From assembly GCF_020515525.1 (NCBI RefSeq), contig NZ_JAIYEP010000037.1:1-41379 (forward strand): a stretch of DNA of 41,379 nucleotides. The letters run 5' to 3'. This DNA is from Rhodococcus yananensis. Its GTDB lineage: Bacteria > Actinomycetota > Actinomycetes > Mycobacteriales > Mycobacteriaceae. The notes under the pieces are model-generated. The model saw only the letters and a list, made by a program, of their open reading frames with translations, did no database searches and had not been told where the DNA came from. Numbering within the stretch: the stretch's first letter is position 1; the number at the start of each line of letters is the position of its first letter. Below, piece by piece: positions 1-41,379 of this stretch. Both the position numbers and the translations under genes were made by a program.

Positions 1-462
1 TCGGCGCATCCGGGTGCGTTGGCGGCGATGAAGGAGATCATCGGGGCCGAGGACATCGACAGGGCGCAGTTGGCGATCGCGGCGTTCGAACGGGACTACG
101 GCGCGAAGTATCCGAAGGCAGTCAAGAAGATCGTCGACGACGCCGAGGTGCTGCTCGAATACTTCCGGTATCCCGCCGAACATTGGGTGCATCTACGCAC
201 GACGAATCCCATCGAATCTACTTTTGCGACGGTGCGGCTTCGGACCAGGGTGACCAAAGGCCCGGGCTCGAGGGCGGCGGGTATGGCGATGGCCTACAAG
301 CTGATCGAGGCGGCGCAGTCGCGGTGGCGGGCGGTCAACGCTCCGCAGTTGGTGGCGTTGGTGCGGGCGGGCGCGTTGTTCCACAAGGGCAAGCTCCTCG
401 AACGGCCGGTCGACATCACCCCGGATCCGTCACCGGATACTCCGGTGTCTGAGGTCGCCTGA
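1..462 (+). CDS. IS256-family transposase, C-terminal part (5' end outside window)
   Basis: The frame is open from the first base (S-A-H-P-G-A-L-A-A-M), so the gene begins upstream and only about 153 residues are seen. The stretch H-W-V-H-L-R-T-T-N-P-I-E-S-T-F-A-T-V-R is the signature around the catalytic Glu of the DDE triad in IS256-family (mutator-type) transposases. The two catalytic Asp residues would lie upstream. The protein would catalyse cut-and-paste or copy-out transposition of its own element. The C-terminus (PDITPDPSPDTP-like tail) is short and acidic, as in many actinobacterial copies. The stop is followed by an A/T-rich end that looks like the element's terminal repeat. Whether the complete copy is functional cannot be judged from here. 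Confidence 0.9.
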   Translation, partial: SAHPGALAAMKEIIGAEDIDRAQLAIAAFERDYGAKYPKAVKKIVDDAEVLLEYFRYPAEHWVHLRTTNPIESTFATVRLRTRVTKGPGSRAAGMAMAYKLIEAAQSRWRAVNAPQLVALVRAGALFHKGKLLERPVDITPDPSPDTPVSEVA

Positions 463-465
463 CAA

Positions 466-497
466 ACCGAGATCCACAGGTATTGACAATTCCTCGC
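466..497. repeat. Probable right terminal inverted repeat of the IS256-like element
   Basis: Directly after the transposase stop comes the motif GAGATCCACAGGTATTGACA, ending in ATTCCTC. Actinobacterial IS256-type elements commonly end in such a sequence, which contains a TTGACA hexamer (483-488). The partner repeat is outside the window, so the exact boundary and any target duplication cannot be determined. The TTGACA could act as an outward -35 element. Confidence 0.5.
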
Positions 498-655
498 CCG
501 TCGACGCCATCATCCGAAAGCATGTTCGAAGTGTAGCCGGACCCTCCGACAAGAAATGAAAATCCACCAGAAGTGGAAATCCGGACGGTGCTTCCGATCT
601 GGAGAACCCCCATTCGGGTTGACGCTCATCGTCACACGTGGGACCATCCCTGCAC

Positions 656-1387
656 CGACCTGAATACAGGTCGACCCCGGCTGGTGCTGGAACACCGAAC
701 CGGGGTCTGGGCACACGACAGAACGGAACTGTCATGCACCGTAGGGTGGAGTCTATCCACACGCCCCCAGGGGGCGCTTCTCATGGTTCGGTCTTCGATA
801 CCGACCCTCTTCGTCTCACCTCGCCGGGGTCTTCGCTGACGTCCTGATCTTCCGAGCCTCTCGACCCATCCGGTCGAGGGGCCCGAGGTGTTTCGTTTCG
901 ACGTGCGCGCGGGCCGTTCCGGTAGCCGCGGCGCGTCGGGCATTCGTCGCTCATCACCCGAGGTCCGACGTCAGCGCAATTCGACGCTGCGCGCAGGGGT
1001 GCCTTCCCGTGCGTGAAACCGACTGGGCGCCAGTACCTTCGTCTCCACAGCTGGCGGTGGAGCACCCGCTCGTGAGGGTCGACACGAACGACCGGGTTCA
1101 GCGTGAGCCGCACGTCACCTCCGACGTGGGGCCAGAAGCGTTGGCCGAGATGGTCTATCGGGGTATGGCGACCGGGCAGCTGTGGGGAAGGGGCCGAAGG
1201 CAAGCTCAGGGACCCGCAGGGTCTCCGTACGGTCGGGCACAGCCGCCCGCAGGGCGTCGTCTGGCCAGGCCACCGAGCCCGGGCAGAACCCCATCGAGTT
1301 CCCGGCCGAGAGTTGAGGAGCAGCCCCGCTTACTGCGGGCCGGACTGTAGCCCCCCGTGGACTGGTTTCGTGCACCTCCGCAGGGGG
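656..1387 (+). ncRNA. Candidate large structured non-coding RNA, about 730 nt
   Basis: No ORF here looks like a protein, and in-frame codons show no actinobacterial bias. Instead the + strand folds into consecutive perfect or near-perfect stems: 656-662/667-673; 673-680/700-707 with inner 683-686/693-696; 717-721/729-733; 746-750/756-760; 762-767/771-776; 789-792/800-803; 817-823/884-890 enclosing 857-866/872-881; 908-912/926-930; 934-939/965-970; 972-976/985-989; 1022-1026/1030-1034; 1043-1048/1057-1062; 1111-1116/1123-1128; 1130-1134/1142-1146; 1174-1177 plus 1179-1184 with 1238-1243 plus 1245-1248 enclosing 1209-1215/1219-1225; 1325-1329/1335-1339; 1352-1361/1377-1387. The wobble pairs at 859/879, 1210/1224 and 1358/1380 are G-U on the + strand but would be A-C on the minus strand, which fixes the likely orientation. 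Boundaries are approximate. I do not recognise the class. Group II introns, RNase P RNA and tmRNA were considered and do not fit. The stretch 498-655 shows no gene. Confidence 0.55.
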
Positions 1388-1394
1388 ATTGAAA

Positions 1395-1634
1395 TCAAGG
1401 CAGGAGATCGAAGTACTGCGGACGGGCCTTCATTGCGTGGATAAGAAGTTCGTTTCCACTGTCGAAACGCAGTACGACTAGTTCCAGTAGACGGCCCTTC
1501 CGGTCGAAACCGAGTCGGAATTCTCGCGTGGGATGGTCGTCATCGAGGTCGGCTGCATAGACGTGATGCTGAGCCGCGTGGAGGCTGTCGGTCTCGTCGA
1601 TTCCATGCTTGAGTGCGGATTTATGTGCCTTCAC
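1395..1634 (-). CDS. Toxin of a type II toxin-antitoxin pair
   Basis: 79 residues starting at GTG. The body E-F-R-L-G-F-D-R-K-G-R-L-L-E-L-V-V-L followed by the C-terminal L-I-H-A-M-K-A-R-P-Q-Y matches a small actinobacterial protein family annotated as toxins. Its size and fold pattern resemble BrnT/DUF4258-like RNase toxins. The start overlaps the stop of the upstream ribbon-helix-helix gene by 4 nt (GTGA), which is the usual antitoxin-then-toxin arrangement with translational coupling. The likely role is cleavage of cellular RNA when free of antitoxin, but catalytic residues cannot be assigned with confidence. The gene ends only a few bases from the 3' side of the structured RNA candidate, which is transcribed towards it. 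Confidence 0.7.
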   Translation of the reverse strand: MKAHKSALKHGIDETDSLHAAQHHVYAADLDDDHPTREFRLGFDRKGRLLELVVLRFDSGNELLIHAMKARPQYFDLLP

Positions 1635-1891
1635 GCGACCTGAGTCCAGGCGCGGATCGCTTCTCGAATCGCCTCCGACCTGGACACATGCTCCTTCTCT
1701 GCCCGCGCGTTCAGTGCCTGCAGCAACGCTTCGTCCATGCGGACCGGGACCACTGTTGCGGGGCCGTCTCCGATGGTCGGGCGACCACGCTTACGTAAGG
1801 TGGGGACGTCGTAGCCTGCCTCGGCTTCGTTGGCCCAGCCTTCGATCATCTCGTCGGTGACGGGGGTTCCGTCGATCGTCTCACCAGCCAT
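1631..1891 (-). CDS. Ribbon-helix-helix (CopG-type) antitoxin
   Basis: 86 residues from the ATG that opens M-A-G-E-T-I-D-G. A longer in-frame extension upstream is rejected because it lacks protein-like sequence and would read through the promoter. The C-terminal half (about 45-80: V-P-V-R-M-D-E-A-L-L-Q-A-L-N-A-R-A then S-R-S-E-A-I-R-E-A-I) is a ribbon-helix-helix DNA-binding fold. The N-terminal half probably wraps the toxin. It should neutralise the adjacent toxin and repress its own promoter. The gene seems to be translated without a leader, because a TACACT -10 box lies just 7 nt upstream of the ATG. Confidence 0.78.
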   Translation of the reverse strand: MAGETIDGTPVTDEMIEGWANEAEAGYDVPTLRKRGRPTIGDGPATVVPVRMDEALLQALNARAEKEHVSRSEAIREAIRAWTQVA

Positions 1892-1898
1892 ACTCAAT

Positions 1899-1904
1899 AG
1901 TGTA
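1899..1904 (-). promoter_or_regulatory. Probable -10 box (TACACT) of the toxin-antitoxin operon
   Basis: On the minus strand TTACACTATTGAGT precedes the ATG. TACACT sits 7 nt before the start codon, so transcription should begin at or next to the ATG (leaderless). TACaCT and AGTA form a small dyad that could be the antitoxin operator. No good -35 is seen. Confidence 0.45.
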
Positions 1905-2081
1905 ATACGAAATGGGGCTGGCCTGAACTCGCACGTAGAAGGCCAATACGCCACGAGCGCCGCACCGACGGCTACTGGTCCGGTCGTAAGTCGACCCAGC
2001 TCGCTCGGAGGTACTACTGGCGGCGGTCGTAGCGCGGCGCGCGCGCTGCCTGAGGTTGTGTGCGTTCGTTTGCAGCAATCG

Positions 2082-2660
2082 TCAGGCGTCGGTGGCTCGC
2101 CCGAGGACATGCGCCGCGAACGCACGGTTGTGGTACTGCGCGTACGGGCCGCGACCCTTGCCGACGAGCAGCTCGGCTAGGGGGCGGATCGCGGCGGCGA
2201 GAGGCAGGCCGAAGAACTGTTCGTCGGCCCCATCGTCGGACAGGAACCAGTCGATGACGACACCGTCGCCGTCCGCCGACGCCATCCCGGTGCGATGGAA
2301 ACGCAGCAGTGGGAGGCTGTCCTCCAATTGCTCGACGGTCTTCGAGGTGGCGGCGCCGAGAGCGGACTCCGACACATACAGGGCGATGCGGTAGTCCACG
2401 ATGTCGTTTCCCTCGAGGTAGCGCTCGACGTACAGCACTTCCATCGGCCCGACGTTCAGCGTGAAGAGACGTTGCATCTGGGCGGTCCTGTTCGTGGTGG
2501 GGAGCGCGCTCAGCGTCCACCGGTCCACTTCCGCGCCGGCCGGGTCGTCGAAGGCGTCGGCCAAGAAGTCGGCGACGAGGTCGACTCCGGGGTCGAAGAA
2601 CGGGTCCCGTTGCAGTTCGGCGAAGTTCTCGTCGCTGGCGGAAGGGTGGAGTGTTTTCAC
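2082..2660 (-). CDS. Protein of unknown function in the restriction locus
   Basis: 192 residues starting at GTG, preceded by a GAGGAC ribosome-binding site and only 13 nt after the mrr stop, so it is very probably co-transcribed with the restriction genes. I do not recognise the family. The protein is acidic, with no signal peptide, no membrane segment and no obvious enzymatic motif. It opens with Asp/Phe-rich helices (F-F-D-P-G-V-D-L-V-A-D-F-L-A-D-A-F) and has a central beta-rich part (M-E-V-L-Y-V-E-R-Y-L). Its position suggests an accessory factor of the Mrr or type I system, but that is inference from context only. Confidence 0.6.
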   Translation of the reverse strand: MKTLHPSASDENFAELQRDPFFDPGVDLVADFLADAFDDPAGAEVDRWTLSALPTTNRTAQMQRLFTLNVGPMEVLYVERYLEGNDIVDYRIALYVSESALGAATSKTVEQLEDSLPLLRFHRTGMASADGDGVVIDWFLSDDGADEQFFGLPLAAAIRPLAELLVGKGRGPYAQYHNRAFAAHVLGRATDA

Positions 2661-2673
2661 GGGTGTCCTCGGT

Positions 2674-3612
2674 TCATTCGAAGTAGTCTTCGTCCACTTC
2701 GACGACGGTGAAGGTCTGCCGGGTCTGCACGGCCACTCCGTATCGGATCATCAACGACGCCAAGCGCCCACCATCGATGAGGATGATGCGGGTGCCGATG
2801 TTCTGCGCGTACTCGCGGGCACCGGAGGTGAAGGAGCTGGTGGTGATGAATACACCGCGGGCGGCACCGACGCCGTGCAGGGCACCGACGAACGCCTGAA
2901 TCTCCGGCCGACCAACTGTATTGTCTGCGGCGTAGCGCTTGGCCTGCACGTAGATGCGTTCGAGTCCGAGGGGGTCCTGATCGATGACCCCGTCCACGCC
3001 GCCGTCACCGGAGCCGCCGATGCGGGTGGCCTTTCCCTCGGTACCGCCGTATCCCATGGCTACGAGCACGTCGAGGACGGACTGCTCCAGAAAGTCGGGG
3101 TGCTGCCCGCGCAGTCGTGTCAGCAAGTCTGTCGCGACCTCCGAATGCAACCGAGTGACGCCACTCTCGATCTGTTCGAGAGGGTCAGCTTCACTCTCGT
3201 CCTGTGCGGCAGTACTGGCCTGGCCGGGTTCGGATTTCGATGTACTCCGGACTACGGGAACGTAGTCCTGGTACGCGGGAATAGCTTTCAGCGTTTTCTC
3301 GGTGATTCCGTCCGGGTGCTGCGCGAGCAGGGCGCGGCCGGTGTCGGTGATGGTGAACGTGGCGCGTGCCGGTTTGTCGACGAGTTGCGCACGGAAGAGT
3401 CCGCTCAAGGTCCATCCGATCCTGTTGTCGAAGCGGCTCTGTCCGGACGCCAGCGCCTCAGCCCGCTGCTCGGCCGTGAGGCCGACATGATCTGCGACTG
3501 CTTCGTGCAACTCTCGCTTCCGCCACGTTGCGCCGTCAGCGAGCACCTCCAGCACTGGAGTAAGAAAGCCGGACCACACCGGCATCGCCGACACGGGGCC
3601 CGGCGCCGTCAC
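2674..3612 (-). CDS. mrr: Mrr-family restriction endonuclease
   Basis: 312 residues. The N-terminal part (about 10-95) is a winged-helix Mrr_N-like DNA-binding domain with the pattern W-x-G-F-L-T-P-V-L-E-V-L. The C-terminal part (about 165-300) is the PD-(D/E)XK Mrr catalytic domain, showing G-S-G-D-G-G-V-D-G-V-I (Asp203/Asp207) and Y-V-Q-A-K (Gln223, Lys225), the expected catalytic set D...QxK. Mrr enzymes cut DNA carrying foreign methylation (type IV). The start overlaps the hsdS stop by 4 nt (ATGA), so the nuclease is made from the same message as the type I specificity subunit. This placement, with no HsdR nearby, is unusual. Confidence 0.9.
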   Translation of the reverse strand: MTAPGPVSAMPVWSGFLTPVLEVLADGATWRKRELHEAVADHVGLTAEQRAEALASGQSRFDNRIGWTLSGLFRAQLVDKPARATFTITDTGRALLAQHPDGITEKTLKAIPAYQDYVPVVRSTSKSEPGQASTAAQDESEADPLEQIESGVTRLHSEVATDLLTRLRGQHPDFLEQSVLDVLVAMGYGGTEGKATRIGGSGDGGVDGVIDQDPLGLERIYVQAKRYAADNTVGRPEIQAFVGALHGVGAARGVFITTSSFTSGAREYAQNIGTRIILIDGGRLASLMIRYGVAVQTRQTFTVVEVDEDYFE

Positions 3613-4784
3613 AGCTCGCCCCGGAAGGCGCGGGCTTGGAGGGAGGAGAAGAGGGCGTCGAGTTCGGTTAGGGCGGTGTGATGCTTCACCCGTTCGTCCA
3701 ATACCAAACCAACATGCGCTTCAAAGGCTCGCTGATGAGCCAAGGGTGGAGACGGTATTCGAATGCCTTTCACCATCGACAGATTGAGGTTCTTCTGACG
3801 TACGCCACGCTGAACGCGCCGGAATTCATCGCGACCCACAGCGACCGCGAAGTAGACGTATGGGGTCGATGCAGCGTCAGGGTTGATCGATGCAAACGCG
3901 ATCGCCTGGTTGCAAGAGCAATCCTTGGTTGCGATGCTTGACTTCAAAGCAGCTGTGTCGTACATGCCGAGCAGCAAAGAACCTGCTGGTACAGCTTTCG
4001 CGCTAGTCTCCTTGATGGCAGCTTCAGTTAGTTGTTCGTGGCTCACCGAGACATACATCTCGTTCAGTTCTCCGGACGAGAACCACGGGATGTTTCCCTC
4101 AAAGTAACTCTTCGAGGTGCGAGGCGGCGTTCCTCCGCTCTGCCACTTACCCAATTCTCCGAGTGAAACGGTCTGCAGGCCCTTCGAGTTGAACGCTGGA
4201 TGGCCGAACATGTCGATGAAGATCGAACGGGTCAGCGCGTCGAGGCGGGCGAGGGCTGCGCGGCGCTTGGCGCGGAGGGCGTCGGCGTGGTCGAGGATCG
4301 CCGCGATCCGCCGCTGCTCCTCAACCGGGGGCAGCGGAATCAACCATCGTGCGAGAGCCGCCCGTCCGAGGTGATTGATTCCAGTTCCTCGTGATCCACG
4401 CACAAACTCGCCAGACTCCGCCTCGTGACGGAAGAAATGCAGAAGGTAGCGAGAGTCCACTTGCTCACTAGGCCGAACCCGGAGGAGTGTGTTCTGGAAT
4501 GCGCAGTTGTCGAGTTCCCCTTGCCAGAGCGCGGGCTTTCCAACCTCGCGCGGTGATCCGGATGCCTCATTGAGAAGGATATCGCCGGGTTCCAGACGGA
4601 ACTGCGCCAACTCGGCGTTCGTGAAGTTCATCTCCTTCACGTCGTCGAGGAGCAGCCCACTCCACCCCACGTTGGCGGCGCGCAGGTACTTCCGCATGTT
4701 CGGGCCATCGTGATTCTTTGGTGAGCGTTGGCGCCCGAGTTTGACCTCAGCGACCTCGGCCAACGGCACGATCGTCCCGCTCAC
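3609..4784 (-). CDS. hsdS: Type I restriction-modification specificity subunit HsdS
   Basis: 391 residues with the canonical two-half layout. TRD1 is about 1-135. It is followed by the conserved helix P-L-P-P-V-E-E-Q-R-R-I-A-A-I-L-D-H-A-D-A-L-R. TRD2 starts near S-L-G-E-L-G-K-W-Q-S-G-G-T-P, and a second helix S-P-P-L-A-H-Q-R-A-F closes the protein. It defines the bipartite DNA target for HsdM. It starts at GTG and overlaps the hsdM stop by 4 nt. The two target-recognition regions (roughly 3660-4110 and 4380-4720) are visibly richer in A/T than neighbouring DNA, consistent with acquisition of specificity domains by recombination. The recognition sequence cannot be predicted from the protein. 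Confidence 0.92.
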   Translation of the reverse strand: MSGTIVPLAEVAEVKLGRQRSPKNHDGPNMRKYLRAANVGWSGLLLDDVKEMNFTNAELAQFRLEPGDILLNEASGSPREVGKPALWQGELDNCAFQNTLLRVRPSEQVDSRYLLHFFRHEAESGEFVRGSRGTGINHLGRAALARWLIPLPPVEEQRRIAAILDHADALRAKRRAALARLDALTRSIFIDMFGHPAFNSKGLQTVSLGELGKWQSGGTPPRTSKSYFEGNIPWFSSGELNEMYVSVSHEQLTEAAIKETSAKAVPAGSLLLGMYDTAALKSSIATKDCSCNQAIAFASINPDAASTPYVYFAVAVGRDEFRRVQRGVRQKNLNLSMVKGIRIPSPPLAHQRAFEAHVGLVLDERVKHHTALTELDALFSSLQARAFRGEL

Positions 4785-6313
4785 GCCAGCATCTCCCGCA
4801 GCTGCGCCATGCCGTCGACGATGTCCTTCTCGAGCCGATCCAGCTCGTCGAGGATCTCGGTTGGCGCTCGGTGCTCGACCTCCTCATGCACGATCTCTTT
4901 GTACCGATTCAGGGACAGGTCGTAGCCCTGCGCGGCGATGTCGTCCTTCGGCACGCAGAAACTCTGCTCGGTTTGCGCACGCTCCAGCTCACCGCCGTCA
5001 CGTTCGTTCCAGCGCCGCAGCACGTCCGGCAGGTTGTTCTTCGAGTGCTCGTCCTCGCTCACCTCCGCGAGCACACCGAGCTTGCCCTCGTCCAACAGCG
5101 GATTGCGCTTGTCGTCCAACGAGAATCCGTCGGCCTGCACGTCGTAGAACCACACATTGTCGGTGCCGCCGGAGTTGGTCTTCGTGAAGAACAGAATCGC
5201 CGTCGACACACCCGCATACGGCTTGAACACACCGGACGGCAGCTTCACGACGGCATCGAGCTTCTGCTCCTCGACAAGAATCCTGCGAAGTTCCTTGTGT
5301 GCCTTGGACGATCCGAACAGCACGCCGTCGGGCACGATCACCGCCGCACGGCCACCCGGCTTGAGCAGGCGCAGGAACAGTGCCAGGAACAGCAGTTCCG
5401 TCTTCTTCGTCTTCGCGATCTGCTGCAGATCCTTCGCGGTGTTCTCGTAGTCGAGGCTGCCCGCGAACGGCGGGTTCGCGAGGATAAGCGAATACGCTTC
5501 GGCATCACCGGTGTTCGCTTCGGCAAGTGAATCGCGGTAACGGATGTCGGGTTGCTCGATGCCGTGCAGCAGCATGTTCATCGACCCGATGCGGAGCATC
5601 GTGTTGTCGAAGTCGAAGCCGTGGAACATCTCGTGGTGGTACTGCTGCTTGCCGGCACCCGCGTTGATGGCGTCCGCGTGATAGCTGCGCATGTACTCCG
5701 ACGCGCCGACGAGGAAGCCGCACGTACCGGACGCCGGGTCCACAATCGTGTCGCCCGGCTTCGGTGCCGTCATGTGCACCATCAGCTCGATGATGTGCCG
5801 CGGCGTACGGAACTGGCCGTTCTGCCCGGCGGCCGCGATCTTCGCGAGCAGGTACTCGTAGATGTCGCCCTTGGTGTCGCGGTTCTCCATCGGCACCTTG
5901 TCCAACCGGTCCACCACCCGCTGCAACATCCCCGCGTTCGGGATGCTCAGCCGCGCGTCCTTCATGAAATGCGCGTAGGTGGACTCCTCGCCGCGCATGT
6001 TCTTGATGAACGGGAACACCCGGTTCGCGACGATGTCGAACATCTCGTCGGCATGCCGGTCCTTGAACACCGACCAGCGCAGGTCGTTGAACGGCCTGCC
6101 GTCCTCATCGTCGCCCTCCGGGAACGGGTTGCCCTCGATCGGGTCGCCGAACAGGTTCGCCTTCTCCAGCGCCCGCGTCTGCTCGTCGTCCAGCCGGCGG
6201 ATGAACAGCAGGTACGTGATCTGTTCCATCACCTCCAGCGGATTGGAGATGCCGCCCGTCCAGAATGCGTCCCAGACTGCATCGACCTTGTTCTTGATGT
6301 CACCGGTGATCAC
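4781..6313 (-). CDS. hsdM: Type I restriction-modification DNA methyltransferase HsdM
   Basis: About 510 residues from the GTG at 6313 (M-I-T-G-D-I-K-N-K-V-D). I prefer this start over an upstream one because HsdM proteins typically begin with M-I-T-G-x-[LI]-K and an AGGCAGG lies upstream. The N-terminal HsdM_N helical domain covers about 1-135. The SAM-binding motif D-P-A-S-G-T-C-G-F is at about 192-200 and the N6-adenine motif N-P-P-F at about 280-283. It methylates adenine in the sequence chosen by HsdS. It is the first gene of the restriction operon and is divergent from the methyltransferase gene at 6422. No hsdR lies upstream or downstream. Confidence 0.93.
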   Translation of the reverse strand: MITGDIKNKVDAVWDAFWTGGISNPLEVMEQITYLLFIRRLDDEQTRALEKANLFGDPIEGNPFPEGDDEDGRPFNDLRWSVFKDRHADEMFDIVANRVFPFIKNMRGEESTYAHFMKDARLSIPNAGMLQRVVDRLDKVPMENRDTKGDIYEYLLAKIAAAGQNGQFRTPRHIIELMVHMTAPKPGDTIVDPASGTCGFLVGASEYMRSYHADAINAGAGKQQYHHEMFHGFDFDNTMLRIGSMNMLLHGIEQPDIRYRDSLAEANTGDAEAYSLILANPPFAGSLDYENTAKDLQQIAKTKKTELLFLALFLRLLKPGGRAAVIVPDGVLFGSSKAHKELRRILVEEQKLDAVVKLPSGVFKPYAGVSTAILFFTKTNSGGTDNVWFYDVQADGFSLDDKRNPLLDEGKLGVLAEVSEDEHSKNNLPDVLRRWNERDGGELERAQTEQSFCVPKDDIAAQGYDLSLNRYKEIVHEEVEHRAPTEILDELDRLEKDIVDGMAQLREMLA

Positions 6314-6421
6314 GGGTACCGCTACCTGCCTGTCCTGCTCGCTCGAGTCCAACAGAACTGTATAGACCACCCCACCGACAAGGTATTGCCCAGGTCGGCA
6401 CATGCGCGGTTAGTGTGAGCT

Positions 6422-7258
6422 GTGACTGAAATCGGAGGCGGTCCGAGCGCGGCGCCACCCCCTGCGACTCTGGTCGCACAACTGAGGTCTGCCGGATGCG
6501 TCTTCGCGGAAGACGAAGCCCGCCTGCTCACCGATGCAGCGCGCAGCCCGTCCGATCTGGAAGACCTCGTACAGCAGCGGATCGACGGCCGACCTCTCGA
6601 GCACGTGCTGGGATGGGCCGAATTCTGCGGTCTGCGGATCAGCGTCGACGCAGATGTCTTCGTCCCACGCCGTCGCACTGAATTTCTCGTGCACTGCGCC
6701 GCCGAAGTCGTTGCACCGGGTTCGTTCGTCGTCGACATGTGCTGCGGCTGCGGTGCGGTCGGGGCTGCGCTCGCCGCTGCCGAACCCGCGATCCGGCTGC
6801 ACGCCGCGGACGTCGATCCCGCGGCGGTCCGTTGCGCGCGGCGCAACCTCGAACGATGCGGCGGCGACGCCCACTGCGGCGATCTCTATGCGGCGCTGCC
6901 CGACACGATGCGAGGCCGCATCGATGTGATCGTCGCCAATGCCCCCTACGTGCCGACGGAGGCGATCGCGACGATGCCGTCGGAGGCACGACTGCACGAG
7001 CCGCGTGTCGCGTTGGACGGCGGTGCCGACGGACTCGACATGCATCGTCGCCTGGCGGTGTCCGCGTCGGAGTGGCTTGCGCCCGGGGGCCACCTGCTGA
7101 TGGAAGCCGGTCTCCGGCAGGTCGAGGCAGCAACCGGGATCCTCGCTGCGGAGGGACTGACAACGGTCGTTCACCGGTCGGACGAATTCGATGCCACCGT
7201 GGTCGTCGGCGTTCCCCGCAGATCGCGACCAGAGTGTAAGGAGATCGGACGCGGGTAG
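6422..7258 (+). CDS. PrmC/HemK-related glutamine N5-methyltransferase
   Basis: 278 residues from a GTG start. The N-terminal helical segment (about 15-65, ending D-G-R-P-L-E-H-V-L-G-W) and the seven-strand SAM-binding domain follow the PrmC/HemK plan. Motif I reads V-V-D-M-C-C-G-C-G-A-V-G (103-114), and the catalytic N-P-P-Y loop appears as N-A-P-Y (173-176). Canonical PrmC methylates the GGQ glutamine of release factors. This branch, with N-A-P-Y and a Cys-rich motif I, is the paralogous family found in actinobacteria beside true prmC, and its substrate is not established. It is followed after 8 nt by the broken aldehyde dehydrogenase, so the two probably form one transcript. Confidence 0.82.
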   Translation: MTEIGGGPSAAPPPATLVAQLRSAGCVFAEDEARLLTDAARSPSDLEDLVQQRIDGRPLEHVLGWAEFCGLRISVDADVFVPRRRTEFLVHCAAEVVAPGSFVVDMCCGCGAVGAALAAAEPAIRLHAADVDPAAVRCARRNLERCGGDAHCGDLYAALPDTMRGRIDVIVANAPYVPTEAIATMPSEARLHEPRVALDGGADGLDMHRRLAVSASEWLAPGGHLLMEAGLRQVEAATGILAAEGLTTVVHRSDEFDATVVVGVPRRSRPECKEIGRG

Positions 7259-7266
7259 ACCGAAGT

Positions 7267-8673
7267 ATGGTCACATTTGCACTCCAGAACCCGAACACCG
7301 GTACCGAAGAAGAGCAATTCGAACGAATCGACGACACAGACCGAGATGCGATCCTTGATCGCGCCACCGAAGCGCAGCGCAGTTGGCAGGAGACCTCCGT
7401 CGACCAGCGCGCGGATGTTCTCCGCGCCGTCGCCGATCTCTATGAACAGCACAAGGATCGGCTGATCGACTACATGGGCCGGGAGATGGGCAAGCTCCGG
7501 CCGTGGGGCGCGGCCGAACTGGACATCGTGGTGGGCATCTACCGCTGGTACGCAGACAACGCCCACCAACTGCTCGCGCCCGAGGAACTCCCGGCGCAGG
7601 GCGCGGACCGTTCGTACGTGGTCAAGCGGCCGCTCGGAGTGATCCTGGGAATCATGCCGTGAAACTTTCCGTACTACCAGGTCGCGCGGTGGGCGGCCCC
7701 CAACCTGCTGCTCGGAAATGCGCTGGTGCTCAAGCACGCGGGGATCTGCCCGCTCTCCTCCCAGGCGTGCGAGGACCTCCTGATCGAGGCCGGATTGCCG
7801 CGTGGCGTGTTCCAGAACATCTACGCTTCCGGCTCGCAGATGGAACCCTTCATCGCAGACAAGCGGATCCAGGGTGTTTCCCTCACCGGATCCGAAGGCG
7901 CCGGTTCTGCAGTGGCAAAGACGGCCGGGGAACACTATAAGAAGTCACTGCTCGAGCTGGGTGGAAACGACCCCTTCCTCGTGTTGGATGCCGAGAACCT
8001 GGAGTGGGTACTGGACCGATACGTGGACATCCGGATGTTTGCAACGGGCCAGGCGTGCAATGCGCCGAAGCGGCTCATCGTGCAGCCGGAATTCTACGAC
8101 CGCACGGTCGCCTACCTGGAAAAGGCGATCGGCGCGCTCACGGTGGGTGCCTATGACGATCCGGATGCCGACGTAGGCCCGCTCAGCTCGATCGGTGCCC
8201 GCGACGAGATCGTCGACCGCCTCGCCACCGCGGCACGCGAGGGGACCGCCACGATCCGGGTGGGCGGGAAGAAGATCGACCGTGACGGCGCGTACATGGA
8301 GCCGGCCCTGCTCACGGATGTGGATCCGTCCGCAGATGTGGGGTGCAACGAGATCTTCGGTCCGGTCGCGATCGTGTACAAGGCGAACGGGGTGGACGAG
8401 GCCGTGCGCATTGCCAACGAGGAATCCGAGTACGGACTGTCCAGCTCGGTATGGTCCTCGGACGTCGACAAGGCGCACGAGGTGGCTGCGCGGCTCAAGG
8501 ACGGCATGACGTTCGTCAACGAGCATGCGGTCACCGCAGCCGGCCTGCCTTTCGGCGGTGTCGGCCGTTCCGGCTACGGCCGCGAGCTGGCGCAGTGGGG
8601 CGTGGGCGAGTTCGTCAACGAGAAACTGATCCGTGTGTCCGGACAGCGCAGCGCTGGTCTGTCGCCCACATGA
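7267..8673 (+). pseudogene. Aldehyde dehydrogenase (succinate-semialdehyde type) with in-frame TGA
   Basis: Reading in one frame gives a complete ALDH of about 468 codons with a single stop, TGA at 7660-7662 (codon 132). It falls exactly where the conserved P-W-N-F-P motif is expected: the sequence reads M-P-stop-N-F-P-Y-Y-Q-V, so one G to A change of TGG explains it. Everything else is intact, including F-L-V-L-D-A, the catalytic Cys in G-Q-A-C-N-A-P-K-R (codon 264) and the E-I-F-G-P-V motif. The second part could start at an internal ATG/GTG but would lack the NAD-site Asn region. The family oxidises succinate semialdehyde or related aldehydes with NAD(P). A second, intact SSADH (gabD2) lies 20 kb away. 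The alternatives are a base-calling error or stop-codon readthrough. Confidence 0.85.
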
Positions 8674-8691
8674 GCTTCGGTCCGGGACAGA

Positions 8692-9432
8692 TCAGCCGAG
8701 CGGCAACTCAGCGAAAATGCTTGTCGGCTGGGTTGATCCGCCTTCCGGCTCCACACTGAATCCCAATGCGGTCGCATCCGAGATGCCTTCGAGCACAGCC
8801 GTGGTCGACGGTGCGACGTCGGCGGGTGTCATGGTGCCTGCGGCAGTCGCGCCGTCGGGTCCGATCAGCCACATCTGGTAGACGGTGCCGTCGGTCGGCG
8901 GCGCGACGTTGTTCATCACCAGCACACCGGCGTCGACGTCCTTCGAATACACGACCGTCGCCGTACCGCCCCCCTCGATCGAACCCGAGGTGGTGCGCAC
9001 GTCCTCGGCGGCGAGAACCTGCGCCGAGGTGGGGGGAGTGCCCTGGCCGATCTGGGTTGCCACGCCGATACCTGCGATGGCGATCACCACCGCCGCCGCT
9101 GCCGCCAGCAGGAAATAGCGTCGCCGGTTCCGGCGGGCCGACAGGTCGATCGGGGAATCGGGCGCAGAGGTATCCGGAGCAGTGCCGATGGTTTCGAGCA
9201 GACGGTGACGTACGTGGGCCGGCGGCTCGGCGACTGTCGCATGCGAAACCTGCGCCATCGTCTCGCGAACCTCGCGGACCTCGCGCCGGAATGCTGCGGC
9301 GACGTCGGAGTCGGCCTCGGCCACTCGCAGTTCGATTTCGCGGCGTTCGTCGTCCGAGACCGCATCCAGGGCGTACACAGCGGCGAGGTTGAGCAGATGG
9401 TCGTCGTCGAAGTCGAGAGGGCTACTCGTCAT
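8692..9432 (-). CDS. rskA: Anti-sigma-K factor RskA
   Basis: 246 residues. A cytoplasmic N-terminal anti-sigma domain (about 10-75: L-L-N-L-A-A-V-Y-A-L-D-A-V-S-D-D-E-R) is followed by one membrane segment (about 106-128) and an extracytoplasmic RskA domain (about 140-246, with V-Y-Q-M-W-L-I-G-P-D-G). It lacks the zinc HxxxCxxC motif, as mycobacterial RskA does. RskA holds SigK inactive at the membrane and releases it after regulated proteolysis. Its start lies inside the end of sigK (11-nt overlap), so synthesis is coupled. It is the last gene of the operon and converges on the broken ALDH. Confidence 0.93.
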   Translation of the reverse strand: MTSSPLDFDDDHLLNLAAVYALDAVSDDERREIELRVAEADSDVAAAFRREVREVRETMAQVSHATVAEPPAHVRHRLLETIGTAPDTSAPDSPIDLSARRNRRRYFLLAAAAAVVIAIAGIGVATQIGQGTPPTSAQVLAAEDVRTTSGSIEGGGTATVVYSKDVDAGVLVMNNVAPPTDGTVYQMWLIGPDGATAAGTMTPADVAPSTTAVLEGISDATALGFSVEPEGGSTQPTSIFAELPLG

Positions 9433-9997
9433 CGCTGGTCACCCCCAGACAGTTCTTCAAGCGGATCAGGCCGTCCCTGATTCTCGATTTGATGGTCGGC
9501 AGCGTCGAGGCCAGTCGTTCCGACACTTCGCGATACGTGAGCCCGCCGTAGTATGCGAGCTCGACCGACTGGCGCTGCAGATCGGTCAGCGTACCCAGAC
9601 AATCGAGGACCTGTCGTGTGTCGTCGCGGCGGAGCGCTTCGTCGCTGACGCTGTCGAACTCGGTGGGCGTGGTCAGGGCGCCGTAGCGGGACTCCCGTTC
9701 GGCGCCGGACTGCTCGGCGCGCACCCGGTCGACGGCCCGGCGATGCGCCAGCGTGATCAGCCACGCGAGTGCAGACCCCTGCGTGCGATCGAACCCCGGC
9801 GCCGTGCGCCATACCTGCAGGTAGACCTCCTGCAGTGTTTCTTCGCTGTAGCCGGGATCGCGCAGTACCCGCAACACCATGCCGTACGCCCGAGCTCGCG
9901 TCAGGTCGTAGAACTGCGCGAAGGCAGCCGAATCCTCCGCCGCGACTCGATCGAGCAACGCTTCGAGTGTGTCGGTTCCGCCACCGACGTCGGTCAT
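9422..9997 (-). CDS. sigK: ECF sigma factor SigK
   Basis: 191 residues from the ATG of M-T-D-V-G-G-G-T-D. The long upstream open frame is not protein-like and is excluded. Region 2 (about 24-95) contains E-E-T-L-Q-E-V-Y-L-Q-V-W and A-L-A-W-L-I-T-L-A-H-R-R-A-V-D-R-V-R (promoter melting and -10 recognition). Region 4 (about 130-185) contains L-A-Y-Y-G-G-L-T-Y-R-E-V-S-E-R-L and L-P-T-I-K-S-R-I-R-D-G-L (the -35 helix-turn-helix). With rskA directly downstream and the lipid-modifying genes upstream, the order equals Rv0449c-Rv0444c of M. tuberculosis. Two SigK-like promoters occur at 14.9-15.0 kb, one of them in front of its own operon. Confidence 0.94.
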   Translation of the reverse strand: MTDVGGGTDTLEALLDRVAAEDSAAFAQFYDLTRARAYGMVLRVLRDPGYSEETLQEVYLQVWRTAPGFDRTQGSALAWLITLAHRRAVDRVRAEQSGAERESRYGALTTPTEFDSVSDEALRRDDTRQVLDCLGTLTDLQRQSVELAYYGGLTYREVSERLASTLPTIKSRIRDGLIRLKNCLGVTSDDE

Positions 9998-10110
9998 GGT
10001 CCGTGTCCGCTCATCGGACGAAACACTAGCCGGACGAATCGGGCCGCTCAACCTGCACCCACCTGGATGTGGCCCGGTCACGAGTGGCAGCGACGCATCG
10101 AGCACGCCGA

Positions 10111-10920
10111 TCATCTCCTGTGGACGCGCGACCGCGGGGGCCGCGGAAGGAAATACGACGTTCGCTGCTGGTACTCGGGATAGCCGGGCCGTTTCGACAT
10201 GGACTGTTCGAGCAGCCGCGCACCTGTCGCGTAGACGAGGAAGTACGTCATGATCGCGGGTGAGGCCACAGTGACTGCTCCGGGCCACACACTCGCCGCG
10301 ATCAGCCATACGCCCCACCACACGGCGGCGTCACCGAAATAGTTGGGATGACGCGTCCACGCCCACAGCCCGCGGTCCATGATCCGGCCACGGTTCGCGG
10401 GGTCGGCCTTGAACCGGCGCAGTTGCAGGTCTCCGATCGCCTCGAACAACACACCGACGATCCACGCGGCGACACCGACCCAGAGCACCAGTGTGCCGAA
10501 GTCGCGGGTGGGCCCGAGCACCGCCGAGACCTGGATCGGCAGCGACACGAACCATTGGGCCGCGCCCTGGGTCACGAAGACCTTGCGGATGATCGTGGCG
10601 ATCGAGTGGTCACCCGCGCGTTCGAGCATGTCCGTGTAGCGGGGGTCTTCACCTTTGCCGAGCGACTTGCGGTACATGTGCCATGTCAACCGAAGTCCCC
10701 ACACCGTCACAAGCGCCAGCAGGAGCATCCGTCGCGAGACGTCACCGCTGCCGAGCAGTGCCGAGGCGGCAGCCACCGCCACGAAACCGAGCCCCCACGA
10801 CACGTCCACCACGTTGTACCGGCCGATGCGGTGCCCGATCGCGAAGGTGACCGCCTGGATCGCGGCGAGCAGCACCACCGCGGACACGGTGATGAGCACG
10901 AACTCCGACCAGGCGTTCAT
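10111..10920 (-). CDS. DUF1295 integral membrane protein (steroid 5-alpha-reductase-like fold)
   Basis: 269 residues from the ATG overlapping the stop of the methyltransferase gene (ATGA). Several hydrophobic helices and the C-terminal signature R-H-P-N-Y-F-G-D-A-A-V-W-W-G-V-W place it in DUF1295, related to the ICMT/5-alpha-reductase superfamily that reduces or methylates lipid substrates in the membrane. The equivalent M. tuberculosis gene is Rv0446c. Together with the cyclopropane-type methyltransferase and the FAD oxidoreductase it probably modifies membrane fatty acyl chains, although its reaction is not established. A gap of about 113 nt to sigK shows no clear promoter. Confidence 0.88.
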   Translation of the reverse strand: MNAWSEFVLITVSAVVLLAAIQAVTFAIGHRIGRYNVVDVSWGLGFVAVAAASALLGSGDVSRRMLLLALVTVWGLRLTWHMYRKSLGKGEDPRYTDMLERAGDHSIATIIRKVFVTQGAAQWFVSLPIQVSAVLGPTRDFGTLVLWVGVAAWIVGVLFEAIGDLQLRRFKADPANRGRIMDRGLWAWTRHPNYFGDAAVWWGVWLIAASVWPGAVTVASPAIMTYFLVYATGARLLEQSMSKRPGYPEYQQRTSYFLPRPPRSRVHRR

Positions 10921-12224
10921 CGCGCGCCCTCCTTCCGGAACACGATCTGCTGGACGTCGAGATAGCCCGAGCGGAACCCGGCCTCCGAGTACGCGAGATA
11001 GAACTCCCACATTCGCCGGAACACGGCATCGAATCCGAGATCCGCGACACGGTCCGTGTGCGTGGTGAAACGTTCCCGCCACAATCGCAGGGTCTCGGCG
11101 TAGTGGTCGCCGAATCGCAGACGATCGACGGTGCGCAGCGACGTCAGCGAGCGCGTGATCACGTCGATCGATTCGGTCGACGGCAGCAACCCGCCCGGGA
11201 AGATGTACTTGTGGATCCACGTGTAGCTGTCGCGCGTCTCGGCCATCCGGTCGTGCGGCATCGTGATGGCCTGCAGCGCGACGAGGCCACCGGGCCGCAA
11301 CAGCCGGTCGAGTGTCCGGAAGTACGTGGGCCAGTAGTCGTATCCGACCGCCTCGATCATTTCCACCGAGACGACCGCGTCGTATTCGCCGTCCACTGCC
11401 CGGTAGTCGAGGAGATCGATCTGTACGCGGTCGGACAGACCGGCCTCCGCCACCCGCCTGCGGGCCAGCGCCTGTTGTTCGGTCGAGAGCGTCACAGAGC
11501 GCACGGTGGCACCACGCTTCGCGGCACGCACGCTCAGTTCACCCCAGCCGGTACCGATTTCGAGGAGCCGCGTTCCAGCGCGCACGTCCGCGGCATCGAG
11601 CAACCGGTCGATCTTGCGGTGCTGGGACGTCTCGAGAGCATCCCACCGTGCGGGGAGCTCGTCGAACAGCGCACTCGAGTAGGTCATGGACCCGTCCAGA
11701 AACGTTTCGAACAAGGCGTTCGACAGGTCGTAGTGGCGGGAGATGTTGGAGCGGGTGTTCTCCTCGGTGTTCCGTTCCCCAGTGGGTTGCGCCGCGACGA
11801 CGAACCGGCGCAGACGCCGGAGCGGCAACGGGATCAGCGTCCCGATCTCGGCGGCGAACGGGGTGAGTACTGCGACGGGGTCCGACGCGGTCCAGTCGCC
11901 TGCCATGTAGGCCTCACCGAAACCGACGAGTCCACCGCGGCCGAGCCGTCGGGCGAACGACTCCGGACGACGGATGATCATCCTGGGCAGAATCCGAGAA
12001 TCAATGCTGTTGCTGCTTCCTGCCGCACCGCCGCCTCCGAGCACGGTTCCGTCGGGGTATTCCACCCGCACGTCCAGGCGCGCAGCAGCATTGCGGAACA
12101 ACCGGTCGGCGATCACCGCAGCGACGCGGGTGCGGAGTCCCCCTGGGACTGACGCCAGGTCGGGCCATCTCGTCGGGTCGACGCTCACACGCGGGGTGAG
12201 CAGTTCGAGTTCGGGTGTGCTCAT
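10917..12224 (-). CDS. Cyclopropane-fatty-acid-synthase-family methyltransferase (UfaA1-like)
   Basis: 435 residues from the ATG of M-S-T-P-E-L-E-L-L. The N-terminal lipid-binding part (about 45-140) is followed by the SAM domain with L-L-E-I-G-T-G-W-G-E-L-S (G-x-G-x-G motif) and the family motifs S-N-I-S-R-H-Y-D-L-S-N-A-L-F and S-V-E-M-I-E-A-V-G. The enzyme transfers a methyl/methylene group from SAM to a double bond of phospholipid acyl chains. In actinobacteria, relatives make cyclopropane, 10-methylene or 10-methyl chains when paired with a flavoprotein. Here a flavoprotein gene is in the same operon, so a methyl-branched product is plausible. This is the counterpart of Rv0447c (ufaA1). 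Confidence 0.93.
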   Translation of the reverse strand: MSTPELELLTPRVSVDPTRWPDLASVPGGLRTRVAAVIADRLFRNAAARLDVRVEYPDGTVLGGGGAAGSSNSIDSRILPRMIIRRPESFARRLGRGGLVGFGEAYMAGDWTASDPVAVLTPFAAEIGTLIPLPLRRLRRFVVAAQPTGERNTEENTRSNISRHYDLSNALFETFLDGSMTYSSALFDELPARWDALETSQHRKIDRLLDAADVRAGTRLLEIGTGWGELSVRAAKRGATVRSVTLSTEQQALARRRVAEAGLSDRVQIDLLDYRAVDGEYDAVVSVEMIEAVGYDYWPTYFRTLDRLLRPGGLVALQAITMPHDRMAETRDSYTWIHKYIFPGGLLPSTESIDVITRSLTSLRTVDRLRFGDHYAETLRLWRERFTTHTDRVADLGFDAVFRRMWEFYLAYSEAGFRSGYLDVQQIVFRKEGAR

Positions 12225-12235
12225 CGGGCACTCTC

Positions 12236-12970
12236 CTATAGGTGTCTGTGGGCCGAGGGCGCTGCAGGGCGCGGGACGAGGGGGAGTCCACGCAGCCACA
12301 GCCCGACGCCCTGTCTCCGGATGCGAGCCGAGACCATGTGCGGTGCAAGCGGATGAGTGAGCTGGGAGAGGGCGACGACCCCGAGTGTCGCCGGCCTGCC
12401 GGACCCGCGCATCGTGGCCGTGAAAGGCGGCTGTCCCTCGCGGTGTAGCGACACCTCGACATCGAGAAAGGGGCCTGGCTCCGCGACCCGCAGGGTGTAA
12501 CTGCCGGTGACCTCATTGAACGGGGAGACGTAGAAGACCTTGTCGGCCTCCGCGTAGCCCGAGGCATCCGGCCTCAGCAGATAACAGTGCCGCCCCCCGT
12601 AGGTGTTGTGCACCTCGGCAACAACGCACACGAGTGTTCCGCCGGGATCGTGACACCAGAACAGCGTCAGCGGATCGAAGACGTGACCGAGTACCCGCGC
12701 GTTCAGCAGCGCGGTGATACGTCCGCCGTCGAGGTCGATTCCCTCGCCCGCGAGATACGCGTCGATCCGCTCTCGGAGCGTCGCGTCCGGGCGGGTGTCG
12801 TCGAAGTGATCGGCGGGGTCGAACCGGGCGAACGGACGCAACCACCACGGCAGCACCGGAAGGTCGTCGAGGTCGATGTACCAGCTGTAGCTTCGGTATT
12901 CGAATGCGTGCCGTATCGGTGCGCGCCGAACGTGTCCGATTCTGGTGCGGTAGAGCCACGCCGTGGTCAC
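12236..12970 (-). CDS. DUF1365 protein
   Basis: 244 residues starting at a GTG that overlaps the stop of the FAD oxidoreductase by 4 nt (GTGA). Conserved family blocks are visible: H-V-R-R-A-P-I-R-H-A-F-E-Y-R near the N-terminus, N-A-R-V-L-G-H-V-F-D-P-L-T-L-F-W-C and N-T-Y-G-G-R-H-C-Y-L-L. DUF1365 proteins are nearly always encoded between a FAD-dependent amine-oxidase-like protein and a cyclopropane synthase homologue, as here. Their biochemical role is unknown, and lipid binding or enzyme assembly in fatty-acid modification is inferred from this linkage. This is the Rv0448c counterpart. Confidence 0.9.
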   Translation of the reverse strand: MTTAWLYRTRIGHVRRAPIRHAFEYRSYSWYIDLDDLPVLPWWLRPFARFDPADHFDDTRPDATLRERIDAYLAGEGIDLDGGRITALLNARVLGHVFDPLTLFWCHDPGGTLVCVVAEVHNTYGGRHCYLLRPDASGYAEADKVFYVSPFNEVTGSYTLRVAEPGPFLDVEVSLHREGQPPFTATMRGSGRPATLGVVALSQLTHPLAPHMVSARIRRQGVGLWLRGLPLVPRPAAPSAHRHL

Positions 12971-14280
12971 GGGGACACCTCCGCCCTGATGTAGGAAGGT
13001 GCACTCCACTCGACGCCGAGCCGCCGAGCGGCCTCCACGCCGGACCGGGCGCCGTCTTCGTGGAATCCCCACCCGTGGTATGCGCCGGCGAATACGATTC
13101 TGCTGTCTCCGATCTCGGGCAGACGCGCCTGTGCTGCAGTCGATTCGGGCGTGTACAGCGGATGCTCGTACGTCATCTCCGCGATCACCTTGCGGGGGTC
13201 GACGAGATGCGCACCGCCGAGGGTGACGAGGAATCGCCGATCCGTGACCGTGGTCAGCCGCATCAATCTGGTCATGTCGTAAGTGACGATCACGCCCTCG
13301 GGTCCGGTGTCGGCGGGCGTCAGATAGTTCCACGACGCGCGGGCGCGCTCATTACGGGGCAGCAGCGACGTGTCGGTGTGCAGCTGCGCATGATTCGTCG
13401 AATACGGTAGCGCGCTGAGTATCCGGCTCTCCTGCGGAGTCGGGTGGGCGAGCATCGCAAGAGCCGCAGATGGATGCACGGCGATGACGGCCGCGTCGAA
13501 CCACCGCACATCTCCGTCGCCGACGATCATGCACACTCCGTCATCCGTCCGCTCGACGCTGTGCACCGGAGTGTCCACGAGCACCTCGTCGAGCCGGCTC
13601 GCGAGTGTGTCGACGTAGGTGCTCGACCCGCCGGTCACGGTGCGCCAGGTGGGCGAACCGAAGACGGTGAGCATGCCATGGTGGTCGAGGAACCGGAAGA
13701 GGTAGCGAGCGGGATAGCGGGTGGCCAGCGCCGGGTCGCACGACCACACCGCGGCGACGAGAGGAGTCATGAAATGATCGATAAAGAACGGGGATAAGCC
13801 ATTCCGTTCGAGAAAAGCCTCTAGCGGCTCGTCCTTCCCGTCGTCGCCCGATTCGAGTAGGGCCAGCGCGGCGCGGTGGAAACGCAGTATCTCAACCAGC
13901 ATCCGGAGGTAACGCGGCTTCGTGAACGACCGCCAGGTGGGAAAGAGCCCCGGAAGACCCTTCGCTCCCGCATATTCGACTCCGGTCGGGTCGGAGCGGA
14001 TCGACATCGACATGTCGCTCTCCTGAGTGGCGACACCGAGCTCGTCGAACAGGCGTAACAGTGTGGGGTAGGTTCGGTCGTTGTGCACGATGAAGCCCGT
14101 GTCGACCGCGACTTCCTGCCCGTCCTCGAGCGTGAGGTGATGGGTGTGGGCATGGCCACCGAGGCGTGAGTCCGCCTCGAACAGGGTCACACGGTCGCGC
14201 CGGGACAATACGTGGGCGGCGCTGAGCCCGGCGACGCCGCTGCCCACCACGGCGATGGAACGGGACGGTTCACGCGTCAT
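12967..14280 (-). CDS. FAD-dependent amine-oxidase-like oxidoreductase
   Basis: 437 residues. The dinucleotide-binding motif A-V-V-G-S-G-V-A-G-L-S-A-A and the Glu-containing strand L-F-E-A-D-S-R-L-G-G-H are at the extreme N-terminus. The C-terminal FAD motif is present as I-V-F-A-G-A-Y-H-G-W-G-F-H-E-D-G. Family members act on lipid chains or carotenoid-like substrates. Next to a cyclopropane-synthase homologue they are candidates for reducing or desaturating the methylated acyl chain. This is the counterpart of Rv0449c. The start overlaps the upstream hydrolase stop by 11 nt, so it is translationally coupled within the SigK operon. Confidence 0.92.
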   Translation of the reverse strand: MTREPSRSIAVVGSGVAGLSAAHVLSRRDRVTLFEADSRLGGHAHTHHLTLEDGQEVAVDTGFIVHNDRTYPTLLRLFDELGVATQESDMSMSIRSDPTGVEYAGAKGLPGLFPTWRSFTKPRYLRMLVEILRFHRAALALLESGDDGKDEPLEAFLERNGLSPFFIDHFMTPLVAAVWSCDPALATRYPARYLFRFLDHHGMLTVFGSPTWRTVTGGSSTYVDTLASRLDEVLVDTPVHSVERTDDGVCMIVGDGDVRWFDAAVIAVHPSAALAMLAHPTPQESRILSALPYSTNHAQLHTDTSLLPRNERARASWNYLTPADTGPEGVIVTYDMTRLMRLTTVTDRRFLVTLGGAHLVDPRKVIAEMTYEHPLYTPESTAAQARLPEIGDSRIVFAGAYHGWGFHEDGARSGVEAARRLGVEWSAPSYIRAEVSP

Positions 14281-14902
14281 GGTTTCCTCCGGTAGAGCTC
14301 GTCTCGGGTGTCAAGGCATCGATGAGGAAGTCGGCGGTGACGGAGTGCCACCATCCGGGCCGGGTCAGCATGAAATGTCCCGCGCCGGGCAGCGGACACC
14401 ATGTTGCGTCGACTCCGCGCCGCAGGGCCGCCGCGGTCTGGGATTCGGCCGACGCGGGATCCGTCCAGCGGTCTCCGGTTCCGTGCGCCACCAGGAGCCG
14501 GCGTCCCGCAGGGATGAGTGCGGCGTCGTTGTCGGGCCACCAGGGGGCCAGCGCGACCACTGCTTCGACACCGTTCTGCGCGGCGAGATGTGCCGCGACC
14601 CGCCCGCCCATCGAATGTCCCACGAGGCCGATGCGGGTGTCGGGACGCCGATCGAGTGTCGCGTCGAGTGCACGCAGTGCGTCGTGCACGGGGCTCATCC
14701 GGTCGCCGTTCCAGCCGCGCACTCCGTACTGCACCTGGCCCACCGTGATGCCGTGACCCGTCAGCCTCGAACGTAACGCCTCGGTCAGCAGGGCCATTCG
14801 CACGCTCGTCAGATGCCACGGTCGTGTCCCCGCATGGCTCGAGGGTTTGCCACCGGGCAGTACGAGGACGTGCGCGCGTCCCCGAGGTGAAGTGGAATCC
14901 AT
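14270..14902 (-). CDS. Alpha/beta hydrolase, first gene of the SigK operon
   Basis: 210 residues with the nucleophile elbow G-L-V-G-H-S-M-G-G-R (Ser nucleophile), an acidic region near V-A-H-G-T-G-D-R-W-T-D and the late catalytic His in G-A-G-H-F-M-L. The opening V-L-V-L-P-G-G-K-P is typical of the dienelactone-hydrolase/BAAT-like family. The substrate is unknown, and a lipid or peroxide-derived ester would fit the operon. The ATG sits 7 nt after a SigK-like -10 element, so the message is probably leaderless. This gene is an addition relative to the core M. tuberculosis operon order. Confidence 0.88.
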   Translation of the reverse strand: MDSTSPRGRAHVLVLPGGKPSSHAGTRPWHLTSVRMALLTEALRSRLTGHGITVGQVQYGVRGWNGDRMSPVHDALRALDATLDRRPDTRIGLVGHSMGGRVAAHLAAQNGVEAVVALAPWWPDNDAALIPAGRRLLVAHGTGDRWTDPASAESQTAAALRRGVDATWCPLPGAGHFMLTRPGWWHSVTADFLIDALTPETSSTGGNHDA

Positions 14903-14909
14903 GCTCGGG

Positions 14910-14936
14910 CTTCGGTGCGGACGCGATTCCGGATGG
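14910..14936 (-). promoter_or_regulatory. SigK-type promoter of the sigK operon
   Basis: On the minus strand: CCATCC (14936-14931), a 15-nt spacer, then CCGAAG (14915-14910). The mycobacterial SigK consensus is CCATCC for -35 and CCGAAT for -10. The -10 ends 7 nt before the ATG at 14902, implying a leaderless transcript and autoregulation of sigK. Confidence 0.7.
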
Positions 14937-14972
14937 GTCACCGGCGCCGGAAAATTTTTCTTCCGCTCGCAC

Positions 14973-14999
14973 CCATCCCCCTGACCCGCAGCGGCGAAT
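14973..14999 (+). promoter_or_regulatory. SigK-type promoter of the fasciclin-lipocalin operon
   Basis: CCATCC (14973-14978), a 15-nt spacer, then GCGAAT (14994-14999). The arrangement and spacer length are the same as for the divergent promoter 40 bp away. The 5' UTR to the ATG at 15062 would be about 55 nt. Confidence 0.7.
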
Positions 15000-15061
15000 G
15001 ACTCTCCGACACACCTCATCGACGCGGTTCGAGGACCGCACGTACCGAAGGGAACGAGACG

Positions 15062-15727
15062 ATGGCGAATCGGACACGTAAGAGCTTGGCGCTTATCGGT
15101 ATCGGCGCTGCGGCGGTACTGAGCATCTCCGCCTGCACGTCGGACGACAGCTCCGACACCACGATGGATACGACCACCAGCACCATGACCGAAACCACCG
15201 CACCGATGGAGACCACGGAGTCGGCTGCGGCAATGCCGGCAGGCCTCGTCGGGCCCGGATGCGCCGCCTACGCAGAACAGGTGCCGACGGGCCCCGGTTC
15301 GGTTGAAGGTATGGCGCAGGAGAACGTGACCACTGCGGCATCGAACAACCCGATGCTCACCACGCTCACCGCGGCGGTCTCCGGGCAGCTCAACCCGGAC
15401 GTGAATCTCGTCGACACTCTCAACGGCGGCGAATTCACGGTGTTCGCGCCGGTGGACGACGCCTTCGCGGCGGTCGATCCCGCGACCATCGAGACGTTGA
15501 AGACCGATTCGGCGCTGCTGACCGATGTCCTCACCTACCATGTGGTCCCCGGTCAGATCGCGCCCGCCGATATCGCCGGCGAGCAGACCACCGTTCAGGG
15601 CGGCGCCGTCGAGGTCGCAGGCTCCGGTGACGAGTGGACAGTCAACGACGCCAACGTGATCTGCGGTGGCATCGAAACAGCGAACGCGACGGTCTACCTG
15701 ATCGACGGCGTCCTGATGCCGCAGTAG
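15062..15727 (+). CDS. Fasciclin-domain lipoprotein (MPT83/MPT70-like)
   Basis: 221 residues. A lipoprotein signal ends at the lipobox L-S-I-S-A-C (acylated Cys near residue 22), followed by a Thr/Ser-rich linker of about 35 residues (T-T-M-D-T-T-T-S). One FAS1 domain (about 85-221) shows the family motifs [11 protein letters not shown] and L-T-Y-H-V-V-P-G, and two Cys outside the lipobox could form a disulfide. In M. tuberculosis the homologues mpt83 and mpt70 are the main targets of SigK, and here the gene sits directly opposite the sigK operon behind a SigK-like promoter. It is a surface-exposed, probably adhesive or signalling protein. The RBS is a GAAGGGA upstream of the ATG. Confidence 0.94.
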
Positions 15728-15757
15728 TACTGCCTCGGCAAGCAGAAGGGAGACCCC

Positions 15758-16339
15758 ATGAGGAAAACAATCATCGGTCTCGCTGCGGCGCTCCTCGCCG
15801 CAGCGGGCTCGACGTTGGTTGCAGCACCCGCGCAGGCGGCGCCGCTGCGTCCCGTCCCGCAACTCGATGTGAGCCGCTACCTGGGCCAGTGGTACCAACT
15901 GGCCGCCAATCCGGCGCCGTTCAACCTCGATTGCGTGCGCGACACCACCGCGAACTACACGCCGATCGACGAACAGAACATCCGCGTGGAGAATTCGTGC
16001 ACCACCGTCACCGGTGAACGCCGCGGCATCGTGGGCAACGCGCGGGTCAACGACACCGCGGCACTGCACGTGTCGTTTCCCGATGTCCCGTCACAGGATT
16101 CACTCGACGGACCGAGCAACTACATCGTCGCGCACCTCGCCGACGACTACTCGTGGGCGCTGGTCGGTGACCCGAGCCGGCTCTCCGGGTTCGTGCTGTC
16201 GCGGTCCCCGGTGGTGGACGTGGCGGACTGGCAGGAGATCCGCGCGGTCGTGGAGGCGCAGGGATACAACTCGTGCTTGATGCTGACCTCGCCGACCACG
16301 GAAGGAATGCAGGAGATCAGGCCGCTCTGCACGGTGTGA
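15758..16339 (+). CDS. Secreted lipocalin-family protein
   Basis: 193 residues. A Sec signal peptide ends at A-P-A-Q-A|A-P (about residue 28). The mature protein begins with the lipocalin motif L-G-Q-W-Y-Q-L-A and has the pattern of a bacterial Blc-like eight-strand barrel (Y-S-W-A-L-V-G-D-P; F-V-L-S-R-S-P). It should bind fatty acids or other hydrophobic ligands outside the membrane. The AGAAGGGAG RBS and the 30-nt distance to the fasciclin gene indicate co-transcription, which places a lipid-binding protein under the same SigK-type promoter that opposes the lipid-modifying operon. The final Cys pairs (S-C-T-T; N-S-C-L; L-C-T-V) suggest disulfides. Confidence 0.9.
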   Translation: MRKTIIGLAAALLAAAGSTLVAAPAQAAPLRPVPQLDVSRYLGQWYQLAANPAPFNLDCVRDTTANYTPIDEQNIRVENSCTTVTGERRGIVGNARVNDTAALHVSFPDVPSQDSLDGPSNYIVAHLADDYSWALVGDPSRLSGFVLSRSPVVDVADWQEIRAVVEAQGYNSCLMLTSPTTEGMQEIRPLCTV

Positions 16340-16352
16340 ACGGAACGGACAG

Positions 16353-16377
16353 GCCGGTGACGTCAGTCGTCACCGGC
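16353..16377. terminator. Hairpin terminator between lipocalin and the SDR gene
   Basis: A perfect 9-bp stem GCCGGTGAC / GTCACCGGC with a 7-nt loop, followed by TTT on the + strand. It lies 14 nt after the lipocalin stop and overlaps the last codons of the converging SDR gene, so it probably ends the + strand transcript and may act in both directions. Confidence 0.7.
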
Positions 16378-17868
16378 TTTCCGTGCTGTCCCGGCAATGT
16401 TCTCGAGCATGCCGGCGAAGATGATTCCGTGGAACGGAAGCAGCGAGTACCAATACACCCGCCCCGCCAGGCCTTTGGGGAAGAAGATCGCGCGCTGGTG
16501 TAACCGCGCGCGATCCGTACCGCGGGATTCGAGCCGCCATTCGAGCCATGCGCCACCGGGCGCGAGCATTTCCGCACGCAACCGCAACAACTCCGGGCGG
16601 TCGATGCGCTCGACCCTCCAGAAGTCGAGGGCGTCGCCGGTGTGCAGGGTGCGTGGATTCCGCCGTCCGCGGGTCAGGCCCACCCCGCCGACGAAGCGAT
16701 CGAGCCAGCCGCGGATCGTCCACGCCAGTGGGAAGGAATACCAGCCGTTCTCGCCGCCGATGCCCTCGACGACATCCCACACCGCGTTCACGTCTGTGTC
16801 GCAGTCGAGGCTGCGCTCATCCGTGTAGACAACCTCCCCGGCCCACTCCGGATCCGACGGTAACGGGTCTGCAGGCGCGCCGACAGGCGACGCGTTCGCC
16901 CACGTGGTTTCCACTTCGCCGCGTTCGATACGCCCCAACGCCAATGCGACGGCGTCGCGATACCCGGTGAGCCCGCCGCGTGGCGGCGCGATCACTTCGT
17001 CGACATCGTGATCGTCCATCACCGCATCGTTTCCCAGCGATTCGATCAGGGTGCGGCCCAGGGACGGCGGGATCGGAGTGACCAGGCCGATCCACAGGCC
17101 GGCCAGTTTCGGTGTGAGAACCGGAAGCACCAGGATCCTGCGACGGTGCAATCCCGCCACGTCTGCGTAGACCTGCATCATCTCGCCGTACCGCAGCACA
17201 TCGGGTCCGCCGATGTCGTAGGTGCGGCTGCGCGGCAGCGGGGCGGTCGCTGCGGCAACCAGATAGTGGAGCACGTCCCGGATCGCGATCGGCTGGATCC
17301 GGTTGTTCACCCATCGGGGTGTCGTCATGACGGGCAGGCGATTGCTCAGATGCCGGATCATCTCGAATGATGCCGAACCCGAACCGATCACCACGCCCGC
17401 CTGAAGCACCAACGTGGGCACCCCGGACTCGAGCAGGATCCGGCCGACCTGTGCTCGCGACCTCAGGTGCGTCGACAACTCCGCGGACTTCGGGTGCAGG
17501 CCACCGAGATAGACGATCCTCCCGACATCTGCACTGCGCGCGGCGGAGGCGACGTGTTCGGCAGCGCGACGTTCTGCGTCGAGGAATTCGCCGCGACCAC
17601 CCATCGAATGCACCAGATAATAGACAACGTCGATATCCTGGAATGCTCGCTCGAGCGATTCGGGATCGCCGAGGTCGCCGCGTAGCACCTCCACATCGCC
17701 GGCCCATGGCACGTCGCGGAGTTTGTCGGGGTTGCGCGCGAGAACCCGCACCCGATGGCCCGCTGCGACCAGGCGAGGTGCGAGCCTGCCTCCGATGTAC
17801 CCGGTCGCCCCCGTCACGAGGATGCGCAGCGACCGACCGGGCGAGTCGACGCGACCCGTTTCGGTCAT
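16363..17868 (-). CDS. SDR-family NAD(P)-binding protein with C-terminal DUF2867
   Basis: 501 residues. The N-terminal Rossmann fold opens with I-L-V-T-G-A-T-G-Y-I-G-G-R-L (G-x-x-G-x-x-G) and runs to about residue 290 as an atypical, NmrA-like SDR without a clear Y-x-x-x-K. The C-terminal DUF2867 (about 320-500) has W-Y-S-F-P-L-A-W-T-I-R-G and L-L-P-F-H-G-I-I-F-A-G-M-L. The function is unknown. Related proteins are found in photolyase and stress gene clusters. The start overlaps the stop of the upstream epimerase by 4 nt, so it is the last gene of a phr-epimerase-SDR operon. Confidence 0.88.
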   Translation of the reverse strand: MTETGRVDSPGRSLRILVTGATGYIGGRLAPRLVAAGHRVRVLARNPDKLRDVPWAGDVEVLRGDLGDPESLERAFQDIDVVYYLVHSMGGRGEFLDAERRAAEHVASAARSADVGRIVYLGGLHPKSAELSTHLRSRAQVGRILLESGVPTLVLQAGVVIGSGSASFEMIRHLSNRLPVMTTPRWVNNRIQPIAIRDVLHYLVAAATAPLPRSRTYDIGGPDVLRYGEMMQVYADVAGLHRRRILVLPVLTPKLAGLWIGLVTPIPPSLGRTLIESLGNDAVMDDHDVDEVIAPPRGGLTGYRDAVALALGRIERGEVETTWANASPVGAPADPLPSDPEWAGEVVYTDERSLDCDTDVNAVWDVVEGIGGENGWYSFPLAWTIRGWLDRFVGGVGLTRGRRNPRTLHTGDALDFWRVERIDRPELLRLRAEMLAPGGAWLEWRLESRGTDRARLHQRAIFFPKGLAGRVYWYSLLPFHGIIFAGMLENIAGTARKAGDD

Positions 17869-19217
17869 GACGCCGCCAGCAGGTGGCGCAGGCAGTCCTC
17901 GAGGGAAGCCCTCCGGAATGTGTGCCCGGCATCGAGCAGACGCCGGGGCACGACGTACTGGTCGGCGGTCGCCAGTTCGCGGGCACCTTGCTCACCGAGC
18001 AGCAACTTCGGGCCGAAGCCCGGGACCGGCACCAACGCAGGCCGATGCAATACATCCGCCAGAACTCGCGTGTATTCCTCGTTTCGGACAGGCTCCGGCG
18101 CAACGGCATTGACAGGTCCCGACAACGCCGGGTCGTAGAGCGCGCGATGGTAGACGTCGAGCAGGTCGTCGAGATCGATCCACGACAACCACTGCCTTCC
18201 GCTGCCGAGGCGCCCACCGAGACCCGCGGTGAACAGGGGCCGCATCAGCTGCAGAGTGCCGCCGCGCGGGGTCTGCACCACCCCGGTACGCACATTGACC
18301 ACGCGCAGTCCTGCGTCGGCGGCGGGTGCGGTGGCAGCCTCCCAGTCGGTCACCACATCGGTGAGGAAACCTCCTCCACCCGAGGAGTGCTCGTCGAGTG
18401 GTTCGTCCCCTCGGTTGTAGCCGTACAGACCGATCGCCGATGCACACACGAACGTTGCCGGCCCGTTCGCGGTACTGGCCGCGCGCTCGGCGAGCCGCCT
18501 CGTCGGTTCGATGCGGCTCTCGCGTATCGCGGCCTTGTGGGAGTCGGTGAACCGTCCGGCGATCGACGCGCCTGCGAGGTGGACGACGGCGTCGACGCCC
18601 TCGAACAGGTCGGCGGCAGGCGACTCGGGATCCCAACGTCGCTCGTCGTCGCCGCGCGCCGTTCGCCGCACCAGGTGGATCACGCGGTAGCCGCCGGTAC
18701 TCAGGAACGCGGTCAGTGCAGTGCCGACGAGCCCGCTCGTGCCGGACACCGCGACGGTGGCGGGCCGCACTCCCTGCTCGCGCGCCCAGCGGTGGCTTGC
18801 GAGGTCTTCGGCGAGCTGACGGTGCCGGTAGCGGAAGGTCTGCAGCAGCAGACGTTCCGGGATCGGGGTGTCGACGCGATCGGTCACACGGGTGCGGTGG
18901 CCGTCGACTTCCTCGAATCGGTGTTCGTGGCGCCACGAGCCGACAAGCCCCGCCGGTAGCGACATCACCCCCTTGCGGCCGAGTTCGTCGACGAAGCGAG
19001 CCGGCGGATCGTAGGCATCGCGTTGGTGGTCCGCTACCCAGCGCAAGCCCCCGGGTAGCCCGAGGACGGCACGTCCGTCCGCGAGGGATCCGGCCTCGGA
19101 GACGACGTTCATCGGCTGCCACGGCGGCAGCAGGCGATGGATCGCGCCGCGCCGGGAGTGCCAGCCGAAGACGTCGTTGCGGGTCGCGTCGACGACGCTG
19201 CTGTACTCGATTCCCAT
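17865..19217 (-). CDS. TIGR01777-family epimerase with N-terminal SRPBCC domain
   Basis: 450 residues from the ATG of M-G-I-E-Y-S-S-V-V. Residues 1-145 form an SRPBCC/START-like ligand-binding domain (W-Q-P-M-N-V-V; W-R-H-E-H-R-F). From about 150 a Rossmann domain starts with V-A-V-S-G-T-S-G-L-V-G-T-A-L and carries the family block V-V-H-L-A-G-A-S-I-A-G-R-F-T and the DUF1731 C-terminus. Proteins of this type are annotated as SulA/YfcH-like nucleoside-diphosphate-sugar epimerases, but the substrate is unknown. The gene lies 62 nt downstream of the photolyase and is likely in the same transcript. Confidence 0.9.
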   Translation of the reverse strand: MGIEYSSVVDATRNDVFGWHSRRGAIHRLLPPWQPMNVVSEAGSLADGRAVLGLPGGLRWVADHQRDAYDPPARFVDELGRKGVMSLPAGLVGSWRHEHRFEEVDGHRTRVTDRVDTPIPERLLLQTFRYRHRQLAEDLASHRWAREQGVRPATVAVSGTSGLVGTALTAFLSTGGYRVIHLVRRTARGDDERRWDPESPAADLFEGVDAVVHLAGASIAGRFTDSHKAAIRESRIEPTRRLAERAASTANGPATFVCASAIGLYGYNRGDEPLDEHSSGGGGFLTDVVTDWEAATAPAADAGLRVVNVRTGVVQTPRGGTLQLMRPLFTAGLGGRLGSGRQWLSWIDLDDLLDVYHRALYDPALSGPVNAVAPEPVRNEEYTRVLADVLHRPALVPVPGFGPKLLLGEQGARELATADQYVVPRRLLDAGHTFRRASLEDCLRHLLAAS

Positions 19218-19279
19218 CGTGCCTCCGTGGATCGTGTTCCGCCTGTGTTCCATTCGGAGCCGGTCGCTCGGCGGATGGT

Positions 19280-20629
19280 TCAGTCTCGGGCGGAGATCTC
19301 TCCGTATCGTGCCAACGCCACCTGTCGTTCGTGGGCATGATCGACCATCGGCTCGGGATATCCGGGCGGAGGGCCGTCCGGCAGCCGATGGACACTTTTA
19401 CCCGTGATGTCGCCCAACTCGGGTACCCAGCGGCGCACGTAGTCACCCTTCGGATCGAACTTCTCGCCCTGTGAGGTCGGGTTGAAGACGCGGAAATAGG
19501 GTGCGGCATCGGTGCCGCAGCCGGCCGTCCACTGCCATCCGTGCTGGTTGGATGCGAGATCGCCGTCCACGAGGTGTGTCATGAAGTGCTTCGCGCCCCA
19601 CCACCACGGCAGGTGCAGATCCTTGGTGAGGAACGACGCGACGATCATCCGGAGCCGATTGTGTATCCAGCCTTCGGCGAGTAGTTGCCGCATTCCTGCG
19701 TCGACGATCGGGAATCCGGTGCGGCCCTGCTGCCACGTGGCGAAGGCACGCTCGGCGTCCGGTCCTGTGTCGTAGCGGATGCTCTCGAACCGGGGGTTGT
19801 AGTTGCGGTATGCGGTGTCGGGGCGGTGGTGGAGGACGTCGGCGTAGAAGTCGCGCCAGCACAGTTCGCTGCGGAAGGTCACGGCGCCGGGGTCCGAACG
19901 GCCGCGCAGATCGTGGAGCAGGGTGCGCGGGTGCAGGCACCCGAATTTGAGGGCGGCGGACAGTCGGCTCGTGCCGTCGAGATCGGGCCGGTCGCGGTCG
20001 GTGTCGTATCTTTCGAGCTCGTCGTCGCGGAACTCCCGCCAGCGACGCAGTGCAGCCTGCTCACCGGCCGGGGGCAGCATGATGTCGGTGTCGTCGTCCG
20101 GGATGTCGACGCGCAGGTCCGTCCCGTCCGGATCCAGCCACGACACGGTGGAGACGTCGGTGGTCGCGGGGGACCGCCACCCGTGGTCGAGCCAGGCGCG
20201 CCGGAACGGGGTGAACACCCGATACGGTGTGCCGTCGTTCTTGAGGACGCGACCGGGTGAGACGGCGTAGGGCGAGCCGGTCCGGACCAGCGGCACCTCA
20301 CCGAGCGCGGTCTCGACCGCTCGGTCGCGGCGCGACCCGTACGGCGCGTGATCGGCACTGATGTGCACGGCACCCGCATCGAACTCGCGGGCGATCTTCG
20401 GTACCACGGTGGCGGGGTCGCCGTGGGCGACCAGCAACCGCCCGCCGAGGTCGTCGTCGAGAGCGCGCAGACAGCGCAGCAGAAAAGTGTGGCGGGGCCC
20501 GGTGGCAGCGAACGTGTCGTCGAGCACGAACAGCGCGACCACATGGTCGGCGTCGGCGGCGCTCGACAGGGTGGGCAGATCGCTCAGCCGCAGATCGCGG
20601 CGGAACCAGACGACTTCGGTGGTACTCAC
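19280..20629 (-). CDS. phr: Deoxyribodipyrimidine photolyase (class I)
   Basis: 449 residues from a GTG (M-S-T-T-E-V-V-W-F-R-R-D-L-R). I chose it because the longer frame reads antisense through the S4 gene. The N-terminal alpha/beta antenna domain covers about 1-125. The FAD-binding helical domain includes E-L-C-W-R-D-F-Y-A-D, G-F-P-I-V-D-A-G-M-R-Q-L, W-I-H-N-R-L-R-M-I-V-A-S-F-L and the D-G-D-L-A-S-N-Q-H-G-W-Q-W motif that contacts flavin and substrate. The enzyme repairs UV pyrimidine dimers with light. Its neighbourhood of SigK lipid-modifying genes mirrors photo-oxidative stress regulons in other phyla. An upstream CCATCC (20656-20651, minus) lacks a matching -10. Confidence 0.94.
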   Translation of the reverse strand: MSTTEVVWFRRDLRLSDLPTLSSAADADHVVALFVLDDTFAATGPRHTFLLRCLRALDDDLGGRLLVAHGDPATVVPKIAREFDAGAVHISADHAPYGSRRDRAVETALGEVPLVRTGSPYAVSPGRVLKNDGTPYRVFTPFRRAWLDHGWRSPATTDVSTVSWLDPDGTDLRVDIPDDDTDIMLPPAGEQAALRRWREFRDDELERYDTDRDRPDLDGTSRLSAALKFGCLHPRTLLHDLRGRSDPGAVTFRSELCWRDFYADVLHHRPDTAYRNYNPRFESIRYDTGPDAERAFATWQQGRTGFPIVDAGMRQLLAEGWIHNRLRMIVASFLTKDLHLPWWWGAKHFMTHLVDGDLASNQHGWQWTAGCGTDAAPYFRVFNPTSQGEKFDPKGDYVRRWVPELGDITGKSVHRLPDGPPPGYPEPMVDHAHERQVALARYGEISARD

Positions 20630-20662
20630 CCGTCCAGTGTGCGTGGAGGGGGATGGGTGACA

Positions 20663-20896
20663 ATGGCGAACATGGCCGATGCGTTCGAAGTTCCCATCCG
20701 TGACGACACGATCAGGCTCGGCCAGTTCCTGAAACTGGCGAGCCTGATCGAATCCGGCGCCGAGGCCAAAGAGGTGATCGCCGACGGTCTCGTCTCGGTC
20801 AACGGTGAGATCGAGGTGCGCAGAGGCAGGCAGTTGCACACCGGTGATGTCGTCGAGATCGGTGGAGTGAGCGCGCGGGTGGCCCGCGACGCGTGA
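20663..20896 (+). CDS. S4-domain RNA-binding protein
   Basis: 77 residues. The ATG at 20663 is chosen because GGAGGGGGA lies at the right distance. Nearly the whole protein is one S4 domain: I-R-L-G-Q-F-L-K-L-A-S-L-I-E-S-G-A-E-A-K, then G-L-V-S-V-N-G-E-I-E-V-R-R-G and the closing G-D-V-V-E-I. It matches the YbcJ/RqcP-like family of single S4 proteins that bind structured rRNA or tRNA. It is divergent from the photolyase gene with a 33-bp gap, so the two start sites and any promoters overlap. Confidence 0.88.
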   Translation: MANMADAFEVPIRDDTIRLGQFLKLASLIESGAEAKEVIADGLVSVNGEIEVRRGRQLHTGDVVEIGGVSARVARDA

Positions 20897-20900
20897 ACGG

Positions 20901-21389
20901 TCAGTCTGCCGCGCGGACTACCACGCCGTCATGATCGCTGTAGACGATCTCGCCCGGGTTGAACGTCACCCCGCCGATCTCGACCGGCACGTTCTTCTCG
21001 CCCGATCCGGTCTGGGTGCTCTTGCGCGGGTTGGTGCCCAGCGCTTTGACGCCGATGTCGAGGGTGCGCAGGATTGCGGAGTCGCGCACGGCACCGTTGA
21101 TGATCACACCGGACCAGCCGTTGTCGACGCCGCGTCCGGCGATGATGTCGCCCACGAGGGCGGTATGGATGCTCGCGTCGCCGTCCACCACCAGGACACC
21201 GCCGTTGCCCGGCTCGGACAGCGTCTGCTTGACCAGCAGATTGTCCTGGAAGCAGCGGATGGTGGTGATCGGGCCGACGAATTCGGTGCGCCCACCGAAC
21301 TGGATGAACTGGGTGTCGCAGCTGCGGATGTCGGGTCCGATCTCGTCGGCGAGGTCGGCGGTCGCGGTGAATTCGATGGCGTCGGTCAT
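20901..21389 (-). CDS. rraA: RraA-family protein (RNase E inhibitor / HMG aldolase family)
   Basis: 162 residues, full length for the family. The core reads [21 protein letters not shown], then A-L-V-G-D-I-I-A and [13 protein letters not shown], the typical RraA/MenG signature. Members either bind and inhibit RNase E or act as 4-hydroxy-4-methyl-2-oxoglutarate/oxaloacetate aldolases. The G-D-x-x-A and N-G-x-x-R-D residues needed for the metal-dependent aldolase are present. It converges on the S4 gene with 4 nt between stops. Confidence 0.92.
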
Positions 21390-21495
21390 GATGCAGAGGA
21401 TAAGCCGTGGCGGGCCGCTCTTTCACCTGCGGTGACGAGCACCACCCGTGCCGTCGACCGGGTGAATGTCCGAATCGGAAACGGGTAGATTCTTT

Positions 21496-21523
21496 GTATC
21501 CTTATTTCGAATCGAACCGATAC
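21496..21523. promoter_or_regulatory. Inverted repeat upstream of the GntR-family gene
   Basis: GTATC (21496-21500) and GATAC (21519-21523) flank the 11-bp palindrome TTCGA-A-TCGAA (21506-21516), 11 nt before the ATG at 21535. The position and A/T-rich context suggest an autoregulatory operator over the promoter. Confidence 0.45.
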
Positions 21524-21534
21524 AGGACGGTGAC

Positions 21535-22284
21535 ATGCCTCTCGACGCCCGCTCGACGACCGTTCGGGTGCCCAAGGCCGGCGAACTGATCGCCGCCAGT
21601 CTGCGTCGTCAGATCATCACGGGAGAGCTCGAAGCGGGCGAGCCGCTGCCCAACGAGGCAGCGCTCATGGATCACTTCGGGGTGTCGCGGCCGACGCTGC
21701 GCGAGGCCTTCCGCATCCTCGAATCCGAAGGGGTCATCACCGTGCTGCGCGGTGCGCGCGGTGGTGCCCGGGTGCAGGCACCGGACGGGTCGACCGCCGC
21801 CCGGTACACGGGACTGCTCCTGCAGTACCGGGGGGTCGCGCTGGCCGACGTGTATCGGGCCCGCACCGAACTCGAGGTCGCGGCGGTGGGGTCGATCGCT
21901 GCCGACCCCGACGGCCGCGTCGACCGTCTCCACGAGGTCGTCGAGAGCGGCGAGGCATTGTTCGACGATCCGCGTGCCTTCGCGTCGTACACCACCGAGG
22001 TGGCACGGGTGATCATGGAACTCGGCGGCAACGAGACCCTGGCGATCCTCGCGAGCATGCTGCTCGACATCATGGAGGCGCACAACGCGCTGTTCCTGTC
22101 CACCCGCACCGAGGCCGAGCGACCGGGTGCCGCCGTCGCGCTGCGCGCCAACCGCAAGCTCGTACAGCTGCTGCGATCCGGGGAACCCGGCGCGGCCGAG
22201 ACATTCTGGCGCCGACACCTGGACAGTGTCGAGCGGTACATGACCGGCGATTCCGAGACGACGCTGATCGAGGTGCTGTCCTGA
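21535..22284 (+). CDS. FadR/GntR-family transcriptional regulator
   Basis: 249 residues from the ATG preceded by AGGACGG. The N-terminal winged helix (about 10-75) shows A-G-E-P-L-P-N-E-A-A-L-M-D-H-F-G-V-S-R-P-T-L-R-E-A-F-R-I-L, the GntR signature. The all-helical FCD-like effector domain follows, with Y-R-A-R-T-E-L-E and W-R-R-H-L-D-S-V-E-R-Y. The likely ligands are small carboxylates or acyl-CoA, but the target genes are not evident from context. The neighbouring rraA is divergent and the stop touches the convergent NRAMP gene. The operator candidate lies immediately upstream. Confidence 0.9.
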   Translation: MPLDARSTTVRVPKAGELIAASLRRQIITGELEAGEPLPNEAALMDHFGVSRPTLREAFRILESEGVITVLRGARGGARVQAPDGSTAARYTGLLLQYRGVALADVYRARTELEVAAVGSIAADPDGRVDRLHEVVESGEALFDDPRAFASYTTEVARVIMELGGNETLAILASMLLDIMEAHNALFLSTRTEAERPGAAVALRANRKLVQLLRSGEPGAAETFWRRHLDSVERYMTGDSETTLIEVLS

Positions 22285-22285
22285 G

Positions 22286-23515
22286 TCAGCCCGCCCCGGT
22301 GACCGTCAACCACACCAAGGCGATGTTGAGGGCGACGATGAGCGCGGCCGTCGACCACGCCGCGACCGTGATCACCGTGGCGTTGCGTTGGGCGCCCATC
22401 ACCGCGGAATCGGACGTCAGCCGCACCAGCGGCACGATCGCGAACGGGATGCACATGCTCAGCACCACCTGACTGAGCACCAGCGCGAACGTCGGTTCCA
22501 CTCCGACGGCGAGCAGGATCAGCGCCGGGATCATCACCACCACGCGACGCACGAACGGGCGGACCCGCACGTGCAGCAGTCCCGCCATGATCTCCGCGCC
22601 CGCGGCCGACCCGACCGCGGTCGACGCCAACCCGGACGCGAGCAACCCCACGGCGAACACACCGGCCACGGTCGGGCCGAGCGCACCCGCGATCGCGGCG
22701 TGTGCGCCCTCGATGGTGTCGGTCCCCGGGGTGTCGCGCAGCGCGGACGCGGCGAGCAGCAGCATCCCGATGTTGACGCTGCCGGCGACCGCGAGCCCAC
22801 CGGCGACGTCCCAGCGCGTCGCCCGCATCACCCGGTCCAGATGCGGGCCGGGCGGCACCCGACCGTGCCTGCCGCGGGCGAGCGCCGAATGCAGGTAGAT
22901 CGCGTGCGGCATCACCGTCGCACCGAGCATGGATGCGGCGAGCAGGACGGTGTCGGCCCCGGCGAACCGTGGCACGAGCCCTGCGGCGGCGTCGCCCGCG
23001 GCGATGTCGGTGAACAACAATCCGCACAGGAATCCGACGGTGATGATCGCCAGCATCGACACCACCACGAACTCGAATGTGCGTTGACCGCGTCGGTTGT
23101 GCACCGACAGGATCAGCATCGACACGACACCGGTGATGAGACCACCCAGGAACAGTGGCAGTCCGAACAGCAGGTGCAGGGCGAGCGCACCGCCGATGAC
23201 CTCGGCGACGTCCGTGGCGATCGCCATGACCTCCGCCTGCACCCAGAATGCGCGTCGCGTCGGGGTGCGCATCCGGTCGCCGAGCAGTTCCGGCAGCGAC
23301 CGGCCGGTGACGACTCCGAGTTTCGCCGACAGGTACTGCACGAGGATCGCCATCGTGTTGGCGACCACCAGCACCCACAGCAGCAGATAGCCGTACCGGG
23401 CTCCGGCGGTGAGATTCGCGGCGACGTTGCCGGGGTCGACGTAGGCGACGGCGGCGACGAACGCCGGTCCGAGGAGCGTCGCCAGACGCGGCCCGGACGA
23501 CTGTGTCCGCGTCAC
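22286..23515 (-). CDS. mntH: NRAMP-family divalent metal (Mn/Fe) transporter
   Basis: 409 residues from a GTG overlapping the upstream stop (GTGA). It begins after a short tail with G-P-A-F-V-A-A-V-A-Y-V-D-P-G-N-V-A-A-N, the NRAMP TM1 DPGN metal-binding motif. The TM6 M-P-H motif is present in G-A-T-V-M-P-H-A-I-Y-L-H-S-A-L. About eleven hydrophobic helices can be counted. It imports Mn2+ or Fe2+ with protons at the cytoplasmic membrane. No metal-responsive regulator lies next to it, and no MntR/IdeR-like box was recognised upstream of this cluster. Confidence 0.94.
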   Translation of the reverse strand: MTRTQSSGPRLATLLGPAFVAAVAYVDPGNVAANLTAGARYGYLLLWVLVVANTMAILVQYLSAKLGVVTGRSLPELLGDRMRTPTRRAFWVQAEVMAIATDVAEVIGGALALHLLFGLPLFLGGLITGVVSMLILSVHNRRGQRTFEFVVVSMLAIITVGFLCGLLFTDIAAGDAAAGLVPRFAGADTVLLAASMLGATVMPHAIYLHSALARGRHGRVPPGPHLDRVMRATRWDVAGGLAVAGSVNIGMLLLAASALRDTPGTDTIEGAHAAIAGALGPTVAGVFAVGLLASGLASTAVGSAAGAEIMAGLLHVRVRPFVRRVVVMIPALILLAVGVEPTFALVLSQVVLSMCIPFAIVPLVRLTSDSAVMGAQRNATVITVAAWSTAALIVALNIALVWLTVTGAG

Positions 23516-23892
23516 ACGGCGCGTCCGAAGCGGCGCTCGTAGTCGAGGCGCTCGCGTTCGGCGCGGACCCGCGCCTTCGCCCCCAGCAAGGTGGGATCGA
23601 TCCCGTGCTGCTCGAGGCGGTGACGCTGCCAGATCGGCATGAGTGCGACCGCGAAATAGATCAGCGGCAGCAGCAGGAGCAGCATCATCGCCAGTGGAAT
23701 CCACACGGGTCCGGGGATGAGCAGGAACAGCATCAGGAACGGGATGATCGGCGTGATCCACCGCACGAGGTAGCGGCGCGACGCGCCCGGACCGAGAATG
23801 TCGTCGCGAACCCAGTCGCGCATCTCGACGGGCAGGCTCCGGCCGAAGAAGTAGGACACTCTCTCGACCGGGCCGGGCGTCGTGCTGCTCAT
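23512..23892 (-). CDS. DUF5313-like small membrane protein
   Basis: 126 residues from the internal ATG (M-S-S-T-T-P-G-P-V-E-R). The seven residues upstream are not needed and lack an RBS. It has a conserved start R-V-S-Y-F-F-G-R-S-L-P, a paired hydrophobic stretch (about 45-90: I-P-F-L-M-L-F-L-L-I-P-G-P and L-A-M-M-L-L-L-L-L-P) and an amphipathic, Arg-rich C-terminus (R-A-E-R-E-R-L-D-Y-E-R-R-F). It matches actinobacterial DUF5313 proteins of unknown function. It sits between fadD (17 nt) and mntH (overlap), suggesting one transcript. Confidence 0.8.
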   Translation of the reverse strand: MSSTTPGPVERVSYFFGRSLPVEMRDWVRDDILGPGASRRYLVRWITPIIPFLMLFLLIPGPVWIPLAMMLLLLLPLIYFAVALMPIWQRHRLEQHGIDPTLLGAKARVRAERERLDYERRFGRAV

Positions 23893-23909
23893 GCCCTCAG
23901 AATAGGGCC

Positions 23910-25751
23910 TCACTCGTAGAGGCGGCCGATGCTGTCGGCGAAGGTGTCCACCACCACCTTGCGTCGCAGTTTCATGCTCGGCGTCAGATCACCCTGTTCC
24001 ACCGTCAACTCGCGGTCGAGGATCGTGAACTTCTTGATCTGCTCCCAGCGGTTCAGCTGGAGGTTGAGTTCGTCGATGTGCCGCGAGATCAGGTCGTGGG
24101 TGCGTTCGTGCCGGGTGATCTCGGCGAACGACAGGCCGCCCAGTCCGTTGTGCTGCGCCCAGTCGGTGGTGGACTCGGCGTCCAGCGCGACCAACGCGAC
24201 GCAATACGGTTTGCCTTCGCCGTGCACGATGATCTCGGCGGACTGCGGGGAGATCCCCTTGAACATCGACGCGATCGACGCGGGCGCCACGTATTTGCCC
24301 TGTGACGTCTTGAACATGTCCTTCTTGCGGTCGGTGATCCGCAGGAAGCCGTCGGCGTCGATGTCGCCGATGTCGCCGGTGTGGAACCAGCCGTCCGATT
24401 CGAGTGCTTCGGCGGTCGCCTCGGGCCGATTGTGGTAGCCGGTCATCACGCCCGGACCCTTGATGAGCACCTCACCGTCCTCGGCGATCCGGATCTCGGT
24501 GCCGGGTGTCGGCCAGCCGACCGTCCCGATCCGATTGGCGTACGGACGGTTGACGACCGACGCCGCGGACGTCTCGGTGAGTCCGTAACCTTCGAGGACG
24601 GGGATGCCGACGGCGTCGAACCACTGCGCGACGTCGGTGTTGAGCGCGGCGGAGCCGGAGATGAAGAACCGGAGCCTGCCGCCGAAGCGTTCGCGGATCG
24701 TCGAGAACACGAGCCGATCGGCGAGCTGCCGCTGGATCGAGTCGAGTACGCCGGGGGAACGGTGTTCCTGCTGGGCCTGCGACACGCGCACCCCCACCCC
24801 GATCGCCCAGTCGAAGATCTTCTTCTTGGCGCCGCCCTCGTCCTCCATCATCGCTTCGACGCGCGCGTGTGCCTTCTCGAAGATGCGCGGCGCGGCGCCC
24901 ATGAACGTCGGCTTCACGACGGCGAGGTTATCGACGATCTTGTCGACGCGCCCGTCGACGGCGGTGGCGTGTCCGATCTGGATGGGGATGGTCAGCAGCA
25001 CCTTGCCGAACACGTGCGACAGGGGAAGCCACAGGTACTGCAGGTCGTCGGCGCCCACGAGCCCGATGGAATCGACGGCCGCCGCCTCGTACGTCCACGC
25101 GGAGTGCGGCAACCGCACGCCCTTGGGTCGACCGGTGGTTCCCGAGGTGTAGATGACGGTCGCCAGGTGGTGCGGTTCCAACTGGTGGATCCGATCCATG
25201 ACGACACTGCTGTTGTCGTCCAGGAGTTTCCGTCCGAGTTGTTCGAGTTCGTCGAACGTGATGACCCAGTCGCCGTCGCCCGGCCCGTCGATCACCACGA
25301 CCTTCTCGACGGCGGAGAGTTCGGACCGATGCTCGGTGAGTTTGGCGACCTGTGTGTCGTCCTCGGCGATGACGACACGGCTCCCGGAATTCTCGACGAT
25401 GAAGGCGACGTCGGGGGCGTTGGTCGTGGGGTACACGGTGGTGGTGGCGCCGCCCGCGCACATCACCGCGAGATCGGCGAGCACCCATTCGTACCGCGTG
25501 GACGACGCCAACGCGACGCGATCCTCCACGTCCAGGCCGAGGGCGAGCAGGCCGGCGGCGAGCAGTCGTACCCGGTCGCCGGTCTGTTCCCACGTGACGC
25601 TCGTCCATCCGCCCGCCCCGTCCGGGAAGCGGAACGCCTCGGCGTCGGGTGTCCGCGTCACGCGGTCGATGAACAGTCGGGCCACGGACGGCGCTCGGTT
25701 CTCGATCTTGGCGTGGTCGACCTTTTCGTCGGAAGCGCGCATGGGGGTCAT
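23910..25751 (-). CDS. Long-chain fatty-acid-CoA ligase (FadD15-like)
   Basis: 613 residues. The AMP-binding P-loop Y-T-S-G-T-T-G-R-P-K-G is near residue 190. L-E-G-Y-G-L-T-E-T-S-A-A lies in motif A5, D-G-W-F-H-T-G-D-I-G-D-I-D is present, and the hinge reads I-T-D-R-K-K-D-M-F-K-T-S-Q-G-K-Y. The long linker R-I-F-E-K-A-H-A is typical of the FACL/FadD15 group. It activates fatty acids to acyl-CoA via acyl-AMP for beta-oxidation or lipid synthesis. A nearby ATG (25742) is an alternative start. It is the first gene of a three-gene run with the DUF5313 and NRAMP genes. Confidence 0.93.
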   Translation of the reverse strand: MTPMRASDEKVDHAKIENRAPSVARLFIDRVTRTPDAEAFRFPDGAGGWTSVTWEQTGDRVRLLAAGLLALGLDVEDRVALASSTRYEWVLADLAVMCAGGATTTVYPTTNAPDVAFIVENSGSRVVIAEDDTQVAKLTEHRSELSAVEKVVVIDGPGDGDWVITFDELEQLGRKLLDDNSSVVMDRIHQLEPHHLATVIYTSGTTGRPKGVRLPHSAWTYEAAAVDSIGLVGADDLQYLWLPLSHVFGKVLLTIPIQIGHATAVDGRVDKIVDNLAVVKPTFMGAAPRIFEKAHARVEAMMEDEGGAKKKIFDWAIGVGVRVSQAQQEHRSPGVLDSIQRQLADRLVFSTIRERFGGRLRFFISGSAALNTDVAQWFDAVGIPVLEGYGLTETSAASVVNRPYANRIGTVGWPTPGTEIRIAEDGEVLIKGPGVMTGYHNRPEATAEALESDGWFHTGDIGDIDADGFLRITDRKKDMFKTSQGKYVAPASIASMFKGISPQSAEIIVHGEGKPYCVALVALDAESTTDWAQHNGLGGLSFAEITRHERTHDLISRHIDELNLQLNRWEQIKKFTILDRELTVEQGDLTPSMKLRRKVVVDTFADSIGRLYE

Positions 25752-25838
25752 GCCCTTCAGTCTAGGAAGAGAAGGGCGAGGTGGCAGTCCCTTTCCTCGA
25801 CGTCGTCGGACCCATCGAGGAGCGGACTTCGGTCCCGC

Positions 25839-26417
25839 TCACTCGGGTGCGAGGTCGACGATCCGCAGTTCCGTCAGATCACTGACGTAGCGGCCACCCT
25901 TGACGTCACCGGGGACGACGAGCCGCGGCTGTTCGAGGGGAGTTCCGTCTTCCGTGTACGCGACGAGGACCGGGGTACCCGCGAAGTCGGGGGAGATCTC
26001 ACCCCACGAGAGCGTGCCGATGTACCCGTCGGAGGCGTTCGCGACGATCGCGAACGCGAGCAGCGGATTGTGGGTGTCGGGGTCGACTGCGGGTTCGGCG
26101 GCCGACACGATGTCGAACAGCGCGGCGCCGTCGTAGGTGTGATTCTGGGCTCCCCTGCTCGAATCGAACGAAACAGATTGTGTCCGTATCGGATAGGACC
26201 GCAGTGATTCGAGGGTGAGAGAGGTCGGCCGGAGGATGTCGCCGGTGACGGCGACCTCGCCGGGACGGTGCTCCGTCACCGGTGCGGTCGCGTCGACCGT
26301 GCTCGTGTCGGTGGTGTCCGGCTGCTCGGCGGTGCTCGCGGGTGAGCAGCCGGCGAGGAGCACGCCGGCCGCGGTGAGTGCGAGGACGGCGTGGGCCGTG
26401 GTACGGCGGATGCGCAT
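25839..26417 (-). CDS. Lipoprotein with molybdopterin-oxidoreductase-like domain
   Basis: 192 residues from the ATG of M-R-I-R-R-T-T-A-H. A lipoprotein signal ends at L-L-A-G-C (Cys near 24), followed by a Thr/Asp-rich linker. Residues about 55-190 show the sulfite-oxidase-type fold pattern seen in PF00174: L-T-L-E-S-L-R-S-Y-P, Y-D-G-A-A-L-F-D-I-V, and the C-terminal R-L-V-V-P-G-D-V-K-G-G-R-Y-V-S. The Cys that ligates molybdenum is not seen, so this is probably a non-catalytic or cofactor-free member. It is divergent from the ArsR-type regulator, with 170 bp between. Confidence 0.78.
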   Translation of the reverse strand: MRIRRTTAHAVLALTAAGVLLAGCSPASTAEQPDTTDTSTVDATAPVTEHRPGEVAVTGDILRPTSLTLESLRSYPIRTQSVSFDSSRGAQNHTYDGAALFDIVSAAEPAVDPDTHNPLLAFAIVANASDGYIGTLSWGEISPDFAGTPVLVAYTEDGTPLEQPRLVVPGDVKGGRYVSDLTELRIVDLAPE

Positions 26418-26560
26418 CGAGATGGTGTGTCCTTTCGTGCGGCAGATGGCCGGTGCGGCGCTGCGTTGATCGGCATATGCGGATGTATCGATCATATTCA
26501 GCAGCAGATGCGGAAGCTCTCGAGATCTCCGACACTTTTCCGGGCCGATGGTCAGTCCTG

Positions 26561-26578
26561 TATAAGACATGGCTTATA
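26561..26578. promoter_or_regulatory. Palindromic operator of the ArsR-type regulator
   Basis: TATAAG-ACATGG-CTTATA, a perfect 6-bp inverted repeat with a 6-nt spacer, located 10 nt before the GTG of the ArsR gene. The position over the core promoter indicates autorepression. The A/T-rich half-sites also serve as a likely -10. Confidence 0.65.
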
Positions 26579-26588
26579 TGATGGTGAC

Positions 26589-26963
26589 GTGCACGGCTTC
26601 GAAGTGATCGCCGATCCGGTACGCCGCCGGATCCTCGAACTGCTCGCCGACGGTTCCCGGACCGCCGGCGACGTCGTCGACGTGGTGCGCGCCGAGTTCG
26701 CGATCTCTCAGCCGGCTGTGTCGCAGCACCTGAAAGTATTGCGAGACAACCGATTCGTGACCGTGGTGCCTGTCGGTAATCGTCGGCTGTACGCACTCGA
26801 TCCGTCGCCGATCGCGGATCTGGAGAACTGGCTGGCGCGGGTGCGTCCGAGGCCCGCGCCGGCGTTCGATGCGCTCGCCACCGAGATCGCACGTGGCCGG
26901 CGGGAACGCCGCCGGCGCGAGAGCCGCGGGCCCGCCACCGAGGAGAACAGGAGAACGTCATGA
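26589..26963 (+). CDS. ArsR-family transcriptional regulator
   Basis: 124 residues from a GTG. The start agrees with the family opening F-E-V-I-A-D-P-V-R-R-R-I-L-E-L-L. The winged helix includes F-A-I-S-Q-P-A-V-S-Q-H-L-K-V-L-R-D-N-R-F-V (recognition helix), then a wing and an Arg-rich C-terminal tail (R-G-R-R-E-R-R-R-R). There is no metal-binding Cys motif (ELCVCDL), so it belongs to the non-metal branch that is regularly paired with an SRPBCC/AHSA1 gene, as here (4-nt overlap). A small-molecule or autoregulatory role is likely. Confidence 0.9.
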   Translation: MHGFEVIADPVRRRILELLADGSRTAGDVVDVVRAEFAISQPAVSQHLKVLRDNRFVTVVPVGNRRLYALDPSPIADLENWLARVRPRPAPAFDALATEIARGRRERRRRESRGPATEENRRTS

Positions 26964-27586
26964 AGGAACCCGACACTCGCTCCGCGACCGTCCGCCGCAT
27001 CGTCGGACGTCGCACCGTCGACGGGCGCGTTGCCTCCGTCGTCACGATCTCGCAGAGCTACCCGACCACCGCCGACGACCTCTGGGACGCCTGCACCGAC
27101 CCGGAACGGATTCCGCGCTGGTTCCTCCCCGTCACCGGAGATCTTCGGGTCGGCGGTCGCTACCGGCTCGAGGGCAACGCCGACGGAGAGATCCTCACGT
27201 GCGACCCGCCGCGTTCGTTCACCGCGACCTGGGAATTCGGCGGTGCCACGAGCTGGATCGAAGTGGCGGTCATCCCCGAGCCCGGAGGCCGTGCACGCGT
27301 CGAACTGGCCCACATCGCCCACGTCGACGACCATTGGGAACAGTACGGTCCGGGGGCCGCCGGAATCGGCTGGGACCAAGCACTTCTCGGACTCGGACTG
27401 CACCTCGACACGGGCGCAGCGGTGGATCCGGCCGAGTTCCAGGAATGGGCGACGGGCCCGTCCGGTCGGGCCTTCGTCGCCGACGCGGGCAACGGATGGC
27501 GCGACGCCGACGTCGCCGGCGGCACCGACGCCGCGACGGCGGGTGCCCGCGCCGATCGGACGGTGGCCTTCTACGCGGGGGTCTGA
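26960..27586 (+). CDS. SRPBCC (AHSA1-like) domain protein
   Basis: 208 residues. It starts at the ATG overlapping the ArsR stop. The core T-I-S-Q-S-Y-P-T-T-A-D-D-L-W-D-A-C-T-D-P-E-R-I, then R-W-F-L-P-V-T-G-D and G-G-R-Y-R-L-E-G-N-A, is the classical AHSA1/START barrel, followed by an extended acidic C-terminus with W-D-Q-A-L-L-G-L-G. The protein should bind a hydrophobic ligand. Pairing with ArsR suggests that the regulator controls this gene through the palindrome upstream. The chemistry is unknown. Confidence 0.88.
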   Translation: MKEPDTRSATVRRIVGRRTVDGRVASVVTISQSYPTTADDLWDACTDPERIPRWFLPVTGDLRVGGRYRLEGNADGEILTCDPPRSFTATWEFGGATSWIEVAVIPEPGGRARVELAHIAHVDDHWEQYGPGAAGIGWDQALLGLGLHLDTGAAVDPAEFQEWATGPSGRAFVADAGNGWRDADVAGGTDAATAGARADRTVAFYAGV

Positions 27587-27689
27587 TCCCGGCTCCGGGG
27601 CCGCCCCGCACGCAGGGACTGTGACACGGACCATGTTCGCGCGGTAGTTTGGTGTAACTCCGAGAACTACTCACCGGTAGGGGTGTGAC

Positions 27690-29243
27690 ATGCCTGCTCC
27701 GAGCACTGCGACGTTCGCGAGGCTCGCCGATCTCATCGCGATCGACGACGCGTCCGACCGCCCGACCCGTGCCGTCGTCGAGGCCTTCAGCGGTCGCGAA
27801 CTCTCGACCGTGCCGATCGGCACCGCCGACGACGCGCGCGCCGCGATCGACCGGGCCCGCCGGGCGCAGGTCGCGTGGGCGCGCACCCCGATCGAGGACC
27901 GTGCCCGGATCTTCCTGCGCTACCACGACCTCGTACTCGCCCGCCGCGACGAGCTGATGGACATGGCGCAGGCCGAGACCGGGAAGTCGAGGTCGTCGGC
28001 GCAGGAGGAGGTCCTCGACATCGCGATGACCTCGCGCTACTACGCGCGTACCGCCGCCGGGCTGCTGCGTCCCCGACGCGCGACCGGGATGCTGCCGATG
28101 CTCACGAAGACCACCGTCCACCACCATCCCAAGGGGGTCGTGGGCGTCATCTCACCGTGGAACTACCCGATGACGCTCGCCGTGTCGGACGCGATCCCGG
28201 CGATGCTCGCGGGCAACGCCGTCGTCCTCAAGCCGGACAGTCAGACACCGTACTGTGCGCTGGCCGTCGCCGAGCTGCTGTACGAGGCGGGGCTGCCGCG
28301 CGACGTGTTCGCGGTCGTCCCCGGGCCGGGTTCGGTCGTGGGCACCGCGCTCGTCGAGAACACCGACTACCTGATGTTCACGGGGTCGTCGCAGACCGGA
28401 CGGATCCTCGCGGAACAGGCCGGTCGCCGACTGATCGGGTTCTCCGCCGAACTCGGCGGCAAGAACCCCATGATCGTCACCGAGGGTGCGAACCTGCGCG
28501 AGGTCACCGACGCCGCGATGCGCGCGTGCTTCTCGAACTCCGGTCAACTGTGCATCTCCATCGAGCGGATCTACGTGGAACGGTCGATCGCACCTGAATT
28601 CCTGCGTATGTTCGGTGACCGGGTTCGCAAGGTCGCGCTCGGTGCGAGCTACGACTTCGACGTCGAGATGGGTTCGCTCGTCAACGAGACCCAGGTCGAG
28701 ACCGTCTCGAAGCATGTCGCCGATGCCGTGTCGAAGGGTGCCACCGTCGTCGCCGGCGGCAAGCCCCGCCCCGATCTCGGCCCGCTGTTCTTCGAACCGA
28801 CCGTGCTCACCGATGTTCCCGAGGACGCCGACTGCTTCGCCGACGAGACGTTCGGCCCGCTCGTGTCGGTGTATCCCGTCGACGACGTCGACGAGGCGAT
28901 CCGTCGCGCCAACGACACCGAGTACGGGCTCAACGCATCGGTGTGGGCGGCGACGAAGAAGCAGGGCGAGGAGATCGCCGTGCAGATCCGCACGGGCACG
29001 GTCAACGTCGACGAGGGTTACGCGCCGGCGTGGGGCAGCACCGCCGCCCCGATGGGCGGTGTGGGTATCTCGGGTGTCGGACGCAGGCACGGACCCGACG
29101 GTCTGCTCAAGTACACGGAGGCACAGACGGTCGCGGTGACGCGGGTGCTCAACCTCGACGGCCCGCGCGGCCTGCCGAAGAAGGTGTGGGCGAAGGCGCT
29201 CGCACCGTTCATCGCGGCGATGCGCTGGCTGCCGGGTCGGTGA
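27690..29243 (+). CDS. gabD2: Succinate-semialdehyde dehydrogenase (NADP+), GabD2-type
   Basis: 517 residues, full length. The P-W-N-Y-P motif is near residue 155, the Gly motif reads F-T-G-S-S-Q-T-G, the general base Glu lies in A-E-L-G-G-K-N-P, and the catalytic Cys288 lies in S-G-Q-L-C-I-S-I-E-R. It oxidises succinate semialdehyde to succinate, linking GABA or 2-oxoglutarate decarboxylation products to the TCA cycle, like Rv1731. This intact copy may cover for the broken ALDH at 7.3-8.7 kb. The ORF is single and flanked by a hairpin array at its 3' end. Confidence 0.94.
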   Translation: MPAPSTATFARLADLIAIDDASDRPTRAVVEAFSGRELSTVPIGTADDARAAIDRARRAQVAWARTPIEDRARIFLRYHDLVLARRDELMDMAQAETGKSRSSAQEEVLDIAMTSRYYARTAAGLLRPRRATGMLPMLTKTTVHHHPKGVVGVISPWNYPMTLAVSDAIPAMLAGNAVVLKPDSQTPYCALAVAELLYEAGLPRDVFAVVPGPGSVVGTALVENTDYLMFTGSSQTGRILAEQAGRRLIGFSAELGGKNPMIVTEGANLREVTDAAMRACFSNSGQLCISIERIYVERSIAPEFLRMFGDRVRKVALGASYDFDVEMGSLVNETQVETVSKHVADAVSKGATVVAGGKPRPDLGPLFFEPTVLTDVPEDADCFADETFGPLVSVYPVDDVDEAIRRANDTEYGLNASVWAATKKQGEEIAVQIRTGTVNVDEGYAPAWGSTAAPMGGVGISGVGRRHGPDGLLKYTEAQTVAVTRVLNLDGPRGLPKKVWAKALAPFIAAMRWLPGR

Positions 29244-29249
29244 CCCCGA

Positions 29250-29262
29250 CCCCCTTCGGGGG
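29250..29262 (+). terminator. Short GC hairpin after gabD2
   Basis: CCCCC-TTC-GGGGG starts 7 nt after the gabD2 stop. A 5-bp stem without T-tract is weak on its own and probably acts together with the long hairpin that follows. Confidence 0.45.
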
Positions 29263-29266
29263 CGGC

Positions 29267-29319
29267 TGAGCGAATGTATCGCTCGCTCTATTGATGAGAG
29301 TGAGCGATACATTCGCTCA
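29267..29319. terminator. Long 18-bp (extended 23-bp) inverted repeat, bidirectional terminator or repeat element
   Basis: The arm TGAGCGAATGTATCGCTC (29267-29284) is perfectly repeated in inverse at 29302-29319. A G-T pair and CTCT/AGAG (29286-29289/29297-29300) extend the stem to 23 positions with a 7-nt loop ATTGATG. It lies exactly between the converging gabD2 and efflux genes, as expected for a bidirectional terminator. Each arm is itself a palindrome (GAGCGA-N5-TCGCTC), which is more than termination requires. Confidence 0.7.
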
Positions 29320-29336
29320 CACCGGGGGTGGGGTGC

Positions 29337-30911
29337 TCACGGCTCGGGGACGGCCTTGTCGTCCAGCGTCGTCGCGAGTGGTTTCTCGACGACGAAGCAC
29401 AGTGCGATCGCCGCGACCACCGCGAGTGGGGCGATCACCAGATAGATCGGGGTGAGCGCGTCGTTGTACGACTCCAGCAACGGAATCCGTGCGGCGTCGT
29501 CCAGGGCGTGCACTGCGTCGGGGGTCAGTGAATTGGGGCTCGACCCCGGAATCGCGTCGGACGGAACGCGCTCGGTGACGAGCATCGCGAGGCGCGCGGT
29601 GAACACACTGCCGACCACGCCGGAGCCGAGTGTCGCACCGATCTGCCGGAAGTAGTTGTTTCCGGCCGTCGCGGTGCCCACCTCGTCGATGGGGAACGAG
29701 TTCTGCACGACCAGCACGAGCAACTGCATCGACAGGCCGAGCCCGATGCCGTGCACCGCCAGGTAGCAGCCGAGCACCCAGATCGGTGTGTCGACCGTCA
29801 GCGACGACAGCAACGTCATGCCGATCGCGACGAGGATCGAGCCGACGATGGGCAGCATCTTGTAGCGACCGGTGCGGGTCACCCAGCGACCCGACAGCGT
29901 CGATGTCACGAACAGCGAGCCCATCATCGGCAGCATCAGGAGACCGGCTGCGGTGGCGCTCTTGCCCGCGACCATCTGCAGGTAGGTGGGCATGTATGCC
30001 GCGACGCCGAACAGAGCGATACTGATCAGCAGACCGGCGAGCGTGCACAGGTCGAAGTTGCGGTCGCGGAACAGGTGCAGCGGCAGGACGGGTTCGGCGG
30101 CGTGCCGCTCGATCCACACGAACAGCACGACCGCGACGACGGTCGCCGCGATCATGCCGAGGATGGTCGGCGACGTCCATCCGTAGTGCAACCCGCCGAG
30201 GGTGCCGACGAGCACGAGCAGCGTGGTCGCGGCCGACAGCACGGCCATCCCGGCGACGTCGATCGGTGGGCGCGCGCCGTGTCTGCGGGGCAGTCGCAGG
30301 AAGAACACGGCGCCGAGCAGCGCGAGACCGCCGATGGGCAGGTTGATCCAGAACGCCCAGCGCCAGCCCGGGCCCTCGGTGAACCACCCGCCCAACAGCG
30401 GCCCGCTCACCGACGACAACGCGAACACGCTCGTCATCACACCCATGTACTTGCCGCGCTGGCGCGCCGGGATGACGTCGGCGATGGTCGCCTGCGACAG
30501 GATCATCAGTCCGCCACCGCCGAGACCCTGGATGGCCCGGCCGACGATGAGCCAGGTGATGCTCCCGGCGGTCGCGCTCACCACCGAACCCGCGACGAAC
30601 ACCGAGATCGCTGTGATCAGAAGGGGTTTCCTGCCGAACAGGTCGCTGAGTTTGCCGTAGATCGGCATCATGATCGTCGACGCGAGGATGTATGCGGTGA
30701 TGACCCACAGCATCATGTCGACGCCGTTCAACTCGCCGACGATCGTCGGCAGCGCCGGGTTGAGAACGGTCTGGCTCAGCGACGCGGCGAGCATCGCGAG
30801 CATCAGGGCGACGAAGATCAGCGTCACGCGGGGTGGTTGCGTCGTATCCGCGGATTCCGGCGTGATATCCGTCCCGGTGACGTCGGACGGCTTCTGCACG
30901 TGCGCGGTCAT
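29337..30911 (-). CDS. DHA2-family drug:H+ antiporter (EmrB/QacA type)
   Basis: 524 residues from the ATG of M-T-A-H-V-Q-K-P-S-D. About fourteen membrane helices are present. Motif A reads G-K-L-S-D-L-F-G-R-K-P-L-L, motif C S-S-V-S-G-P-L-L-G-G-W, and motif D1 appears near A-L-P-T-I-V-G-E-L. It exports hydrophobic or cationic toxic compounds using the proton gradient. It is downstream of and overlaps (ATGA) the TetR gene, whose operator lies upstream of the pair, so drug-induced expression is likely. Confidence 0.93.
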   Translation of the reverse strand: MTAHVQKPSDVTGTDITPESADTTQPPRVTLIFVALMLAMLAASLSQTVLNPALPTIVGELNGVDMMLWVITAYILASTIMMPIYGKLSDLFGRKPLLITAISVFVAGSVVSATAGSITWLIVGRAIQGLGGGGLMILSQATIADVIPARQRGKYMGVMTSVFALSSVSGPLLGGWFTEGPGWRWAFWINLPIGGLALLGAVFFLRLPRRHGARPPIDVAGMAVLSAATTLLVLVGTLGGLHYGWTSPTILGMIAATVVAVVLFVWIERHAAEPVLPLHLFRDRNFDLCTLAGLLISIALFGVAAYMPTYLQMVAGKSATAAGLLMLPMMGSLFVTSTLSGRWVTRTGRYKMLPIVGSILVAIGMTLLSSLTVDTPIWVLGCYLAVHGIGLGLSMQLLVLVVQNSFPIDEVGTATAGNNYFRQIGATLGSGVVGSVFTARLAMLVTERVPSDAIPGSSPNSLTPDAVHALDDAARIPLLESYNDALTPIYLVIAPLAVVAAIALCFVVEKPLATTLDDKAVPEP

Positions 30912-31588
30912 GGATGCGTGACCTCTCGGAACAGTGAACACGCGGCGCGCAGTGCGTCCGCGGCGTCCGACTCGGTGACGCCGGCCCGTGTGACGACGGG
31001 GCGCATCGCGGTGCGGAGGATCGCCCCGGCGACCGCGACGAGGAGGACCGCGGTGTCGTCCGCAGACCGCGCGGGCCGGGTGCTCGTCCACCACGGGGAT
31101 TCCGACAGGGCCGAGGCCGCGATGCCGACGGTCAGCGTCTGGACGTCGTCGATGTACCGGACTCGTCGTCGTGCCAATTCGGGGTGCCGGTCCATCAGCT
31201 CGTCGTGCAGGGGGTGCGGGATCTGTGAACCGTTGACGGTGCGATACACCTCGAGCAGCAGGAAGGCGACCTTCTCGACGAGGTCGTCGTCCGGTGCGAC
31301 GGTGAACGACGCGGCGAGGGCCTCGTCGACGACTGCGGGACGCAACCCGAGGATGGCGTCCTCCTTCGAACGGAAATAGTTGAAGAAGGTGCGTGGCGAC
31401 ACGCCGGCGTCCTCTGCGACCGATTCGACGGTGACGTCGGCGAGTCGTTCGTGGGTCGCCGCGGCGTTCGCGGCGGCCAGGTGGATCGCGGTCCACGTCC
31501 GGGCGCGTTTGCGTTCCCGATGCGAGATACCGGGGGTGTCGGGGTCCACCTGTTGTGGCGGGGAATTCGGTCGGATCCCTGAGGTCAC
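30908..31588 (-). CDS. TetR-family repressor of the efflux operon
   Basis: 226 residues from a GTG. The N-terminal helix-turn-helix (about 25-75) shows V-T-V-E-S-V-A-E-D-A-G-V-S-P-R-T-F-F-N-Y-F-R-S-K-E-D-A-I-L, a textbook TetR recognition region. The C-terminal ligand domain is Ala/Arg-rich and not assignable to a ligand. The perfect 9-bp inverted repeat just upstream of its start is its likely operator and may also influence the divergent GNAT gene. Confidence 0.92.
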   Translation of the reverse strand: MTSGIRPNSPPQQVDPDTPGISHRERKRARTWTAIHLAAANAAATHERLADVTVESVAEDAGVSPRTFFNYFRSKEDAILGLRPAVVDEALAASFTVAPDDDLVEKVAFLLLEVYRTVNGSQIPHPLHDELMDRHPELARRRVRYIDDVQTLTVGIAASALSESPWWTSTRPARSADDTAVLLVAVAGAILRTAMRPVVTRAGVTESDAADALRAACSLFREVTHP

Positions 31589-31593
31589 AGATT

Positions 31594-31625
31594 TTTACAG
31601 TAGTGCAATTATTCAGTACTGTAAA
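31594..31625. promoter_or_regulatory. TetR operator in the TetR-GNAT intergenic region
   Basis: TTTACAGTA (31594-31602) and TACTGTAAA (31617-31625) form a perfect 9-bp inverted repeat with a 14-nt A/T-rich spacer, 6 bp from the TetR start codon. It is the only strong dyad in the 87-bp gap between the divergent genes. Confidence 0.75.
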
Positions 31626-31675
31626 CGGTGTTCTCGGTGGTGATCCCGGGTGGGTGGCGTGAGAGGCTCGCGGGT

Positions 31676-32491
31676 ATGTCGTCCTCCGCCTGCCCCGATT
31701 CCGGCTCGATCTCGGTACTGGACCACCCCGTGTGGGCTTCGCTCGAGGGGGCTCACGCTCGCCTGGCGCGCCGGGTCGGTGGTGCGCGGGCGTACCTCGC
31801 GGATGTGTCCACGTTCTGTGCTGTGGCGCCGCCGTCGGGGTCCGACATGTTGATGCCGTCGGGGTCCGACATGTTGATGCCGTCGGGGTCCGACATGTTG
31901 ATGCCGTCGGGGTCCGACGACTGGGCGGATGTCGCGCGGCTCCTCGGCCCCGGTGGTTTCGCCGACATGTTCGACTGTCCGGTGCTGCCGCCGGCGCACT
32001 GGGAGACCGTCTTCGCTGTCGACGGTCTGCAACTGCTCGGGCCCGCGCGTGTCGACCGGCGGGTGGTTCCGGATCTCCTCGACGGCGCCGAACTGGTCGA
32101 ACTCGGCGACGCCGATCGCGGTGAGATGCTCGATCTGGCCGGCCGCACCCGCCCCGGACCGTTCTGGTCGCGTACTCCCGATATGGGTCTGTATCTGGGG
32201 GTTCGTCGCGGAGGTGAGTTGGTGGCGATGGCGGGGGAGCGGTTGCGTCCTCCGGGGTGGACGGAGATCAGTGCGGTGTGCACGGCGCCCGAGGCGCGCG
32301 GTCGAGGGTATGCCGCGCATCTGGTGGCGGCGTTGGTCGATCGGATCTCGGATCGTGGAGACCACCCCTTCCTGCATGTCGTGCACGACAATGTGGGGGC
32401 GATCGAGTTGTATGCGCGACTCGGGTTCCGGGTGCGTCGCGAGGTCACCTTCCGGGGCTTCCGGGTTCCCGACTCCGACCGCCGCGTGTAG
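31676..32491 (+). CDS. GNAT-family N-acetyltransferase with tandem octapeptide repeats
   Basis: 271 residues from the ATG of M-S-S-S-A-C-P-D-S-G, with GAGAGG upstream. The C-terminal GNAT domain (about 150-265) carries the acetyl-CoA loop A-P-E-A-R-G-R-G-Y-A-A-H-L-V (Q/R-x-x-G-x-G/A) and the final N-V-G-A-I-E-L-Y-A-R-L-G-F. The N-terminal half has an unusual insertion: P-S-G-S-D-M-L-M three times plus P-S-G-S-D-D, produced by 24-bp DNA repeats. The substrate is unknown. The family is of the FR47-like type. It is divergent from the TetR-efflux pair. Confidence 0.88.
   Translation: MSSSACPDSGSISVLDHPVWASLEGAHARLARRVGGARAYLADVSTFCAVAPPSGSDMLMPSGSDMLMPSGSDMLMPSGSDDWADVARLLGPGGFADMFDCPVLPPAHWETVFAVDGLQLLGPARVDRRVVPDLLDGAELVELGDADRGEMLDLAGRTRPGPFWSRTPDMGLYLGVRRGGELVAMAGERLRPPGWTEISAVCTAPEARGRGYAAHLVAALVDRISDRGDHPFLHVVHDNVGAIELYARLGFRVRREVTFRGFRVPDSDRRV
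31831..31918 (+). repeat. 24-bp tandem repeat, about 3.7 identical copies, in the GNAT gene
   Basis: The unit starting GCCGTCGGGGTCCGACATGT is 24 bp. It occurs at 31831-31854, 31855-31878 and 31879-31902 with a partial copy to 31918, all identical. Being a multiple of 3, it adds or removes exactly 8 residues per copy. Confidence 0.97.
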
Positions 32492-32512
32492 GTGTCGAGT
32501 GGAGGGAGGGAC

Positions 32513-32673
32513 GTGACGGTGTCCGATGAGCCCGGTGGCACATCGAGGCGCGCGTCGCCGTCGGCGCCGTCACCTTCCTCGACGGCTTCGACCAGCACGA
32601 CCTCGGCGTCATGCGGTTGCGGCGTCTGTACCGGGCCCGCGCCGACGAGCTGGCGAAGGAGATGGCCGGATAG
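32513..32673 (+). pseudogene. Small frameshifted ORF (about 53 residues if repaired)
   Basis: A strong Shine-Dalgarno (GGAGGGAGGG, 32501-32510) precedes GTG at 32513 reading M-T-V-S-D-E. The frame that then looks protein-coding (A-R-W-H-I-E-A-R-V-A-V-G-A-V, ending E-L-A-K-E-M-A-G and TAG at 32671) starts at 32530, one base out of register. A single-base deletion near 32530 would explain this. The protein is not recognised. It lies 21 nt after the GNAT stop and could have been co-transcribed. Sequencing error is an alternative. Confidence 0.5.
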
Positions 32674-32682
32674 CGGTGGCGG

Positions 32683-33357
32683 CTACGCGTTCGGGGACCT
32701 CAGCCGTGCGATCTCCGCCTCCAGTTCCCGATTCCGGGCGCGCAGTTCGTCGATCTCGTCGGTGAACGCCTCCCGCATCAGCCGGATCCGCTCCTCGGTC
32801 CGTGCGGCGTCGTACTTCACCGGAATGGATCCCCGACAGTTGGAATCGAACGCTTCCACGCGTACGACGAGGGCGCGTTCGCAGCGCGCGCGGAGGGGAA
32901 CTCCGCCGACCGTCGACAGCTGCTCGACGAGATCGGGTTCGTCGGTGCGTTCGGCGACGCGGGCCCGCCCGAACACCTTGAGTCTGGTGCGGGTGAGGTG
33001 GTCGAGGAAGAACAGCGCGACCCGGTCGTCGACGTCGAGGTTGGCTGTGGTCACCAACTGGCGATTGCCGGGAAGGTCCGCCCACGCGATCGTCGAGGTG
33101 TCGAGTACGTGAACGAAACCCGGTGGCCCACCGCGATGTTGGATGTACGGCCAGCCGGATGGTGTCACGGTGGCGATGAAGAACGAATCCGTCGAACGGA
33201 TCAGGTCCGTGAAGCGGCCGTCGAGTTCGTCGACGGGACCGATGTCGTCGCCGTCCGCCATGAGGGGGCCGAATCGGTGGATGCTGCCGGCCGCGGTCTG
33301 GCGACCGACGGTGGCGGCCGAGAACGCGATCGATCCGTATCGGGTGGGTGCTCTCAT
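32683..33357 (-). CDS. Pyridoxamine 5'-phosphate oxidase-like (split-barrel flavin) protein
   Basis: 224 residues from the ATG of M-R-A-P-T-R-Y-G-S-I-A-F. The split-barrel core shows D-S-F-F-I-A-T-V-T-P-S-G-W-P-Y-I-Q-H-R-G-G-P-P-G-F and later N-L-D-V-D-D-R-V-A-L-F-F-L-D-H, typical of the PNPOx-like FMN/F420-binding group. A C-terminal coiled coil (I-D-E-L-R-A-R-N-R-E-L-E-A-E-I-A-R-L) is unusual and suggests multimerisation. It is likely a flavin-dependent reductase of unknown substrate. It follows the MarR gene by 32 nt and is probably controlled by it. Confidence 0.87.
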   Translation of the reverse strand: MRAPTRYGSIAFSAATVGRQTAAGSIHRFGPLMADGDDIGPVDELDGRFTDLIRSTDSFFIATVTPSGWPYIQHRGGPPGFVHVLDTSTIAWADLPGNRQLVTTANLDVDDRVALFFLDHLTRTRLKVFGRARVAERTDEPDLVEQLSTVGGVPLRARCERALVVRVEAFDSNCRGSIPVKYDAARTEERIRLMREAFTDEIDELRARNRELEAEIARLRSPNA

Positions 33358-33389
33358 CGCACGGACTCCTCCGTCTTCGCTGTGTGCCT

Positions 33390-33911
33390 TCACTCGCCCC
33401 GGTGTCGAGTGAGCGAATGTTCGAGCTTGCGCAACAGGTGCACGAGGTCGGACTGGTCGTCGGGCGACAGCTCCGCGAGCATGCGGGTCTCGTTCTCGAA
33501 GTGCGCGAGGGTGACGTCGTCGATGAGTTTCTTTCCGGCGTCGGTGAGTTCGGCGTGGACGATACGACGGTCCTCGGCGTCGCGTTCGCGGCGCACGAGC
33601 CCGGCCTTCTCCAACCGGTCGATGCGCAGTGTGATGCCGCCGGTGGTCACGAGGGAGCTCTCGGCGAGCTGACCCGACGTCATCCGGTACGGCTCGCCGG
33701 ACCGCCGGAGCGCGGCGAGGACGTCGAACGACGCCATGTTGATGCCGTACTCGTCGAAGACGCGGCCGACGGCGCTCTGATAGCGCAGATATGTGCGGTG
33801 GAGGCGTCCGAGCACCTCGAGGGGTGTGACGTCCAGACCCGGCCATTCGCGGGTCCACTGGTCGACGATGTCGTCGACGGCGTCACGGTCGGGAACCCTG
33901 TCGCGCCCCAC
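33390..33911 (-). CDS. MarR-family transcriptional regulator
   Basis: 173 residues from a GTG with AGGAGG at 7 nt. An upstream TTG is less likely. The winged helix includes F-D-V-L-A-A-L-R-R-S-G, M-T-S-G-Q-L-A-E-S-S-L-V-T-T-G-G-I-T-L-R-I-D-R-L-E and D-R-R-I-V-H-A-E-L-T-D-A-G, all hallmarks of MarR. It should repress itself and the downstream PNPOx-like gene in response to a small phenolic or oxidising molecule. An imperfect dyad (TTGTCAATGCC / GGCGCTCAACAA on the minus strand, about 33950-33973) upstream could be the operator. Confidence 0.92.
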   Translation of the reverse strand: MGRDRVPDRDAVDDIVDQWTREWPGLDVTPLEVLGRLHRTYLRYQSAVGRVFDEYGINMASFDVLAALRRSGEPYRMTSGQLAESSLVTTGGITLRIDRLEKAGLVRRERDAEDRRIVHAELTDAGKKLIDDVTLAHFENETRMLAELSPDDQSDLVHLLRKLEHSLTRHRGE

Positions 33912-34008
33912 GCGGCCTCCTCGTGTCGGAAATGTCCACGCTCGGTTGTTGAGCGCCAAGGCATTGACAACGATACGGCCTGCGCGGGGCGCGCGGGAGT
34001 GCCGGGTC

Positions 34009-34164
34009 TCAGTGGGAGGCTGCGGCGACGGCGTCGATCTCGACGGTCGCGCCGTAGGGGAGCGCGCTCACCTCGACGAACGTACGGGCGGGGCGTGGTT
34101 CGGCGAACAACCTCTCGAACTGGCGGTTCGCTTCCTCGCGCAGCGACAGGTCGGTGACATCGTG
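34009..34164 (-). pseudogene. RidA (YjgF/L-PSP) C-terminal remnant
   Basis: The minus frame reads N-R-Q-F-E-R-L-F-A-E-P-R then P-A-R-T-F-V-E-V-S-A-L-P-Y-G-A-T-V-E-I-D-A-V-A-A, which is the C-terminal half of RidA enamine/imine deaminases including the substrate-binding Arg of R-x-T-x-V-x-V. No start codon exists: the frame is closed by TAA just upstream and the N-terminal half is missing. It is therefore a decayed copy left by a deletion between the MarR and hydrolase genes. Confidence 0.75.
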
Positions 34165-34210
34165 ATCGCTCCTGTGGTCGGGGCACGGTGCGATTTATCT
34201 TAGCGCTTAA

Positions 34211-35113
34211 TTATCTGTGTGGCGAGGGGCTCTTCTTCGCCTCGACGTCGCGCACGAACCGCGCCGTGGCCTCCGCCAGTTCCGCGGGATGCGTCCGCGG
34301 CGACCAATGACCCGCATCGAGGGGCACGCGCCGCAGGTCGCTCACCCAACGGTAGGTGTCCTCGTACCCGACCGGACGCACCGCCTTGTCGCGCAGGTTC
34401 TGGACGAGTTGCACCGGAACCGTGGTGTGTCGTTCCCGCGGCCGAAACAGTCGGCGCCGGATGTTCGCCCGGTAGAGCTTCAGCCCGTTGACCATGTCGT
34501 CGGCGAGGGTCGGTGCGACCGGCGCGATCGCGGCCGGATCGGCACGGTCGAAGAACCCGACGAATCCGGGCCAGTGCCGCGCGAACCACCAGCGCAACGC
34601 GGGGACGGGCAGGCCCGGGATCTGGAACAACACCGTGTACGACGAGGCGACCGCCTGCTCCAGCGGACCGGCGGGGCGCAGCGCGGTGACACGCTCTCGC
34701 ATCCACGTGCCCAGATGGTCCAGGTTCGGCCCGGACACCGACGTGTACGACGCGATCCGGCCCGCGGCCCGCGTCTCGCACACCGCCTCCCACGACAGCA
34801 CCGCACCCCAGTCGTGGGCCAGCACGTGCACCGGAGCGTCCGGGCTCACGGCGTCGATCACCGCGAACAGGTCCGCGGCCAAGTGCTCGAGCCGGAAATC
34901 GGAGACGGCGCGCGGCACCGTCGACGCACCTGCGCCGCGGTTGTCGAACCGGACGATGCGGAACTCGTCGGCCAGGTGCGGGACCACGCGATCCCACAGG
35001 GTGTGTGTGTCGGGCCAGCCGTGCACGAGCACGAGGACCGGCCCGTCCGGGTCGCCCTCCTCGACGACGTGCAGGTCGACGGATCCTCGGGTGACGATAC
35101 TTGTGGTGGACAA
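34211..35113 (-). CDS. Alpha/beta fold hydrolase (epoxide hydrolase-like)
   Basis: 300 residues from a TTG start (frame begins S-T-T-S-I-V-T-R-G) with AAAGGGA upstream. No ATG/GTG gives a better fit. The oxyanion motif L-V-L-V-H-G-W-P-D-T, the nucleophile elbow V-L-A-H-D-W-G-A-V-L (Asp nucleophile, as in epoxide hydrolases and haloalkane dehalogenases) and the terminal catalytic His in D-A-G-H-W-S are visible. The substrate is unknown. It is the last gene of a run with the PDR-type reductase (40-nt gap) and the PF10118 hydrolase. Confidence 0.88.
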   Translation of the reverse strand: MSTTSIVTRGSVDLHVVEEGDPDGPVLVLVHGWPDTHTLWDRVVPHLADEFRIVRFDNRGAGASTVPRAVSDFRLEHLAADLFAVIDAVSPDAPVHVLAHDWGAVLSWEAVCETRAAGRIASYTSVSGPNLDHLGTWMRERVTALRPAGPLEQAVASSYTVLFQIPGLPVPALRWWFARHWPGFVGFFDRADPAAIAPVAPTLADDMVNGLKLYRANIRRRLFRPRERHTTVPVQLVQNLRDKAVRPVGYEDTYRWVSDLRRVPLDAGHWSPRTHPAELAEATARFVRDVEAKKSPSPHR

Positions 35114-35153
35114 CGGCTTTCCCTTTCGGTGCCCGGATCTCGGACGTCGGAGT

Positions 35154-36224
35154 TCAGAGGTCGAGGACGAGTCGTCCGCCGTCGGCACGTGAGACGCACA
35201 CGAGCATCCCGTCGGCGCGGTCGACGTCGGAGAGGCGGCTGTCGCGGTGGTCGGGGGTGCCGGACACCACCCGCACCCGGCACGTTCCACAGAATCCCTG
35301 CCGACACGAGTACGCGAGATCGGGCCGGTGTTGCCGGAGCACGTCGAGCGCGGATTCGTCTGCGGCAACGGTGAACACCTCGCCGGTGCGCGCGGATTGC
35401 ACCTCGAATTCGCGTCCGTCCGTGATCGGCGGGGCACCGAACCGTTCGAGGTGCAGAGCCGTCGCGGGGGTCGTGTCGAAACCGGTGCGCACCGCCTCGA
35501 GCATCGGTGCGGGTCCGCAGCAGTAGACGGCGCCGCCCGCGGGTGCACCGGCGAGCAGATCCGCGGCGGTGGGGATTCCCTGCTCGTCGTCGGTGCGGAC
35601 ACAGACCCGCCCCGGAAAACGACTCTCGATCTCGTCGACGTACGGCATCGCGGCCCGTGTACGTCCCGAGTACAGCAGATGCCACTGCATGCCGACATGC
35701 TCCGCCGTGCGGATCATCGACAGGATCGGGGTGATGCCGATGCCGCCGGCGACGAACAGCGCCGAACCGCGCGCGACGAACGGAAAGCCGTTGCGTGGAC
35801 CGCGGACGTCCACCCGGTCGCCCACGGAGAGTGCGTGCATCTCGAGCGATCCGCCGCCTCCCTCCGGGATGCGGCGGACCGCGATCACGTAGGAGCTCCG
35901 GTCGGCGGTGTCTCCGCACAGCGAGTACTGGCGTCGCCGCCCCGAGGGCAGGTGCACGTCGATGTGGCAGCCCGCGTGCCAGGCGGGAAGCGGTCCGCCG
36001 CCGGGCGCCCGTAGCGTCAGCTGCACGACGTCCTCGTCGTCGGCGACGACGAGGCGCTCGGCGACGACGAGCGCGCGCGGACCGGGATCCGTCGACCCGG
36101 CCGCGCCGTCGTAGCCGAGGGCGCCGACCACCCCGATGTACCGGTCGACGACGCCGCGCAGGAGCCCCATGGCGCGGTCGCGACGGTCGTGACCGCGCAG
36201 ATCGGCAGGTGTCGCGGTGGTCAT
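35154..36224 (-). CDS. PDR/VanB-type flavin reductase with C-terminal 2Fe-2S ferredoxin
   Basis: 356 residues from the ATG overlapping the upstream stop. The flavin domain has R-R-Q-Y-S-L-C-G-D (98-105), the NAD domain A-G-G-I-G-I-T-P-I-L (159-168) and C-C-G-P-A-P-M, and the C-terminal plant-type ferredoxin ligates 2Fe-2S through C-R-Q-G-F-C-G-T-C (Cys 307/312/315) and a distal Cys343. It passes electrons from NAD(P)H to an oxygenase or desaturase. The preceding PF10118 protein, which is ferritin-like, may be the partner. Confidence 0.92.
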   Translation of the reverse strand: MTTATPADLRGHDRRDRAMGLLRGVVDRYIGVVGALGYDGAAGSTDPGPRALVVAERLVVADDEDVVQLTLRAPGGGPLPAWHAGCHIDVHLPSGRRRQYSLCGDTADRSSYVIAVRRIPEGGGGSLEMHALSVGDRVDVRGPRNGFPFVARGSALFVAGGIGITPILSMIRTAEHVGMQWHLLYSGRTRAAMPYVDEIESRFPGRVCVRTDDEQGIPTAADLLAGAPAGGAVYCCGPAPMLEAVRTGFDTTPATALHLERFGAPPITDGREFEVQSARTGEVFTVAADESALDVLRQHRPDLAYSCRQGFCGTCRVRVVSGTPDHRDSRLSDVDRADGMLVCVSRADGGRLVLDL

Positions 36225-37150
36225 CGGAGCGCTCCGAGCGCGGCGGGGGACGTGGCGAGATAGTGCACGGCCTGGGCGGTCGAGCCCTCCTGACTCGGAT
36301 GGTACGAGCGGCGGAAGTAGCGCGACATGCGACGGGCGATGCCGACGGGGCCGGGCATGGTGCCGCGTCGACTCGCGGCGAGCCAGTCCGACATGTGCGG
36401 CCTGCGGGCCGATGCGGGAGCGTGCGCGAGCTCGGGGTCGGTGGCCATCAGGAATCGGGCGCCCCGGATCCACAGCCACAGCAGGACAGGGGCGACGAGC
36501 AGCTGGGTGCGGATGCGCCGGGTCTCGCCCGGATCGAAGTAGCGCAGCACGTCGTATGCGACGCTGCGGTGTTCGACTTCCTCGGCGCCGTGCCAGCGCA
36601 GCAGGTCGAGCATCACGGGGTCGGTTCCGGCGCGGTCGAGGCCGTCGGCGCCGAGTACCCAGTCGCCGAGGAACGCGGTGACGTGTTCGATCGCGGCGAT
36701 GACCGCGAGGCGTTCGACGAGGTAATTCTCGGCGCGCAGACCGGTCAGCGGGCGGGGCCCGAGGAGTCGCCCGAACATCCAGTGCATCTGGTCGGTGAAC
36801 GGTGTCGGGTCGAGTCCGCGTTCCCGGAGGTGGTCGAGTACGCCCTGGTGGGCGTGCGAGTGCACCGCTTCCTGGCCGATGAACCCGACGACGTCCTCGC
36901 GCAGCGACTCGTCGTGGATCAGCGGTAGTGCTTCGGTGAAGACGTCGACGAACCATTCCTCGCCGGCCGGCAGCAGCAGGTGCAGGACGTTGAGCACGTG
37001 TGTGCTGAACGGGTCGCCGGGGATCCAGTGGGCCGGCAGCGACGACCAGTCGAAGGTGACGTCGCGGGCCTGGAGCATCACCGACGCGGGTTCGGTGCCG
37101 TCCGGTGCCGGTGCATCGGTGGTGCTTCGCGAACGAGTGGATGGACGCAT
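36221..37150 (-). CDS. PF10118 metal-dependent hydrolase-type (ferritin-like di-iron) protein
   Basis: 309 residues. Conserved helices carry the putative di-iron ligands: E-E-W-F-V-D-V-F-T-E-A, G-Q-E-A-V-H-S-H-A-H-Q, and H-G-A-E-E-V-E-H-R-S-V-A (E-E-x-E-H). The family is annotated as metal-dependent hydrolase but its helices resemble di-iron oxygenases, which fits the adjacent ferredoxin reductase. Substrate and reaction are unknown. It is the first gene of the operon, and a 6-bp inverted repeat lies 10 nt upstream of the ATG. Confidence 0.88.
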   Translation of the reverse strand: MRPSTRSRSTTDAPAPDGTEPASVMLQARDVTFDWSSLPAHWIPGDPFSTHVLNVLHLLLPAGEEWFVDVFTEALPLIHDESLREDVVGFIGQEAVHSHAHQGVLDHLRERGLDPTPFTDQMHWMFGRLLGPRPLTGLRAENYLVERLAVIAAIEHVTAFLGDWVLGADGLDRAGTDPVMLDLLRWHGAEEVEHRSVAYDVLRYFDPGETRRIRTQLLVAPVLLWLWIRGARFLMATDPELAHAPASARRPHMSDWLAASRRGTMPGPVGIARRMSRYFRRSYHPSQEGSTAQAVHYLATSPAALGALR

Positions 37151-37159
37151 GTGGCGGAG

Positions 37160-37180
37160 ATTACCGTAACGATGGGTAAT
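37160..37180. promoter_or_regulatory. Inverted repeat upstream of the PF10118-reductase operon
   Basis: ATTACC (37160-37165), 9-nt spacer, GGTAAT (37175-37180): a perfect dyad in the short A/T-rich stretch just before the operon start. It is probably an operator for a TetR-type regulator encoded elsewhere. Confidence 0.5.
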
Positions 37181-37264
37181 AGATAAACCCCGTGTGTGTG
37201 CCGGGTATCGGAACCGGACGACTCGGGGCGCGCCCGGCGCCGACGCCGCTAGGATCACCGGTCG

Positions 37265-38017
37265 ATGAACCTCGAAGGGATCGACCTCGCCCGCACCGCG
37301 GTCGGGGTCGTCGCCCTCGCCGGCATCGCCACCACCGTGCCGTGGCTGTTCGGGGTGCCGCACCGCTTCGCCGCCGTCACCGCGATCGCCCGCGGAGCCC
37401 TCCAACTCGCACTGATCAGTGTCGTGCTCACCGGTGTCATCTCGGATGCCCGGTGGGTCGGGGTCGTCCTCGTCGTCATGTTCGCGGTCGCCGCGTGGAC
37501 GGCCGCGCGGCGCGTCGGTCCTGATCGTCGCACCCTCGTCACGGTTGCCGCCGCGATGTTCGCGGGCGTCGCCGTGGCGCTCGGTGTCGTGTTCGCGACC
37601 GGTGCCGTCGCGCTCACCCCGCGCTACGCGCTGGCGCTCGGCGGCATCGTCATCGGCGGTGCCATGACCGTCGCCGGGCTGACCGGTCGGCGGTTCACCG
37701 AGATCGTCGACGACCGCTGGCTCGAGGTCGAGGGGTGGCTCGCGCTGGGCGCCACGATGCGCCGCGCCACCCTCGACCATGCGCGGCTCGCGGTACGCGC
37801 CGCGCTGATCCCGTCGCTCGACCAGACCCGCACCACGGGCCTGGTCACTTTGCCGGGTGCGTTCGTCGGCGCGATCTTCGGTGGTCTGCCGCCGGTGGAG
37901 GCGGGTCGGTTCCAGGTGGTGGTGCTGGCATCGATCATGGCGGCGGGGTCGATCACCGCGGTCCTGCTCGCGATCGGCCTGGGGGCACTGCGGGTTCGTC
38001 CCGTGCCGCGGACGTGA
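37265..38017 (+). CDS. fetB: FetB/UPF0014-family ABC transporter permease
   Basis: 250 residues with about six to seven hydrophobic helices and the UPF0014 blocks A-R-G-A-L-Q-L-A-L-I and R-A-A-L-I-P-S-L-D-Q-T-R-T-T-G-L-V-T-L-P-G-A-F-V-G, characteristic of FetB. FetAB exports iron and helps in oxidative stress. The ATPase FetA is not encoded next to it on either side, so the permease must recruit an unlinked ATPase or act otherwise. It stands 114 bp from the divergent PF10118 operon. Confidence 0.9.
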   Translation: MNLEGIDLARTAVGVVALAGIATTVPWLFGVPHRFAAVTAIARGALQLALISVVLTGVISDARWVGVVLVVMFAVAAWTAARRVGPDRRTLVTVAAAMFAGVAVALGVVFATGAVALTPRYALALGGIVIGGAMTVAGLTGRRFTEIVDDRWLEVEGWLALGATMRRATLDHARLAVRAALIPSLDQTRTTGLVTLPGAFVGAIFGGLPPVEAGRFQVVVLASIMAAGSITAVLLAIGLGALRVRPVPRT

Positions 38018-38064
38018 CCGGTCGTGCGGATCGGCCCGAGAGCGGGGGGCGTGATACTGGTGTC

Positions 38065-38757
38065 ATGGTCGTCCATCCCGGTGCGCAGAACCACCTGCCC
38101 GATACCCGCGACATCGTGTCGTTGGCGACGGCCGTCGCCGGTTGCCGCGGATGCGATCTGTACCGGGCCGCCGAACCGGCCGTGTTCGGCGCGGGACCGA
38201 CGTCGGCACGGATCCTTCTCGTCGGTGATCAACCGGGCGACGACGATCTCGACGCGGAGTCGTGGGCAGGGTTCGCCGAACCGTTCGCCGGGCACGCCGG
38301 ACGACTCCTCGACGACGCCCTCGCCGCCGCCGGAATCGACCGCCACGACGTGTACCGCACCACCGCCGTGAAGCACGTCCGGTTCGATCGGGCCGGACGG
38401 CGCCGCAGCCGCAAGAAGCCGTCCGGCAGCCAGATCACGGCCTGCCGGCCGTGGCTGCTCGCCGAACTCGCGGTGGTGCGCCCGCGCGTCGTGGTGTGCC
38501 TCGGCGCGACCGCTGCCCACAGTCTTCTGGGCGCGGATGTGCGTGTCGCAGGTCGGCGCGGCACGATCCTGCGTCTACCCGAATGGCTGCACGTTGCAGG
38601 TGATCCGGCGGTGATCGTCACGATCCACCCGTCCGCGGTGCTGCGGGCGTGGACGAATCGGGACGATGCCTTCGACTCCCTCGTCCGAGACCTGCGTCGC
38701 GCCGTCGGGTATGCAGGATCGACAGCCCCCGTCAGTCCTGCGGACCGATGCCCGTGA
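38065..38757 (+). CDS. UdgX-type uracil-DNA glycosylase with altered catalytic loop
   Basis: 230 residues, family 4/UdgX fold. Iron-sulfur ligand candidates are Cys27 and Cys30 (C-R-G-C), Cys127 (A-C-R-P-W) and Cys145. Motif A reads G-D-Q-P-G-D (54-59) instead of G-E-Q-P-G-D. The lesion-binding motif H-P-S-A-V-L-R (188-194) is normal. The UdgX-specific R-loop, K-R-R-I-H-x-x-P-S in M. smegmatis with the His that bonds covalently to DNA, is R-R-R-S-R-K-K-P-S here (112-120), so the crosslinking His is Arg116. UdgX removes uracil and stays linked to the abasic site. This variant should not form that bond. Its 3' end overlaps the convergent hydrolase gene by 26 bp. Confidence 0.88.
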   Translation: MVVHPGAQNHLPDTRDIVSLATAVAGCRGCDLYRAAEPAVFGAGPTSARILLVGDQPGDDDLDAESWAGFAEPFAGHAGRLLDDALAAAGIDRHDVYRTTAVKHVRFDRAGRRRSRKKPSGSQITACRPWLLAELAVVRPRVVVCLGATAAHSLLGADVRVAGRRGTILRLPEWLHVAGDPAVIVTIHPSAVLRAWTNRDDAFDSLVRDLRRAVGYAGSTAPVSPADRCP

Positions 38758-40414
38758 GGGCGTCCCGCACACGTACCGTGCTGGTCTCGTCCCACTGTTC
38801 GGGCGCGAGGATGTCCACCCACAGGTCGGCGGCCTCCGGCCCGAACGAGTGCCCGAATCCGGCCGGCACGTCCGCGGAGAAGACCATGTCCAAGGTCACC
38901 TGCCAGAACGTGACGAACGGGATCCACCGCATTCCCGGATCCACATCCGGCCCGAGCGGTTCGCGCAACCAATCGGGTTCGCGCAGAAGCAGGTCGAACG
39001 ACCACCAGGTGATCGGATCGCTGGCGTGCTGCCAGAACACGACGCGGGGGAACTCCCATGTGCCGGGCAGGTCGACGTCGTCCGGACGTGACGCGAACCG
39101 GATGTTGCGGCCCTCGTCGACCACGGGAAGGCGCTCCGGCGATCCGGGGTCACGATCCGCGGTTATCCGTCCCCACGGCTGCGCGAAGTTCGGTGTGCCC
39201 ACGAGCAATGCGCCGTCGGTCCGCGCGACGATGTCCGCTCCCGATGCGAACGCCGCCTGGCCTCCGTACGAGCCGAGGCTCTCACCGAAGACGACGAGTT
39301 TCGGGCGCTGCGATTCCGGTCGTGCCGACCAGGCCCGGTGGACCGCCTCGAACAGCGCCTGCCCGGCCTCCTGCGGGGTCTCCCGGTCCGCGATGAACGA
39401 CAGCGGACTGGGCAGGAACGAGTACTGCATTCCGGCGATCGCCGAATCACCACCGTTGACGTATTCGAAGGCGCCTGCCACGTTGCTGTTGACCCAGCCC
39501 CGGCCGGTGGTCGTGACCACCGCGAGGGCTTCGCGGTCGAAGGCATGCGTCCGTTCGAGTTCTGCGACGACTCGTTCCGCGACACCGTCGATCGTGTCTG
39601 CCGATTCGCGCCCGGCATACACCCGGATCGGGGTGAGGGCTGGTTCGCCGGTCACCGATTCGATCTGATCCGCCGTCGGGCCACCGGCGACGAACGTACG
39701 ACCTTCACGGCCCAGACTGTCCCACGGTTCGGCCGATTCCGGCGAACCCGACCGTTCCGGTAGCACCGGCGCGGTCACGCCGTCGGCGGTACCCCCGTCC
39801 GCGGTCTCGGCGGATCGCTCCGCCACGCCGAGCAACACCTGGTAGACGGCACCGTTGACGAGGAACACACCCAACATCAGGGCGAGAACGACAGCGGAGA
39901 GTCTCGCGACCGGAACCGGGACGAACCTGGTACCGAACCGGGCGAGCCGGTTCGTTCCGGTGCGGACTCCCCGGCCGGCAGCGACGAGCAGCAGCGCGAC
40001 GGTGACAGCGATCAGCACGACCAGAAGATAGAACGACCCCGACGCGTGAGGAACGCCGACGAGATCGCGGATGATCTGCTGCCACCATGATCCCAGGACC
40101 AGGAAGGTGGGCACGACGATCACCGCGGCGCCGGCGAGTGTCCACCAACCGATTCGTCGTGCCCGCGGTGACCACTGCGGCCTGATTCCGCATCGACGCA
40201 CCACCCATGCCAGCAGGCATCCGATGCCGTATCCGGTGGCGACACCGATCCCGGTGGCGACACCCTGCAGATACCAGGCGCGAGGCAGCAAGGACGGGGT
40301 CATCGACCACGCGAAGAACATCAGCGCACCGGAGAGTCCGATCGGATGAAATCGGCGTCCGTAACCGGACAACCGTGTCCGCACCGTGTTCACCGGCAGA
40401 GCCGGGCGGCTCAC
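38732..40414 (-). CDS. DUF2319 membrane-anchored alpha/beta hydrolase
   Basis: 560 residues, opening at GTG (a second in-frame GTG eight codons on is possible). Four to five hydrophobic segments in the first about 190 residues (A-L-M-F-F-A-W-S-M-T-P-S-L-L-P-R) form the N-terminal membrane domain. The C-terminal hydrolase-like domain (about 240-560) has the nucleophile elbow V-V-F-G-E-S-L-G-S-Y-G-G and D-P-I-T-W-W-S-F-D-L-L, as in mycobacterial DUF2319 proteins such as Rv1069c. The role is unknown, presumably acting on envelope lipids from the membrane. Confidence 0.88.
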   Translation of the reverse strand: MSRPALPVNTVRTRLSGYGRRFHPIGLSGALMFFAWSMTPSLLPRAWYLQGVATGIGVATGYGIGCLLAWVVRRCGIRPQWSPRARRIGWWTLAGAAVIVVPTFLVLGSWWQQIIRDLVGVPHASGSFYLLVVLIAVTVALLLVAAGRGVRTGTNRLARFGTRFVPVPVARLSAVVLALMLGVFLVNGAVYQVLLGVAERSAETADGGTADGVTAPVLPERSGSPESAEPWDSLGREGRTFVAGGPTADQIESVTGEPALTPIRVYAGRESADTIDGVAERVVAELERTHAFDREALAVVTTTGRGWVNSNVAGAFEYVNGGDSAIAGMQYSFLPSPLSFIADRETPQEAGQALFEAVHRAWSARPESQRPKLVVFGESLGSYGGQAAFASGADIVARTDGALLVGTPNFAQPWGRITADRDPGSPERLPVVDEGRNIRFASRPDDVDLPGTWEFPRVVFWQHASDPITWWSFDLLLREPDWLREPLGPDVDPGMRWIPFVTFWQVTLDMVFSADVPAGFGHSFGPEAADLWVDILAPEQWDETSTVRVRDALTGIGPQD

Positions 40415-40617
40415 CCTGTCACCGTCGCCTCGAGCATCGAGCAGATGTCACCATGGCATGACGCCTTTCGGAGGGAGTATCGCCGCACATCCCGACAACG
40501 GGACTTCCGACCCGGAGGCAGCGATCCCGGAGTCATCAATACAGGGTGCGGGACGGCTGCGCCACTCCGCGGACCCGGGGGACGACGGTCCGACGTCCGT
40601 GAGCCCGGATGTCGTGG

Positions 40618-41379
40618 TCACGCGCTCGTGGCGAGCGCAGCGGCGACACCGAACACCACCGACATCGCGCACACCTCGATCACCGCGTTGCGCAACGACA
40701 CCTCGGCTCTCACACGGTGCGCGCCCGCAGCCGGTACCCAACCGCGACGCCACCACAGCGCGAGACCCAGCAGCGCCGCCAGCAGCACGGCCTTGGTGAG
40801 GACCAGGCGGCCGTAGCCGGTGGTCACGAGATCGGACATCGACCCGAGCCGCACCGCCGCGTCGACGACACCGGTCACGGCGACCACCGCGACACAGCGC
40901 AACGCCAGCGTCGAATACCGAGGTAGCTGACGCGCCCATGCGCCCCGCGACCGCAGCAGCGCGGCGAGCGCGGCGAGCGTGCCGAACCACAGGGCGGCGG
41001 CGACGACGTGCGCGGCGTCGAGCAGCGACCCCAGCGGCTGCTGGGACATGTGGCCGGTGACGGGGCGCGCGATCAACGCGAGGCCGGCGGTCACCAGCAC
41101 CGGCGCAGCGGACCGGTCGGTGCCGCTGCGGTGGGCGACGGCCGCGAACGTCGTGCACGCCGCCACACACAGCCACGCGACGGCCGTGATCCGTCCCGTA
41201 CCCACCCCGCCGAGATAGTCGACCAACCGGCGTGCGCCGAGCGCGCCGACGGGCTCGCCGACGCTCGCGGAGGCCTCCAGCACGATCTGCACGGTGTCGG
41301 CCGACAACCACAGCCCGCCGAGGGCCGCGACCAGCCGCCACAGATCGGTGGGCGAGACGTCCGGTCGGCGGTCGCCGCG
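40618..41379 (-). CDS. CopD-domain copper-resistance membrane protein, 5' truncated by window edge
   Basis: The open frame runs off the right edge (upstream residues P-T-D-L-W-R-L-V-A-A-L-G-G-L-W-L-S-A-D). Multiple hydrophobic helices and the CopD core L-D-A-A-H-V-V-A-A-A-L-W-F-G-T-L-A-A-L and Y-G-R-L-V-L-T-K-A-V-L-L place it in the CopD family (copper import or tolerance). Any CopC partner would be outside the window. The gap of about 200 bp to the DUF2319 gene holds no recognisable feature. Confidence 0.85.
   Translation of the reverse strand, partial: RGDRRPDVSPTDLWRLVAALGGLWLSADTVQIVLEASASVGEPVGALGARRLVDYLGGVGTGRITAVAWLCVAACTTFAAVAHRSGTDRSAAPVLVTAGLALIARPVTGHMSQQPLGSLLDAAHVVAAALWFGTLAALAALLRSRGAWARQLPRYSTLALRCVAVVAVTGVVDAAVRLGSMSDLVTTGYGRLVLTKAVLLAALLGLALWWRRGWVPAAGAHRVRAEVSLRNAVIEVCAMSVVFGVAAALATSA

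What the first reader, a model, noticed from the sequence alone, without database searches (positions are those of the whole stretch)
656..1387. An ORF-free block of about 730 nt made of some seventeen consecutive perfect stems: candidate large structured RNA
Between the IS256 end and the toxin gene, nearly every 20-40 nt stretch folds back on itself. The strongest hairpins are 657-673, 673-707, 857-881 (10 bp) and 1209-1225, with longer closing helices 817-823/884-890 and 1174-1184/1238-1248. Three G-U pairs exist only on the + strand. Many loops are small (GCA, CAG, AATA). Random high-GC DNA rarely gives such a density of exact stems. Large ornate RNAs (GOLLD, ROOL, OLE) are known from bacteria and phages, often in mobile DNA. 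I cannot match this one to any of them. Location in a defence island next to a toxin-antitoxin pair raises the possibility of a mobile-element or anti-phage RNA.
Basis: partly seen in the sequence, partly recalled or inferred. Interest (0 to 1): 0.87.

Follow-up and report, generated by a model that had tools for sequence, protein, structure and literature searches.

The report
New phage-type RNA with small gene
This stretch of Rhodococcus DNA encodes a previously undescribed, strongly structured RNA of about 600 bases that also carries a tiny gene, occurs in nearly every genome of its genus searched here, and has relatives in a phage and in phage-like mobile elements.

Summary
The structured RNA is real. 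A unit at window 604-1262 (+), not 656-1387, recurs in 17 of 18 genomes of the genus; contig titles name Rhodococcus. Folding energy alone is weak (z -2.08; 1 of 20 shuffles as good). Comparison is decisive: over 49 copies of the 3' core, 27 of 34 pairs show compensatory changes and 91.9% of cells pair; slid controls reach at most 14 pairs and 52.2%. The best covarying pairs form a pseudoknot that the search model lacks. No Rfam family matches.

The block is not ORF-free. In 35 of 35 full-length copies a 28-49-codon ORF (here 734-847) keeps frame and stop across nine lengths. Before it lie a LexA-type box (28 of 35 with at most one mismatch) and TTGAC; a terminator-like hairpin ends the unit.

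Divergent copies sit in Gordonia phage SallySpecial, a prophage-like locus and a satellite-type element. Best reading: an SOS-controlled dual (peptide plus RNA) transcript of phage or satellite origin, settled in Rhodococcus chromosomes. Function is unknown; no expression data were available.

The parts
604..615 (+). LexA/SOS-type operator, degenerate in this copy (GAAC-N4-ATTC)
   Evidence: Exact GAAC-N4-GTTC at the homologous place in 21 of 35 full-length copies, one mismatch in 7 more including this one; the centre varies while the arms are kept. Upstream of the best LexA match of the same genome lies GAAC-N4-GTTT. That this is the actinobacterial LexA consensus is recalled.
619..623 (+). 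TTGAC, -35-type promoter element; a weak -10-like stretch lies at about 643-648
   Evidence: TTGAC found in 35 of 35 copies, 3 nt after the box in this copy; the -10 assignment is inference from conserved columns.
657..672 (+). 5' hairpin 1
   Evidence: 199 of 206 cells paired in A5.
673..707 (+). 5' leader hairpin 2 with inner hairpin 683-696 (GGTGC..AACACC)
   Evidence: 280 of 280 and 140 of 140 cells paired, invariant in Rhodococcus; by eye the arms vary compensatorily in L053, L055, L056, L168, L169 of another genus; the same kind of leader precedes other genes on a plasmid and in 5 viral contigs.
717..733 (+). Hairpin 3, loop with a purine-rich Shine-Dalgarno-like stretch, directly before the ATG
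   Evidence: 173 of 175 cells paired; the Shine-Dalgarno role is inference.
734..847 (+). Conserved small ORF, 37 aa: MHRRVESIHTPPGGASHGSVFDTDPLRLTSPGSSLTS
   Evidence: Open with homologous start and stop in 35 of 35 full-length copies; nine lengths, all multiples of 3, while neighbouring spacers are not; stop TAA in 2 copies and TAG in 1 in place of TGA.
746..760 (+). Hairpin 4 inside the ORF start
   Evidence: 168 of 175 cells paired.
857..881 (+). Hairpin of the variable middle part
   Evidence: 327 of 346 cells paired, 7 of 10 pairs with double changes.
961..1062 (+). Start of the 3' domain (TCCGACG motif; hairpins 972-989, 1023-1033, 1043-1062)
   Evidence: 165 of 165, 130 of 140 and 204 of 208 cells paired; pair 992-1013 is the best covarying pair in the Rhodococcus set; a TCCGACG..AACC motif lies upstream of 23 of 42 divergent or other cores.
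1063..1232 (+). 3' core covered by models R1 and R2
   Evidence: R1 match 169.8 bits (the window is among the sequences R1 was built from); 27 of 34 pairs with compensatory change over 49 copies.
1111..1128 (+). Hairpin in the 3' core
   Evidence: 206 of 208 cells paired; helix 4: 95.8% paired, 7 of 8 pairs with double change.
1145..1173 (+). H-type pseudoknot: helix 1145-1148/1158-1161; second helix 1152-1155/1170-1173
   Evidence: 1154-1171 standard in 71 of 71 copies with 6 pair types and 1155-1170 in 94%, both E 0.000 in a tree-aware test; 4 of 4 pairs of the second helix with double change, 94.9% paired, although not part of the model.
1209..1225 (+). Hairpin near the 3' end
   Evidence: 236 of 243 cells paired.
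1244..1262 (+). Terminator-like hairpin 1244-1256 and what follows; a T-rich tail is seen in part of the other copies
   Evidence: 155 of 171 cells paired; sequence similarity ends here in most copies; terminator function is inference.

Best explanation
It is a free-standing transcription unit of phage or phage-satellite origin that makes a dual-purpose RNA. SHOWN: a highly structured 3' domain with a pseudoknot under RNA-level selection; a structured leader; a small frame-conserved ORF between them; a LexA-type box and promoter-like site in front of most Rhodococcus copies; a terminator-like end; relatives in a phage, a prophage-like locus and an element of satellite type. INFERRED: after DNA damage LexA is cleaved and the unit is transcribed; ribosomes make the short peptide from the leader-controlled ORF; the 3' domain folds into a compact pseudoknotted RNA that is the conserved working part and acts in trans, as a free RNA or bound to protein, during induction of phage-like elements. 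In phages and mobile elements the ORF is exchangeable and can be absent. Rhodococcus has kept and multiplied the unit (1 to 5 R1 matches in each of the 17 genomes that have it).
For: Copies: 3 in the own genome, 17 of 18 genus genomes, 43 of 301 family genomes and 10 of 31 genera with model R1. Structure. ORF: (35 of 35 copies in frame, nine lengths, stop codons interchanged). Operator: 28 of 35 with at most one mismatch, and a box of the same type before lexA. The RNA rather than the peptide is the constant part: in L053, L055 and L056 the leader hairpins remain but the homologous ATG is gone, and ORFs before divergent cores fall into different small families. Mobile link: SallySpecial carries the core between gp21 and HNH/terminase; L166 has repressor, terminase, portal and capsid relatives around it; the G265 element holds integrase, excisionase-like protein, capsid and small terminase within about 10 kb; in 12 chosen RNA-bearing genomes 7 of 8 relatives of that small terminase lie within 3.3 kb of an R1 match.
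Against: No expression data. Codon-position bias in the ORF is weak (5487/6065/6962 differences at positions 1/2/3) and 8699 of 10811 codon differences change the amino acid, so the peptide sequence itself is hardly conserved. No exact LexA-type box in the up to 900 nt before 42 divergent or other cores, so SOS control is indicated at most for Rhodococcus; the window's own box is degenerate and 7 of 35 copies lack a good one. Rhodococcus copies showed no phage genes nearby when searched with the proteins of one phage and of the G265 element, apart from one weak capsid-like match beside L051. Only 7 of 51 small-terminase places in 301 genomes lie within 3.3 kb of an R1 match, and R2 found the RNA beside 1 of 20 of the others examined, the G271 copy already known. 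Mode of action is inference.
Confidence: 0.5

Rival explanations
1. The peptide is the product and the RNA serves it: an SOS-induced small-peptide gene whose structured leader and 3' domain only control translation and stability of its own mRNA, as in type I toxin systems.
For: LexA-type box; frame conserved in 35 of 35 copies; a hydrophobic 49-aa ORF at this position in L077 and a similar one in L149.
Against: The 3' domain is far better conserved than the peptide; the start codon is lost in L053, L055, L056 while the RNA is kept; the ORFs differ between elements. An antisense partner was not looked for.
Confidence: 0.2
2. Element-function RNA: the 3' domain is a packaging or hijacking factor of small phages and satellites (working like phi29 pRNA, recalled, or like the abundant noncoding RNAs of the PLE satellites), and chromosomal copies are leftovers or decoys.
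For: Position next to HNH/terminase at the cohesive ends in SallySpecial, before terminase in L166, within 3.3 kb of a small terminase in 7 of 8 cases.
Against: Most small-terminase places lack it (44 of 51 have no R1 match within 3.3 kb; 19 of 20 regions without an R2 match); Rhodococcus copies stand alone yet are kept in 17 of 18 genomes.
Confidence: 0.15
3. Anti-phage RNA: in Rhodococcus the unit is a chromosomal defence element switched on by phage-caused DNA damage.
For: A type IV restriction enzyme and a type I specificity subunit lie near the window copy; relatives of that S subunit occur near 8 copies in all, this one included.
Against: Many of those copies share neighbouring genes, so they probably reflect one ancestral site; no control for chance was run; other copies lie elsewhere.
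Confidence: 0.1
4. A DNA-level element (attachment, packaging or replication site) that only looks like RNA.
For: Some divergent copies lie near tRNA-like ends or cohesive ends.
Against: A covarying pseudoknot, 92 G-U against 24 A-C cells on one strand, an ORF, a promoter-like front and a terminator-like end.
Confidence: 0.03

Closest known systems
GOLLD RNA
   Same: Large structured RNA of phages and prophages, conserved 3' region with a less conserved 5' region, function unknown (passages of PMC12286853); reported in mycobacteria in a cluster with an HNH gene (passages of PMC6582537).
   Different: No Rfam match in the window or in 10 relatives; shorter; carries a frame-conserved ORF and a LexA-type box; sits alone in chromosomes.
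ROOL and OLE RNAs
   Same: Elaborate folds; ROOL is phage-borne with pseudoknots (passages of PMC12286853); OLE is about 600 nt (abstracts in a search listing).
   Different: No Rfam match; a frame-conserved small ORF is not among the features I saw described (passages and abstracts only).
Noncoding RNAs of PLE satellites and phage ICP1
   Same: Most abundant transcripts of a phage satellite and of its phage are noncoding; a role in gene regulation is suggested (passages of PMC7567579).
   Different: No sequence comparison made; different hosts; no LexA-type box or ORF in what I read.
SAS/ESAS leaders of cluster K mycobacteriophages
   Same: Short conserved sequences, about half with inverted repeats, directly before start codons of many phage genes (passages of PMC3203893); in position like the 5' leader here.
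   Different: Different sequence; the leader here has nested hairpins.
LexA-controlled small-peptide genes with structured leaders (TisB type, recalled)
   Same: SOS operator, short ORF, structured leader.
   Different: Large covarying 3' domain and exchangeable, mostly non-hydrophobic peptides.

Membership tests
Any Rfam 15 family, including GOLLD and ROOL | Covariance-model score at or above the gathering cut-off | tested here: not met
   0 matches in the window; in 10 relatives only a tRNA away from the element in L054; permissive scans of three stretches gave only hits far below the cut-offs, E 0.23 to 4.2.
Structured RNA family | Compensatory base changes beyond shuffled, slid and tree-aware controls | tested here: met
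   280 double-change cells against 80.2 shuffled and at most 61 slid; pseudoknot pairs at E 0.000. With the Rhodococcus copies alone only one sound pair passes.
Purely noncoding RNA | No conserved ORF | tested here: not met
   35 of 35 full-length Rhodococcus copies keep the frame; three copies of another genus have lost the start.
SOS regulon member | LexA box in the promoter | tested here: met
   28 of 35 copies with at most one mismatch to GAAC-N4-GTTC; the consensus is recalled. The window copy itself has one mismatch.
SOS regulon member | Induction by DNA damage and LexA binding | not testable with these tools
   No expression data.
Phage-satellite component | Integrase, excisionase, capsid and small terminase in a compact element | tested here: met
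   G265 element. The window copy showed no such genes nearby in the searches made.
Phage-satellite component | Needs a helper phage, lacks its own tail genes | not tested
   Element ends and the full gene set were not mapped.
GOLLD/ROOL-type multimer | Homo-oligomer or nanocage | not testable with these tools
   Needs cryo-EM or native gels.

The most novel reading that the evidence does not exclude
A new class of dual-function cassette of actinobacterial phages and satellites: a constant pseudoknotted RNA coupled to exchangeable micro-proteins, captured by Rhodococcus as an SOS-switched chromosomal unit that interferes with, or is used by, phages and satellites.
Probability: 0.25. Interest if true: 0.92.

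Novelty: new variant of a known kind. Interest (0 to 1): 0.77.

Why it matters
Large structured RNAs of phages (GOLLD, ROOL) have no known function. This family offers multi-copy chromosomal versions with a predictable inducer (DNA damage), a 166-position core model and a pseudoknot that can be broken and restored, in a non-phage genomic setting. It would also be an RNA component of actinobacterial satellite-type elements and a case of one transcript under both frame and RNA-structure selection.

Tried and rejected
Rejected: Rfam membership. Fold energy as proof: weak. A purely coding origin: codon-position differences are nearly even and the 3' domain shows covariation instead. A tree-aware covariation test on the Rhodococcus copies alone showed two pairs below E 0.5: 992-1013 (E 0.000) and a non-canonical one, 769-780 (E 0.033); these copies vary too little, so the wider set was needed. 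In that wider test the fourth to sixth pairs stood only at E 0.25 to 0.28, and the sixth is not a standard pair. PHROGs: no hit for 9 of 9 ORFs from upstream of cores (the tenth protein was the L077 capsid, which matched); 2 of 10 downstream ORFs with a hit. Patterns for other core types found nothing in viral contigs. R2 beside 20 further small-terminase places found only the G271 copy already known. Pairing between leader and core was considered by eye and not pursued. A packaging-RNA role and an anti-phage role stay as rivals.

Seven paper searches listed no paper that appears, from titles and abstract starts, to describe this RNA; exact searches for its leader and core motifs and for the phage name gave three papers, one of which holds one core string (a razor-clam gene-family paper) and two name the phage; none was opened. 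The library holds open-licence papers only. Of the papers cited I saw passages of four and listings of the rest.

Rows dropped: the 35-copy set leaves out L051 (same genus, no 5' match and no start), truncated copies (L048, L108, L109, second match in L045), divergent R1 matches in the same genus (L159, L167, L170, L171, L172, L180, L181) and copies of other genera. One search used 71 core copies after removing exact duplicates and left out the weakest divergent matches (L164, L175 to L181). One search used the 49 R1 matches at E 1e-7 or better over 48 chosen loci.

Full report
WHAT WAS CHECKED. The finding claims an ORF-free block of about 730 nt of consecutive stems at 656-1387. Folding energy on its own barely supports it: the + strand of 650-1262 folds at -303 kcal/mol against a shuffled mean of -283.1 (z -2.08; 1 of 20 shuffles at least as good), and the opposite strand scores better against its own shuffles (z -4.99; 0 of 20). 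So 'density of stems' is not evidence here; relatives are.

RELATIVES. BLASTN of 480-1394 finds two more copies in the own genome at 85-86% identity. In the genus 17 of 18 genomes have a match; the near full-length copies are 75-92% identical, and many genomes hold several. Similarity starts near window 601-637 and ends at 1256-1262 in most copies; L025, which shares the neighbourhood, continues to 1394. The real unit is therefore about 604-1262.

ANATOMY. An alignment of 35 full-length copies (A5) gives, in order: (i) a palindrome GAAC-N4-GTTC, exact in 21 of 35 copies, one mismatch in 7 (including the window), absent or poorer in 7; its centre varies while its arms do not. Upstream of the best LexA match of the same genome lies GAAC-N4-GTTT, one letter off that palindrome. 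(ii) TTGAC in 35 of 35 copies. (iii) Three leader hairpins, 657-672, 673-707 with an inner hairpin, and 717-733, paired in 199 of 206, 280 of 280 and 173 of 175 cells. (iv) A small ORF, 734-847 here. (v) A variable middle with hairpin 857-881 (327 of 346 cells; 7 of 10 pairs with double changes). (vi) A highly conserved 3' domain from about 961 to 1225. (vii) A terminator-like hairpin, 1244-1256 (155 of 171 cells).

THE ORF. In 35 of 35 copies an ORF runs from ATGCACCGT to a homologous stop. Its length takes nine values (84 to 147 nt without the stop), all multiples of three, whereas the spacer before it and two spacers after it vary freely in frame; the stop is TAA in two copies and TAG in one, TGA in the other 32. 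That is good evidence for translation. Against it, substitutions are spread almost evenly over codon positions and 8699 of 10811 codon differences change the residue, so the peptide sequence is weakly constrained. One same-genus copy, L051, has no start and was left out.

THE 3' DOMAIN. A model (R1, 166 positions) built from 30 copies (A1) finds relatives in 43 of 301 genomes of the family, 10 of 31 genera, and in 5 of 394 genomes of the class, two of them outside the family (one of the two weak at E 2.5e-4); a broader model (R2) found 9 of 348 in the order, one outside the family with a weak score. A tree-aware covariation test of my own on 71 core copies, aligned by sequence only, put two pairs of a pseudoknot at the top: 1154-1171 (71 of 71 standard, six pair types) and 1155-1170, both E 0.000, then 1115-1124 at E 0.05; the next stood at E 0.25 or worse. 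The pseudoknot is not in the models, which instead pair 1172 and 1173 with 1185 and 1184. Counted on 49 aligned copies (A6), 91.9% of cells pair, 27 of 34 pairs have compensatory changes and 280 cells are doubly changed, against 71.8%, 18.8 and 80.2 in shuffles and at most 52.2%, 14 and 61 when slid; the second pseudoknot helix has double changes in 4 of 4 pairs. A6 is fitted to the nested model, so counts for nested helices lean towards it; the pseudoknot is free of that bias. G-U cells outnumber A-C cells 92 to 24 on the + strand.

WHERE ELSE IT OCCURS. Gordonia phage SallySpecial (15,896 bp) carries the core at 15349-15512 between gp21 and the HNH/terminase end. L166, from another family, has relatives of that phage's repressor, terminase, portal and capsid around it. 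L077, a viral-collection contig, has leader, a 49-codon ORF and the core beside what look by eye like an Mg-chelatase-like gene and a recombinase, and a capsid gene farther on. The G265 locus has the RNA about 8 kb from an integrase, with excisionase-like, capsid and small-terminase genes between. Among divergent loci, small-terminase relatives cluster in 7 and capsid relatives in 6, on the opposite strand, about 1.5 to 4.8 kb downstream. In 12 chosen RNA-bearing genomes, 7 of 8 relatives of this small terminase lie within 3.3 kb of an R1 match. The converse does not hold: of 51 such places in 301 genomes only those 7 do (an eighth, in G271, lies about 7 kb away), and of 20 regions searched with R2 only the G271 one has a match. 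So the RNA is a frequent neighbour of, not a fixed part of, such elements. A leader of this kind occurs without the core before other genes: on an Amycolatopsis plasmid and in 5 viral contigs, with no R1 match in the stretches held. ORFs before divergent cores fall into different small families; in L053, L055 and L056 the leader hairpins persist with compensatory changes (by eye) but the homologous ATG is gone, and none of 42 divergent or other cores has an exact LexA-type box in the up to 900 nt upstream.

INTERPRETATION. The constant part is the 3' RNA; leader and ORF are modules. In Rhodococcus the full unit has its own promoter-like front, LexA-type box and terminator-like end and is kept in nearly all genomes of the genus searched, without phage genes nearby in the searches made (one weak capsid-like match beside L051), which suggests domestication. 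I favour a damage-induced, dual-function transcript whose 3' RNA is the main effector. The effector step is inference. Rivals are a peptide gene with structured flanks, a packaging or hijacking RNA, and an anti-phage RNA. Eight copies near type I S-subunit-like genes, the window's among them, largely share neighbours and probably represent one ancestral site, so the defence-island argument is weak.

AGAINST WHAT IS KNOWN. The closest kinds are the phage RNAs GOLLD and ROOL (passages of PMC12286853; PMC6582537) and the abundant noncoding RNAs of the PLE satellites (passages of PMC7567579). It is like them in setting and complexity but matches no Rfam model, and it carries an ORF and a LexA-type box. 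The leader is like the start-associated sequences of cluster K phages (passages of PMC3203893) in position, not in sequence. Seven paper searches listed nothing that appears to describe it.

Noticed in passing
L154 1706-1870 and 2793-2958 (+): Two tandem copies of the core in one locus, each preceded by a similar ORF, as if an ORF-plus-RNA cassette had been duplicated.
   Followed up: no
L184-L188 (viral contigs) and L076 8001-8068: Leader hairpins of the GGTGC..AACACC kind stand before unrelated genes; ORFs in L185 and L188 look by eye like homing endonucleases. It may be a general phage leader motif.
   Followed up: partly
L164 upstream of 8049, L165 upstream of 8044: Sequence resembling the acceptor and T arm of a tRNA lies shortly before the core (seen; not run through a tRNA finder).
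   Followed up: no
L167 and L170, upstream of the leader: A tRNA-like sequence (L167) and a tRNA 3'-half-like sequence (L170) just before the cassette, suggesting an attachment site (seen).
   Followed up: no
L077 1202-3852: An Mg-chelatase-like gene (by eye) cut near its start next to the RNA, with a recombinase-like ORF directly after its other end: possibly two integrations in one gene.
   Followed up: no
window 1395-4784 (-): A small ORF pair and a 192-aa ORF without PADLOC match, then a type IV restriction enzyme and a type I specificity subunit.
   Followed up: partly
G051 (genus mate): The only one of 18 genus genomes with no match: a natural null.
   Followed up: no
window 1174-1180 and 1242-1248: GGGC.GC and GC.GCCC can pair in most copies and would compete with the terminator-like hairpin 1244-1256, a possible switch.
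   Followed up: no
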